DNA of 43,050 bases from NCBI GenBank assembly GCA_003225595.1, contig QIAR01000218.1:1-43050 (forward strand). The letters are read 5' to 3'. This DNA comes from Acidobacteriota bacterium (GTDB lineage: Bacteria; Acidobacteriota; Terriglobia; Terriglobales; Acidobacteriaceae). Each line of letters begins with the position of its first letter. Within the stretch, counting starts at the first letter, position 1. The notes below the pieces were generated by a model. That model was not told where the DNA came from and did no database searches. It saw nothing but the letters and a program-made list of their open reading frames with translations. Of this stretch, positions 1-43,050 are shown one piece after another. The translations under genes were made by a program, and so were the position numbers.

Positions 1-132
1 TTTTCGCCGGACTCGGCTCTTGTCTCGGAGGGAGACTCCAATTACTCCGCATCGGGCAGCGCAGGCAAACCAGCCGCCGGCTCCTATGTCCGGCAGGGTG
101 TTCTCGAGAGCTCGAATGTCAGTTTTTTTTGA
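1..132 (+). pseudogene. 3' remnant of a flagellar rod protein (FlgF/FlgG family)
   Basis: Frame 1 is open from the window edge to TGA at 130-132. It contains GSYVRQGVLESSNV, the hallmark near the C-terminus of FlgF/FlgG rod and hook proteins. Family members continue for about 30-40 residues after SNV, through a helix containing an AQRAYE-like motif. Here the frame stops three residues later, after a run of eight T's, so the D0 C-terminal helix needed for rod packing is missing. The next sequence is directly the signal peptide of flgI, whereas flgA and flgH normally lie between. I infer a deletion or a misassembly. FlgF and FlgG cannot be told apart from this short segment. Confidence 0.6.
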
Positions 133-1226
133 CCTTAGCGATCATGTTGCTGTTATCCGTGCAGTGCTTCAGCGCGGAAGCAGATATTCGCAAAGTACTG
201 ATTCGCGATGTGACCACGGTCGAGGGAGTGCGGGAGAACCCGCTGCTTGGCTATGGCATGGTGGTTGGGCTGAACGGCACTGGAGACCGCCGCCAGACCG
301 CTTTCAGCACGCAGACTCTGGCCAACATTCTGCAACGCATGGGAGTACAGATTCCGGCCGGTTCCGCCCGGGTCAACAACGTCGCCGCTGTATTTGTAAC
401 CGCCAGCCTACCCGCCTTTGCCCGGCCAGGTATGAATCTCGACGTGACAGTGTCGTCGGTCGGTGATGCCAAGAGCCTGGAAGGCGGTCTCCTGCTGCTG
501 ACACCCCTGCATGGAGCGGATGGCCAGATTTACGGGGCGGCACAGGGCCCGGTGGCCGTCGGAGGTTACAGCGCTGCTGTGGCCGGCAACTTGCGTCAAC
601 TGAACCATCCGACCGTGGGACGCATTCCCGGTGGGGGAGTGGTGGAACGCGATACGGCTCTGGACTTGGGTAAGCTGCAGCCGTTGTCGCTGCTCTTGAG
701 CGAGCCTAATTTCAGCACGGCGGAAGAAATTGCTGGGTCGATCAACCGCGAGTTCGGGACCCAAGTAGCATTGGCGGATGATAGCCGGCGCGTAGAAATC
801 AGTTCTGCAGCGGCGCATATCGCCAGCCTGCCTGCATTCCTTGCCCGGGTAGAGAACCTGTCAGTGCTGGTCCACCGGCGAGCTAAAGTCGTGATCAATG
901 AGAGGACGGGCACCGTGGTGATGGGCAAGGACGTGCGGCTGGGGGCGGTTGCGATCCTGCACGGCAACTTTTCCATCGAAATTACGACCGAATTCTCGGT
1001 GTCACAGCCGGCGCCGCTCTCCCGTAGAGAAACGGCGCTTGTTCCTCAGCCCAATGTTCGGACCGAGGAAACCCCGGCACGGCGGATTGAATTGGGCGAA
1101 GGCGCCAAAGTAGAGCAACTGGTGAATGGACTGCAGGCCATCGGAGCCACGGCCCGCGACGTCATCGCGATCCTGCAGGCCATCAAGGCTGCCGGGGCTC
1201 TGGAAGCTGACTTGGAGGTGATCTGA
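129..1226 (+). CDS. flgI: Flagellar P-ring protein FlgI
   Basis: FlgI forms the periplasmic P-ring, the bushing around the flagellar rod in the peptidoglycan layer. The 365-residue product matches the family length. It opens with a short hydrophobic signal peptide (TLAIMLLLSVQCFSA), followed by the FlgI signature IRDVTTVEGVRENPLLGYGMVVGLNGTGD and the C-terminal VEQLVNGLQAIGATARDVIAILQAIKAAGAL. The start is uncertain: TTG at 129 or ATG at 144. The reading frame is also open upstream as FFLTLAIM, which looks like the interior of a longer signal peptide, so the true start may have been lost at the junction with the rod-gene remnant. The stop overlaps the flgJ start by one base (TGATG). Confidence 0.93.
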   Translation: MTLAIMLLLSVQCFSAEADIRKVLIRDVTTVEGVRENPLLGYGMVVGLNGTGDRRQTAFSTQTLANILQRMGVQIPAGSARVNNVAAVFVTASLPAFARPGMNLDVTVSSVGDAKSLEGGLLLLTPLHGADGQIYGAAQGPVAVGGYSAAVAGNLRQLNHPTVGRIPGGGVVERDTALDLGKLQPLSLLLSEPNFSTAEEIAGSINREFGTQVALADDSRRVEISSAAAHIASLPAFLARVENLSVLVHRRAKVVINERTGTVVMGKDVRLGAVAILHGNFSIEITTEFSVSQPAPLSRRETALVPQPNVRTEETPARRIELGEGAKVEQLVNGLQAIGATARDVIAILQAIKAAGALEADLEVI

Positions 1227-1591
1227 TGAACCCTCTCTCTCTTGGAATCGAAGGTATCCGCTCAGGCTCCTGGTCTGAGCAGGCCAGTACTCCATCAACC
1301 GGCAGAATTCTCAAGGCGGCGCGCGACTTTGAATCCGTGCTGCTGAATTCTTTGCTGCACTCGATGCAGGAGACATTTTCTGGCGTCTCTGGCGAGAACA
1401 AAGAAGTGGGTAGCGACGATTATTCCGATATTGGAACTGAGGCACTGGCTGCGGGGCTCAGCGCTTCGGGCGGCTTGGGCATTGCCCGCATGATAATGAA
1501 GGATCTCACCAAAACGGAGGTATTAAGCCACCAGGCGCCCGGGGCGGTCGCTGGGGCAAATTCCCCGCCACTAAAGCTTGATTTAAGTTAG
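1226..1591 (+). CDS. flgJ: Rod-binding protein, FlgJ N-terminal domain
   Basis: This 121-residue protein has the FlgJ-type rod-binding domain: ARDFESVLLNSLLHSMQETF followed by a G-rich segment and ALAAGLSASGGLGIARMIMKDL. FlgJ caps the growing rod in the periplasm. The muramidase domain of enterobacterial FlgJ is absent, as is common outside Gammaproteobacteria. It is translationally coupled to flgI through a TGATG overlap. About 120 bases separate it from the flgM start, and the flgM sigma-28 promoter lies in that gap. Confidence 0.85.
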   Translation: MNPLSLGIEGIRSGSWSEQASTPSTGRILKAARDFESVLLNSLLHSMQETFSGVSGENKEVGSDDYSDIGTEALAAGLSASGGLGIARMIMKDLTKTEVLSHQAPGAVAGANSPPLKLDLS

Positions 1592-1652
1592 CCGATTGAA
1601 GGCGTTAGGGGTGCAGACCGGAGGCAAATTTGGAACTGGATGAAGACCGGAT

Positions 1653-1680
1653 TAAAGTTTTCTAACCGAGCTGCCGATCT
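1653..1680 (+). promoter_or_regulatory. Sigma-28 (FliA) promoter of flgM
   Basis: TAAAGTTT at 1653-1660 and GCCGATCT at 1673-1680 match the FliA -35 (TAAAGTTT) and -10 (GCCGATAA) elements. There are 16 bases between TAAA and GCCGAT; 15 is canonical. The site lies 32 bases before the ATG at 1712 and inside the longer reading frame, so it also argues for the shorter FlgM. Confidence 0.75.
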
Positions 1681-1711
1681 TGGATTGCAGGGATACTTCC
1701 AGGCGAGGGAG

Positions 1712-2014
1712 ATGAGAATCGACTTAAACACGAGAATCCTGGAAGCTTCGGGGGACGGAAAACCGGCCAGATCGAAATCTTCGGCGGGGGTGTCCGGCGG
1801 AACCGCAGTAGCCCCTGACGAGGCACGGCTGTCGCTCGAACATCACCGCGTACAGACGCTGGAGGCAAAGGTTAACGGCATGCCGGAGATCCGCAGCGAG
1901 AAGGTGGAAGCACTACGCCGTGCGACCCAAGATGGCACTTATAAGGTCGGCCCGGAGAAGATTGCACAAGCGGTATTTGACGAACTTCTTGCTTCCTCAA
2001 CTCGGATCCGGTAG
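1712..2014 (+). CDS. flgM: Anti-sigma-28 factor FlgM
   Basis: FlgM binds and inhibits sigma-28 until it is exported through the finished hook-basal body. The 100-residue product starts MRIDLNTRI and ends in the FlgM-type helical region (EKVEALRRATQDGTYKVGPEKIAQAVFDELL). An in-frame ATG exists at 1640, but the ATG at 1712 is preferred for three reasons: an AGGCGAGGGAG stretch sits just before it, family members begin this way, and a sigma-28 promoter occupies 1653-1680 within the longer frame. Transcription from that promoter would make flgM a class III gene with feedback control, as in other flagellar systems. Confidence 0.85.
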   Translation: MRIDLNTRILEASGDGKPARSKSSAGVSGGTAVAPDEARLSLEHHRVQTLEAKVNGMPEIRSEKVEALRRATQDGTYKVGPEKIAQAVFDELLASSTRIR

Positions 2015-2295
2015 GCCAGGACTGGGCCGGTAACTTATGAACGACTTGTCCACTGAGCGGTTAGGGCCGACCTCGCGTGTATCAGAGGCGGAGGGACAGC
2101 CAAGCAAGCGCGAGTCTCCGTCGAAATTGCGACGTCGGCCAGTTCCGCCTTCTCCCAGCAGCGAAGCAGAGCCCGATCCCGATCCCGAGGAGCCCACTCA
2201 CCAGATTGATCGGCTGGCCTGATGTAAAAAAATCATGCCCACGAGAATCATGTGCCAAGTCAATCACGGGCCATGAGAAGCATGGTCAAAAAACA

Positions 2296-2458
2296 ATGAC
2301 GCACCAAGACGCTGCGCGATGTTTCGACCTGTTGGAACAGCGCCTCAGGCTAGTGCGCCGGGTTGCGTCGGCACTGGAACAGGGTCAAACCGCCTTGGTT
2401 ACGATGGACGCGGAACAAATTGAACAACAAGTGAACGACGAACAGGCTCTCTGTCAGG
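2296..2458 (+). pseudogene. flgN: FlgN-like chaperone, N-terminal fragment
   Basis: ATG at 2296 opens a helical, FlgN-like segment of about 54 residues (CFDLLEQRLRLVRRVASALE, then TALVTMDAEQIEQQVNDEQA). FlgN is the export chaperone for the hook-filament junction proteins FlgK and FlgL. At about 2458 the similarity stops abruptly. The frame runs on as arginine- and serine-rich nonsense to 2670, while another frame becomes the C-terminal half of FlgL. The rest of flgN, all of flgK and the 5' part of flgL are missing. The FlgN assignment rests on position and helical character, so it is moderate. Confidence 0.5.
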
Positions 2459-2459
2459 A

Positions 2460-2831
2460 GTGGCAATCAATCAGCCCGGCTCGCAGGTCTTCACCGCCTC
2501 GGGCAGCGATGTGTTCCAGGCGATCAGCGATCTTATTACTGCGTTGCGGACGGGCTCGAGCACGGATGCTTCGATCGTTAGTGTGCGGCAGGCACTCGAC
2601 CACATCTCAATCCAGCGCGTGTTCTACGGCAATACCCTCAACCAGATGGACTCACAACAGACTTTTCTGAATAGTGAGAAGCTCGAACTGAGTCGCCAAG
2701 AAGATGCGGTGGGGGGAGCGGATATGGCTGTTGCTGTAAGTCGCTTGACCAATGCCCAGAATGCGCGCAATGCAACTCGGGTGGCGACTGGCAAAGTGTC
2801 ACAAATCAGTCTTTTCGATTTCTTGAGATAG
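2460..2831 (+). pseudogene. flgL: FlgL (hook-filament junction protein), C-terminal fragment
   Basis: This frame encodes the C-terminal part of FlgL. PGSQVFTASGSDVFQAISDL leads into the terminal D0 helix RLTNAQNARNATRVATGKVSQISLFDFLR, as in flagellin-like FlgL proteins. FlgL links FlgK to the flagellin filament. The N-terminal D0/D1 half, roughly 150-200 residues, is missing. The GTG at 2460 is only the first start codon after the junction with the flgN fragment, not a credible native start. The 3' end overlaps the convergent fliT-like gene by 26 bases. Confidence 0.75.
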
Positions 2832-3189
2832 CTCGAGAAGAGATCTTGCGGGAGGCGCGGGCCCACTCAGCAGCTGATTCCAAATGCGCACGCTCGGACT
2901 CTAGACGTGCGCGCTCGTTCAATAGATTTGCGTGCAATGTCGGGAGCAGACTTCGCAGCCGCTCGACATTCTTCCGGTACTCGCTGATTTGTCTACTCAG
3001 TTCGGGATCGGCTTCCGCGCCTGCAACTCCGTCTCGCAAGAACTCTCCCGCAAGCAGCAGTTCCGCTAGCACCCTGGCGAGGTGCTCAGACGTAACCGCC
3101 ACAAATTTTGGGCTCTCCGGCGCAAGCTCATCAAGAAGTAGGCGGAGCCGCTCATTGGTGTCGTGCAGAGTTTGGCTTGAGGGGGACAT
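2806..3189 (-). CDS. FliT/FlgN-like flagellar chaperone
   Basis: A 127-residue, strongly helical and charged protein (MSPSSQTLHDTNERLRLLLD, then LLNERARLESERAHLESAAE) lies directly downstream of fliS. Its ATG overlaps the fliS TGA by one base (TGATG), which fixes the start at 3189 rather than 3261. Its size, coiled-coil character and place after fliD-fliS suggest a FliT-type export chaperone, by analogy with fliDST operons. I see no decisive sequence motif, so the role is an inference. Confidence 0.6.
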   Translation of the reverse strand: MSPSSQTLHDTNERLRLLLDELAPESPKFVAVTSEHLARVLAELLLAGEFLRDGVAGAEADPELSRQISEYRKNVERLRSLLPTLHANLLNERARLESERAHLESAAEWARASRKISSRAISRNRKD

Positions 3190-3605
3190 CAGGCTTTCCC
3201 ACCTTGGGCGGAAACGGGGGGATGGGTGCTTGCCCGACTTGTGCGCTCTACTTCTATCCAAGCTTCACGCAATGACAGCAGGTTGGTGATCTGGGTCTCG
3301 AGAATCGTCTTGGATGGGTTGATCTGCGCCTCCAACAGGCTGGCACGCAGCAAGGTGTAAAAATGCTCCAGATTCTTGGCTACTTCGCCTCCGTGATCGA
3401 GGTCCAGAGTAGCCTGGAGTTGTCCGACGATGGCCAGTGCGCGATCCATTTCGCGGCTGCGCTGCTCAATATCGTTCCGCTCCAAGGCATTTAAGGCACA
3501 CTGCAAGTCTTGAACAATCTGTTCGTAAAGCAACATTACAAGCCGAACAGGGCTTGCGCTATGCACGGCGGATTCGCGATAGGCGTGCTTCGCATCCGTG
3601 CTCAT
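3189..3605 (-). CDS. fliS: Flagellin chaperone FliS
   Basis: FliS binds flagellin in the cytoplasm and keeps it unfolded for export. The 138-residue protein has the family core: a Y-R-E-S N-terminus (AYRESAVHSASPVRLVMLLY), then LVMLLYEQIVQDLQCALNAL and a conserved central segment (LQATLDLDHGGEVAKNLEHFY). Its ATG (3605) overlaps the stop of frame-corrected fliD by four bases (ATGA), and its own stop overlaps the next gene by one base, so fliD-fliS-fliT-like is a tight operon under the sigma-28 promoter at 5104-5130. Confidence 0.92.
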   Translation of the reverse strand: MSTDAKHAYRESAVHSASPVRLVMLLYEQIVQDLQCALNALERNDIEQRSREMDRALAIVGQLQATLDLDHGGEVAKNLEHFYTLLRASLLEAQINPSKTILETQITNLLSLREAWIEVERTSRASTHPPVSAQGGKA

Positions 3606-4992
3606 AAATGTCCGACTGGCAATGAGGCGAGCTGGCCGGTGATCTGCGCCATGATGAGCGGAAACTGCCCCAGCATGGCATCCACCTGGCTGTATTGTTG
3701 ATCAACTGCTGGCGCCGCCCCACCAGTCGGTCCTCAAAATCCGTGATTTCGGCGGTAAGTGTCGCTTGAGTGCTGCCGTTTTCGGCTAGGTTGACATTGA
3801 TGATGCCATCCGTGGCATCGGTCAGAGAGGCCAAATCAGTGCTGAATTTATTGGCGAACCCGTTGGGACCAAGAGATTGAAAGAAATTCTGAAAATCCGT
3901 GAGATGGTTGCTAATAACCTCGTTCAGTTTCACGCTGTCCACGCTGAACGTACCATCGTTGGCCATGTTTACACCCAGAGAGGCGAGGTTTACATAACCG
4001 TTGTTCCCACTTCGCGAAAAAGTGACATCGGAGAGCAGGCTTCCCTGCAAAGAACGAAGCGAGCTGTTGGCGGCCAGCGGCCCAGCGGTGTTTGCTACAG
4101 GGTCAAAGGTGAACTGCGAATTGATCGCGCCCATCACTGTGTTGTAGCTCGCAACGAAGGCGTTGACCGCCTGTGTTGCCCTGGCGGTGTCCGCGCCAAC
4201 CGTGAGCAGGACCGGGATTCCTGGAGCGGCGCTGACCAGGTTGAGTGTGACCGCCGCCAGTGCTCCGGTCACGGTGTTCGTTGTACTGTTCAATGGCACA
4301 CCATCAATGCTAAATGAGGCATTTACTCCCGCAGCCGCTTTGGTGAAAATCAGCCCGGTTGTCTTTCCCGTTACGGAAAGATCGCCCGGTTCGCCGCTGG
4401 CCGTACTGACCAGCGCGAGCCGCGCACCATTGAGGTCATTGATCACACCGGCCGTCACGCCCAACTCATGGCCATTGATGTAGCTGGCCAGCCCGTCTAG
4501 TGTGTTGTTGTTAGCGTCGACCGGGATGTCCGTACTCGTGTTGCCCACTTTCAAGGTGAAGGTGCCGGTACTGAAGGTTGCGCTGCCGCTGGTGGCCGGC
4601 TCGGTGTAATAGGACGATGTGGTCGCCAGACTTTGGACTATTACGGTATGGGTGCCAGACGCTGCCGAGGACTGCGCAGTGCCCATCACGATGCCGCTCT
4701 GCGAAGAACTGGCCACGTTTGAAGTAATGGCGCCAAGCACGTCTTTGAGCGCATTGACCCTATCCTGAAGAGTACTTAGATTGGAACTGATACTGTTCAG
4801 GACAACTCGTTGCGTGCTTAAGCGCGCCTGTTGCTGCTGCCAAACTCGCTCTGGAGCCTGCTCGCTGGAAATGATCTGGTCGACAACAGCGGTGACATCA
4901 ATTCCGGATCCTGGGTTCGCCGTGTTCGTGTTCAAGCTAATCATGTAATCTCCCGCAAGCGAGGGAATGTTGTTCAGAATGGTTAGCGCCAT
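3602..4992 (-). CDS. fliD: Filament cap protein FliD, with a frameshift near the 3' end
   Basis: FliD is the filament cap that helps flagellin polymerise at the tip. The N-terminal region (GSGIDVTAVVDQIISSEQAP) and the C-terminal FliD domain are clear. AGGGAG lies eight bases before ATG 4992. In the sequence as given the frame runs on to 3559 with nonsense after RQQLIN. If one base is restored at about 3696-3701, the product ends QYSQVDAMLGQFPLIMAQIT..., a normal FliD C-terminus, and stops at 3602 with an ATGA overlap of fliS. The break is therefore a one-base deletion or a consensus error. Transcription is probably from the sigma-28 promoter about 110 bases upstream. Confidence 0.9.
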
Positions 4993-5103
4993 TTTGAATT
5001 CTCCCTAATTTTGGTTCCGTCTTGCTGAAACTACTTCCCCAGATTCACTGCAGAGGCCCTGTTCCGCTTTCTCACTTCCGGAACCCATCTGTTTCTAATG
5101 GTC

Positions 5104-5130
5104 ACATCGGCACTCTGAAGAGTAGCTTTA
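5104..5130 (-). promoter_or_regulatory. Sigma-28 promoter of the fliD operon
   Basis: Read on the minus strand: TAAA (5130-5127), 15 bases, GCCGATGT (5111-5104). This is the FliA consensus TAAA-N15-GCCGATAA with two mismatches at the end of the -10 element. It lies about 110 bases upstream of the fliD ATG and diverges from the flbD promoter. Confidence 0.75.
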
Positions 5131-5187
5131 GGTTCGGAGCTTCCAATGGCAGGTTACGCAGGTAATTTTCACCCCGTAAGCCATTCC

Positions 5188-5214
5188 TAAAGGCATTCCT
5201 CCCCAAGCCGATAA
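5188..5214 (+). promoter_or_regulatory. Sigma-28 promoter of flbD-motA-motB
   Basis: TAAA at 5188-5191, exactly 15 bases, then GCCGATAA at 5207-5214: a perfect match to the FliA core consensus. It lies about 50 bases upstream of the flbD start, which makes the motor genes class III like fliD. Confidence 0.85.
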
Positions 5215-5266
5215 CGTCAGCAGAGGCCCCAGTGGCTATGCCGGCGCTGCCGGCGAGAGGGATCAA

Positions 5267-5524
5267 TTGATTCAGCTAACACGTCTGAACAACCAACACC
5301 TAACTGTCAATTCGGATTTGATCAAGTTCGTCGAGCAGGCCCCGGATACGGTCATCACGCTGGTTACTGGCGAAAAGATCGTAGTGCGCGAGAGTGTGGA
5401 AGAAGTCTTGAAACGGGTCATTCAGTTTCGTCGCTCCGTACTTGAACGGATCGTGCCGACCTGGGATAACAACTTTGCCAAATCTCCGCCAGCTAACTGC
5501 AACAAGAAACCGGAAGAAGCCTGA
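5267..5524 (+). CDS. flbD: FlbD-family flagellar protein
   Basis: This 85-residue protein matches the small FlbD family: MIQLTRLNNQHLTVNSDLIK, then IKFVEQAPDTVITLVTGEKI and VVRESVEEVLKRVIQFRRSV. This small FlbD is distinct from the NtrC-type FlbD of Caulobacter. Its biochemical role is poorly defined, but it is regularly encoded just before motA. The start is TTG at 5267 with GAGAGGG upstream. The motA start follows the stop by 11 bases. Confidence 0.85.
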   Translation: MIQLTRLNNQHLTVNSDLIKFVEQAPDTVITLVTGEKIVVRESVEEVLKRVIQFRRSVLERIVPTWDNNFAKSPPANCNKKPEEA

Positions 5525-5535
5525 GGGGGAAGTTC

Positions 5536-6321
5536 GTGGATAAGGCCACTTTCGGGGGCATTCTCGTCGGTATAGGCGGAATCCTGGCTGGTTTGCTGAT
5601 CGAGGGAGGCAGCCTCACTCAGATTATGCAGCCGACTGCGGCGATAATTGTGTTGGGCGGCACTCTGGGCGCAGTTCTCATTCAGTTTCCGCTGCCGGTC
5701 GTAATGAGCGCCTTTCGCCGCCTGGCACATGTCTTCTTCGAGCCCAAGAACGATCCACAATCCATGATTCAGGAGGTGGTGAGGTTCGCCAATAAAGCTC
5801 GCCGCGAGGGAATTGTGGCCCTCGATGCCGACGTTCAGAACGTTGAAGAACCTTTTTTGAAAAAGTCACTGATGCTCGCAGTGGACGGGACCGAGCCCCA
5901 GGAACTGCGCAAAATGATGGAACTTGAACTTGATAACAGGGCCGAGCAGGACGAGAGGATTCCTCAGGTCTTCGAGTCGGCCGGTGGTTTTTCTCCCACC
6001 ATCGGCATCATCGGCGCCGTGCTGGGGCTGATACAGACCATGCAACACCTGGACAAGATCGACGAGGTAGGCCGCGGTATTGCGGTTGCGTTTGTAGCGA
6101 CCATTTACGGTGTTGGCTCCGCCAACCTTTGTTTTCTGCCCTGCGCGGGCAAACTGAAGATCCGCATTCGCGAAGAGCAGGTGATCCGCGAAATGACCCT
6201 GGAAGGCGTCGTCTCGATCTTGGAAGGTATGAATCCTCGTATTCTGGAAACCAAGCTGCTGGGCTACCTCGCCGATGTGAAAGCAAAGCCTGCGGAGAGG
6301 CCATCGGAGACTTCGGTATGA
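5536..6321 (+). CDS. motA: Flagellar motor stator protein MotA
   Basis: MotA and MotB form the ion-conducting stator in the inner membrane. The 261-residue protein has the expected membrane segments. The first is GGILVGIGGILAGLLIEGG, then IIVLGGTLGAVLIQFPLPVV, a cytoplasmic loop, and the paired C-terminal helices GFSPTIGIIGAVLGLIQTM and GIAVAFVATIYGVGSANLCF. The start is GTG at 5536 after GAGGGGGA. The stop overlaps the motB start (ATGA). Length and the PomA-like N-terminus do not decide between proton and sodium coupling. Confidence 0.93.
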   Translation: MDKATFGGILVGIGGILAGLLIEGGSLTQIMQPTAAIIVLGGTLGAVLIQFPLPVVMSAFRRLAHVFFEPKNDPQSMIQEVVRFANKARREGIVALDADVQNVEEPFLKKSLMLAVDGTEPQELRKMMELELDNRAEQDERIPQVFESAGGFSPTIGIIGAVLGLIQTMQHLDKIDEVGRGIAVAFVATIYGVGSANLCFLPCAGKLKIRIREEQVIREMTLEGVVSILEGMNPRILETKLLGYLADVKAKPAERPSETSV

Positions 6322-7187
6322 GCCGCAAAAGGCGCCAAAAAGAACACGTCAATCACGAACGTTGGCTGGTTTCTTACGCCGACCTTATCACCCTGCTGTT
6401 CGCGTTCTTTGTAGTGATGTACTCCACTTCCCAGGTCGATCACCGTAAGGTCGGCAAGCTGGCCGCGGCGATTCAGGTGGCCTTCCAGGAACTGGGCGTG
6501 TTTCAGGCTACGGGCACCAAGGTTCCGACGGAAACTAGTGACCCAATACCTCCCGATACCGCGCAGGCCCTGGAAAATGTCGATCGCACTTCCGCCCTGG
6601 GCCGAATCGTGCCTGCACCGAAGGGTGTCCTCAGTAGCGAGCAGAATGATCTGTCGCTGCTCCGGCGCGAACTGGAGCAGGCTCTGGCGCCGGAGATCTC
6701 TCGTCACGAAATAGCCCTCCGGCAAGGACCCGATGGGCTGGTCATCAGTCTTCGCGAGATCGGATTTTTTGATAGCGGTTCAGCGCAGATCAAGACCAAT
6801 TCTCGGGGAGCTTTCAGTCGTATCGCATCGCTGCTTGTGGAACGCAATTACCGGCTCCGAATCGAGGGCCACACCGACAATGTGCCCATCCACACGCCAC
6901 AATTTGCTTCCAACTGGGAACTCTCGACCGGGCGAGGCACGGAGTTAATCCGTCTTCTGGTTGTGCAGTACGGATTCGCCCCGGAACGGCTCTCTGTCGG
7001 TGGTTATGCCGAGTTCCACCCTATCGCCAGCAACAGCACGGAGGAAGGGCGCGCGCTTAACCGCCGAGTCGATGTGGTGATCCTGAGCAAACCGGCGTCA
7101 GCCGAAATGCCCGCCCCGGAAAAGCCCACTGCTTCCGACGCCAAACCTGCAAGTTACCTGGAACCGCAAGCGCCGCCGTCATTCTAA
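6318..7187 (+). CDS. motB: Flagellar motor stator protein MotB
   Basis: MotB anchors the stator to peptidoglycan. The 289-residue product begins MSRKRRQKEHVNHERWLVSY and has a single membrane helix with the ion-carrying aspartate D22 (SYADLITLLFAFFVVMYSTS). A linker follows, then a C-terminal OmpA-like peptidoglycan-binding domain (LRIEGHTDNVPI, NWELSTGRGTELI, ALNRRVDVVI) and a proline/alanine-rich tail. A longer open frame upstream lies inside motA. The ATGA overlap and the family start fix ATG 6318. Confidence 0.94.
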   Translation: MSRKRRQKEHVNHERWLVSYADLITLLFAFFVVMYSTSQVDHRKVGKLAAAIQVAFQELGVFQATGTKVPTETSDPIPPDTAQALENVDRTSALGRIVPAPKGVLSSEQNDLSLLRRELEQALAPEISRHEIALRQGPDGLVISLREIGFFDSGSAQIKTNSRGAFSRIASLLVERNYRLRIEGHTDNVPIHTPQFASNWELSTGRGTELIRLLVVQYGFAPERLSVGGYAEFHPIASNSTEEGRALNRRVDVVILSKPASAEMPAPEKPTASDAKPASYLEPQAPPSF

Positions 7188-7241
7188 AAGTCGTAGCCCA
7201 AGACATTTTCTGAAATACGCTCCCCAGCAGATTCTAGGAAG

Positions 7242-7706
7242 TTAGCGGCTACCGGCCGCGCGTGTAGCTACCTTCACCATGGTCGGGAAATTCTTTTCGT
7301 CCAAAAGGTCACGGACCTTTCGCAGCAACGCTTGAACGGAAAAAGGTTTGGAGAGGTGGGACATCCGCGGCTCCTGATGCGCCTTTACGAATGCGACCCT
7401 CTCCCCATAACCGGACATGAAAATGATTTTCATCTCTGGGCAGAGTGCTCCGAGCTCCTCAGCCAGAACGCACCCGGTCTTGCCCGGCATGACTACGTCA
7501 GTAAGAAGAAGATGTATGTTCCCGGAGCGCTGGAGGAAGATACTCATCGCGTCCACCGCATCATCCGCTTCTAATACCACGTAACCTGCCGATTCCAGGA
7601 TCTGACAGGTGACCTCTCGCACGAGGGCTTGGTCTTCGACTAGCAGAATGGTCTCCCACCCCCACGGAATTTCGGCTTCCGTTCCAATCGATTTGCATTC
7701 TCCCAT
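7242..7706 (-). CDS. Single-domain response regulator (CheY-like receiver)
   Basis: The 154-residue protein is almost only a receiver domain. It has an acidic pair E24-D25 (ILLVEDQALVRE), phospho-acceptor D70 (LLLTDVVMPGKTG), switch serine S98 (IIFMSGYGE) and lysine K120 (LSKPFSVQALLRKVRDLLDE). No output domain follows. The sequence resembles receivers appended to hybrid histidine kinases more than chemotactic CheY. It lies convergent to motB with no kinase nearby, so its partner is unknown. A link to motility is possible from position only. Confidence 0.88.
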   Translation of the reverse strand: MGECKSIGTEAEIPWGWETILLVEDQALVREVTCQILESAGYVVLEADDAVDAMSIFLQRSGNIHLLLTDVVMPGKTGCVLAEELGALCPEMKIIFMSGYGERVAFVKAHQEPRMSHLSKPFSVQALLRKVRDLLDEKNFPTMVKVATRAAGSR

Positions 7707-7980
7707 ATTACCTTCCAGCCTATGTCCAGAAATTTATGGACCGGTGATTTTCATTCGCGTAACTTTACGCAGCACGTAAATCACATCTGCACCTTCCATT
7801 CCATTAGTTCGCTCCACTATGCTGACTTCAGAAGTGCTTTCAAATCAGCCATGCCATTGGGGTAATCGGAGAGGACAGTGCGAATCGCGCAGAAGCTAGG
7901 GGTCTCAGCGCGGCAAAAGAGTGCCGAAGTGGGAAGAGTTACTGAATACTGTTCGGAAGAGGCCCTGATTGTCTTGCGAA

Positions 7981-10548
7981 CTATCGGGAACTCGTGAGCA
8001 GGGTTTGATACGGGTCGATCAGGATCTTCCGTGTTCCACTTGGCGCGGTCAGGCGGAAAGTGCCCTCAGGACCATCGACGAACACCCTCCCAAGCAGCAC
8101 AGACGTTTTTCCGGCAACTGCCGCGTATATCGGGACTGCGGTGACGAGTTCTTCGGGCGCGTCCTTTTGCAACAGGGTTCCACTGACGATGGTCGCATCA
8201 CCCTTCGGTGCAAACTTCACACCGTGCGCTTCAAAATGCGGCAACGCGGTCCCGTTTACCCAGCCCTCTAAAAACCAGTTTAGGTTCTTCTTGCCCTCGA
8301 ACTGCAGAGACGGAGGCAGGTTTTCTTCAAAAACCCGCAGCAGATCACGAGTGGTGATTACCTTGCCTTCATACCGATCACGCAGTTTGCGCAAGCTGCG
8401 GACAAACGGCTCGTCTTCGCCCGCCGAACCGCGGGGATGCGGGCCGCCCTTTGCTTCTGCATCGAGCAGCATGTAGCGCAACATGTGGAAAAGCCATGTA
8501 CCCCGACCGTAACTGATTGCTTCATATCCATTGGGAAAATGCGAAGAAGAAAGCCGCAAGCCCAGGGTCACGGGTCCAGCATCCTTCAGTAGCTCACCGC
8601 TCTTGTTCTTCTGAAGCAGGTCCTGACGGTACCTTTCCATCACAATCCGGAACTCCGCTGGATTTTCCGATTCCAGCATCATCATGGCGCAGTAGTTCGC
8701 CAATCCCTCAACGATCCACTGGTCGTGATAACTCCTCCACGTAATCAGATCTCCCCACCACTGGTGCGCGGTCTCATGGGCAAGCGCCAGGCCGCTGAAC
8801 AGGGTCTCCAGCCGGTCCAGATGAACTTGGCGCTTCTGTTCGGGCGTCAAGAATGCGTAGCTCGAGAGGAATACCAACCCAGGCCAGCCCTGACTTGACT
8901 TGCCGGGCATCTGCGTGATCTCTAGAGAGCTGTAGGGAAAGGGCCCGAAACGACGCGCAAAGAACTCAACCTCGCGCGCGGACTGATCCGCAACCGGCTG
9001 GGCATTGCGCGCCGGCGAAGGGGCGGGCGGAGTGATTACAACAGCCTGCTCGCGGAAGGGTACGGGCTTCCGAAGGTCGGGAACGGTGACCACCTCGCCT
9101 TGGCTCTGGGGGAAGTTGCGCTCCAGTCCGGCGGTCGCATAACTCTCTACGATCACATCGCCGGCGCGCGTGACCGCACGAACATACTTTCCGAGATTGA
9201 ATCCGGCAATTGGGATTGGACGCTCCGAAACCCACCGCGTCACCTGCTCGCCCGGTATTGTCAGGCCGCCGCCATCACTGGCTGGATTCGCCTGGGATGG
9301 GACCGGCACCCGCTTGCCAGTTGCCAGCAAGGTCCAGCCCGGCGGGTAGTGGAACTCCAAATCGAAATCGGACATGGCGATGCCTCTATTCGGATACCAC
9401 GTTCCGCGAGCGCCCACATACAGCAGTCCTCCCCCCGCTTCGGAGAGAACTTCTCCGCCATATCTAAACCGCAACTCCAGCTTCTCCCCGGTTTTCAAAG
9501 GCTCGGGAAAGACTACAGCGACCAAATCGTTTCCCCGGCGCGCCAGTTGTGAGCCTTCGAGGGCCTGATTGTGAATGAATTCCACTGGCCGTCCGTTCGC
9601 CTCTACAGTTTTTATCTGAAGGAATCTCGATAGCTCGAAAAGCAACGCACGCTCTCCACCACGCCGTGCCTCGAGCTGCAAGCGAGCATCGCCATTGAGG
9701 TCCGTGGGAGGCTTTATGTCCGAACGGATGGTGTAACGCGTGATAGTGATATCTTCGCGCTTGTCCTGTACTTCCTTCCCGACCTGCGAGTCGGGCCGAT
9801 TCGGCGCGAAAGAAGTCCAGACGTCGTAGTAACTCGCGCCTTCGACGGTGCGCATGTGGCCGGCCCAGAGCGGCTCTGGCACTTCCGAATCGAAGTAAAC
9901 GTCGAAAGTTCCGAGCTTGCGTCCTTGCAGACGAGCATGCAGCATCCGATCCGTACCCGATTGCGTTTCGGGCAGCTTCGTCTCTCCGCTTCCACGTGGT
10001 GGGAGGAAATGGTCGATGCTCATGAGCAGGCGCAATGCGTCGAAATCGGCCAAGTTGCGTGCCGTCTCATCCCACTGCGAAACAAATTCCTGGGCATGAT
10101 CGGATGGCCGCAACCACGGCTGCAGTTCGGCGTAAGTATCATCGTTAAAACGGAAGTAGGCCGTGCCGAACTGCTCTTCAAGGATCGCCATCCCGGTGAA
10201 CAACGCCATTGAGGACCGTTCCGCCTTATCCTGAGAAGCCAGCAGAACCTCTCCGTCTCCCTCAAAAAAAGCGCCAGTAATTCGCCCGAACACATCCTGG
10301 GTGAAAGCGATGGTGCCATCTTCCAGGGTAAGGTGAAGGGCGGAACGGTCCAATGATGCTCCTCGCACCTGGTAGACTCGCGACTTGTCCAGCCCGATAT
10401 TGCGCAATTGCAAATAGAGAGTCTCTGCAGATTTGGAAGCACGGATTTGCGGCGCTGCGCCGGCCTGCGTCCAAGCGCCCATCGCGCCCGAAAGCGTGAG
10501 GCATGCTAGCAACACAACTTTACCGACTCGAGTGATTACCATAGTCAC
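7981..10548 (-). CDS. Secreted M1-family zinc metallopeptidase
   Basis: This 855-residue protein has an N-terminal signal peptide (VGKVVLLACLTLSGAMGAW) and a gluzincin site of the M1 aminopeptidase family: H591-E592-T-A-H595-QWWGD with the third zinc ligand E614 (WIVEGLANY), the HExxH-X18-E spacing. A downstream SYGRGTWLFHMLR segment supplies the usual catalytic-tyrosine region. The classical GxMEN exopeptidase motif is not obvious, so aminopeptidase activity is not certain. The start is GTG 10548 or ATG 10542, the latter with AGG seven bases before it. Only about 20-40 bases separate it from the divergent TPR/HExxH gene. Confidence 0.88.
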   Translation of the reverse strand: MTMVITRVGKVVLLACLTLSGAMGAWTQAGAAPQIRASKSAETLYLQLRNIGLDKSRVYQVRGASLDRSALHLTLEDGTIAFTQDVFGRITGAFFEGDGEVLLASQDKAERSSMALFTGMAILEEQFGTAYFRFNDDTYAELQPWLRPSDHAQEFVSQWDETARNLADFDALRLLMSIDHFLPPRGSGETKLPETQSGTDRMLHARLQGRKLGTFDVYFDSEVPEPLWAGHMRTVEGASYYDVWTSFAPNRPDSQVGKEVQDKREDITITRYTIRSDIKPPTDLNGDARLQLEARRGGERALLFELSRFLQIKTVEANGRPVEFIHNQALEGSQLARRGNDLVAVVFPEPLKTGEKLELRFRYGGEVLSEAGGGLLYVGARGTWYPNRGIAMSDFDLEFHYPPGWTLLATGKRVPVPSQANPASDGGGLTIPGEQVTRWVSERPIPIAGFNLGKYVRAVTRAGDVIVESYATAGLERNFPQSQGEVVTVPDLRKPVPFREQAVVITPPAPSPARNAQPVADQSAREVEFFARRFGPFPYSSLEITQMPGKSSQGWPGLVFLSSYAFLTPEQKRQVHLDRLETLFSGLALAHETAHQWWGDLITWRSYHDQWIVEGLANYCAMMMLESENPAEFRIVMERYRQDLLQKNKSGELLKDAGPVTLGLRLSSSHFPNGYEAISYGRGTWLFHMLRYMLLDAEAKGGPHPRGSAGEDEPFVRSLRKLRDRYEGKVITTRDLLRVFEENLPPSLQFEGKKNLNWFLEGWVNGTALPHFEAHGVKFAPKGDATIVSGTLLQKDAPEELVTAVPIYAAVAGKTSVLLGRVFVDGPEGTFRLTAPSGTRKILIDPYQTLLTSSR

Positions 10549-10586
10549 CTACTTCGGTCTCCCACTCGTTGCTAGAATGCGCCACA

Positions 10587-12011
10587 GTGCGGGTACCTGT
10601 CATCATCTTCTTCGAATTGACGATCTTCATCATGGCGGCGGCCGTGTGTGCGCCGGCGGAAGTCATCCGCCTGAAGAACGGTGGCACAATCTGGGCAGAG
10701 CAGGTCCGCGAAAAGGGCGCGCATATCGAGTACCAGATCGGCGATAACTCTTATGCTATTCCCAAATCATCGGTGAAACACATCGATGGCGGTGGGATTC
10801 CACCCCAGTCTCTACCTCCCACGGGAGATGCTGATCTGTCTGCCTTTGCTCCGAGCGATAGCTTGGACAGTAAAGGCAATCTCTCTGCAAAAATCCTTCA
10901 CGATGACCGGATTGATTCCGATGCCCTCGCCGACATGGAGAAGAGCGGCAATGCAGAGCTCGTCGCCACTGCCTATTTCATCGCTGGCAAGCACGAGTTC
11001 GAACAAGGCGATGTCAAAGAGGCCCGCCGGTATTACGAAACCGCGCTCCGCTTCCAATCCAATAATTCAACTATCTTGAATTATTACGCGGCCTTGCTGG
11101 TGCGGACAGGCAACGCTGCCGAAGCTCTGACTTATGCCGAGCGTTCCGCTCGCGTGGCACCCGATTCCGCGGATGCTCTAACCATTCTTGGGTTCGCGCA
11201 GTTCACTGCCGATCGTACTCGTGAGGCCATTCGCTCCTGGAAAAAATCTTTAGCAATGCGCCCGGACGCGAAGGTCGAGCAGTTCCTGGCCAAAGCGGAA
11301 CGAGAAGCCACCGCGGAAGCCGAGTTCTCCCAGCGGGAGAGCAGCCACTTTACTTTGCGGTTCGAAGGCAAACAGACTTCCGAGTCGTTACGGAGGGAAT
11401 TGCTCGCCACCCTGGAATCAGAATATGACGAACTAGTCCGCCAACTTGCCGCCTCGCCGCGGAGCAGCATTCCGGTTGTACTCTACACCGAGCGGGCGTT
11501 TTTCGATGTCACCCACGCGCCCTCATGGACCGGCGCCGTCAATGACGGAAAGCTTCGTATTCCGATCAGCGGCATAACATCAGTTACCCCTGAACTGGCT
11601 CGCGTCCTGAAGCACGAACTCGCTCACTCCTTCATTGATCAGATTTCTGCCGGGCGCTGCCCGCAATGGTTGCATGAGGGAATCGCGCAGCTACTCGAAC
11701 CTAAAACGACGGATGCCCGGGGCCACCGGTTGGCCCAGGTCTTCCGGGCGCAACGCGAGATCCCGTTTTATGTTTTAGAAGGCGGCTTCATGCGGTTCTC
11801 GAAGGTCGAGGCCGTGCTGGCCTACGATGAGTCCCTTGCCGCTGCCGAGTACATCAGCGATACTTATGGCCTGAGCGATCTGCAACGCATCCTCGACCGC
11901 ATCGGCCAGGGGAGTTCCACGGAGGCGGCTCTCCGCGCTACCATCCACTGCAGCTACGGCGAACTGGAAACTGAAGTAGGCAAATATCTTAGCCGCAGAT
12001 ACAGCGATTAA
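10587..12011 (+). CDS. Secreted TPR protein with HExxH peptidase-MA-like domain
   Basis: The product (about 474 residues from GTG 10587; TTG 10569 is also possible) has a hydrophobic N-terminus, a short VIRLKNGGTIWAEQV-like motif, then TPR repeats at about residues 130-240. The C-terminal domain has H343-E-L-A-H347 followed by PQWLHEGIAQLLE, as in peptidase-MA-like gluzincins. It is probably exported. Substrate and activity are unknown. It is divergent from the M1 peptidase, so two secreted HExxH proteins share one very short promoter region. Confidence 0.75.
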   Translation: MRVPVIIFFELTIFIMAAAVCAPAEVIRLKNGGTIWAEQVREKGAHIEYQIGDNSYAIPKSSVKHIDGGGIPPQSLPPTGDADLSAFAPSDSLDSKGNLSAKILHDDRIDSDALADMEKSGNAELVATAYFIAGKHEFEQGDVKEARRYYETALRFQSNNSTILNYYAALLVRTGNAAEALTYAERSARVAPDSADALTILGFAQFTADRTREAIRSWKKSLAMRPDAKVEQFLAKAEREATAEAEFSQRESSHFTLRFEGKQTSESLRRELLATLESEYDELVRQLAASPRSSIPVVLYTERAFFDVTHAPSWTGAVNDGKLRIPISGITSVTPELARVLKHELAHSFIDQISAGRCPQWLHEGIAQLLEPKTTDARGHRLAQVFRAQREIPFYVLEGGFMRFSKVEAVLAYDESLAAAEYISDTYGLSDLQRILDRIGQGSSTEAALRATIHCSYGELETEVGKYLSRRYSD

Positions 12012-12097
12012 CCACGGCAAAGGTTCAGTATGACTCTCGGTAATGTTTGCTGAGTTGCGATTCTTGTGCTAACTTCGGCCCGAGTACTTACTTGTGT

Positions 12098-12868
12098 ATG
12101 CAGTCCGCTTTCGGAAGCAAACCCGTCCTGGCCACACCTGTCGATCCGATAAGGTCGGAGATTCCTAGACTGCACGATGCCGAAATCGCCGCGATTTTCT
12201 ACGGCCAACGTATGGGCGGAGATTTCTACGAGTTTCTCCGCGTCAACCCGTCTCGCGTCTTGTTTGGTTTATTGGACGTCGCTGGACGGCGCGACCAAAA
12301 TCGAGAAATTCTCTCCGCGGCGCAGCAGACTTTTCGGGCCTTGGGTCACAAGCTGTTTGCCGACGAAGACATCAATGAAGCCGAAGCAATGATTGAACTT
12401 TGCCACGAGCTGAACCGCAGTGTCTTACAGGCTGCCGGAGGTGTCCGCAGTTGTCCTGCGTTTTCCGGGTGTTACAACGAGAGTGTGGGCACCATCTGTT
12501 ATACAAATGCAGGGCACACCCCTGCTCTGCTGCGGGACCTGTCCGGAGTTGTGATGCTGACCGCTACCGGACTTCCACTGGGACTGTTTTCCCACACTAC
12601 TTGCGATGCTCCCACAGTTGCTCTGAGCACGGGCGCAGCCCTGCTCCTCGTTTCCAGGGGAGTGGTGGAAAGTCGCCGCAATGGCGAAGATTTCGGACTG
12701 GAACGTCTGAAGAAACATCTCCAGCACACCACAGCCAGCAGTGCCAAGGAACTGGGTTTGAGTGTTCTGGATAGCGTGCAGCAGTTCATGTGCACGCCAC
12801 CCACACACGACGACGTCACCGCACTAACCCTGGTTCGGGCTGTCAGCGCCAAAGTCGCGAGTGCGTAG
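12098..12868 (+). CDS. SpoIIE-type PP2C serine phosphatase
   Basis: This protein of about 256 residues has the SpoIIE/RsbU phosphatase fold. The metal-binding aspartates appear in MGGDFYEFL and LLDVAGRRD, followed by YTNAGHTPALLRD, TGLPLGLF and the terminal HDDVTALTLVRA. Such enzymes dephosphorylate anti-sigma-factor antagonists in partner-switching systems. No sensor domain is attached and no anti-sigma or antagonist gene lies nearby. TTG 12047 would add 17 residues, but ATG 12098 is preferred. Confidence 0.85.
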   Translation: MQSAFGSKPVLATPVDPIRSEIPRLHDAEIAAIFYGQRMGGDFYEFLRVNPSRVLFGLLDVAGRRDQNREILSAAQQTFRALGHKLFADEDINEAEAMIELCHELNRSVLQAAGGVRSCPAFSGCYNESVGTICYTNAGHTPALLRDLSGVVMLTATGLPLGLFSHTTCDAPTVALSTGAALLLVSRGVVESRRNGEDFGLERLKKHLQHTTASSAKELGLSVLDSVQQFMCTPPTHDDVTALTLVRAVSAKVASA

Positions 12869-12886
12869 CTTATTTGGGGGACGAAA

Positions 12887-12906
12887 CCATCATGCTGGGC
12901 TGATGG
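12887..12906. terminator. Possible shared terminator hairpin between the phosphatase gene and clpB
   Basis: CCATCA and TGATGG form a 6-bp stem with an 8-base loop between the two convergent genes. On the minus strand it is followed only by TTTCGTC, so it is a weak candidate. Confidence 0.3.
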
Positions 12907-15567
12907 CTATCTTCTTGTTTTCGCCGGTTCTTTTTTCTCGCCCACCCGTTTGCTGACCTCGAACACCATTTTTCCGGCGCGCTTATCGGCGTCCACCACC
13001 ACGTGATCGCCGTGCAATACTTCGCCGTCAAGAATCTTCAGCGCCAGCGGGTCCTGCACCAGCTTCTGAATGGCTCGCTTCAAAGGGCGCGCGCCGAAAT
13101 TTGGATCGAAGCCCTCGGTGAATAGCAGTTCTTTCGCCGCCTCGGTCAGTTCGAGCGAGATCTTGCGATCCGCCAAGAGCCTGCGCACGTCTTCCAGGCG
13201 GAGCTCGATGATCTTGACCAATTGCTCCTTGCCCAGCGGGCTGAACACGATGATGTCATCTACTCGGTTCAGGAACTCGGGCTTGAAGTGACCGTGGAGT
13301 GCGTTCATCACCAGTTCGCTGGCGCGCGCGAACTCTTCCGCCGACCGCATGTTCTCGGCCTGCAAATACGTAGACCCAATGTTCGAGGTCATGATGATCA
13401 CCGTGTTGCGAAAATCGACGGTGCGGCCTTTGCCGTCGGTCAGGCGGCCATCGTCCATGATCTGCAGCAGGATGTTGAAGACATCAGGATGAGCTTTTTC
13501 GATCTCGTCGAAGAGCACAACCGCATACGGACGCCGTCGTACCTGCTCCGTGAGCTGGCCTCCCTCTTCGTAACCCACATATCCCGGAGGCGCGCCGATC
13601 AAACGTGAAACGGCGTGCTTCTCCATGTACTCGGACATATCGATGCGCACCATAGCATGCTCATCATCGAAGAGGAATTCTGCCAAAGCGCGGGCCAGTT
13701 CGGTTTTTCCTACACCGGTCGGGCCAAGGAAGATAAATGAGCCGATCGGACGTTTAGGATCGCTCAAGCCTGCGCGCGAGCGGCGGATGGCGTTCGAAAC
13801 GCGCTCCAGTGCCGCATCCTGACCCACGACTCGCTGGCGCAGTCCGTCTTCCATGTTGATCAGTTTCTTTACCTCGCCCTCGAGCATCTTCGAGACCGGA
13901 ATGCCGGTCCACTTGGAGACGATGCGGGCGACGTCTTCCTCGTCGACTTCTTCCTTCAGCATCCGAGTGGTGCGCCCGCCGACAACGTTTCCGTCCATCT
14001 GTGCGGTGACCTTCTTTAGTTCTTCTTCCGTCTGGCGAAGCAAGCCATAGCGGATCTCCGCCACGCGTGCTAGGTTGCCCTTTCGCTCTTCCGTCTGCTC
14101 TTCGAGCTTCAACTGTTCGATCTTCTCTTTCAGCTCGCGGGAGCGGGCGATGATGTCTTTTTCTCTTTTCCAGTTGGCTTTCAGCGCATTGGACTTTTCG
14201 CGTACTTCGGCCAGTTCCTTATCGATCGCCGCCAGCCGTTCGCGGGAATTCGGGTCATCTTCCTTCTTCAGCGCCTGGCGCTCGATTTCCAGTTGTGTGG
14301 CTCTCCGCTCGAGCTGGTCGATCTCGGTTGGCATGGAATCGATCTGGATGCGCAGGGAGGCCGCCGCTTCGTCGATGAGATCGATCGCTTTGTCGGGCAA
14401 GAAGCGATCGGAGATGTAACGATGCGAAAGTGTGGCGGCGGCGACAATGGCCGAGTCTTTGATGCGCACTCCGTGATGCACTTCGTAACGCTCTTTAAGT
14501 CCACGCAGAATTGCAATCGTGTCTTCGACGTTCGGCTCGCCGACGAACACAATCTGGAAACGACGTTCGAGGGCTGCATCCTTTTCGATGTACTTGCGGT
14601 ATTCGTTTAACGTTGTTGCTCCAATGGCGCGCAGTTCGCCGCGGGCCAGCGCCGGCTTCAACATATTCGAGGCGTCGATCGCGCCTTCCGCCGCGCCCGC
14701 GCCCACCAGCGTGTGCAGCTCATCGATGAAGAGAATGATTTGACCCTGCGAGTCTTCGATCTCTTTCAAAACGGCCTTCAGCCGGTCTTCGAATTCGCCG
14801 CGGTACTTGGCTCCGGCCACCATCGATCCCAGGTCGAGAGCAACGACTCGCTTGCTTTTCAAGACTTCCGGTACATCGCCGGAGACAATGCGCTGCGCCA
14901 GTCCCTCCACGATGGCGGTTTTGCCCACGCCAGGCTCGCCGATGAGCACCGGATTGTTCTTGGTGCGACGCGAGAGGACTTGGACCACGCGGCGGATTTC
15001 TTCATCGCGTCCAATCACCGGATCGAGCTTCCCGCGCCGCGCTTGTTCAGTGAGATCACGGGCATAGCGTTCGAGCGCCTGGTACTTGGCTTCGGGATTC
15101 TGGTCGGTAATACGCTGCGATCCGCGGACCGCAGTAAGCGCTTTGAGGATGGCCTCGTGAGTGGCGCCGTGACGAGCCAGAAGCTCCTGGGCAGCGTCGC
15201 GCTTGAGCTGCGTGATGGCGAGTAGCAGATGCTCGGTAGAAACGTACTCATCCTTAAAATTATCGGCCTCCTTGAAGGCCCGCTCGAGAAGCTGGTTCAT
15301 AGGCTGGGAAAGGGTAGCCTGTGCGACACTTCCGCCGGAGATCTTGGGGATGCGCTCAATCTCGCGGTACACCTCATTGAGCACTGCTTGCACGGCAATG
15401 CCGATCTTCTCCACGATGGGCGGAACGATGCCTTCGCGGTCTTCAAGCAGTGCGGCGAGCAGATGCACTGGCAGCAACTCAGGATTGCCGTGCTCGGACG
15501 CCAAATCGTTGGCGCGCTGCACCGATTCCTGCGCTTTTAGCGTGAATTTGTCCCAACGGATGGGCAT
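12907..15567 (-). CDS. clpB: ATP-dependent disaggregase ClpB
   Basis: ClpB is a hexameric AAA+ chaperone that, with DnaK, pulls polypeptides out of aggregates. The 886-residue protein has the full layout: an N-domain ([20 protein letters not shown]), AAA1 with Walker [10 protein letters not shown] near residue 210 and [13 protein letters not shown], a long coiled-coil M-domain at about residues 400-530, and AAA2 with Walker [10 protein letters not shown] near residue 613 and [19 protein letters not shown] 15567 has AAGGAG upstream. The small heat-shock gene hsp20 follows upstream on the same strand, a common functional pairing, but the hsp20 terminator separates the two transcripts. Confidence 0.97.
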
Positions 15568-15740
15568 GTGAACTCCTTACACTGGTTATCATTTTAACTA
15601 AGGCGGAAAATCTACGTATTTCGGAATTCGACTAAAACAAAATGCACAAATTCTTCGCTTCGCTCAAAATGACCGCCTGCATATTCGAGCTCCGCTCGAC
15701 CAGCCAGACTAACGCGTCTGGCCAATGTGTTTCTTGTCGC

Positions 15741-15778
15741 AAAAAAACGGGAGAATGGCACGGCTCCGTCTCCCGTTT
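15741..15778 (-). terminator. Rho-independent terminator of hsp20
   Basis: AAACGGGAGA (15745-15754) and TCTCCCGTTT (15769-15778) form a perfect 10-bp stem with a 14-base loop. On the minus strand the hairpin is followed by an unbroken run of T's. It lies about 20 bases after the hsp20 stop. Confidence 0.85.
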
Positions 15779-15798
15779 CACGACCGTAGACAATTAGC

Positions 15799-16299
15799 TT
15801 ACGCGGCCTTGCTCACGCCCTTGATCTCTTTACCCTCAAGGGTTTTCTCGCTGCCAACGTTGACCTTGATCTGCTTGGGCTTGGCTTCAGCCTTCTTGGC
15901 CATACTGATCTTCAGCACGCCCTTGTCATAGTTGGCATGCACCTGCTCCGGGTCGACCGTGTTGGGGAGCGTGAAAGAGCGGGTGAAGCTTCCATACTGC
16001 CGCTCGACGCGACGGTAGTTCTCCTCCTTTTCTTCCTTCTCGAACTTGCGCTCGCCGTGCACGGTAAGGGTGTTGTTCTCAATGCGAACATCGATGTCTT
16101 TCTCATCGATGCCCGGAACTTCAATCTTCAGAGTAACGTTGTGCTCGTCCTCGTAGACGTCGACCGGCGGAGCAAAGGTTGTGGTGGTCAACGATTCTTC
16201 CCGGCCTTCAGGGGCAAACGGTTCGCGGAACAAGCGATTCATACGATCTTGCAGAGTAACGAACTCACGGAACGGGTCCCAACGGGTTAGCATTGTCAT
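15799..16299 (-). CDS. hsp20: Small heat-shock protein, Hsp20/alpha-crystallin family
   Basis: Hsp20 proteins are ATP-independent holdases that bind unfolding proteins. The 166-residue protein has an N-terminal arm (MTMLTRWDPFREFVTLQDRM), an alpha-crystallin domain at about residues 45-140 (FAPPVDVYEDEHNVTLKIEV, VPGIDEKDIDVRIENNTLTV) and the GVLKISMAKK motif. ATG 16299 follows a strong AAAGGAGGAA. Upstream are a near-consensus sigma-70 promoter and an overlapping HAIR-type palindrome, and downstream a strong terminator, so it is probably a monocistronic, heat-inducible gene controlled by an HspR-like repressor. Confidence 0.95.
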   Translation of the reverse strand: MTMLTRWDPFREFVTLQDRMNRLFREPFAPEGREESLTTTTFAPPVDVYEDEHNVTLKIEVPGIDEKDIDVRIENNTLTVHGERKFEKEEKEENYRRVERQYGSFTRSFTLPNTVDPEQVHANYDKGVLKISMAKKAEAKPKQIKVNVGSEKTLEGKEIKGVSKAA

Positions 16300-16379
16300 A
16301 AGTCATTCCTCCTTTAATAGAAATGGTTTTCTTAGGGCTCCTGGAAACTTCCCTAAAGGCATCTGTTTAGTATGTGTCT

Positions 16380-16408
16380 AGCATAAAACTTGAGCGGGTT
16401 GTTGTCAA
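16380..16408 (-). promoter_or_regulatory. Sigma-70 promoter of hsp20
   Basis: On the minus strand: TTGACA (16408-16403), a 17-base spacer, then TATGCT (16385-16380). The -35 is a perfect match and the -10 matches at four of six positions. It lies about 80 bases upstream of the hsp20 ATG. Confidence 0.8.
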
Positions 16409-16409
16409 G
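16389..16409. promoter_or_regulatory. HAIR-type operator (HspR-associated inverted repeat)
   Basis: CTTGAGC-N7-TGTCAAG fits the HAIR consensus CTTGAGT-N7-ACTCAAG with exact arm and spacer lengths and three mismatches in 14 arm positions. It covers the -35 box and most of the spacer of the hsp20 promoter, the position expected of a repressor site. No hspR gene is in the window. Confidence 0.7.
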
Positions 16410-16432
16410 CACATGTATGAGTGTACTTTCAA

Positions 16433-17626
16433 TTACTTACAATGGGCTATTGCGCATTTCAGGTAGGCGGTTTCGGGCACCGTCAGCACTATGGGATGGT
16501 CCCGGGCCTGGGTGCGGTTTTCCAAGATTCGAATAGTTCTGTGGACATCGCGAGAAGCCTCGGCAAGGATTTCCAGAAAATCGGCTTGGCTCACGTGATA
16601 GGAACATGAGCAGGTGACGAGGGTTCCGCCGGGGCGGAGCATCTTGAGGGAACGCAGGTTCAATTCCTTGTAGCCACGAAGCGCAGTTTCGAGGGTGCGC
16701 TTGCTCTTAGCAAACGCCGGTGGATCGAGGATGATCGTGTCGTACTGACGACGGGCTGCGGCGTAGTCCTTGAGCAGGTCGAAAGCATTGGCCTCAATCC
16801 ACTCGATCTCTCGTCCATTCAGAGCAGCGTTCTGTTCGGCCATTTCCAAGGCCGGCCGAGAGCTGTCCACTCCAGTTACCGTCGAGCAGCGCCCGGCCAG
16901 GTGAAGGGCGAACCCGCCTTGATAGCAGAAAACATCCAAGGCTTCGCCATGGGCGTATTGAGCGGCGGCGGCATAGTTTTCCCGCTGGTCGAGGAAGGCA
17001 CCGGTCTTCTGTCCCTCGAGCCCGCAGTAATGAAAGCGAACGTTGTTCATGGTGAAAACAGTGTCCTTCTTCTCGCCGTAAAGCAAACCGGGAGTGCGCG
17101 GCGGGAGCTGCTCTAACTCGCGGATGCGAGGCTCGACTCGCTCCACAATTCCTGCGGGCTTGAGCTCCTCGTTCAGCTTTTGGATCAATACCTGCCGCAC
17201 CGGCTCAGCATCCATGGCCTGCGTAAGCACCTGGAGAGAAAGAATGTCGTTATATCGGTCCACGATTAGTCCCGGGATAAAATCCCCCTCGCTGAAAATA
17301 ACGCGGTAGGCATCAGTATCGCTGATCACTTGAGCGCGGTAGGCGATAGCGGCCTCAATTCTTTGACGCAGCAGAGCCGGCAAATCCGTGACCGGTTGGG
17401 GTGAGAGCATGCGCAGGGCGATCTGTGATGCGCTGCTGTAGAGAGCGGTCCCCAGGAATTTGCCGCGCTCATCGGTGACGCCGACCAGGGCACCGGGTGG
17501 AATGCTGTCGTCCGAATTGATATCAGAACGGTAGACCCATACATGGCCACTTTTCAGGCGGGAAACGCCTCGGGCGGAGACCTTCACCGTCGGGAGCGCG
17601 GCGGCAACTGTGGGACTTTTAAGCAT
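16433..17626 (-). CDS. rlmI: RlmI-like 23S rRNA (cytosine-5) methyltransferase
   Basis: The 397-residue protein has an N-terminal PUA domain (VKVSARGVSRLKSGHVWVYRSD) and a class I SAM-dependent methyltransferase domain with LDVFCYQGGFALHLAG (SAM motif I), DTIILDPPAFAKSKR (motif IV) and LVTCSCSYHVSQADF. This arrangement is that of RlmI and YccW-type enzymes, which methylate C1962 of 23S rRNA. The exact nucleotide here is inferred from family. The start at 17626 is an ATG (MLKSPTV). It stands alone, with no clear operon. Confidence 0.85.
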   Translation of the reverse strand: MLKSPTVAAALPTVKVSARGVSRLKSGHVWVYRSDINSDDSIPPGALVGVTDERGKFLGTALYSSASQIALRMLSPQPVTDLPALLRQRIEAAIAYRAQVISDTDAYRVIFSEGDFIPGLIVDRYNDILSLQVLTQAMDAEPVRQVLIQKLNEELKPAGIVERVEPRIRELEQLPPRTPGLLYGEKKDTVFTMNNVRFHYCGLEGQKTGAFLDQRENYAAAAQYAHGEALDVFCYQGGFALHLAGRCSTVTGVDSSRPALEMAEQNAALNGREIEWIEANAFDLLKDYAAARRQYDTIILDPPAFAKSKRTLETALRGYKELNLRSLKMLRPGGTLVTCSCSYHVSQADFLEILAEASRDVHRTIRILENRTQARDHPIVLTVPETAYLKCAIAHCK

Positions 17627-17902
17627 CAGGGAATCTTAAACCCGGCAATAACACGTAGGCCCAGGCGCCCCTCGGCTAGGCGGCAGAGCAAAGCTCTGTC
17701 TAACATTCGACAAGTCAGTAGTCGAGCTGGGCTCGACCGGTGCAGACGAGGGCATCTGCCCCTACGTGGATCGAGGACAGCGCCGAGATGTTTATGCTCA
17801 CACACACCGGTTTTAAGGGATGATGAGTGCCAAAATATGAGAGTGGATTGGGCTGAGGACCAATGACCAACGACCGACGGCTAACGACTACCAACTGAAG
17901 AT

Positions 17903-19030
17903 CTAGCTGGCGGCAGGGTGTTCGGAGACGACGGTTTCACTGGATTTAGCGTGAGTCCGCGCGTCCGACTCGACACGCGCGGCTGCGAGATCGGAATGTA
18001 AGGCATCCAGAACCATCATGGGCAACTCGGCGCCCCATTCTTCAAGTTCTGTCTCACTCCAGTTTCCGTTCAAGCGGGTTGCGCTCTCAAGGTCTGCGGC
18101 GAAGGTGGCGCGGTAGTCGGCATCGCGTAATTCGGTTTCGCCGATCTTGCGTCCGGTGTGGAGATCGTAAATACGGCGGCTGGAAGTGCCCTCATGGTTA
18201 ACAAATGCCAGAAAAACTTCTTCATGCTCACCGTAATGCAGACGGTGATACCAGGCCTGATCGGCGTCAGCTTTGGGCCGGGAACGCCGTTTCCGCGTCA
18301 TATTCGTGCGCTCAATGCTCGCTTCGTTCGCGGGATTGAAATACAGAATTCGCTGACAGGAGTCACAGGTCACGATCTGCTGTCCGCTCCGTACTTCGTT
18401 GTAGGTTTGCGGACGAAGCATCATTTGGCACGCCATGCACTTGTGATCACGCACCTCGGAAAGACCGGTGCCGCGGAATTTCATCACCCGTTCGTAATGG
18501 CGTAGAAGATCGGGTGATACTTCCACACGGAGCTTTTCGCGTTTGGCATTCCACTCGGCGAGCTGTTTCTCGTCTTCAGCGGTGCGCTGGCGCGCGTCGG
18601 CCTTTTCCTGCTCGATTTCCGTCATCTCCGCTTTCAGTTCGGCTTCCGCCGCCTTGACCTCTTTCTCTCGAGCCTCGGCATTGATCATGAGCTCGAGTAT
18701 CTTGTCTTCGTTGGCGCGAATATCTTGTTCGGCGAACTGGATTTCATGCAGCAACGCTTTGTACTGATCGTTGGTTTTTACGTCGAGTGACTGGTCGCGG
18801 TACTTCGAGACTTTCTGCTGCAGGTCTTGAATGGCAGTTTCATACTTGCGGCGGGCTGCCTCATCAGTTTTGATGGAGGCTTTCGCTCTTTCCAGAACAG
18901 TTTTGGTACCTGCGAGCTTTTGCTCGATCGCTGCTACTCGCTTGGGCAGGGCCGCAACTTCGTCATTCAGACGGCGGATCTCCCGGTCGGCTTCTTGCAA
19001 TTGGAGCAGGTTCTCGATATCTGGAAGCAT
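17903..19030 (-). CDS. Coiled-coil zinc-ribbon protein (CT398-like) with C-terminal extension
   Basis: From ATG 19030 the product starts MLPDIENLLQLQEADREIRR and forms a long coiled coil to about residue 185. A C4 zinc ribbon follows (CMACQMMLRPQTYNEV and CDSCQRILYFNPA). This is the layout of the CT398/YbaK-type zf-RING_7 family, of unclear function. An extra domain of about 120 residues follows (HRLHYGEHEEVFLAFVNHEG onward), which I do not recognise. The frame is open to 19201, but that N-terminal part lacks family similarity and would run into the region before the divergent DPP IV gene. Confidence 0.72.
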   Translation of the reverse strand: MLPDIENLLQLQEADREIRRLNDEVAALPKRVAAIEQKLAGTKTVLERAKASIKTDEAARRKYETAIQDLQQKVSKYRDQSLDVKTNDQYKALLHEIQFAEQDIRANEDKILELMINAEAREKEVKAAEAELKAEMTEIEQEKADARQRTAEDEKQLAEWNAKREKLRVEVSPDLLRHYERVMKFRGTGLSEVRDHKCMACQMMLRPQTYNEVRSGQQIVTCDSCQRILYFNPANEASIERTNMTRKRRSRPKADADQAWYHRLHYGEHEEVFLAFVNHEGTSSRRIYDLHTGRKIGETELRDADYRATFAADLESATRLNGNWSETELEEWGAELPMMVLDALHSDLAAARVESDARTHAKSSETVVSEHPAAS

Positions 19031-19275
19031 TATCAGGAATGACGCTAGATTGATTTTAGCATGCGAACGGATGTTTTCCGGTCGCTGGAATGCAAGGCTT
19101 AGACCAGAGTTGGCAAAGGCTTCCGCGGCTTGGCAACTTTCGTGTCTTGTCTCCACGACGGCTTTTACATTCTTGCCTCCGCTGACCGCGACAGTTCCCA
19201 TGCATCGAACCGTGCCGGCGATGTTACACTTTTCAGCCTGCTAACAACGTTCATGCCTGTCCCTGGAGCCAGCTC

Positions 19276-21513
19276 GTGAATCGTTTTTTTGGCTTACTAG
19301 TTCTTGTCACACTCGCGATGTTCTCCCGCGGAACCGCCCAATCCACGGTAACCGCAAACTCGCAGAAAAAACCTCTAACGCTCGAAGCCATATTCGCCGA
19401 AGGCGGCATTACCGGACGCAGCCCCGAAACCGTGAAGTGGAGCCCCGACAACACCAAGGTCTCATTTGTGCAGCGCGATGACTTCGGCGAGCACGGAGAA
19501 CTATGGTACGTCGATGCTGCAACAGGCGGGAAAAAGGTTTTGGTCAGCGAATCCAAGTTGGCCATGCTGGCACCGCCTTCCAACAAGATTACAGATGAGC
19601 GTGAAAAAGAACGGGTCACGCGCTATCACGTGGCAGAATATTCGTGGGCTCCCGATTCCAAGCACCTGCTCTTCGATTCGCAGGGCCAACTCTGGCTCTA
19701 TAACCTCGAGAACGGCACGGCTGTCCAGTTCACTTCTGCTCCCGAAAAGAGCGAGGATCCGAAGTTTTCTCCGGATGGTACCCACTTGGCTTATCTGCGC
19801 AAGCACAATTTGTATATACGGCCAGTTTCGGGCAAGGGCGAGAAGCAGCTCACCAAAGACAAAGATGAGAATTTGCTCGATGGCGAAGTGGACTGGGTCT
19901 ACGCGGAAGAGCTCGGCGTTCGCAGCAATTATTTCTGGTCGCCCGACAACAAGGAAATCGTCTTTCTACAGATGGACGAAAATCAGGTGCCCACGTACCC
20001 GATTACTGACTGGCTGCCTACACATCCCAAGGTTGACATGGAAAAGTATCCCAAGGCGGGCGATACCAACCCGTCTGTGCGTCTCGGCGTAGTGGGCGCG
20101 AGTGGTGGTAAGGTCAAATGGATTTCGCTCACGAAAGAGACTGATATTTACATTCCCCGGTTCGGCTGGCTGCGCGACGGGCTGCTCTGGGCGGAAGTCC
20201 TCAACCGCATACAGGACACAATGGAGTTGTACTTTGTGGACGCGCACTCCGGCAGTTCGCGCAAGGTGCTGACCGAAACCAGTCCAGAAGCGTGGGTGAA
20301 CGTTAACGATGACTTTCGGGTTCTCAAGTCGGGGGACCGTTTCCTGTGGTCGAGCTGGCGCGACGGCCACACCCACCTGTATGTCTACAGCTTTGACAAG
20401 CAGCATCTGCTTGCAGCCGATGCGAAGCTCGAACGCCAGCTCGAGCAAGGAAACTATGAGGTGCTCGGAGTCGAAGGGGTGGATGAAGATTCTGGTACCG
20501 TCTTCTTCACGGCAAATAAAGATGACCCGCGACAAACCAAGGTCTACGGTGTGAAGGTGGACGGGTCAGCCCTTCATGAAGTCATGCCCGGTGAAGGGAC
20601 GCACAAAGTCACATTCGCAGATAATGGCAAGGCTCTGGTAGACAACTATTCCTCTGCACTCACGCCACCCAGTTTGGCCGTCTGCAACCCGGAGCGGAGC
20701 TGTCACAAATTCTGGGAATCGCGCAGCGTAACCGATTACGACCTGACTGCTCCCAAGTATCTGGAGTTCAAAGCCGACGATGGCGCTACTCTATATGGTC
20801 AACTCCTCCTGCCGCCGGAAGGGAGACCCAGCGCCAAAATTCCCGTGATCGTGAGCGTCTACGGAGGCCCGGCCGGGCAACTGGTGCGCAATGCCTGGGG
20901 TGGCACGACCGAGCTCTTCCATGAGCTTCTCGTCAGGCGGGGTTTAGCCGTCTTCTCCGTGGATAACCGCGGCACTCCAAATCGCGGCAGAACATTCAGT
21001 ACTGCCATCCGCAAGGAATTCGGGATAATTGAATTGAAAGATCAACTTGCCGCGCTCAATAGTCTTTTCGCACAATACCCGCAACTTGACAAAGAGCGCG
21101 TCGCGGTCTGGGGCTGGAGTTACGGCGGATCAATGACTCTCTATTCGATGACTCATTCCGAGGCATTCAAAGCAGGCGTGGCGGTTGCTCCTGTGACCGA
21201 CTGGCGCAATTATGACTCGATTTATACCGAGCGCTACATGGGATTGCCCAAACAAGATGCTAAGGCGTACGACGACTCCTCCATACCCAAGGCCGCAGGC
21301 AACTTGCATGGCGCGCTTCTGCTGGTCCACGGTACCAGCGATGATAACGTTCACCTGCAGAACAGCGTCCAGATGGTGGACGCGCTCATCAAAGCAGGCA
21401 AGCAATTCCGGTTAATGTTTTATCCGAACAAAACTCACAGTATCTCTGGGCCTGAAGCGCGTACCCAGTTGTTCCACATGATGCAGGAACATTTCGAGCG
21501 AGAGTTAAAGTAG
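19276..21513 (+). CDS. Secreted dipeptidyl peptidase IV (S9 family)
   Basis: DPP IV removes N-terminal X-Pro/X-Ala dipeptides. The 745-residue protein has a signal peptide (FFGLLVLVTLAMFSRGTAQS), an N-terminal beta-propeller containing the double-glutamate segment YAEELGVRSNYFWSPDNK, and a C-terminal alpha/beta-hydrolase domain. The catalytic triad is S615 (WGWSYGGSM), D689 (HGTSDDNVHLQ) and H721 (NKTHSISG); the spacings of 74 and 32 residues are close to mammalian DPP4. The start is GTG 19276. A GC hairpin with a T-rich tail follows the stop. Confidence 0.93.
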   Translation: MNRFFGLLVLVTLAMFSRGTAQSTVTANSQKKPLTLEAIFAEGGITGRSPETVKWSPDNTKVSFVQRDDFGEHGELWYVDAATGGKKVLVSESKLAMLAPPSNKITDEREKERVTRYHVAEYSWAPDSKHLLFDSQGQLWLYNLENGTAVQFTSAPEKSEDPKFSPDGTHLAYLRKHNLYIRPVSGKGEKQLTKDKDENLLDGEVDWVYAEELGVRSNYFWSPDNKEIVFLQMDENQVPTYPITDWLPTHPKVDMEKYPKAGDTNPSVRLGVVGASGGKVKWISLTKETDIYIPRFGWLRDGLLWAEVLNRIQDTMELYFVDAHSGSSRKVLTETSPEAWVNVNDDFRVLKSGDRFLWSSWRDGHTHLYVYSFDKQHLLAADAKLERQLEQGNYEVLGVEGVDEDSGTVFFTANKDDPRQTKVYGVKVDGSALHEVMPGEGTHKVTFADNGKALVDNYSSALTPPSLAVCNPERSCHKFWESRSVTDYDLTAPKYLEFKADDGATLYGQLLLPPEGRPSAKIPVIVSVYGGPAGQLVRNAWGGTTELFHELLVRRGLAVFSVDNRGTPNRGRTFSTAIRKEFGIIELKDQLAALNSLFAQYPQLDKERVAVWGWSYGGSMTLYSMTHSEAFKAGVAVAPVTDWRNYDSIYTERYMGLPKQDAKAYDDSSIPKAAGNLHGALLLVHGTSDDNVHLQNSVQMVDALIKAGKQFRLMFYPNKTHSISGPEARTQLFHMMQEHFERELK

Positions 21514-21523
21514 CCCATGTGGG

Positions 21524-21550
21524 CCCGAGCAAAGCTCGGGTTCCTCTTTT
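21524..21550 (+). terminator. Terminator-like hairpin after the DPP IV gene
   Basis: CCCGAGC-AAA-GCTCGGG (21524-21540) is a perfect 7-bp stem followed by TTCCTCTTTT. The core GAGCAAAGCTC also occurs at 17691-17701, so it may be a dispersed palindrome that doubles as a terminator. Confidence 0.6.
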
Positions 21551-21568
21551 CCGAAGGAGCACTGATCG

Positions 21569-22405
21569 ATGGAGCGGCTTGCCCTCGGTGATTTCGAACT
21601 GACCGTCTTCTCTGATGGAACCTACTACCTTGACGGCGGCGCATTCTTCGGTGTCGTGCCAAAGGTCATGTGGTCGAGAAAGGTGAAAGCTGACGAGCAG
21701 AACCGCGTCGTCGTCGGACTCAATTCGCTGCTGGTGCGCACCGGCAAGCACAACGTGCTGATCGAAACGGGGATTGGCAACAAACTCTCAGAAAAAATGG
21801 CCAAGATCTACGGCCAGCCGGCAAAGTTGCTGGAGAATCTCAGTGCTGGTGGGATAGCGCCCGACGACATTGATGTGGTCATTAATACTCACCTGCACTT
21901 CGATCATTGTGGCTGGAACACGGTACGCAAGAATGGTCAGGTGGTCGCAACTTTTCCCAAAGCGCAGTATTACGCGCAAGAGGGCGAATGGCAACACGGA
22001 CGTCGTCAGCACGAGCGCGACGCTATCAGCTACATCAGCGAGAACTATGACCCGCTGATCGACAATGGCCAAATGCACCTGCTGCATGGCGACCAGGAGA
22101 TCGTTCCCGGGGTATTCGCGAATATTTTCCGGGGGCACACCGCGAACATGCAAGCGGTAATTATTAAAAGCGATGGCAAGACCGCGTGTTACATCTCCGA
22201 CCTGATTCCCACCACAGCGCACCTGGACCTCACTTGGGTCATGGGGTTTGATCTCTTCCCGCTCGAGACGATCGAGAGCCGCAAAAGCTATTACGCACAG
22301 GCAGTGCCGGAGCAATGGCTAACCGTTTTCACTCACGACCCAAATATGCCCTGGGCGCACCTGGAGAGGAATGAGGCAGGAAAGATAATGGTGAGAGGGA
22401 GATAA
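21569..22405 (+). CDS. MBL-fold metallo-hydrolase
   Basis: This 278-residue cytoplasmic protein has the metallo-beta-lactamase fold motif HLHFDHCGWN (HxHxDH), an upstream aspartate/glutamate (LIETGIGNK), a later metal-ligand histidine in FRGHTANMQAVII, D in CYISDLIPTTAH, and a terminal histidine in THDPNMPW. The layout resembles AHL-lactonase-like and other small-molecule hydrolases of the family. The substrate cannot be told. ATG 21569 has GAAGGAGC upstream. It follows the DPP IV gene after a terminator-like hairpin. Confidence 0.85.
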   Translation: MERLALGDFELTVFSDGTYYLDGGAFFGVVPKVMWSRKVKADEQNRVVVGLNSLLVRTGKHNVLIETGIGNKLSEKMAKIYGQPAKLLENLSAGGIAPDDIDVVINTHLHFDHCGWNTVRKNGQVVATFPKAQYYAQEGEWQHGRRQHERDAISYISENYDPLIDNGQMHLLHGDQEIVPGVFANIFRGHTANMQAVIIKSDGKTACYISDLIPTTAHLDLTWVMGFDLFPLETIESRKSYYAQAVPEQWLTVFTHDPNMPWAHLERNEAGKIMVRGR

Positions 22406-22528
22406 CGTAATCCAGCGGCGAGCCTGTCCGCGATCAAAGTAGAGATACCCGGTCGTGGCTTCAGTCGGATTGCAGACTCGGGGCCGTGCCTCGCTCGACT
22501 GCCCCCCGAGAGCATCTGGCCTGCGTGA

Positions 22529-23653
22529 TTATTGCAAGGGCGAGACGCACGTACCTACATCTGCGCGGGCGAGGGTGCCCGCACCGCACGTTCCGAGAAT
22601 TCCCTCGAAGAATTCTTCCACATGCCCAAGAATTTCCCGCTCCGTCTTCGCTTCGTAAATAGCCTTGCGCAGTGCAGCCCCGCCCGGCACTCCGTGTGTG
22701 AACCACGAGGCGAACTGCTTCATCTTGCCTGCCGCTCCGGGCATCTCTTCTTCAATCAGCATCTGGAAATAGGTGCGGATCATTTCGTACCGATCGGCAT
22801 CGGTGGGTTCGCCATAGCCGCCACTCTTCGCATATTGCGCGATCTGGCGGAAGATCCACGGATTCGACGCAGCGGTGCGGCCGATCATCACAGCATCACA
22901 GTCGGTCTGTGTCACCATGGCGCAGGCGTCTTCCGGCATGCGGATGTCGCCATTGCCGATCACCGGAATCTCCACTGCCTGCTTGACCGCGCCAATCCAG
23001 TCCCAGCGCGCCTGACCGCTGTAACCCTGTTCGCGCGTGCGGGCGTGCAGCGCAACCGCGCACAGCCCACAATCCTCCGCCATTTTCGCCAGTTCGACGC
23101 AGATGATTTCCTGTTCATTCCATCCGGCGCGGAATTTGACGGTAAACGGAATCTTCACTGCCGCGCGCACCGCTTCAAAAATTCGCCGGATCCCGGGCAG
23201 GTCGCGCAACAGCCCAGAGCCACCGTTGCACTTGACAACCTTTTTCGCAGGGCAGCCCAAGTTGAGGTCTATGAGATCGAAACCCAGATCCTCGACCATG
23301 CGAGCGGCATCTGCAATCACTGGGGGACTGCTGCCGAAAAGCTGCGCTGAGATGGGATGCTCGTCCTCGTAGAAGTGCAGATAGCGTTGCGCCTTCTTGT
23401 CCTTGGCACGTAGGACACCGTCAGCCGAGGTGAACTCGGTCATGATCAGCCCGCATCCGCCAAGGTTCCGAATGAAGCGACGGAACACTGTGTCGGTCAC
23501 TCCCGCCATGGGGGCAAGGACCGTAGCAGGGGAGAGGGTGACCGAGCCGATTTTGAGTGCGTCGGGAATAGGGACGAGGTCAGCCGCACCACCCTCAGCA
23601 CGGGCGGGGACGCCCGCGCCTACATCGGCCGAATTGTCCCAAAACTTCTGCAC
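22529..23653 (-). CDS. dusB: tRNA-dihydrouridine synthase, DusB-like
   Basis: Dus enzymes reduce uridine to dihydrouridine in tRNA using FMN. The 374-residue protein has the TIM-barrel motifs TVLAPMAGVTDTVFRR, catalytic-cysteine motif DLNLGCPAKKV (C134), HARTREQGYSG and VIGNGDIRMPEDA. It is longer than usual at both ends: the first 25 residues (VGAGVPARAEGG) and the last 15 (CGAGTLARADVG) are encoded by two related GC-rich palindromic repeats. No ATG lies between GTG 23653 and the conserved APMAGVTD, so the GTG is kept. The rpmE terminator is only 24 bases upstream. Confidence 0.92.
   Translation of the reverse strand: MQKFWDNSADVGAGVPARAEGGAADLVPIPDALKIGSVTLSPATVLAPMAGVTDTVFRRFIRNLGGCGLIMTEFTSADGVLRAKDKKAQRYLHFYEDEHPISAQLFGSSPPVIADAARMVEDLGFDLIDLNLGCPAKKVVKCNGGSGLLRDLPGIRRIFEAVRAAVKIPFTVKFRAGWNEQEIICVELAKMAEDCGLCAVALHARTREQGYSGQARWDWIGAVKQAVEIPVIGNGDIRMPEDACAMVTQTDCDAVMIGRTAASNPWIFRQIAQYAKSGGYGEPTDADRYEMIRTYFQMLIEEEMPGAAGKMKQFASWFTHGVPGGAALRKAIYEAKTEREILGHVEEFFEGILGTCGAGTLARADVGTCVSPLQ
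22534..22588. repeat. Palindromic spacer repeat, copy at the 3' end of dusB
   Basis: Two adjacent units, GCAAGGGCGAGACGCACG... (22534-22561, ending CTACATC) and GCGGGCGAGGGTGCCCGC (within 22563-22588), resemble the copy at 23598-23626 and form GGGC/GCCC hairpins. The unit overlaps the last codons of dusB. Confidence 0.5.
23598..23626. repeat. Palindromic spacer repeat, copy at the 5' end of dusB
   Basis: GCA-CGGGCG-GGGA-CGCCCG-CGCCTACATC contains a perfect 6-bp inverted repeat. Most of its positions match the copy at 22534-22561 in the same orientation. It is translated as part of the DusB N-terminus. Confidence 0.55.
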
Positions 23654-23676
23654 CTGCTTATTTTAGTCGCCTTCGC

Positions 23677-23703
23677 AAAATAAAACCCCCGCCGCAGCGA
23701 GGA
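23677..23703 (-). terminator. Rho-independent terminator of rpmE
   Basis: On the minus strand TCCTCGC-TGCG-GCGGGGG (7-bp stem including G-U pairs) is followed by TTTTATTTT. It lies about 50 bases after the rpmE stop and just before the dusB start. Confidence 0.6.
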
Positions 23704-23750
23704 GCCTCTTTTTTCATCTGTGTAAACTGCGCAAATCGGCGCGAAAAAGA

Positions 23751-23969
23751 TTACTTCTTTTCGGCTCCAGCTTTGGCGTACTTGCGGCGGAAGCGCTCCA
23801 CGCGTCCGGCCGTGTCCACCAGTTTCTGCTTGCCGGTGAAGAACGGGTGGCAGTTGGAACAGATTTCTACGTGGATGTCGCCCTTGTGCGTCGAGCGGGT
23901 CATGAAGGTATTGCCGCACGCGCAATGCACTCGCACTTCGTTGTACGCTGGATGAATGCCTGCCTTCAT
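23751..23969 (-). CDS. rpmE: 50S ribosomal protein L31, zinc-binding type
   Basis: The 72-residue protein begins [20 protein letters not shown] and carries the zinc ligands C16, C18, C37 and C40 ([17 protein letters not shown]), the C+ form of L31. L31 sits at the subunit interface of the ribosome. The terminal YAKAGAEKK tail is typical. The gene is monocistronic, bounded by a terminator downstream. Confidence 0.96.
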
Positions 23970-24211
23970 AAGTCTCCAAATCCCTGCTTGAGTCGTTAGA
24001 TTCTATAGGATTGATTCGGGATTCAGCAACTTGGGGCGGCGGGTGTGCTGCGGTTTGAAATCCATGTACTGTACTAAAATAAGGGCCACAGAATGGTTAT
24101 CAGAGACAACGGCGGCAGCCTGCGGGTAGGTTTTGCGGCGGTTTTCTACAACAGCCGCCCTTTGACCCGGGACCACTCGAGCGCAGGGAGTCATTTGCAG
24201 GAGAGCGCAGG

Positions 24212-24907
24212 ATGAAGACTGTAGGGATGATCGGCGGGATCGGGCCTGAGTCAACGGTTGAGTACTATCGCTCGATTATTGCAACGTATCACGAGCAGAA
24301 ACGGGATGGAAGTTATCCTTCGATCATAATCAATAGTATCGATTTGAAGAAGATGCTGGATTTGATCGAGGCGAATGAATTAGCCAAGCTGACCGAGTAT
24401 CTGGTTGGCGAAGTGCAAAAGCTTGCGAGGGCGGGGGCAGATTGCGGGTTGCTAGCCGCGAATACGCCGCATATTGTTTTTGACGAGATTCGTCGCGGGT
24501 CCCCCCTTCCACTGGTGAGCATTGTCGAAGCAACTTGCCAGGCAGCCAAAGCCCTGGGGTTGAAAAGACTCGGTTTGTTTGGCACACGTTTCACCATGGA
24601 AGGGCGATTCTATCCAGACGTATTCTCTAAGGAAGGGATTACTTTGGCCGTACCCGACGAGGACGAGCAAGCCTACATTCATGACAAGTACATGAGTGAG
24701 TTGGTAAAGGGCATTATTCGGCCTGGAACGCGTGAGCGATTGCTGACGATAGTAGATCGATTGAAAGAGCGGGAGGGTATTCAGGGGTTAATTCTAGGCG
24801 GGACGGAACTGCCCTTAATTTTGCGGGATGTCATGGACCGAGGCATTCCATTTCTAGATACGACTCAGATTCATGTAAAAGGTGTTGTCGCACAATTATT
24901 GTCGTAG
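24212..24907 (+). CDS. Asp/Glu racemase-family protein lacking both catalytic cysteines
   Basis: The 231-residue protein aligns along its length with YgeA-type amino-acid racemases (MKTVGMIGGIGPESTVEYYR, GLFGTRFTMEGRFYPDVF, FLDTTQIHVKGVVAQLLS). PLP-independent racemases of this family use two cysteines as acid and base. Here the first site reads LLAANTPH (A82) and the second ILGGTELPL (G197), so both are replaced. C78 is close to, but not at, the first site. The fold is clear, but racemase activity is doubtful. From memory, AANTPH/GGTELPL sequences form a recurring subfamily, so the change is probably not a sequence error. Confidence 0.85.
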   Translation: MKTVGMIGGIGPESTVEYYRSIIATYHEQKRDGSYPSIIINSIDLKKMLDLIEANELAKLTEYLVGEVQKLARAGADCGLLAANTPHIVFDEIRRGSPLPLVSIVEATCQAAKALGLKRLGLFGTRFTMEGRFYPDVFSKEGITLAVPDEDEQAYIHDKYMSELVKGIIRPGTRERLLTIVDRLKEREGIQGLILGGTELPLILRDVMDRGIPFLDTTQIHVKGVVAQLLS

Positions 24908-24953
24908 ATGGCCGCCCAACCGCGCCCGCCATCTAAATACACATAATCCAAAT

Positions 24954-24982
24954 AAAAAACGGCAGGGCCGACCCCCTGCCGT
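24954..24982 (-). terminator. Rho-independent terminator of the HU gene
   Basis: ACGGCAGGG (24959-24967) and CCCTGCCGT (24974-24982) form a perfect 9-bp stem with a 6-base loop. On the minus strand a T-run follows. Confidence 0.85.
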
Positions 24983-25000
24983 ACTGGTTAAAACAAGAGC

Positions 25001-25282
25001 TTACTTGCTACGGTTGACTGCTTTCTTGAGTTCGGCTCCAGGTGTGAACTTTGCGACTTTGCGGGCAGCGATCTTGATCGTGGCACCGGTTTGCGGGTTG
25101 CGCCCGTTCCGGGCCCTTCTCTGTGAAACCGAGAAAGTGCCAAAACCAATCAGAGCCACCCGATCTCCCTTCTTCAGAGCAGTGGTAATGCTGTCCACCG
25201 CAGTATCGATCGCAGTGGTTGCTTGTGTTTTGCTTATATCGCAACCGTCTGCGATTTTGTTTACGAGATCGGCTTTGTTCAT
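25001..25282 (-). CDS. HU-family DNA-binding protein
   Basis: This 93-residue histone-like protein begins MNKADLVNKIADGCDISKTQ and contains GFGTFSVSQRRARNGRNPQT and IKIAARKVAKFTPGAELK, the HU/IHF core including the DNA-bending proline arm. It compacts and bends DNA. The ATG at 25282 is preceded by CAGGAGAGAAG. A TTGACA hexamer about 120 bases upstream (minus strand, 25406-25401) may be its -35 element, but the -10 is weak. A strong terminator follows. A second, divergent HU/IHF protein is encoded at 36010-36279. Confidence 0.95.
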   Translation of the reverse strand: MNKADLVNKIADGCDISKTQATTAIDTAVDSITTALKKGDRVALIGFGTFSVSQRRARNGRNPQTGATIKIAARKVAKFTPGAELKKAVNRSK

Positions 25283-25492
25283 CTTCTCTCCTGGCAGGGT
25301 TCCTTGTGTTCCCCAGCGCGCACCCCGGGGGAGGTGAGCAACTAGAGCACCCGCTGAGAGGGAATCCTGTTGGCTGCTATTTTCCGCTGTCTTTTCCGAA
25401 TGTCAACTGTGAAAATCCGCACGGGGCGGGTTATTTCGTATTCCTGCCATCCAAAGTCCGCAACACGCATGGGTATCCAAGTGGTCGAGAAC

Positions 25493-25541
25493 AAAAAACG
25501 AGCCACTCTCCCGGTCCGGCAACTACCTGAGAAGAGTGGCT
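25493..25541 (-). terminator. Rho-independent terminator of aceA
   Basis: AGCCACTCT (25501-25509) and AGAGTGGCT (25533-25541) form a perfect 9-bp stem. On the minus strand CG and then six T's follow. The loop is long (23 bases). It lies just after the aceA stop. Confidence 0.7.
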
Positions 25542-25566
25542 TTCGGCCGAAAAATCGATGCGTCGT

Positions 25567-26985
25567 TTAGGCGCCGGCGCGCGGTTTCACCGGTTTGATG
25601 CCGGTTACCATAACTTGTTCGGGAGGCGGGATTGCGGGGCATTCGCCCAAGATCGGCTGGCAAGCTGCATCCGGACCATGCGCATCACGCACCCGTGCCG
25701 CCGTTCCGGTGAACTGTTCTTGCTCGGTTGAGCCCGTGAGCGCCGTGGTGGACGAGGTTCCACCCGCGATCACCTGCGCCACCATATCGAAATAACCGGT
25801 GCCCACAAAGCTCTGGTGTTTGACCGCCTCATAGCCGTAATCGCGTTCGCGGCTGAATTCTTTCTCTTGGAGACGAGCATATGCTGTCATCCCGGTGAGC
25901 CGATATCCCTGTGCCAGCTCGAACATGCTGAGATTCAGTGAATGGAAACCCGCCAAGGTGATGAACTGAAACTTGTATCCCATGGCCGCCAGCTCCCTCT
26001 GAAAGCGCGCGATGGCTGCGTCATCCAACTTCTTCTTCCAGTTGAATGATGGCGAACAGTTGTAGGCAAGCAATTTGCTCGGGTATTTCGCGTGAACGCC
26101 CTCAGCGAAGCGGCGAGCCTCGTCCAGGCTGGGCTCGGCGGTCTCGCACCACACGAGTTCGACATAGGGTGCGTAGGACACGGCACGCGCGATGGCCGAA
26201 TCAAGGCCACCTCGAATGCAGAAGAACCCTTCGGGGGTTCGGTTACCCGTCAGGAACTCGTGATCACGGGGGTCTGTATCGCTGGTCAGGAGTTGCGCAC
26301 TGTTAGCATCGGTACGCGCCATGATGAGAGTGGGCACGCCGAGAACATCGGCGGCGAGCCGCGCGGCCACCAGCTTCTGGATGAATTCGTTGGTGGGCAC
26401 CAGGACCTTTCCGCCCAGGTGGCCGCATTTCTTCGCTGACGAGAGCTGATCTTCAAAGTGTACGCAGGCGGCTCCCGCCTCAATCATGGCCTTCATCAGC
26501 TCGAACGCGTTCAAGTTTCCTCCAAAACCCGCTTCCGCGTCGGCGATGAGGGGTGCGAACCAGTACGTGTCATCGTGCCCCTCCGCATGATGAATCTGGT
26601 CCGCGCGTGCCAGGGCCTGATTAATGCGTCGCACGACGTTGGGAACGCTATCGGCGGGATAGAGACTTTGGTCGGGATACATTTGGCCCGCGTCGTTGGC
26701 ATCGGCCGCGACCTGCCAGCCGCTGACGTAAATCGCAGGCAATCCGGCTCTCACCTGCTGGATCGCCTGGTTGCCCGTCATCGCGCCCAGCGAAGGAACG
26801 TAAGGCTCGGTGTGCAAGAGGCGCCACAGCCGTTCCGCACCCAGCCGCGCCAAGGTGTGCTCGAGGTGGACTGACCCCCGCAGCCGCTCCACGTCCTTAG
26901 CGGCATAGGGCCGGGTAATGCCCGTCCAGCGTGGATTTGAGGCCCAGTCTTTTTCCAGGTTCAAATCTTTCCCGTTCTTCCTCAT
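25567..26985 (-). CDS. aceA: Isocitrate lyase
   Basis: Isocitrate lyase splits isocitrate into glyoxylate and succinate, the first step of the glyoxylate shunt used for growth on acetate or fatty acids. The 472-residue protein has [39 protein letters not shown] and the catalytic [13 protein letters not shown] motif with C187, plus [14 protein letters not shown]. No malate synthase gene is nearby. ATG 26985 has AAAGGA about 11 bases before it. An inverted repeat (27009-27040) lies in the leader, and a divergent LysR regulator follows. Confidence 0.96.
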
Positions 26986-27008
26986 GGGTCATTGTCCTTT
27001 CCAATTCA

Positions 27009-27040
27009 CATGCCGATGCGGTCGAGCGTCGCTCGGCATG
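27009..27040. repeat. Inverted repeat in the aceA leader
   Basis: CATGCCGA (27009-27016) and TCGGCATG (27033-27040) are perfect 8-bp arms, extendable by GCG/CGC after a one-base bulge. It begins 24 bases upstream of the aceA start, so it would fold in the mRNA leader just before the ribosome binding site, or serve as an operator. Confidence 0.5.
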
Positions 27041-27408
27041 GACAGGTCCCTGTCAGCGGTGGCCGGCGTCGGTGAGATGCTGGAATTCGGCGGAGAGTAG
27101 CTCACGGCTTGCGGCCTACAGCCGCTCCACCCAGAACCGCTTGTCATGTGCGGCAATTGGCCTGCCAAATCAAACTGCTGTACCTACCATGAATCCAATA
27201 AGTTGCTGCGGTCCGCGCGCCTACTAGTGAAAGAAGCTTGCACTTCATGCGAGCACAGAAATCCCCCTGAACAACACGACCAGCCAGGAAATGGCGCTGG
27301 AGGGAGTTCGCGCTATCGACTAAGGGTTCCCGCTCGACTGCCGTGAGCCCTTTGCGCCTCAAGCAGATTTTGAGGCAAGCGCCGGGCGCGGTCAAACTGA
27401 TTGTTTCT

Positions 27409-27456
27409 ATCAAGCTGATAAGAAAAGATGATCAAAATGCGGAGATTTGATAAGAA
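27409..27456. promoter_or_regulatory. Candidate LysR operator repeats
   Basis: TGATAAGAA occurs at 27416-27424 and again at 27448-27456, 32 bases (about three helical turns) apart. The first copy overlaps the palindrome ATCA-AGC-TGAT (27409-27419). This lies 40-90 bases before the LysR-type gene, where autoregulatory sites of this family usually sit. Confidence 0.4.
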
Positions 27457-27498
27457 TATGTTGTTAGGCAACTGCCTGGACGCAAATCGAATTAAATC

Positions 27499-28446
27499 AT
27501 GCAAACCATGGAGATCGATCAAATCGAGACGTTTCTCGCGGTGGCTACATTCGACGGTTTTCACCGCGCAGCGGAGGCGCTACGGATCAGCCAGCCAGCG
27601 GTTAGTGCTCGCATCAAAGCGCTGGAGCAGTCACTTGGAGCGACCCTCTTTGCGCGCTCCCGGGGTGGGCTTACCCTCTCTGATGCTGGCAGAACTCTTC
27701 GTCCGTATGCCGAGCAACTCTTACGGACCGCTTCACTGGCGCGCCAGGCTGTCCATGAACTACGGCCGGGGAGCGAAGGCCCACTGCAGATTGCGGCCGC
27801 GCTTTCCATCTGTGTGTACTTTCTCCCGGATGTCCTGAAGCACTTTCAGCGGGCCCACCCGAACGTCATCATTAACATTCGCTCGGGACACTCGAAGGAA
27901 GTGTTAGAGATGGTCATGGGTGGAGAGGCGGAGATCGGTTTGGCGCGCTCTCTTCAGCATCCCGAAGTTGAGACTTTGAGCCTTGGAGACGATCCACTTC
28001 TGCTAGTGGCACACCCCAAACAAGAGCCGAAGAACGTGCGCCGGGCGCGGCTTGAGGAAGTGGCGAACTGGCCGCTCATCTTCTTCGACCGGGGGTCCAG
28101 CGATTGGACGCTCACTCACAGTCTGTTCCGCCGGGCCGGCCTCGTCGCTAACGTGGCCCTGGAAGTTGACACCATCGAAACCGCCAAGAGAATGGTGGAA
28201 CGCGGGTTAGGTGTGGCATTTCTCCCCAGGATAGCGGTGGGGCGAGAAATTCAGCGAGGCAAGCTCGCCACCGTGAGGATTCTCGACGCGGAACCTCTGC
28301 GCCGAAGCCTCGACCTGATCCATCCTCGACACCGCGCTCTGCGCGCCGAGGCCCGGGCGTTTCTGGCTGTGGTTAGAGAAGCCGTTAATGAGGCTTCCGC
28401 ATTCGCCGGTAACTCGCTCCGGGGCTCGCGGCGGCGATCGAAATGA
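27499..28446 (+). CDS. LysR-family transcriptional regulator
   Basis: The 315-residue protein has the N-terminal winged helix-turn-helix of LysR regulators (MEIDQIETFLAVATFDGFHR, AAEALRISQPAVSARIKALE, LFARSRGGLTLSDAGRTLRP) and a periplasmic-binding-like effector domain from about residue 95 (PLQIAAALSICVYFLPDVLK). It is divergent from aceA, which suggests control of isocitrate lyase in response to a small carbon metabolite; that is an inference from position. ATG 27499 or the ATG four codons later could start it. The C-terminal serine/arginine-rich tail (GSRRRSK) is dispensable-looking. Confidence 0.93.
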   Translation: MQTMEIDQIETFLAVATFDGFHRAAEALRISQPAVSARIKALEQSLGATLFARSRGGLTLSDAGRTLRPYAEQLLRTASLARQAVHELRPGSEGPLQIAAALSICVYFLPDVLKHFQRAHPNVIINIRSGHSKEVLEMVMGGEAEIGLARSLQHPEVETLSLGDDPLLLVAHPKQEPKNVRRARLEEVANWPLIFFDRGSSDWTLTHSLFRRAGLVANVALEVDTIETAKRMVERGLGVAFLPRIAVGREIQRGKLATVRILDAEPLRRSLDLIHPRHRALRAEARAFLAVVREAVNEASAFAGNSLRGSRRRSK

Positions 28447-28591
28447 GGGAACGGCGTGAATCGCTGTTTTCCTCTCCTCTGCACAATCCCGCACACATCT
28501 CCACAACATGTGCACAGGCGAACCGGGTTTTCCACTTGCGCGAACTCCGCCGGCGGGTGCAGATTCAATCACAGGGAAGGCAACCCAGGTC

Positions 28592-29347
28592 ATGAAAGTT
28601 TCCGCAGAAGTTTGTCCCTTGTGCGAGGGCACGGGCTGGAAAACGGTTTCGACTCAAAGCGATCGCCGCGTCACACGCTGCGACTGTCAGTTGAGAGCGC
28701 GTTCGCATTCGTTGCTCGCGGCGGCGCGCATCCCCAAGCGGTATGAGCACTGCGAGCTTGTCAGCTTTACGACGGACTTCCCCGGTGCGGATCTGTCCTT
28801 AGCGCTCGCCCGAATTGCCGCTGTAAAGTATGTCGAAGAATACGACCCTAAAGATGCGACAGGCCTACTAGTTATAGGCAAGATCGGTGTGGGCAAGACG
28901 CACTTGGCGGTTGGCATTATCAAGGAACTGCTCGGCAAAGGCATTGGCTGTCTGTTCTGCGATTACCGTGACCTGCTGAAACAAATTCAGAATTCGTATA
29001 ACGATTCGGTGAAGACCACCGAACTTGAAGTACTGCGTCCCGTTTTTGAAACTGAGGTGCTGGTGCTCGACGAACTGGGCGCGGTCAAGCCAACCGAATG
29101 GGTTTGGGACACAGTAAGCCTGATCCTGAACACGCGATACAACGACAATCGCACAACAATCATCACCACCAATTTTGACAACAAGCCCGCTGGCGCACTG
29201 GCTGGTCCGCGCGGTGCCGCCCGCGAAGAAACACTCGGTGACCGCGTTGGAGAGCGCATGCGTTCGCGGTTGAACGAGATGTGCCGCATCATCAAGATGG
29301 ACGGCGAAGACTTCCGCCAAAAATTCCGCAGCGCGAGCTTTCGGTAA
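28592..29347 (+). CDS. DnaC/IstB-like AAA+ ATPase with N-terminal zinc-finger-like motif
   Basis: This protein of about 251 residues starts with a CxxC/CxC cysteine cluster (C8, C11, C30, C32: CPLCEGTGWK and TRCDCQL). A DnaC-type AAA+ domain follows, with Walker A GKIGVGKT (96-103), Walker B VLVLDELGAVKPTEWV, ITTNFDNKP (sensor 1) and GERMRSRLNEMC (arginine-rich sensor 2). Helicase loaders and IstB transposition proteins share this layout. No transposase is nearby, so a helicase-loading role is more likely. ATG 28508 is in frame, but the upstream region looks non-coding. Confidence 0.85.
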   Translation: MKVSAEVCPLCEGTGWKTVSTQSDRRVTRCDCQLRARSHSLLAAARIPKRYEHCELVSFTTDFPGADLSLALARIAAVKYVEEYDPKDATGLLVIGKIGVGKTHLAVGIIKELLGKGIGCLFCDYRDLLKQIQNSYNDSVKTTELEVLRPVFETEVLVLDELGAVKPTEWVWDTVSLILNTRYNDNRTTIITTNFDNKPAGALAGPRGAAREETLGDRVGERMRSRLNEMCRIIKMDGEDFRQKFRSASFR

Positions 29348-29476
29348 TTCCTTGGGGTACGGATTTTCGCGGACTAAGACGGGTACTTCAGGAATCCCAG
29401 TTTGCAATCTGCAATCTTCAGTCTGAAATCTTGAATCCGTGTTCATTCGTGCGAATCCGTGGCCTAGAATTAAGAA

Positions 29477-31252
29477 GTGCTGACCCACCGGCTCGAGTTC
29501 GTTCCCGAACGTGACGCTGAAATCTTCGCTGCCATTCCTTCCGCGACCGCGGTCTTTCTGCTGCGCGGCAATGATCCGCAAGCCGAGCCTTATGTTACGA
29601 AGAGTGCACACCTGCGCCGCCGCCTCATCCGCCTGTTGGGCTCTCCGGAGGAACGCACGAAGCGATTGAACCTGCGCGATCGGATTCGCTGGATCGAGTA
29701 CTCGCTCGCCGGGTCCCATTTTGAATCCGGCTTCCTGCTCTACAAAGTGCTACGCGCGACTTTCCCCAATACGTATTCAAAGCGTCTGCGACTGCGCTTG
29801 GCACCCATGATTAAGCTGCACATGGAAAACGAATTCCCGCGAGCTTCGGTCACAACGCGTCTGGGGCGGCTTAACGGCCCAGCGCTTTATTACGGACCAT
29901 TTCCTTCGCGCACAGTGGCGGAAAAATTCGCCAACGACTCACTCGACTTCTTCAAAATGCGCCGTTGCGTCGAGAATCTCCATCCCGATCCGAAGTTTCC
30001 CGGCTGCATCTATTCGGAAATGAAAATGTGTCTGGCGCCCTGCTTCAAGGGTTGTACCGACGAGGAATACCGAAACGAAGTCGCACGTGTGCAGGCCTAT
30101 TTGGATTCTAGTGGCGACTCGCTGGTGCGCGAAATCTCCATGCTGCGTGATGAGGCGTCGAACCATTTGGATTTCGAGAGTGCTGCGGCTACCCATGCGC
30201 GCCTGGAAAAACTCTCGCCGTTGCTAGGCCAACTGCCGGAAATCGTACGCCGCATTGATCGACTCGCAGCAGTCATGTTGCAGCCTTCATCTGTACCCGA
30301 ATGTGTCGCCCTGTTCCGCATCGATTGCGGGCACATTTCCGGACCGCTGAATTTTCCGATCCAATCTACTGAGTATGCGAAGTCGCAATCGATGGAGTCC
30401 CGGCTCCAGGAGGCGCTCACGACAATCACACCCGCTGTGTGCAAAACTGCGCTTGAACTGATGGAGCACCTGGCCATCCTGAAGCGCTGGTATTACCGCA
30501 GCCACCGGATCGGAGAAATCTTTCTCGCAGATGAGAAAGGCGGGCTGCCGATGCGTCGCATCGTGCGGGGCATATCACGCGTCTATAAAGGCGAAAAACC
30601 GGAGACCGATCTTGCAGCCACGATGATCACCCCACCGAATCTCTTGTACGGGCGGCATCCTGCCTGCTGTCTCGGAGGGCATCTTGTCTTCCTAGGAGCG
30701 GCCAACGGGTTAGCTCGACAGACCGAGGACGGCGGCTCTACCAATTCCCCTGCGATTGAGGGCATGATGAAACACCAAAACGACAAATCTCTTCGAGAAC
30801 ACCTGCTCTCCCTCCTCAAAGGCGGCGGAGCGCACGCCAAGTTTGACGATGTGGTTGCTGATTTCCGAGCGGATTTGCGTGGCAAGAAAATGGAGGGCCT
30901 GCCCTACACGCCATGGATGCTGCTCGAGCATATGCGTATCGCGCAGTGGGACATTTTGGAGTTCAGCCGCAATCCCAAGCACATTTCCCCAGAATGGCCC
31001 GACGGTTATTGGCCAAAGACGGAATCGCCACCAAGTGCGGCGGCTTGGAACAACAGTATCAAGTCATTCCGAAAAGACCTCAAGTCGATACAGGATCTGG
31101 TTAGCGAACCCAAGGCCGACCTCGATGCACCCATCCCCTGGGGTGACGGCCAGACAATCCTGCGAGAAGCACTGCTGGTTGCCGATCACAACGCGTATCA
31201 TTTGGGACAGATAGTCGTGTTGCGAAGGCTTCTTAGTGCGTGGAAGGAATGA
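29477..31252 (+). CDS. UvrC-like protein fused in frame to a DinB-superfamily protein
   Basis: Residues 1 to about 390 resemble the N-terminal half of UvrC: a degenerate GIY-YIG domain (AVFLLRG and [17 protein letters not shown], with the GIY and YIG residues altered), [15 protein letters not shown], a four-cysteine cluster ([24 protein letters not shown]) and a UVR motif ([16 protein letters not shown]). Residues about 395-429 look like translated spacer. Residues 430-591 are a DinB/YfiT-type four-helix protein with metal-ligand histidines ([11 protein letters not shown] and DHNAYHLGQ). ATG 30764 is preceded by GAGGGC, so the DinB part may be translated separately. The start is GTG 29477. 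Confidence 0.75.
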
Positions 31253-31416
31253 GAGAAAATTTGCGATTGATGATTTTCGATTGACGATTGGAAAATCTGA
31301 ATCCTTGGACCACCGCAATGAAACTCGTAAAGCTGCAGAACGCCTATAGGTCGTCAATTGGCAATCGGCAATCGCATATCTCCTTTGTCGGCGTGCCGCT
31401 GTGCCGAGTTCTGGAC

Positions 31417-32928
31417 CTACGCACGCTTGCGGAAAATTACCCGCACTCCCTCCCTCCACCTCTCGTCAATTCCCACCAGCGTCCAGTCGATCTCGGGGGA
31501 GATGTAGTGCAGCAGGGTGTCTGTGGCGGGATGGATGTGCAGCGCCGGCGCGACCAGAAATAACAGCGAGGGCTCAGTTGACAGCTCATGTCCCGTAAAA
31601 TACCCGAAGCGCTGGAACTCGCTGCGCGCGCGATGCCACTCGACACGTGACCAGTAGTCCACCCCTTGCAGCGGCAGGTGAATGTCTTCATCGGCCTTCA
31701 GTTCCACGACCGCCAATTGCCCCTCCCGCGTCACAGTCAGGACATCAATCATGGCGCGATCAGCAGCGGAAAAAGCCGGCACCTGCGAATACATTGATGA
31801 TGAATCCAACCGCTCATCTATGGCGCTCACATCGCGAACCACCAATGACTCGAGCCAGCGCTCCGGATGCATGCGCCACAAGGGATGATGGCGTGGTCCA
31901 TGCGAATCGCGTATGTCACGGGCGCGCCGCAGTAGATCGGCCAAATCCCCTACATTATTTTCCGCCAGCACTCGCTCATTTGCGCCAACACCAAACACGA
32001 TCTCCTGGGTATTCCGGAATGACTCCGTGTGCGCCAGGCGTGCACGGGCAAACTCGAGGCCTCGCAAACGAAAGGCGACCTCGGCCGCAGACAGCACCGC
32101 GATTTCACAGTCTGGCACCAGCTCACTTACGCGTCCGATGGACTCCGCAAAGCGTTCCCGAGCTACCGTGTCATCCGTGCGATGCAGGAGTCTGGTGGCG
32201 ATATTTCCGCGATCAGCACAGTCAATTTCACGCAGCGACTCATCTCGCTCTCCAAGCTCGTAGATCTGCCACTTCGCGGCCGTGCGGTTCAGATGTGCCA
32301 TACGCTCTCGCGCGAGCGCCGAAGTACCAGCGGGCAGGAAAAGTTTGAGGCCTTCGACGAGCACCCTTCCGTCCTGAGCCTGTCGGAATGCGTCCAGCCA
32401 GAGAATACCGAATGTAAGCGCAGCATCGATTGAAGCCTGCGTCTCTTGCTGGTTCACTCCGAGTACAGCGAAAGTCGAGCGCCCTTGCTTGAGCAGGCCG
32501 CGCGTATAAATCGGACCAAACGATCGCTCCAAATCCATCGCCGTGCTGAGCTGGGCCACTGTGAAGCCGGCGAATTGCCGCTCGAGCACCCTGCGCAATT
32601 TCTGCTGATAGGCGGATCGGGCGGCCTTGCGGGCGGACGGCGTGCGTCGATCCCGCTCACGGCAGATTTCCAGCTTTGACGGGCGTGTCTGTCCCAGACG
32701 CTGTACCGCTAATCGCAGAACATCGTTCTTGATTTCCGCCTCGAGCACCCGACGCACTATATTCCGTTCTGTGGACCACAAATGAAGCAGGCATTTGCCG
32801 CGTTCGCCCGAAATTGAATATTTCGCCCGTGCCAGATCGAACGCTACCGCGCCCTCTTCCAGAACCACGGCGTCGCGGGATCCAGCGAGGAAATCCTCAA
32901 GCGTGCGGACCAGCGATTCAGAAGCCAT
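31417..32928 (-). CDS. Uncharacterised protein with possible PD-(D/E)XK nuclease-like C-terminal domain
   Basis: I do not recognise the family. From ATG 32928 the product has about 503 residues; the frame is open to 33057, but that extension (GFKAQSQAESA) reads like spacer. The C-terminal third contains MIDVLTVTREGQLAVVELKA, the D-X(n)-E-x-K arrangement of PD-(D/E)XK nucleases, followed by LPLQGVDYWSRVEWHRA. The central part is helical and rich in R, E and A. No membrane segment or signal peptide is present. It lies convergent to the UvrC/DinB ORF and divergent from holB. Confidence 0.6.
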   Translation of the reverse strand: MASESLVRTLEDFLAGSRDAVVLEEGAVAFDLARAKYSISGERGKCLLHLWSTERNIVRRVLEAEIKNDVLRLAVQRLGQTRPSKLEICRERDRRTPSARKAARSAYQQKLRRVLERQFAGFTVAQLSTAMDLERSFGPIYTRGLLKQGRSTFAVLGVNQQETQASIDAALTFGILWLDAFRQAQDGRVLVEGLKLFLPAGTSALARERMAHLNRTAAKWQIYELGERDESLREIDCADRGNIATRLLHRTDDTVARERFAESIGRVSELVPDCEIAVLSAAEVAFRLRGLEFARARLAHTESFRNTQEIVFGVGANERVLAENNVGDLADLLRRARDIRDSHGPRHHPLWRMHPERWLESLVVRDVSAIDERLDSSSMYSQVPAFSAADRAMIDVLTVTREGQLAVVELKADEDIHLPLQGVDYWSRVEWHRARSEFQRFGYFTGHELSTEPSLLFLVAPALHIHPATDTLLHYISPEIDWTLVGIDERWREGVRVIFRKRA

Positions 32929-33244
32929 TGCAGGATTGTTTCCGACTAAACGCCGCGTGTCTGTGACCGCTAAACACGACTTAAGTACAAGTGCAGCCGA
33001 CTCGGCCTGAGACTGGGCTTTAAAGCCAGCCTCGCACAATTTTTTTGTGACGTTCATCCAGAGGATTCTTCTGGAAATTCAGCTTAAAGACGGGCTTTAC
33101 CACTTAGCTAAATTCTTCGTTGGGCCTGAAAGCCGGGGCTCAAATTGGCGGTACTGTCCGGAGGGCGAAGCCAAAGACTAACTGCGGGGAGGTCAAGTAA
33201 GATAACTATTCTGGACCTCCAGGTCTCCGCGGTAAATAAGTAAC

Positions 33245-34342
33245 ATGGGCTTCTCTGATTTTCACGGCAACTCGGAAACCGTCCACCGCATACGCGACAT
33301 GCTGGTGCATCAGCGCCTGCCACATGCCGTGATCCTTGCCGGTCCACGCGGCTCGGGCAAGTATACCTTGGCTCTCATGCTGGCTAAGGCGATGAACTGC
33401 CTTTCGCCCACCACCACAAACGGCCTACCTGACTTCTGCGGCCAGTGTTCCAACTGCACCCGCATCGCCCAATCGGAAGACCTCGAATCCCGCTGTGCCG
33501 AAGCGGTAGACACCCGCGAGCATTTGCGCGAAACGGATAAGAAAGAAACGCGCATCCTTGTCCAGACCCATCCCGACGTGCTCGTTATCCCGCCTGACCC
33601 GCCGCAGATGATGATCAAGGTTGACCAGGTGCGACGCGTCATCGAGAGCATTTACTTCCGGCCCGGCGAAGCCAAAGAGCGCATCTACATCTTCACCGAT
33701 TCGGCTTTCATGAAAGAGGCCGCCAACTCTCTCCTCAAGGTGCTGGAGGAACCTCCTGAGTTCGCGACTATTTTCCTGTTGGCTGAAAATCCCGGCGAAT
33801 TGCTGGCTACGATTCGCTCGCGTTCCATGACGTTTTGCCTCGGAGCACTTAGTGCCGAGGAGATCGAGCGCTACTTAACTAGGCACCGGCCTGACTGGGA
33901 TACCAAACAGCGCTCGCTAGTGGCACGACTCTGCGAAGGCGCCGTGGGACGCGCCCGAGGCTTCGATCTCACTGCTTACATCGCCGCCCGAGATCACGCC
34001 CTGACGATTCTTGCCTCGTCCCTGCGCGGCAGCGATCACAGCCAACTTTTCAAAGTGACAGAAACTTATCGTTCTGGAGCCGAAGGCCGCGAGAAGATCG
34101 AGGCGTTGCTGCGGACCCTCTATTCCCTCCTCCAAGACATCATGTTTCTGAACTCCGGCACTCCCGGGTTGGTCCGGAACACTGATGTTCAAGACGAACT
34201 GAAAAAGCTTTCCGAATCCGCCGACTTCGCCTGGGTTGCATTTGCGGCCGACCGTCTCTCCGAGGTCGAGCGTGGCATCCGCCGCAACCTGCTGCGTTCG
34301 CTGTCGCTGGACGCTTTCGCTACGGCGCTGGAGCGGCGTTGA
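33245..34342 (+). CDS. holB: DNA polymerase III delta-prime subunit
   Basis: Delta-prime is part of the clamp loader that places the sliding clamp on primed DNA. The 365-residue protein has a Walker-A-like loop (ILAGPRGSGKYTLALMLA), a zinc module (CGQCSNCTRI with an upstream cysteine), IKVDQVRRVIESIYFRPGEA, the AAA+ segment KEAANSLLKVLEEPPEFATIFLLAENP and sensor LLATIRSRS. It ends in a helical collar domain. The start is ATG 33245. There is an insertion of about 20 residues after the zinc module (SRCAEAVDTREHLRETDKKE) compared with typical forms. Confidence 0.93.
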   Translation: MGFSDFHGNSETVHRIRDMLVHQRLPHAVILAGPRGSGKYTLALMLAKAMNCLSPTTTNGLPDFCGQCSNCTRIAQSEDLESRCAEAVDTREHLRETDKKETRILVQTHPDVLVIPPDPPQMMIKVDQVRRVIESIYFRPGEAKERIYIFTDSAFMKEAANSLLKVLEEPPEFATIFLLAENPGELLATIRSRSMTFCLGALSAEEIERYLTRHRPDWDTKQRSLVARLCEGAVGRARGFDLTAYIAARDHALTILASSLRGSDHSQLFKVTETYRSGAEGREKIEALLRTLYSLLQDIMFLNSGTPGLVRNTDVQDELKKLSESADFAWVAFAADRLSEVERGIRRNLLRSLSLDAFATALERR

Positions 34343-34592
34343 AACCGCTAGTTGGATTTGGCGGTTAGCAAGATTTGCCCGCAGTGCCACAGAGCCCGAG
34401 AATGGCTGAATGCCCAATGCTGACTGCCAAATGCTGCCTTTGTCCCAAAAGTCATTGCCGCAGCATCACTTAGGCATTGTGCGTCTCCCGCCGGTGTGGT
34501 AGGGTATTTGAAATTCACACCTCAGTGCCCACAATCTCAGCGGCTCAGTATTGTGGAATTCCGCGCGAACAGTGCGAATAGGTGGTGCGACC

Positions 34593-34991
34593 ATGAAAGA
34601 TACAATCGATTCCATTCCAGCCGAGCGGCCTGTCGAGCAGGAAGCATTTGCCAACCGTAAACTGATTCGCCCCCTGCTCAATCGTAACGACCACAACCAT
34701 ACGCAGACTTCCATCGACCGGCGCGAACGCCCCGAGCGTTCACCCCTTGCGGGCAAGAAGATTCCACCGCCGGAAACCACCAACGCGGAAAATTTCTATT
34801 ACCAGAAGCAGATGCAGTCGAAAACTCCGATGGTCATCGTGCTCCGCGACGGGGAGCAGCTCCACGGCTACATCGAGTGGTACGACAGGAATTGCATCAA
34901 GGTGAACCGCAACGGCCAGCCCAACCTGATGATCTACAAACCCGCGATCAAATACATGTATAAGGAAGGCGAGGACGGTAGGAACGGGTAG
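34593..34991 (+). CDS. Hfq-like Sm-fold protein with long N-terminal tail
   Basis: The 132-residue protein from ATG 34593 (AGGTGGTG upstream) has a polar, proline- and charge-rich tail of about 65 residues followed by an Sm-like domain: MVIVLRDGEQLHGYIEWYDR (Sm1-like) and LMIYKPAIKYMYK (Sm2-like, comparable with the Hfq YKHAI motif). Hfq binds sRNAs and mRNAs as a hexamer. The N-terminal Q8/F39-type residues of classical Hfq are not conserved, and the tail is unusual because Hfq tails are normally C-terminal. I call it Hfq-like; RNA binding is inferred. Confidence 0.75.
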   Translation: MKDTIDSIPAERPVEQEAFANRKLIRPLLNRNDHNHTQTSIDRRERPERSPLAGKKIPPPETTNAENFYYQKQMQSKTPMVIVLRDGEQLHGYIEWYDRNCIKVNRNGQPNLMIYKPAIKYMYKEGEDGRNG

Positions 34992-35192
34992 GGTTCGGGT
35001 CGCAGATGGCGGGTTCGCAGGTCGCAGGTCTGCACGCAGCACGCAGCACTCAGCACTCAGCTCCTTCAGTTCCTTCGCTGCAACGGAAATCTTCATGATT
35101 GCCATTCCGACGTGAATCGCAGCCTTCAAGGAAGCAGGAGAATCTACTCTGAGAAGCTAACGACGTGCTACCTGCACCGCTGTGACCTGGAG

Positions 35193-35744
35193 CTACAGTT
35201 TCGGCAGCACAATCCCTTTCTGTGCCTGGTATTTCCCCTTGCGATCGCGGTAGCTGGTCTCGCAAACCTCGTCTGACTGGAAGAAGATAATCTGGCAGAG
35301 GCCTTCATTGGCGTAGATCTTGGCCGGAAGCGGCGTCGTGTTTGAGATCTCAAGGGTCACGAATCCTTCCCACTCCGGTTCGAATGGCGTGACGTTCACA
35401 ATAATCCCGCACCGCGCATAGGTACTTTTCCCCACGCAAATCGTCAGCACGTCGCGTGGAATCCTGAAGTACTCCACTGACCGCGCCAGGGCAAAAGAAT
35501 TGGGCGGGATGATGGCACAATCGGAGCGCACGGTCACAAACGAGCGCTCGTCGAAATTCTTCGGATCTACGACGGCGCAATTCACGTTGGTGAAAATTTT
35601 GAACTCGTCAGCCACGCGTAGGTCATAGCCGTAGGAAGAGAGCCCGTAGGACACCACACCTTCCCTTATCTGCTTTTCTGAAAACGGGTTGATCATGTCG
35701 TGTTCCAGGGCCATCCTACGGATCCAACGGTCGTTCTTCAGCAT
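35193..35744 (-). CDS. dcd: dCTP deaminase
   Basis: dCTP deaminase converts dCTP to dUTP, feeding dTTP synthesis. The 183-residue protein has [36 protein letters not shown] and the active-site stretch [20 protein letters not shown] with [20 protein letters not shown]. It belongs to the trimeric dUTPase/dCTP deaminase fold. Family members may be bifunctional (dCTP to dUMP); that cannot be settled here. The ATG at 35744 is preceded by GAAGGAGAAGC. Confidence 0.93.
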
Positions 35745-35779
35745 GCTTCTCCTTCGTCAATTTGTATTTAGGCTTTTGC

Positions 35780-35850
35780 AATTTGGTAGTTTGGCGTTCC
35801 TTTGCCACGACGCTGCTCTCCAATTACCAAATTACCCGATTACCAAATTA
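35780..35850. repeat. Short AT-rich repeats upstream of dcd
   Basis: TACCAAATT occurs at 35825-35833 and 35841-35849 within two direct ATTACCAAATTA units. Its inverse AATTTGGTA lies at 35780-35788. These units stand out in a GC-rich region and lie in the dcd to HU/IHF spacer. Confidence 0.55.
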
Positions 35851-35935
35851 TTCAATGAGTTCCGCGCGGCTGGCAAAAAGAGTTCAAAATCGGTGCAATC
35901 GAGGGTGCAGCCATCTTACGGGAGAGAAGGTACCG

Positions 35936-35964
35936 TTGACAATCTACCTTATCTCTCTTAGCAT
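35936..35964 (+). promoter_or_regulatory. Sigma-70 promoter of the HU/IHF gene
   Basis: TTGACA (35936-35941), a 17-base spacer, then TAGCAT (35959-35964). The start codon is about 45 bases downstream. Confidence 0.6.
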
Positions 35965-36009
35965 CAAGCACTTGGTGCTTTGACTGCACTCTCGAACCGG
36001 GAGCCGCTC

Positions 36010-36279
36010 GTGATCAAGCTCGACATTATTAATGAAGTGGTTAACAAAACAGGAATCACCAAAACCAAAGCTGAGCTGGCGGTCGAAACCGTCTTCGAAA
36101 GCATGAAGAAGGCGCTCACCAAAGGCGATCGCATTGAATTGCGGGGATTTGGTGTATTCAATGTCCGGCCGCGCAAGACCGGTATCGGTCGCAATCCGCG
36201 CACTGGCGCCGAGGTGTCGATCCCACCCGGCAAGGCCGTACGCTTTAAGCCAGGCAAGGAGTTGCAGTCCATCGATTAA
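36010..36279 (+). CDS. HU/IHF-family DNA-binding protein
   Basis: This 89-residue protein (VIKLDIINEVVNKTGITKTK) has the HU/IHF core: ELRGFGVFNVRPRKTGIGRN, then PRTGAEVSIPPGKAVRFKPG. The GVF and PRTG motifs resemble IHF more than the HU encoded at 25001-25282. GTG 36010 with CGGGAG upstream is preferred over TTG 35980. It is probably driven by the TTGACA/TAGCAT promoter just before it. Confidence 0.9.
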   Translation: MIKLDIINEVVNKTGITKTKAELAVETVFESMKKALTKGDRIELRGFGVFNVRPRKTGIGRNPRTGAEVSIPPGKAVRFKPGKELQSID

Positions 36280-36432
36280 GCTCGGCCGATGAATAAGTGG
36301 CGCGAGCAGTTTTCGGTCGCGCTCAGGACAGGCCCGCCGGCTGCGCACTCGACATGCTCGGGGCAGGCTTTATGGCGTCCCGCACGTAACCGGGGCCGCT
36401 GGAGTAAGGTTAGCGTAAAGGCCCAAACAAGC

Positions 36433-37461
36433 ATGTCGGATCCCACTTCTCCGCTGACTTCTACCACTGAGTACTATCGCCCCGTACAAGTTTGGGTAGT
36501 GCATCCGCCCAAACAGCGCTACTGGTTGCATGCCCTGCTGCTCGTGTTAACCGTGTTTACGACGCTCGTGGTCGGCGCTCGCATGCAATCTAACTTCCTG
36601 CACAACCAGCCGGTGTTTTCTCTCAATGATGACGCGCTCCCGTTTTTCCCTGTGCGCTGGGCATTATCGCAGCCATCACGCCTATTGCTCGGGATTCCCT
36701 TTGCGGGCACGCTGATGCTCATCCTGCTGGCCCACGAGATGGGGCACTATCTCTATTGCAAGCGCTACCGCGTTTACGCCACGCTTCCCTTCTTCATTCC
36801 CGCGCCGACCCTGATTGGAACTCTGGGCGCGTTCATCCGCATCCGCTCACCGATTCGCTCACGTACGGCGCTCTTCGACATCGGAATTGCCGGGCCGATT
36901 GCGGGGTTCGTCGTCGCCGTCATCGTGCTGATCGTTTCACTCGGGCTTTCGAAGCCATTGCCGCCCGGACTGGCGCCCTCGGACATCGAACTCGGATACC
37001 CGCTGATTTTCCACCTGATGCATCGCTTGCTGGCTGCGTCAGCCCCGGCGCATACTGCCGCCGCACTGCCGCTGGCACGTGTGTATCTGCATCCCACCGC
37101 AGTTGCAGCCTGGGTGGGAATGTTCGCGACTGCGCTTAATCTCTTGCCCGGCGGGCAACTCGACGGCGGACACATAGTTTTCTCGATTGCCCCCCGCGCG
37201 CACAGAGTCGTTTCTCGCCTGACCATCCTGATTCTGATTCCGATGGCAGTTTACTTCTGGGCAGGTTGGTTAATCTGGGCGATCCTGCTGGAGATTAGCA
37301 GCCTGCGCCACCCTCAGGTTGCGGACTGGCCCCGTGTGTCGGGGTTCCGCGCTTGGCTCGCCGTCTTTGGGCTCATCATGCTGATCCTGACGCTGACGCC
37401 GGCGCCGTTCGCACATAGTTCGCTGCGGGAAGTCGTGCGCGAGTTTAGGGCGGGAAGATAG
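36433..37461 (+). CDS. Site-2-protease-type M50 membrane metalloprotease
   Basis: The 342-residue polytopic protein has H101-E-M-G-H105 in a membrane segment (LMLILLAHEMGHYLYC) and the third zinc ligand D244 in NLLPGGQLDGGH, the M50 signature. Six or so hydrophobic helices surround these. Site-2 proteases cut membrane-bound anti-sigma factors and similar substrates; the target here is unknown. ATG 36433 (MSDPTSPLTS) is chosen because the open frame upstream to 36289 translates into spacer-like sequence. The gene lies about 150 bases after the HU/IHF gene. Confidence 0.85.
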   Translation: MSDPTSPLTSTTEYYRPVQVWVVHPPKQRYWLHALLLVLTVFTTLVVGARMQSNFLHNQPVFSLNDDALPFFPVRWALSQPSRLLLGIPFAGTLMLILLAHEMGHYLYCKRYRVYATLPFFIPAPTLIGTLGAFIRIRSPIRSRTALFDIGIAGPIAGFVVAVIVLIVSLGLSKPLPPGLAPSDIELGYPLIFHLMHRLLAASAPAHTAAALPLARVYLHPTAVAAWVGMFATALNLLPGGQLDGGHIVFSIAPRAHRVVSRLTILILIPMAVYFWAGWLIWAILLEISSLRHPQVADWPRVSGFRAWLAVFGLIMLILTLTPAPFAHSSLREVVREFRAGR

Positions 37462-37546
37462 GAGCACCTGTTGTCGCCACCGCGGTCGGAGAACGCGGAG
37501 AAGATTTTTTGGGCCACTGTTTCACATGGTGTGAACGCCAAGACCT

Positions 37547-38815
37547 CTATTCGTACCGCAGGCAGACGATGGGATCGAGGTTGGCCGCCAGATTGGCGGG
37601 ATAATAACCGAAGAACAAGCCCACGCCGACGGAGATCGCGAACCCAATCGAGACCCATAGGTAAGAGAGCGTTGCCGGAATTGAAGGCACGAAAGTGCGC
37701 ACTAGAGTGGACACGCAGGCCCCGATCAGAATGCCGATGGTGCCGCCGACCAGCGTGAGGACCACCGCTTCAAGCAAGAACTGCAGACGGACATCCGCGC
37801 GCCGGGCGCCGATGGCCTTGCGCACGCCAATTTCCTGCGTGCGCTCGGTCACGGAAATGAGCATGATATTCATCACGCCGATGCCGCCCACCAGCAGTCC
37901 TACGGAACTGATCACAGTTGTGAGTATGACCAGTGCGCCCGTGAGTTGATTCCACAAATTGCTGATGAAATCCGGCGAGCTCACCTCGAAATCATTTTCC
38001 GCAGCAGCAGGGACACGGCGCAGGCGACGCATCGCCTGAATGACCTCGTCCTGCGCCTTTTCGATTTTGATGTTCTCCGGCACGGTGAAGGCCATGATCA
38101 GTTCTTTGGCTTCCGGGTATCGCTTCTTGAAGTTGCTGAGCGGGATGATGGCGAATACGTCCACCCCTGGACCGATGAACAGACCCTGGTCATGCTCAAA
38201 GACGCCGATGACCTCATAGAGCCCGCCATTGATGCGCACCGTTTTGCCGATGGCATCTGTGTAGGGGAAGAGCGATTCGCTAATGGCCGCGCCCAAAACC
38301 ACGACGGGACGCGCGTGCTCCTGATCGAACGCGCTGATGAAGCGGCCGCGCTCGACGGCGAATAACGGAATCGCTTCCGTGTACTGTGGTTCAGCGCCGC
38401 GCACGATGACCTTCTCGACGCTACGGTCGCCGCTGGTGATCAGGTTGGTGTCCCCGAAGAAAAAGCCGCGCGTGCCGACTGTGGTGACGATCTGCACGTC
38501 GGGAGCCGCCCGGCGGATGAAGTCCGCGTAATTATATTCAAAATACTTGCGGGTGCGAATGCGTTGCGGCCAGCGCGAAGGGTCGGTGCCCGGCGGAAAT
38601 CGCGAGATGAAGTAAGTGCGCGAGCCCAGGGATTCCACTTTGTCCTGCACGAACTTATTCAATCCCTGAATGATTGACGCCATGGAAATCACTGAGGACA
38701 CCCCGATGACAATGCCGATCACGGTCAATGCGGAGCGTACCTTGCTGGTGCGCAGCGTTTCCATCGCGGAGTAGAAGTTTTCCCGGGCTTGAGACGGTTT
38801 CATGATCGCCATCAC
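37547..38815 (-). CDS. ABC transporter permease, MacB/FtsX type (second of pair)
   Basis: This 422-residue protein has one N-terminal membrane helix (VRSALTVIGIVIGVSSVISM), a large periplasmic MacB-core domain at about residues 50-285, and three C-terminal helices of the FtsX domain with the conserved GIGVMNIMLISVTERTQEIG and VRKAIGARRADVRLQFLLEA. Such permeases export substrates by mechanotransmission rather than by transmembrane transport. It overlaps the preceding permease by four bases (38812-38815). No ATP-binding subunit is encoded nearby, so the partner ATPase must lie outside the window. Confidence 0.9.
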   Translation of the reverse strand: MMAIMKPSQARENFYSAMETLRTSKVRSALTVIGIVIGVSSVISMASIIQGLNKFVQDKVESLGSRTYFISRFPPGTDPSRWPQRIRTRKYFEYNYADFIRRAAPDVQIVTTVGTRGFFFGDTNLITSGDRSVEKVIVRGAEPQYTEAIPLFAVERGRFISAFDQEHARPVVVLGAAISESLFPYTDAIGKTVRINGGLYEVIGVFEHDQGLFIGPGVDVFAIIPLSNFKKRYPEAKELIMAFTVPENIKIEKAQDEVIQAMRRLRRVPAAAENDFEVSSPDFISNLWNQLTGALVILTTVISSVGLLVGGIGVMNIMLISVTERTQEIGVRKAIGARRADVRLQFLLEAVVLTLVGGTIGILIGACVSTLVRTFVPSIPATLSYLWVSIGFAISVGVGLFFGYYPANLAANLDPIVCLRYE

Positions 38816-40032
38816 TCAGACCTCAAAGCGACGATCGGGTCCAGCCGTGAAGCGCGTACCGCGGGATAGATTCCAAAAAACAATCCGACCGCGGAACTCA
38901 GGAACACTCCCAATACTGCCACCCAGGTCTGCACTGAGGCGGGAAAGGGGGTATAGGTTCGCAGCCCCAGAGCGACCAGAAATCCGAGCGTGATGCCCAC
39001 CAGCCCTCCGGCCATACATTGCATGACGCTTTCCGTCATGAATTGCCGCAGGATGTCAAGCTTGGTCGCGCCCACCGCCCGCCTGACGCCGATCTCCCTC
39101 CGCCGCCCGGTCACGCTTACCAGCATGACATTCATGATCACGATGCCGCCGACGACAATCGAGATCGCGCTCACCATAATGAACACGGCAAAAAATGCCG
39201 AGCTGATGCTGCGCCACAATGCCATGTAACTTTCCTTGGTCCCGATGAAGAAGTCGTCATCCATTTTGCCCGTGAGGTGGCGCCGCCCGCGCAAGATGAG
39301 CTGTGCCTGGTCCTGAGCTCGCACAAAATTCTCGGGGCTCGTCTTGACGTTGATGATGAGGCTGGTGTGTGCGCCTCGCATGCGCAAGAAAACCGAGAGC
39401 GGCACCATGACGAAATTGTCCTGATCCTGGCCGAGAACGCTGCCGACCTTCTCCACGGTACCGAGCACCCTAAACTCGTCGCTGCCGACGCGAATGGTCT
39501 TGCCGATGGGGTCCACGCCGAGAAACAACCGCTGCACGAGCGTGTCGCCAATCAGGCAGACATTGGCGCTGTGTTCGGCTTCGGCTGGGGTGAAGTAGCG
39601 GCCGAGCTCGACGGTGCGCGTGTCAATGTCGGCCATAGTTGCCGTTTGACCGGAGAGGTTAACGTCCTGCACCTCGTTGTCGCCATATCGTGCGCGGACG
39701 GTAGTGCTGGCGCTGGCCCCGACCTGTTCGCATGCGGCGCATTTATCGGCTATGGCCCTCATGTCGTCGAGCTCAATCTTCTTGTACTTCAGCGCCTTGA
39801 TGATGATGTTGAAGTCGGTCACCGCGAAGGGAGTGCGCGCGAGCTGAAAGACATTGGTGCCGAGGTTGGCGATCTTCTGTTCCACATAAACATTCGCGCC
39901 CTGCACGATGGTCATGACTGTGATGAGGGTGGCAACACCCATCGTCAGCCCCAGCATAGTGAGTGAGGCGCGCATCTTGTGTGCGCGCAATGCACTGAAG
40001 CATTGGGCAAGATTGTCGCGGACGGCAAGCAT
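38812..40032 (-). CDS. ABC transporter permease, MacB/FtsX type (first of pair)
   Basis: This 406-residue paralogue of the neighbouring permease has the same layout: an N-terminal helix (MRASLTMLGLTMGVATLITV), a periplasmic MacB-core domain, and three C-terminal FtsX helices with GGIVIMNVMLVSVTGRRREI and GVRRAVGATKLDILRQFMTE. The periplasmic domain has a C-x-x-C pair (KCAACEQ), absent from the partner. The pair probably forms a heterodimer. ATG 40032 begins MLAVRDNLAQ. Confidence 0.9.
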   Translation of the reverse strand: MLAVRDNLAQCFSALRAHKMRASLTMLGLTMGVATLITVMTIVQGANVYVEQKIANLGTNVFQLARTPFAVTDFNIIIKALKYKKIELDDMRAIADKCAACEQVGASASTTVRARYGDNEVQDVNLSGQTATMADIDTRTVELGRYFTPAEAEHSANVCLIGDTLVQRLFLGVDPIGKTIRVGSDEFRVLGTVEKVGSVLGQDQDNFVMVPLSVFLRMRGAHTSLIINVKTSPENFVRAQDQAQLILRGRRHLTGKMDDDFFIGTKESYMALWRSISSAFFAVFIMVSAISIVVGGIVIMNVMLVSVTGRRREIGVRRAVGATKLDILRQFMTESVMQCMAGGLVGITLGFLVALGLRTYTPFPASVQTWVAVLGVFLSSAVGLFFGIYPAVRASRLDPIVALRSE

Positions 40033-40552
40033 CGGCAGAGCAGGCGACTCCAGTTAGGGTAGCAAATCCTTGCACGATTGACGTCGAAGTAAAAGCAGTA
40101 GTCGAACCCTCGGGCTTGGTCCTGTTGCTTGTGCCAAGAACCTCTCCCATTCCGGGCGCTGGGTCGTTTTGTTTAAGTGATGCAACCGAATGGAAATGGC
40201 GTGCCGAAACTTCAGATTTTTTCGCACGCTAGATCCTCAGCTTCACTGGAAGCCCGTCCATCTTTCCCTGTCTGGCGGTTACTTCGGGCTAGTATTCAGG
40301 GCTCCGGTCAAAATTTGCTCAGGGGCACTGAAATCGATCGAATGCGAGGTTCAATGGTGTTACGAGGCCCCCATAAACGCATTCTTAGGCGGCACCAGTA
40401 TCGCTGTCCCGCATTAGAACTTGCGGATTAGTGGGCTGCACTTGGTAAGCCCTCAGCCAGCCCAGAAGAGTTCAGTACTCATGCCAAGCTGTCACAGGCG
40501 CCCCCGCCAGATGGGACACTTTGGCACTTCCCCGCCGGGAGGGCTAATCAAC
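40033..40552. other. Intergenic region upstream of the S8 protease gene
   Basis: About 520 bases hold no recognisable gene. Short open frames at 40177-40431 and 40190-40417 have no family features and lack ribosome binding sites. No tRNA or obvious structured RNA was seen. The promoter elements of the S8 gene start just after this stretch. Confidence 0.5.
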
Positions 40553-40575
40553 AAGTGATTGGTTTTCAATCACTT
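40553..40575. repeat. Perfect inverted repeat upstream of the sigma-54-like promoter
   Basis: AAGTGATTG-GTTTT-CAATCACTT: 9-bp perfect arms and a 5-base loop, with no T-run after it. It ends 17 bases upstream of the -24 element, so it could be an operator, an activator site or the end of an upstream transcript. Confidence 0.55.
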
Positions 40576-40591
40576 ACAAAATCCCGATTTA

Positions 40592-40607
40592 TGGTACCCG
40601 CGGTGCA
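40592..40607 (+). promoter_or_regulatory. Sigma-54-like (-24/-12) promoter of the S8 protease gene
   Basis: TGGTACCCGCGGTGCA has GG and GC separated by exactly 10 bases, as in the sigma-54 consensus TGGCAC-N5-TTGCA, with mismatches at the fourth base and next to the -12 element. The predicted start is about 40618, giving a leader of about 74 bases before ATG 40692. Confidence 0.5.
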
Positions 40608-40691
40608 ATAGTAATCGACGAATGTATGCGGCCCTGAGATCTTTGCCGCCGCTCTGTCCGAGTGAAAGAGAGCTGTTCGGAGAAGGAGACA

Positions 40692-42445
40692 ATGCTTACC
40701 CAACTTTGCAGTTACAGGGGAAACAGAAAAATCAAACGCAGCGCCATCTCAGACATGCGCCCCGCCGTTCTGCTCCTGCTGCTGCTAACGGCGTCTCCTC
40801 GAAGATGTCGAAGGACCTGCAGGCGGTGCCCTCCGGCACGACAGTAAATGTGGTGGTGCAGTATTACAACCCGCCGACGACTACCGACGTGAATGCTGCC
40901 AAGGGGGTGGGAGCCAGCAATGGCAAGGCGTTTGGACTGGTCAAGGGATACCGTTGGACCATGTCCCAGGGCAACGTGCCCAGCCTCATCAGCAAGGATT
41001 CCAACATCAAGTACATTTCGCTGGATCGCCCGCTGAAGAGCGCGATGAACTACGCGGTTCCGGCCGTGGGGGCTGACATTGCCCGCAGCTTGGGCTATGA
41101 CGGCACGGGCGTGGGCGTCGCCGTAATCGACAGCGGAGTGAACTCCGTTTTTGACTTGACGCAAGCGGGCAGCAGCAAGACGAGCCGCATTGTTTACAGC
41201 CAGAACTTCGATCCTTCTGCCAATACCACCAACGACCTTTACGGCCACGGCACGCACGTTGCGGGCATCATCGCCGGCAACGGAGGCAGCTCCTCTTGCG
41301 GTAACTGTGACGTCACGTTCCGGGGTATCGCCCCCAACGCCAACATCATCAACCTGCGGGCGCTTGACCAGAACGGTTCGGCCACCGACAGCACCGTTAT
41401 TGCGGCCATTCAGCAAGCCATTGCCCTGAAGAGCCAGTACAACATCGGGGTGATCAATCTTTCGTTGGGCCGTGGCGTTTTTGAGAGCTACACCCTCGAT
41501 CCCTTGGACCAAGCGGTGGAACAGGCTTGGAATGCGGGCATCGTAGTGGTGGTGGCCGCGGGCAACTATGGCCGAGACAACTCGAGCAACAATTCCGGCT
41601 ACGGAACGATAACCGCGCCTGGCAATGATCCCTACGTAATCACGGTGGGCGCAATGAAGACGATGGAGACGGCGTCGCGCGCCGATGACCTGATCGCCAC
41701 CTACAGTTCGAAAGGCCCGACCATGCTGGACCATGTGGTTAAGCCTGACTTGGTGGCGCCCGGTAACCTGATCGCATCTGATCTGGCCTCAACTGCGGAC
41801 ACGCTCTACAGCGCGTACCCGACGAACCTAATTCCTATTGCGGACTACACCACTTCCAACAACAGCAACACTTCTTCCACCTACTACCGTTTGAGCGGCA
41901 CCAGCATGGCCGCCCCGATGGTGAGCGGAGCGGTCGCGCTGTTGTTGCAGCAGAATCCCTCCTTGACACCGGACCAGGTGAAGGCGCGGTTGATGAAGAC
42001 CGCGTACAAGGTCTTCCCGGCATACGGTTCGTACACCGATCCGACAACGGGAATCACATACACCTCTCAGTACGACGTCTTCACCGTCGGCGCAGGCTAT
42101 CTCGACATCGCAGCAGCCTTAAACAACACCGACGTGGCCCCCGCAACGGCGGGTAGCGCCATGTCTCCAACGGCTGCCTATGATTCCACGACCGGCACGG
42201 TATACCTGGTCAACGGGTCGTCGGTCGTGTGGGGCACCTCAGTCATGTGGGGTAGTTCGGTTGTGTGGGGCACCTCGGTCATCTGGGGTACCAATATGGC
42301 TGGGCAGTCGGTCCTTTGGGGCAATTCGGTCTGCTGGGGCACAAGTACGAACAGTGGCTTCAGCGTCATCTGGGGCACCAGCGTGATCTGGGGTACTAAG
42401 ACCAACTCTGATGCCATGACAGTCGCCATCGGCGGTGACAAATAA
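40692..42445 (+). CDS. Secreted S8 subtilisin-like protease with WGT-repeat tail; frameshift after the signal peptide
   Basis: A strong AGAAGGAGACA precedes ATG 40692, which encodes a signal peptide (RSAISDMRPAVLLLLLLTAS) in one frame. The mature protease (SSKMSKDLQAVPSGTTVNVV) continues in another frame, which is open from 40559. Adding one base at about 40783-40800 joins them as ...LTAS-x-SKMSKD. The S8 triad is clear: D at 41129 (VAVIDSGVN), H at 41246 (YGHGTHVAGI) and S at 41903 (LSGTSMAAPMVSG), with oxyanion N in VVAAGNYG. A predicted I9-like propeptide region lies before it. The last 75 residues carry eight S-V-x-W-G-x hexapeptides. Confidence 0.9.
42221..42397 (+). repeat. Tandem 18-bp repeats encoding S-V-x-W-G-x hexapeptides
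   Basis: Eight copies are encoded: four contiguous (42221-42292: SVVWGT, SVMWGS, SVVWGT, SVIWGT), two at 42308-42343 (SVLWGN, SVCWGT) and two at 42362-42397 (SVIWGT twice). Spacers of 5 and 6 codons separate the blocks. The tail follows the catalytic domain of the S8 protease. Confidence 0.95.
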
Positions 42446-42448
42446 GGT

Positions 42449-42470
42449 GCGGCCTACGTTGGCAGGCCGT
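42449..42470 (+). other. Hairpin between the S8 gene and the small-peptide ORF
   Basis: CGGCCT (42450-42455) and AGGCCG (42464-42469) form a 6-bp stem, extendable by a G-U pair, with an 8-base loop, three bases after the S8 stop. There is no T-run, so it may be an mRNA processing or attenuating structure rather than a terminator. Confidence 0.4.
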
Positions 42471-42509
42471 ACGGGTCTCACAAGTGGGAGGATTCGGAAG
42501 GAGGAGGAT

Positions 42510-42614
42510 ATGAAAACGAGCGTACAGAGACTGGCTACAACGATCTTGATGGCGTTGACGGTGGTCTTGATCCTGGTTTCGGTTTCGGCTGCATCTGCGG
42601 TATGGGGCAACTAG
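42510..42614 (+). CDS. 34-residue predicted secreted peptide ending in VWGN
   Basis: A near-perfect ribosome binding site (AAGGAGGAGG, 42498-42507) precedes ATG 42510. The 34 codons encode a positively charged start (MKTSVQRLATT), a hydrophobic core (ILMALTVVLILVSVS), a signal-peptidase-like A-x-A site (AASA) and then only V-W-G-N before TAG. The product would therefore be a signal peptide releasing a tetrapeptide, or a small membrane peptide. V-W-G-N matches the core of the repeat unit in the tail of the upstream S8 protease (for example SVLWGN). It lies 64 bases after the S8 stop. It has no close analogue that I know of and could also be a remnant. Confidence 0.55.
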   Translation: MKTSVQRLATTILMALTVVLILVSVSAASAVWGN

Positions 42615-42682
42615 CCGTTGGTGCATCGCGTATGTAGAGCACGTGCGATTAGGGCGACGAAATTCACAGAGCGGTGAGAATT

Positions 42683-43050
42683 ATGCCGACAACGAAAGAT
42701 ACTCCACGAGTGCAACGCGTTTCGCGGGCCGCACGGCTATTCATTGGGCTGATGGCCCTGGGTGGCGTCGCTGTAGTGGGTTCAGTAGCGCTCGGAGTGC
42801 ACGCCTGGCCTCACCTGCCGTTCCTCGCGATGTTAGCGATTGCGGTGCCTGCCTCCCGGCTGAAACTGAAGCTTCCCGGCTTGACCGGCAACATGTCGGT
42901 GAGCTTGCCGTTCATTCTTCTCGCAGCCGTGACCTTGAGTACCTTTGAGGCAGTCGTGCTTGCGATGCTTTCCGCCGCAGTGCAGAGCCTGCCCCGGGAC
43001 GGAGGCAAAATTAAACCAATGCAGATCATCTTTAACCTCAGTACGATGGC
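42683..43050 (+). CDS. Multi-pass membrane protein, N-terminal part (cut by window end)
   Basis: ATG 42683, with GGTGAGAA upstream, opens a frame of 122 codons that is still open at the window edge. It starts MPTTKDTPRVQRVSRAARLF and has hydrophobic segments LFIGLMALGGVAVVGSVALG, LPFLAMLAIAVPA and VSLPFILLAAVTLSTFEAVVLAMLSA. The pattern resembles the membrane-sensor N-termini of acidobacterial signalling proteins (HD-GYP, GGDEF or kinase outputs), but the output domain is outside the window. It lies 68 bases after the small-peptide ORF, on the same strand. Confidence 0.6.
   Translation, partial: MPTTKDTPRVQRVSRAARLFIGLMALGGVAVVGSVALGVHAWPHLPFLAMLAIAVPASRLKLKLPGLTGNMSVSLPFILLAAVTLSTFEAVVLAMLSAAVQSLPRDGGKIKPMQIIFNLSTM

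Follow-up and report, generated by a model that had tools for sequence, protein, structure and literature searches.

A cysteine-free subfamily of Asp/Glu-racemase-fold proteins with glycine in place of the second catalytic cysteine, represented in an Acidobacteriota genome

The racemase-fold proteins EcL-DER (YgeA; PDB 5hqt, 5ell, 5elm and 5hra) and PH1733 of Pyrococcus horikoshii (2zsk) are the closest described relatives of the protein considered here. Neither is a two-cysteine enzyme, YgeA having Thr83 and Cys197 and PH1733 having Ala and Cys at the catalytic positions. Racemase activity is absent from the C197S mutant of EcL-DER, as reported in PMC12838360, where PH1733 is also given as inactive on Asp and Glu. 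RacX of Halocola, whose first position is Ala79, works in both directions, and activity is markedly reduced in its C193S mutant (PMC12838360). The arylmalonate decarboxylases, which belong to the same superfamily, carry a glycine (G74) for one of the racemase cysteines, keep Cys188 as proton donor and catalyse a one-sided decarboxylation-protonation (PMC4996985). No papers on family members devoid of both cysteines were found among open-licence papers, which is weak evidence of novelty.

In the current analysis an Asp/Glu-racemase-fold protein of 231 residues, referred to as P0001, has been identified at positions 24212 to 24907 (forward strand) of the window, the whole stretch of 43,050 nucleotides that was analysed. 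The frame is open and full-length, with an ATG start and a TAG stop, and its translation scores 152.7 bits against PF01177 (curated cut-off 31), which assigns it to the Asp/Glu/hydantoin racemase superfamily, and 174.7 bits against the amino acid racemase family TIGR00035 (curated cut-off 93.1). The scores lie below the equivalog cut-offs of PRK10200 (YgeA; 127.7 vs 417), the cysteate racemase CuyB (105.1 vs 190) and the glutamate racemase MurI (TIGR00067; 22.9 vs 146.65). The AlphaFold2 prediction, for which 29 proteins of the window and the loci served as input alignment, has a pLDDT of 94.1 and a pTM of 0.90. The model has the two-domain pseudosymmetric racemase fold, and its top PDB matches are EcL-DER 5hra (TM 0.93), the Yersinia homologue 3ojc and PH1733 2zsk, the TM scores to the three ranging from 0.87 to 0.93.

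P0001 resembles EcL-DER in fold (TM up to 0.93, with 33% identity in the structural alignment) and in the anchoring motifs NT-H, TE, GT-T-M and H221, but EcL-DER has Thr83, Cys197 and Ile160 where P0001 has Ala83, Gly197 and Tyr160. PH1733, the top PDB sequence match (E-value 1.4e-38), shares the AANTPH and TELPL motifs and likewise has no first cysteine, but it retains the second (GCTELPL) and has Ile at 160. A single-cysteine sister group with Ser or Ala at 83 and Cys197, found in Geobacter, Desulfobacterales, SM23_31 and Flammeovirgaceae, is 46–53% identical to P0001 and has near-identical NTPHIVFDE and TELPLIL motifs; it differs in Cys197, in Leu or Ile at 160, in Tyr41, which most of its proteins have, and in LNTT where the subfamily of P0001 has LDTT. 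The arylmalonate decarboxylases are similar in that a Gly replaces a racemase cysteine. The analogy is incomplete, since they keep Cys188 whereas P0001 has no cysteine at the second-cysteine position. The fold match to P0001 is weak (TM about 0.54) and the profile alignment is not significant (hhalign probability 15.5), so that mapping Tyr160 onto the decarboxylase pocket residues by this alignment was rejected.

Codon 83 (GCG, Ala; 24458 to 24460, forward strand) aligns with Cys82 of PhAspR and Thr83 of EcL-DER, and codon 197 (GGG, Gly; 24800 to 24802, forward strand) with Cys194 of PhAspR and the catalytic Cys197 of EcL-DER. P0001 therefore has neither the PhAspR-type pair of cysteines nor the Cys197 equivalent of EcL-DER. 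The original prediction that both catalytic cysteines are replaced is thus right as to their absence, while the first position is to be numbered A83 and not A82; its remark that the flanking motifs are well kept is borne out. YgeA, with Thr83 and Cys197, could not serve as the two-cysteine reference it was taken for, and the premise that cofactor-independent racemases need both cysteines does not hold, as EcL-DER/YgeA works with Thr/Cys and RacX of Halocola with Ala/Cys (PMC12838360). Since most relatives, YgeA included, already are without the first cysteine, the noteworthy change is that of Cys197 to Gly, and because the Thr/Cys and Ala/Cys enzymes are active, only the loss of the second cysteine makes a strong argument.

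To place this change, 88 proteins, 3 of them reference enzymes, drawn from genome contigs and about 1,400 whole genomes were aligned. The combinations at 83 and 197 are A/G (28), S/G (18), S/C (15), A/C (12), T/C (8), C/C (3), G/C (2) and D/C (2). Ala (28) or Ser (18) at 83 together with Gly197 is hence common to 46 of the 88 relatives, and the remaining 42 all keep Cys197. The first cysteine is missing also from 39 of these 42 rows, in which Thr, Ser, Ala or Asp can take its place. As the thiol is absent at both positions, the G197 subfamily cannot racemise by the canonical mechanism with either two thiols or one.

In a tree built without columns 83 and 197 the 46 proteins with Gly197 still cluster on one side of a branch (SH-aLRT 88). 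On this tree the G197 state needs 1 change, compared with a mean of 29.6 after shuffling. For a more careful tree the set was thinned to 68 rows and column 160 was left out as well. This tree needs 2 changes, a single one sufficing in only 12% of its bootstrap trees, so that G197 may have arisen once, which is not proven.

The subfamily spans Acidobacteriota, Chloroflexota, Bacteroidota, Ignavibacteriota and others. Carriers by record label include Acidobacteriota, Chloroflexota, Ignavibacteria, KSB1, Gemmatimonadales, Rhodanobacter and Roseivirga, some of these records being metagenome bins that may be mixed, and the phylum sample taken around a genome of Geobacteraceae contains one further carrier. 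The closest relative, L005 (JAKEEU010000388.1, 80% identity), was found in a KSB1-labelled bin whose size, about 10.3 Mb, is unusually large; this bin is perhaps mixed. Of the 399 genomes examined for the class, 15 have the gene, and a plasmid search returned zero places with at least 60% identity. Among viral relatives Cys197 is kept in every one whose match spans the site. Large viral contigs (L147–L165, up to about 350 kb) encode two-cysteine Asp/Glu racemase homologues with CNTAH or CNSAH and CTELPL or CTEIPL motifs.

Gly197 is invariant in 46 of 46 members over a subtree length of 22.8 changes per column, with zero changes seen at this position; a released site would be expected to drift among small residues, unlike this constant Gly. 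The dN/dS of P0001 against L005–L010 is about 0.06–0.10 where dS could be estimated, values that are approximate because synonymous sites are near saturation. Selection on the cysteine-less state, as originally proposed, is supported by both observations. P0001 belongs to a distinct cysteine-free subfamily under selection, and is neither an isolated oddity nor a gene in decay. Since a whole bacterial subfamily retains this absence of both cysteines, a role other than standard racemisation is probable for the protein.

The reading that P0001 is a decaying or mis-assembled gene without function could draw on its patchy presence (absent from a genus-mate and from most genomes of the class), but with a full-length frame, a low dN/dS where estimable, 46 relatives sharing the substitution and a pLDDT of 94 it is extremely improbable.

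A substitute cysteine has also been considered. Cys78 (TGC; 24443 to 24445, forward strand), which had been put forward as able to rescue racemisation, occurs in P0001 only among the 46 members, the usual residue being Phe, and it is rejected as a replacement catalyst. Elsewhere in the protein, Cys109 is present in only 27 of 46 members, and 10 of the 46, including L005, have no cysteine in the whole protein. A hidden substitute cysteine is for these reasons excluded as the mechanism of the family, and rescue by Cys78 is unlikely.

The 46 members agree fully in 21 columns, among them S42, H87, S103, T128, M129, H157, Y160, G197, T198 and H221. A hallmark of the subfamily is Tyr160 (TAC; 24689 to 24691, forward strand), a candidate acid/base or pocket residue that lies in a predicted helix (150–162) and is found in 46 of 46 members, where the 42 others have Ile (25) or Leu (17). 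His157 (CAT; 24680 to 24682, forward strand) is equally invariant in the subfamily and occurs in 23 of 42 proteins elsewhere. Asn41 (AAT; 24332 to 24334, forward strand) is present in 41 of 46 members and most relatives have Tyr; it is not strictly tied to G197, because a viral single-cysteine relative also has Asn41.

The gene forms, with about 180 bp upstream, a segment (24034 to 24949) that by DNA match is absent from the genus-mate G001, the one other genome of the genus compared. Homology to G001 stops after 24033 and is found again from 24950 onwards; the two matching parts lie 28 bp apart in G001, where the region between the L31 and HU genes is continuous. Either one lineage acquired this single-gene segment of about 0.9 kb or the other lost it. 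Its left flank is the ribosomal protein L31 gene (23751 to 23969, reverse strand; PF01197) and its right flank the convergent gene of an HU-type DNA-binding protein (25001 to 25282, reverse strand; PF00216), whose terminator-like hairpin (24959 to 24982, reverse strand) is kept in G001. The genes flanking the segment in the window, which also encode a dihydrouridine synthase and an isocitrate lyase, are functionally unrelated to it. A sequence of about 30 bp at the start of the dihydrouridine synthase ORF (about 23597 to 23627) recurs in at least 11 other places in G001 with 90–100% identity, as a dispersed short repeat. Elsewhere in the window, an ORF of 591 residues (29477 to 31252) matches DinB_2 in its C-terminal part and has, by eye, a UvrC/GIY-YIG-like N-terminal part, and is a possible fusion of the two.

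When the genes around about 60 loci were clustered, no conserved partner gene emerged, since no cluster occurs at more than 8 of them and the top one consists of generic MacB/FtsX permeases. As neighbours are not conserved, no pathway follows from gene context, and assignment to an operon or pathway was rejected. A PLP-dependent decarboxylase is encoded nearby at only four loci (L005, L088, L092 and, as a cut copy, L014), and a MocR-type regulator, named partly by eye, at L088 and L092. A minority of members also lie near genes for RidA and, named by eye, EamA-like exporters and a PhzF-like isomerase; at L005 there is an island of amino-acid-related genes, which includes EamA-like exporters, a PLP decarboxylase, PALP and PhzF-like genes. 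These neighbours give a weak hint of an amino-acid-like ligand.

The host genome also carries a paralogue with D83 and C197. It is present in both members of the genus (L002, 1477 to 2289, and L004) with PDNTIH and GCTEIPL motifs, that is with Asp at the first cysteine and Cys197 kept, and at L002 it adjoins an ORF that by eye is adenosine deaminase-like. The only good MurI match of the host is in two adjacent pieces in different frames at a contig end (G000:C560:8056-8645; L100, L101), with none above the cut-off; a frameshift or an assembly error is the likely cause.

An altered, one-sided chemistry in a re-tooled pocket of a horizontally spread cysteine-free subfamily is the reading we favour over a pure binding role and over thiol-free racemisation, with a probability of roughly 0.45. 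The ancestor would already have been without the first thiol when the remaining catalytic Cys197 was changed to Gly. The carboxylate and amino anchors are kept on two sides (S42, N84-T85, H87, T125/T128, T198-E199 and H221), so that the protein probably still binds a small amino or carboxylic acid. Gly197 leaves room that, with Tyr160 and the invariant His157, would make up a re-tooled pocket. A one-sided proton transfer or a lyase- or decarboxylase-like step may take place there, on a substrate that is larger or of a different kind.

This reading is based on the contrast of Gly197 with Cys in 42 of 42 others and of Tyr160 with Ile or Leu in the same 42, on the inactivity of EcL-DER C197S, the reduced activity of RacX C193S and the inactivity of PH1733 on Asp and Glu, as reported in PMC12838360, and on the glycine for one cysteine that marks arylmalonate decarboxylases (PMC4996985). 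It also draws on the few members near amino-acid-related genes, the clustering with the cysteine columns removed, the low dN/dS, the ten cysteine-free members and the confident EcL-DER-like fold. The changes at 160 and 197 fall together on one or two branches and are not independent evidence of function. That the cysteine-free branch carries out a thiol-independent, Tyr160/His157-assisted chemistry on an amino or carboxylic acid, of a kind not yet described for this fold, is put forward tentatively, as a somewhat less probable proposal.

The nearest rival is a non-catalytic pseudoenzyme serving in binding, sensing or scaffolding, with fold and ligand anchors kept and catalysis lost. Replacement of the essential thiol by a residue with no side chain, neighbourhoods without conserved enzyme partners and the reported lack of activity on Asp and Glu in the related one-cysteine PH1733 (PMC12838360) are in line with such a role. 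The catalysis-flanking T198, E199, N84 and H87 are, however, nearly or fully invariant, the newly fixed Tyr160 suggests a re-used site, and the gene moves alone with no partner to regulate; we consider this role rather unlikely.

It is more doubtful still that the protein remains a racemase or epimerase in which Tyr160, His157, water or the substrate stands in for the thiols. The entire substrate-anchoring frame of EcL-DER is present, the first position can be Thr, Ser, Ala or Asp in relatives and the Ala79-bearing RacX works in both directions (PMC12838360), but the second cysteine, needed in both EcL-DER and RacX (PMC12838360), is found in 42 of 42 other relatives and in every viral relative matched across the site, and Cys78 can be ruled out as a route shared by the family.

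Racemase calls made by TIGR00035 on members of this subfamily are well above cut-off and yet likely wrong in function, because the residue on which catalysis depends is missing from the whole subfamily. A conserved cysteine-free form of a thiol-based fold would show re-use of the scaffold, for which the single-cysteine sister group and the cysteine-free group provide a clean comparison set.
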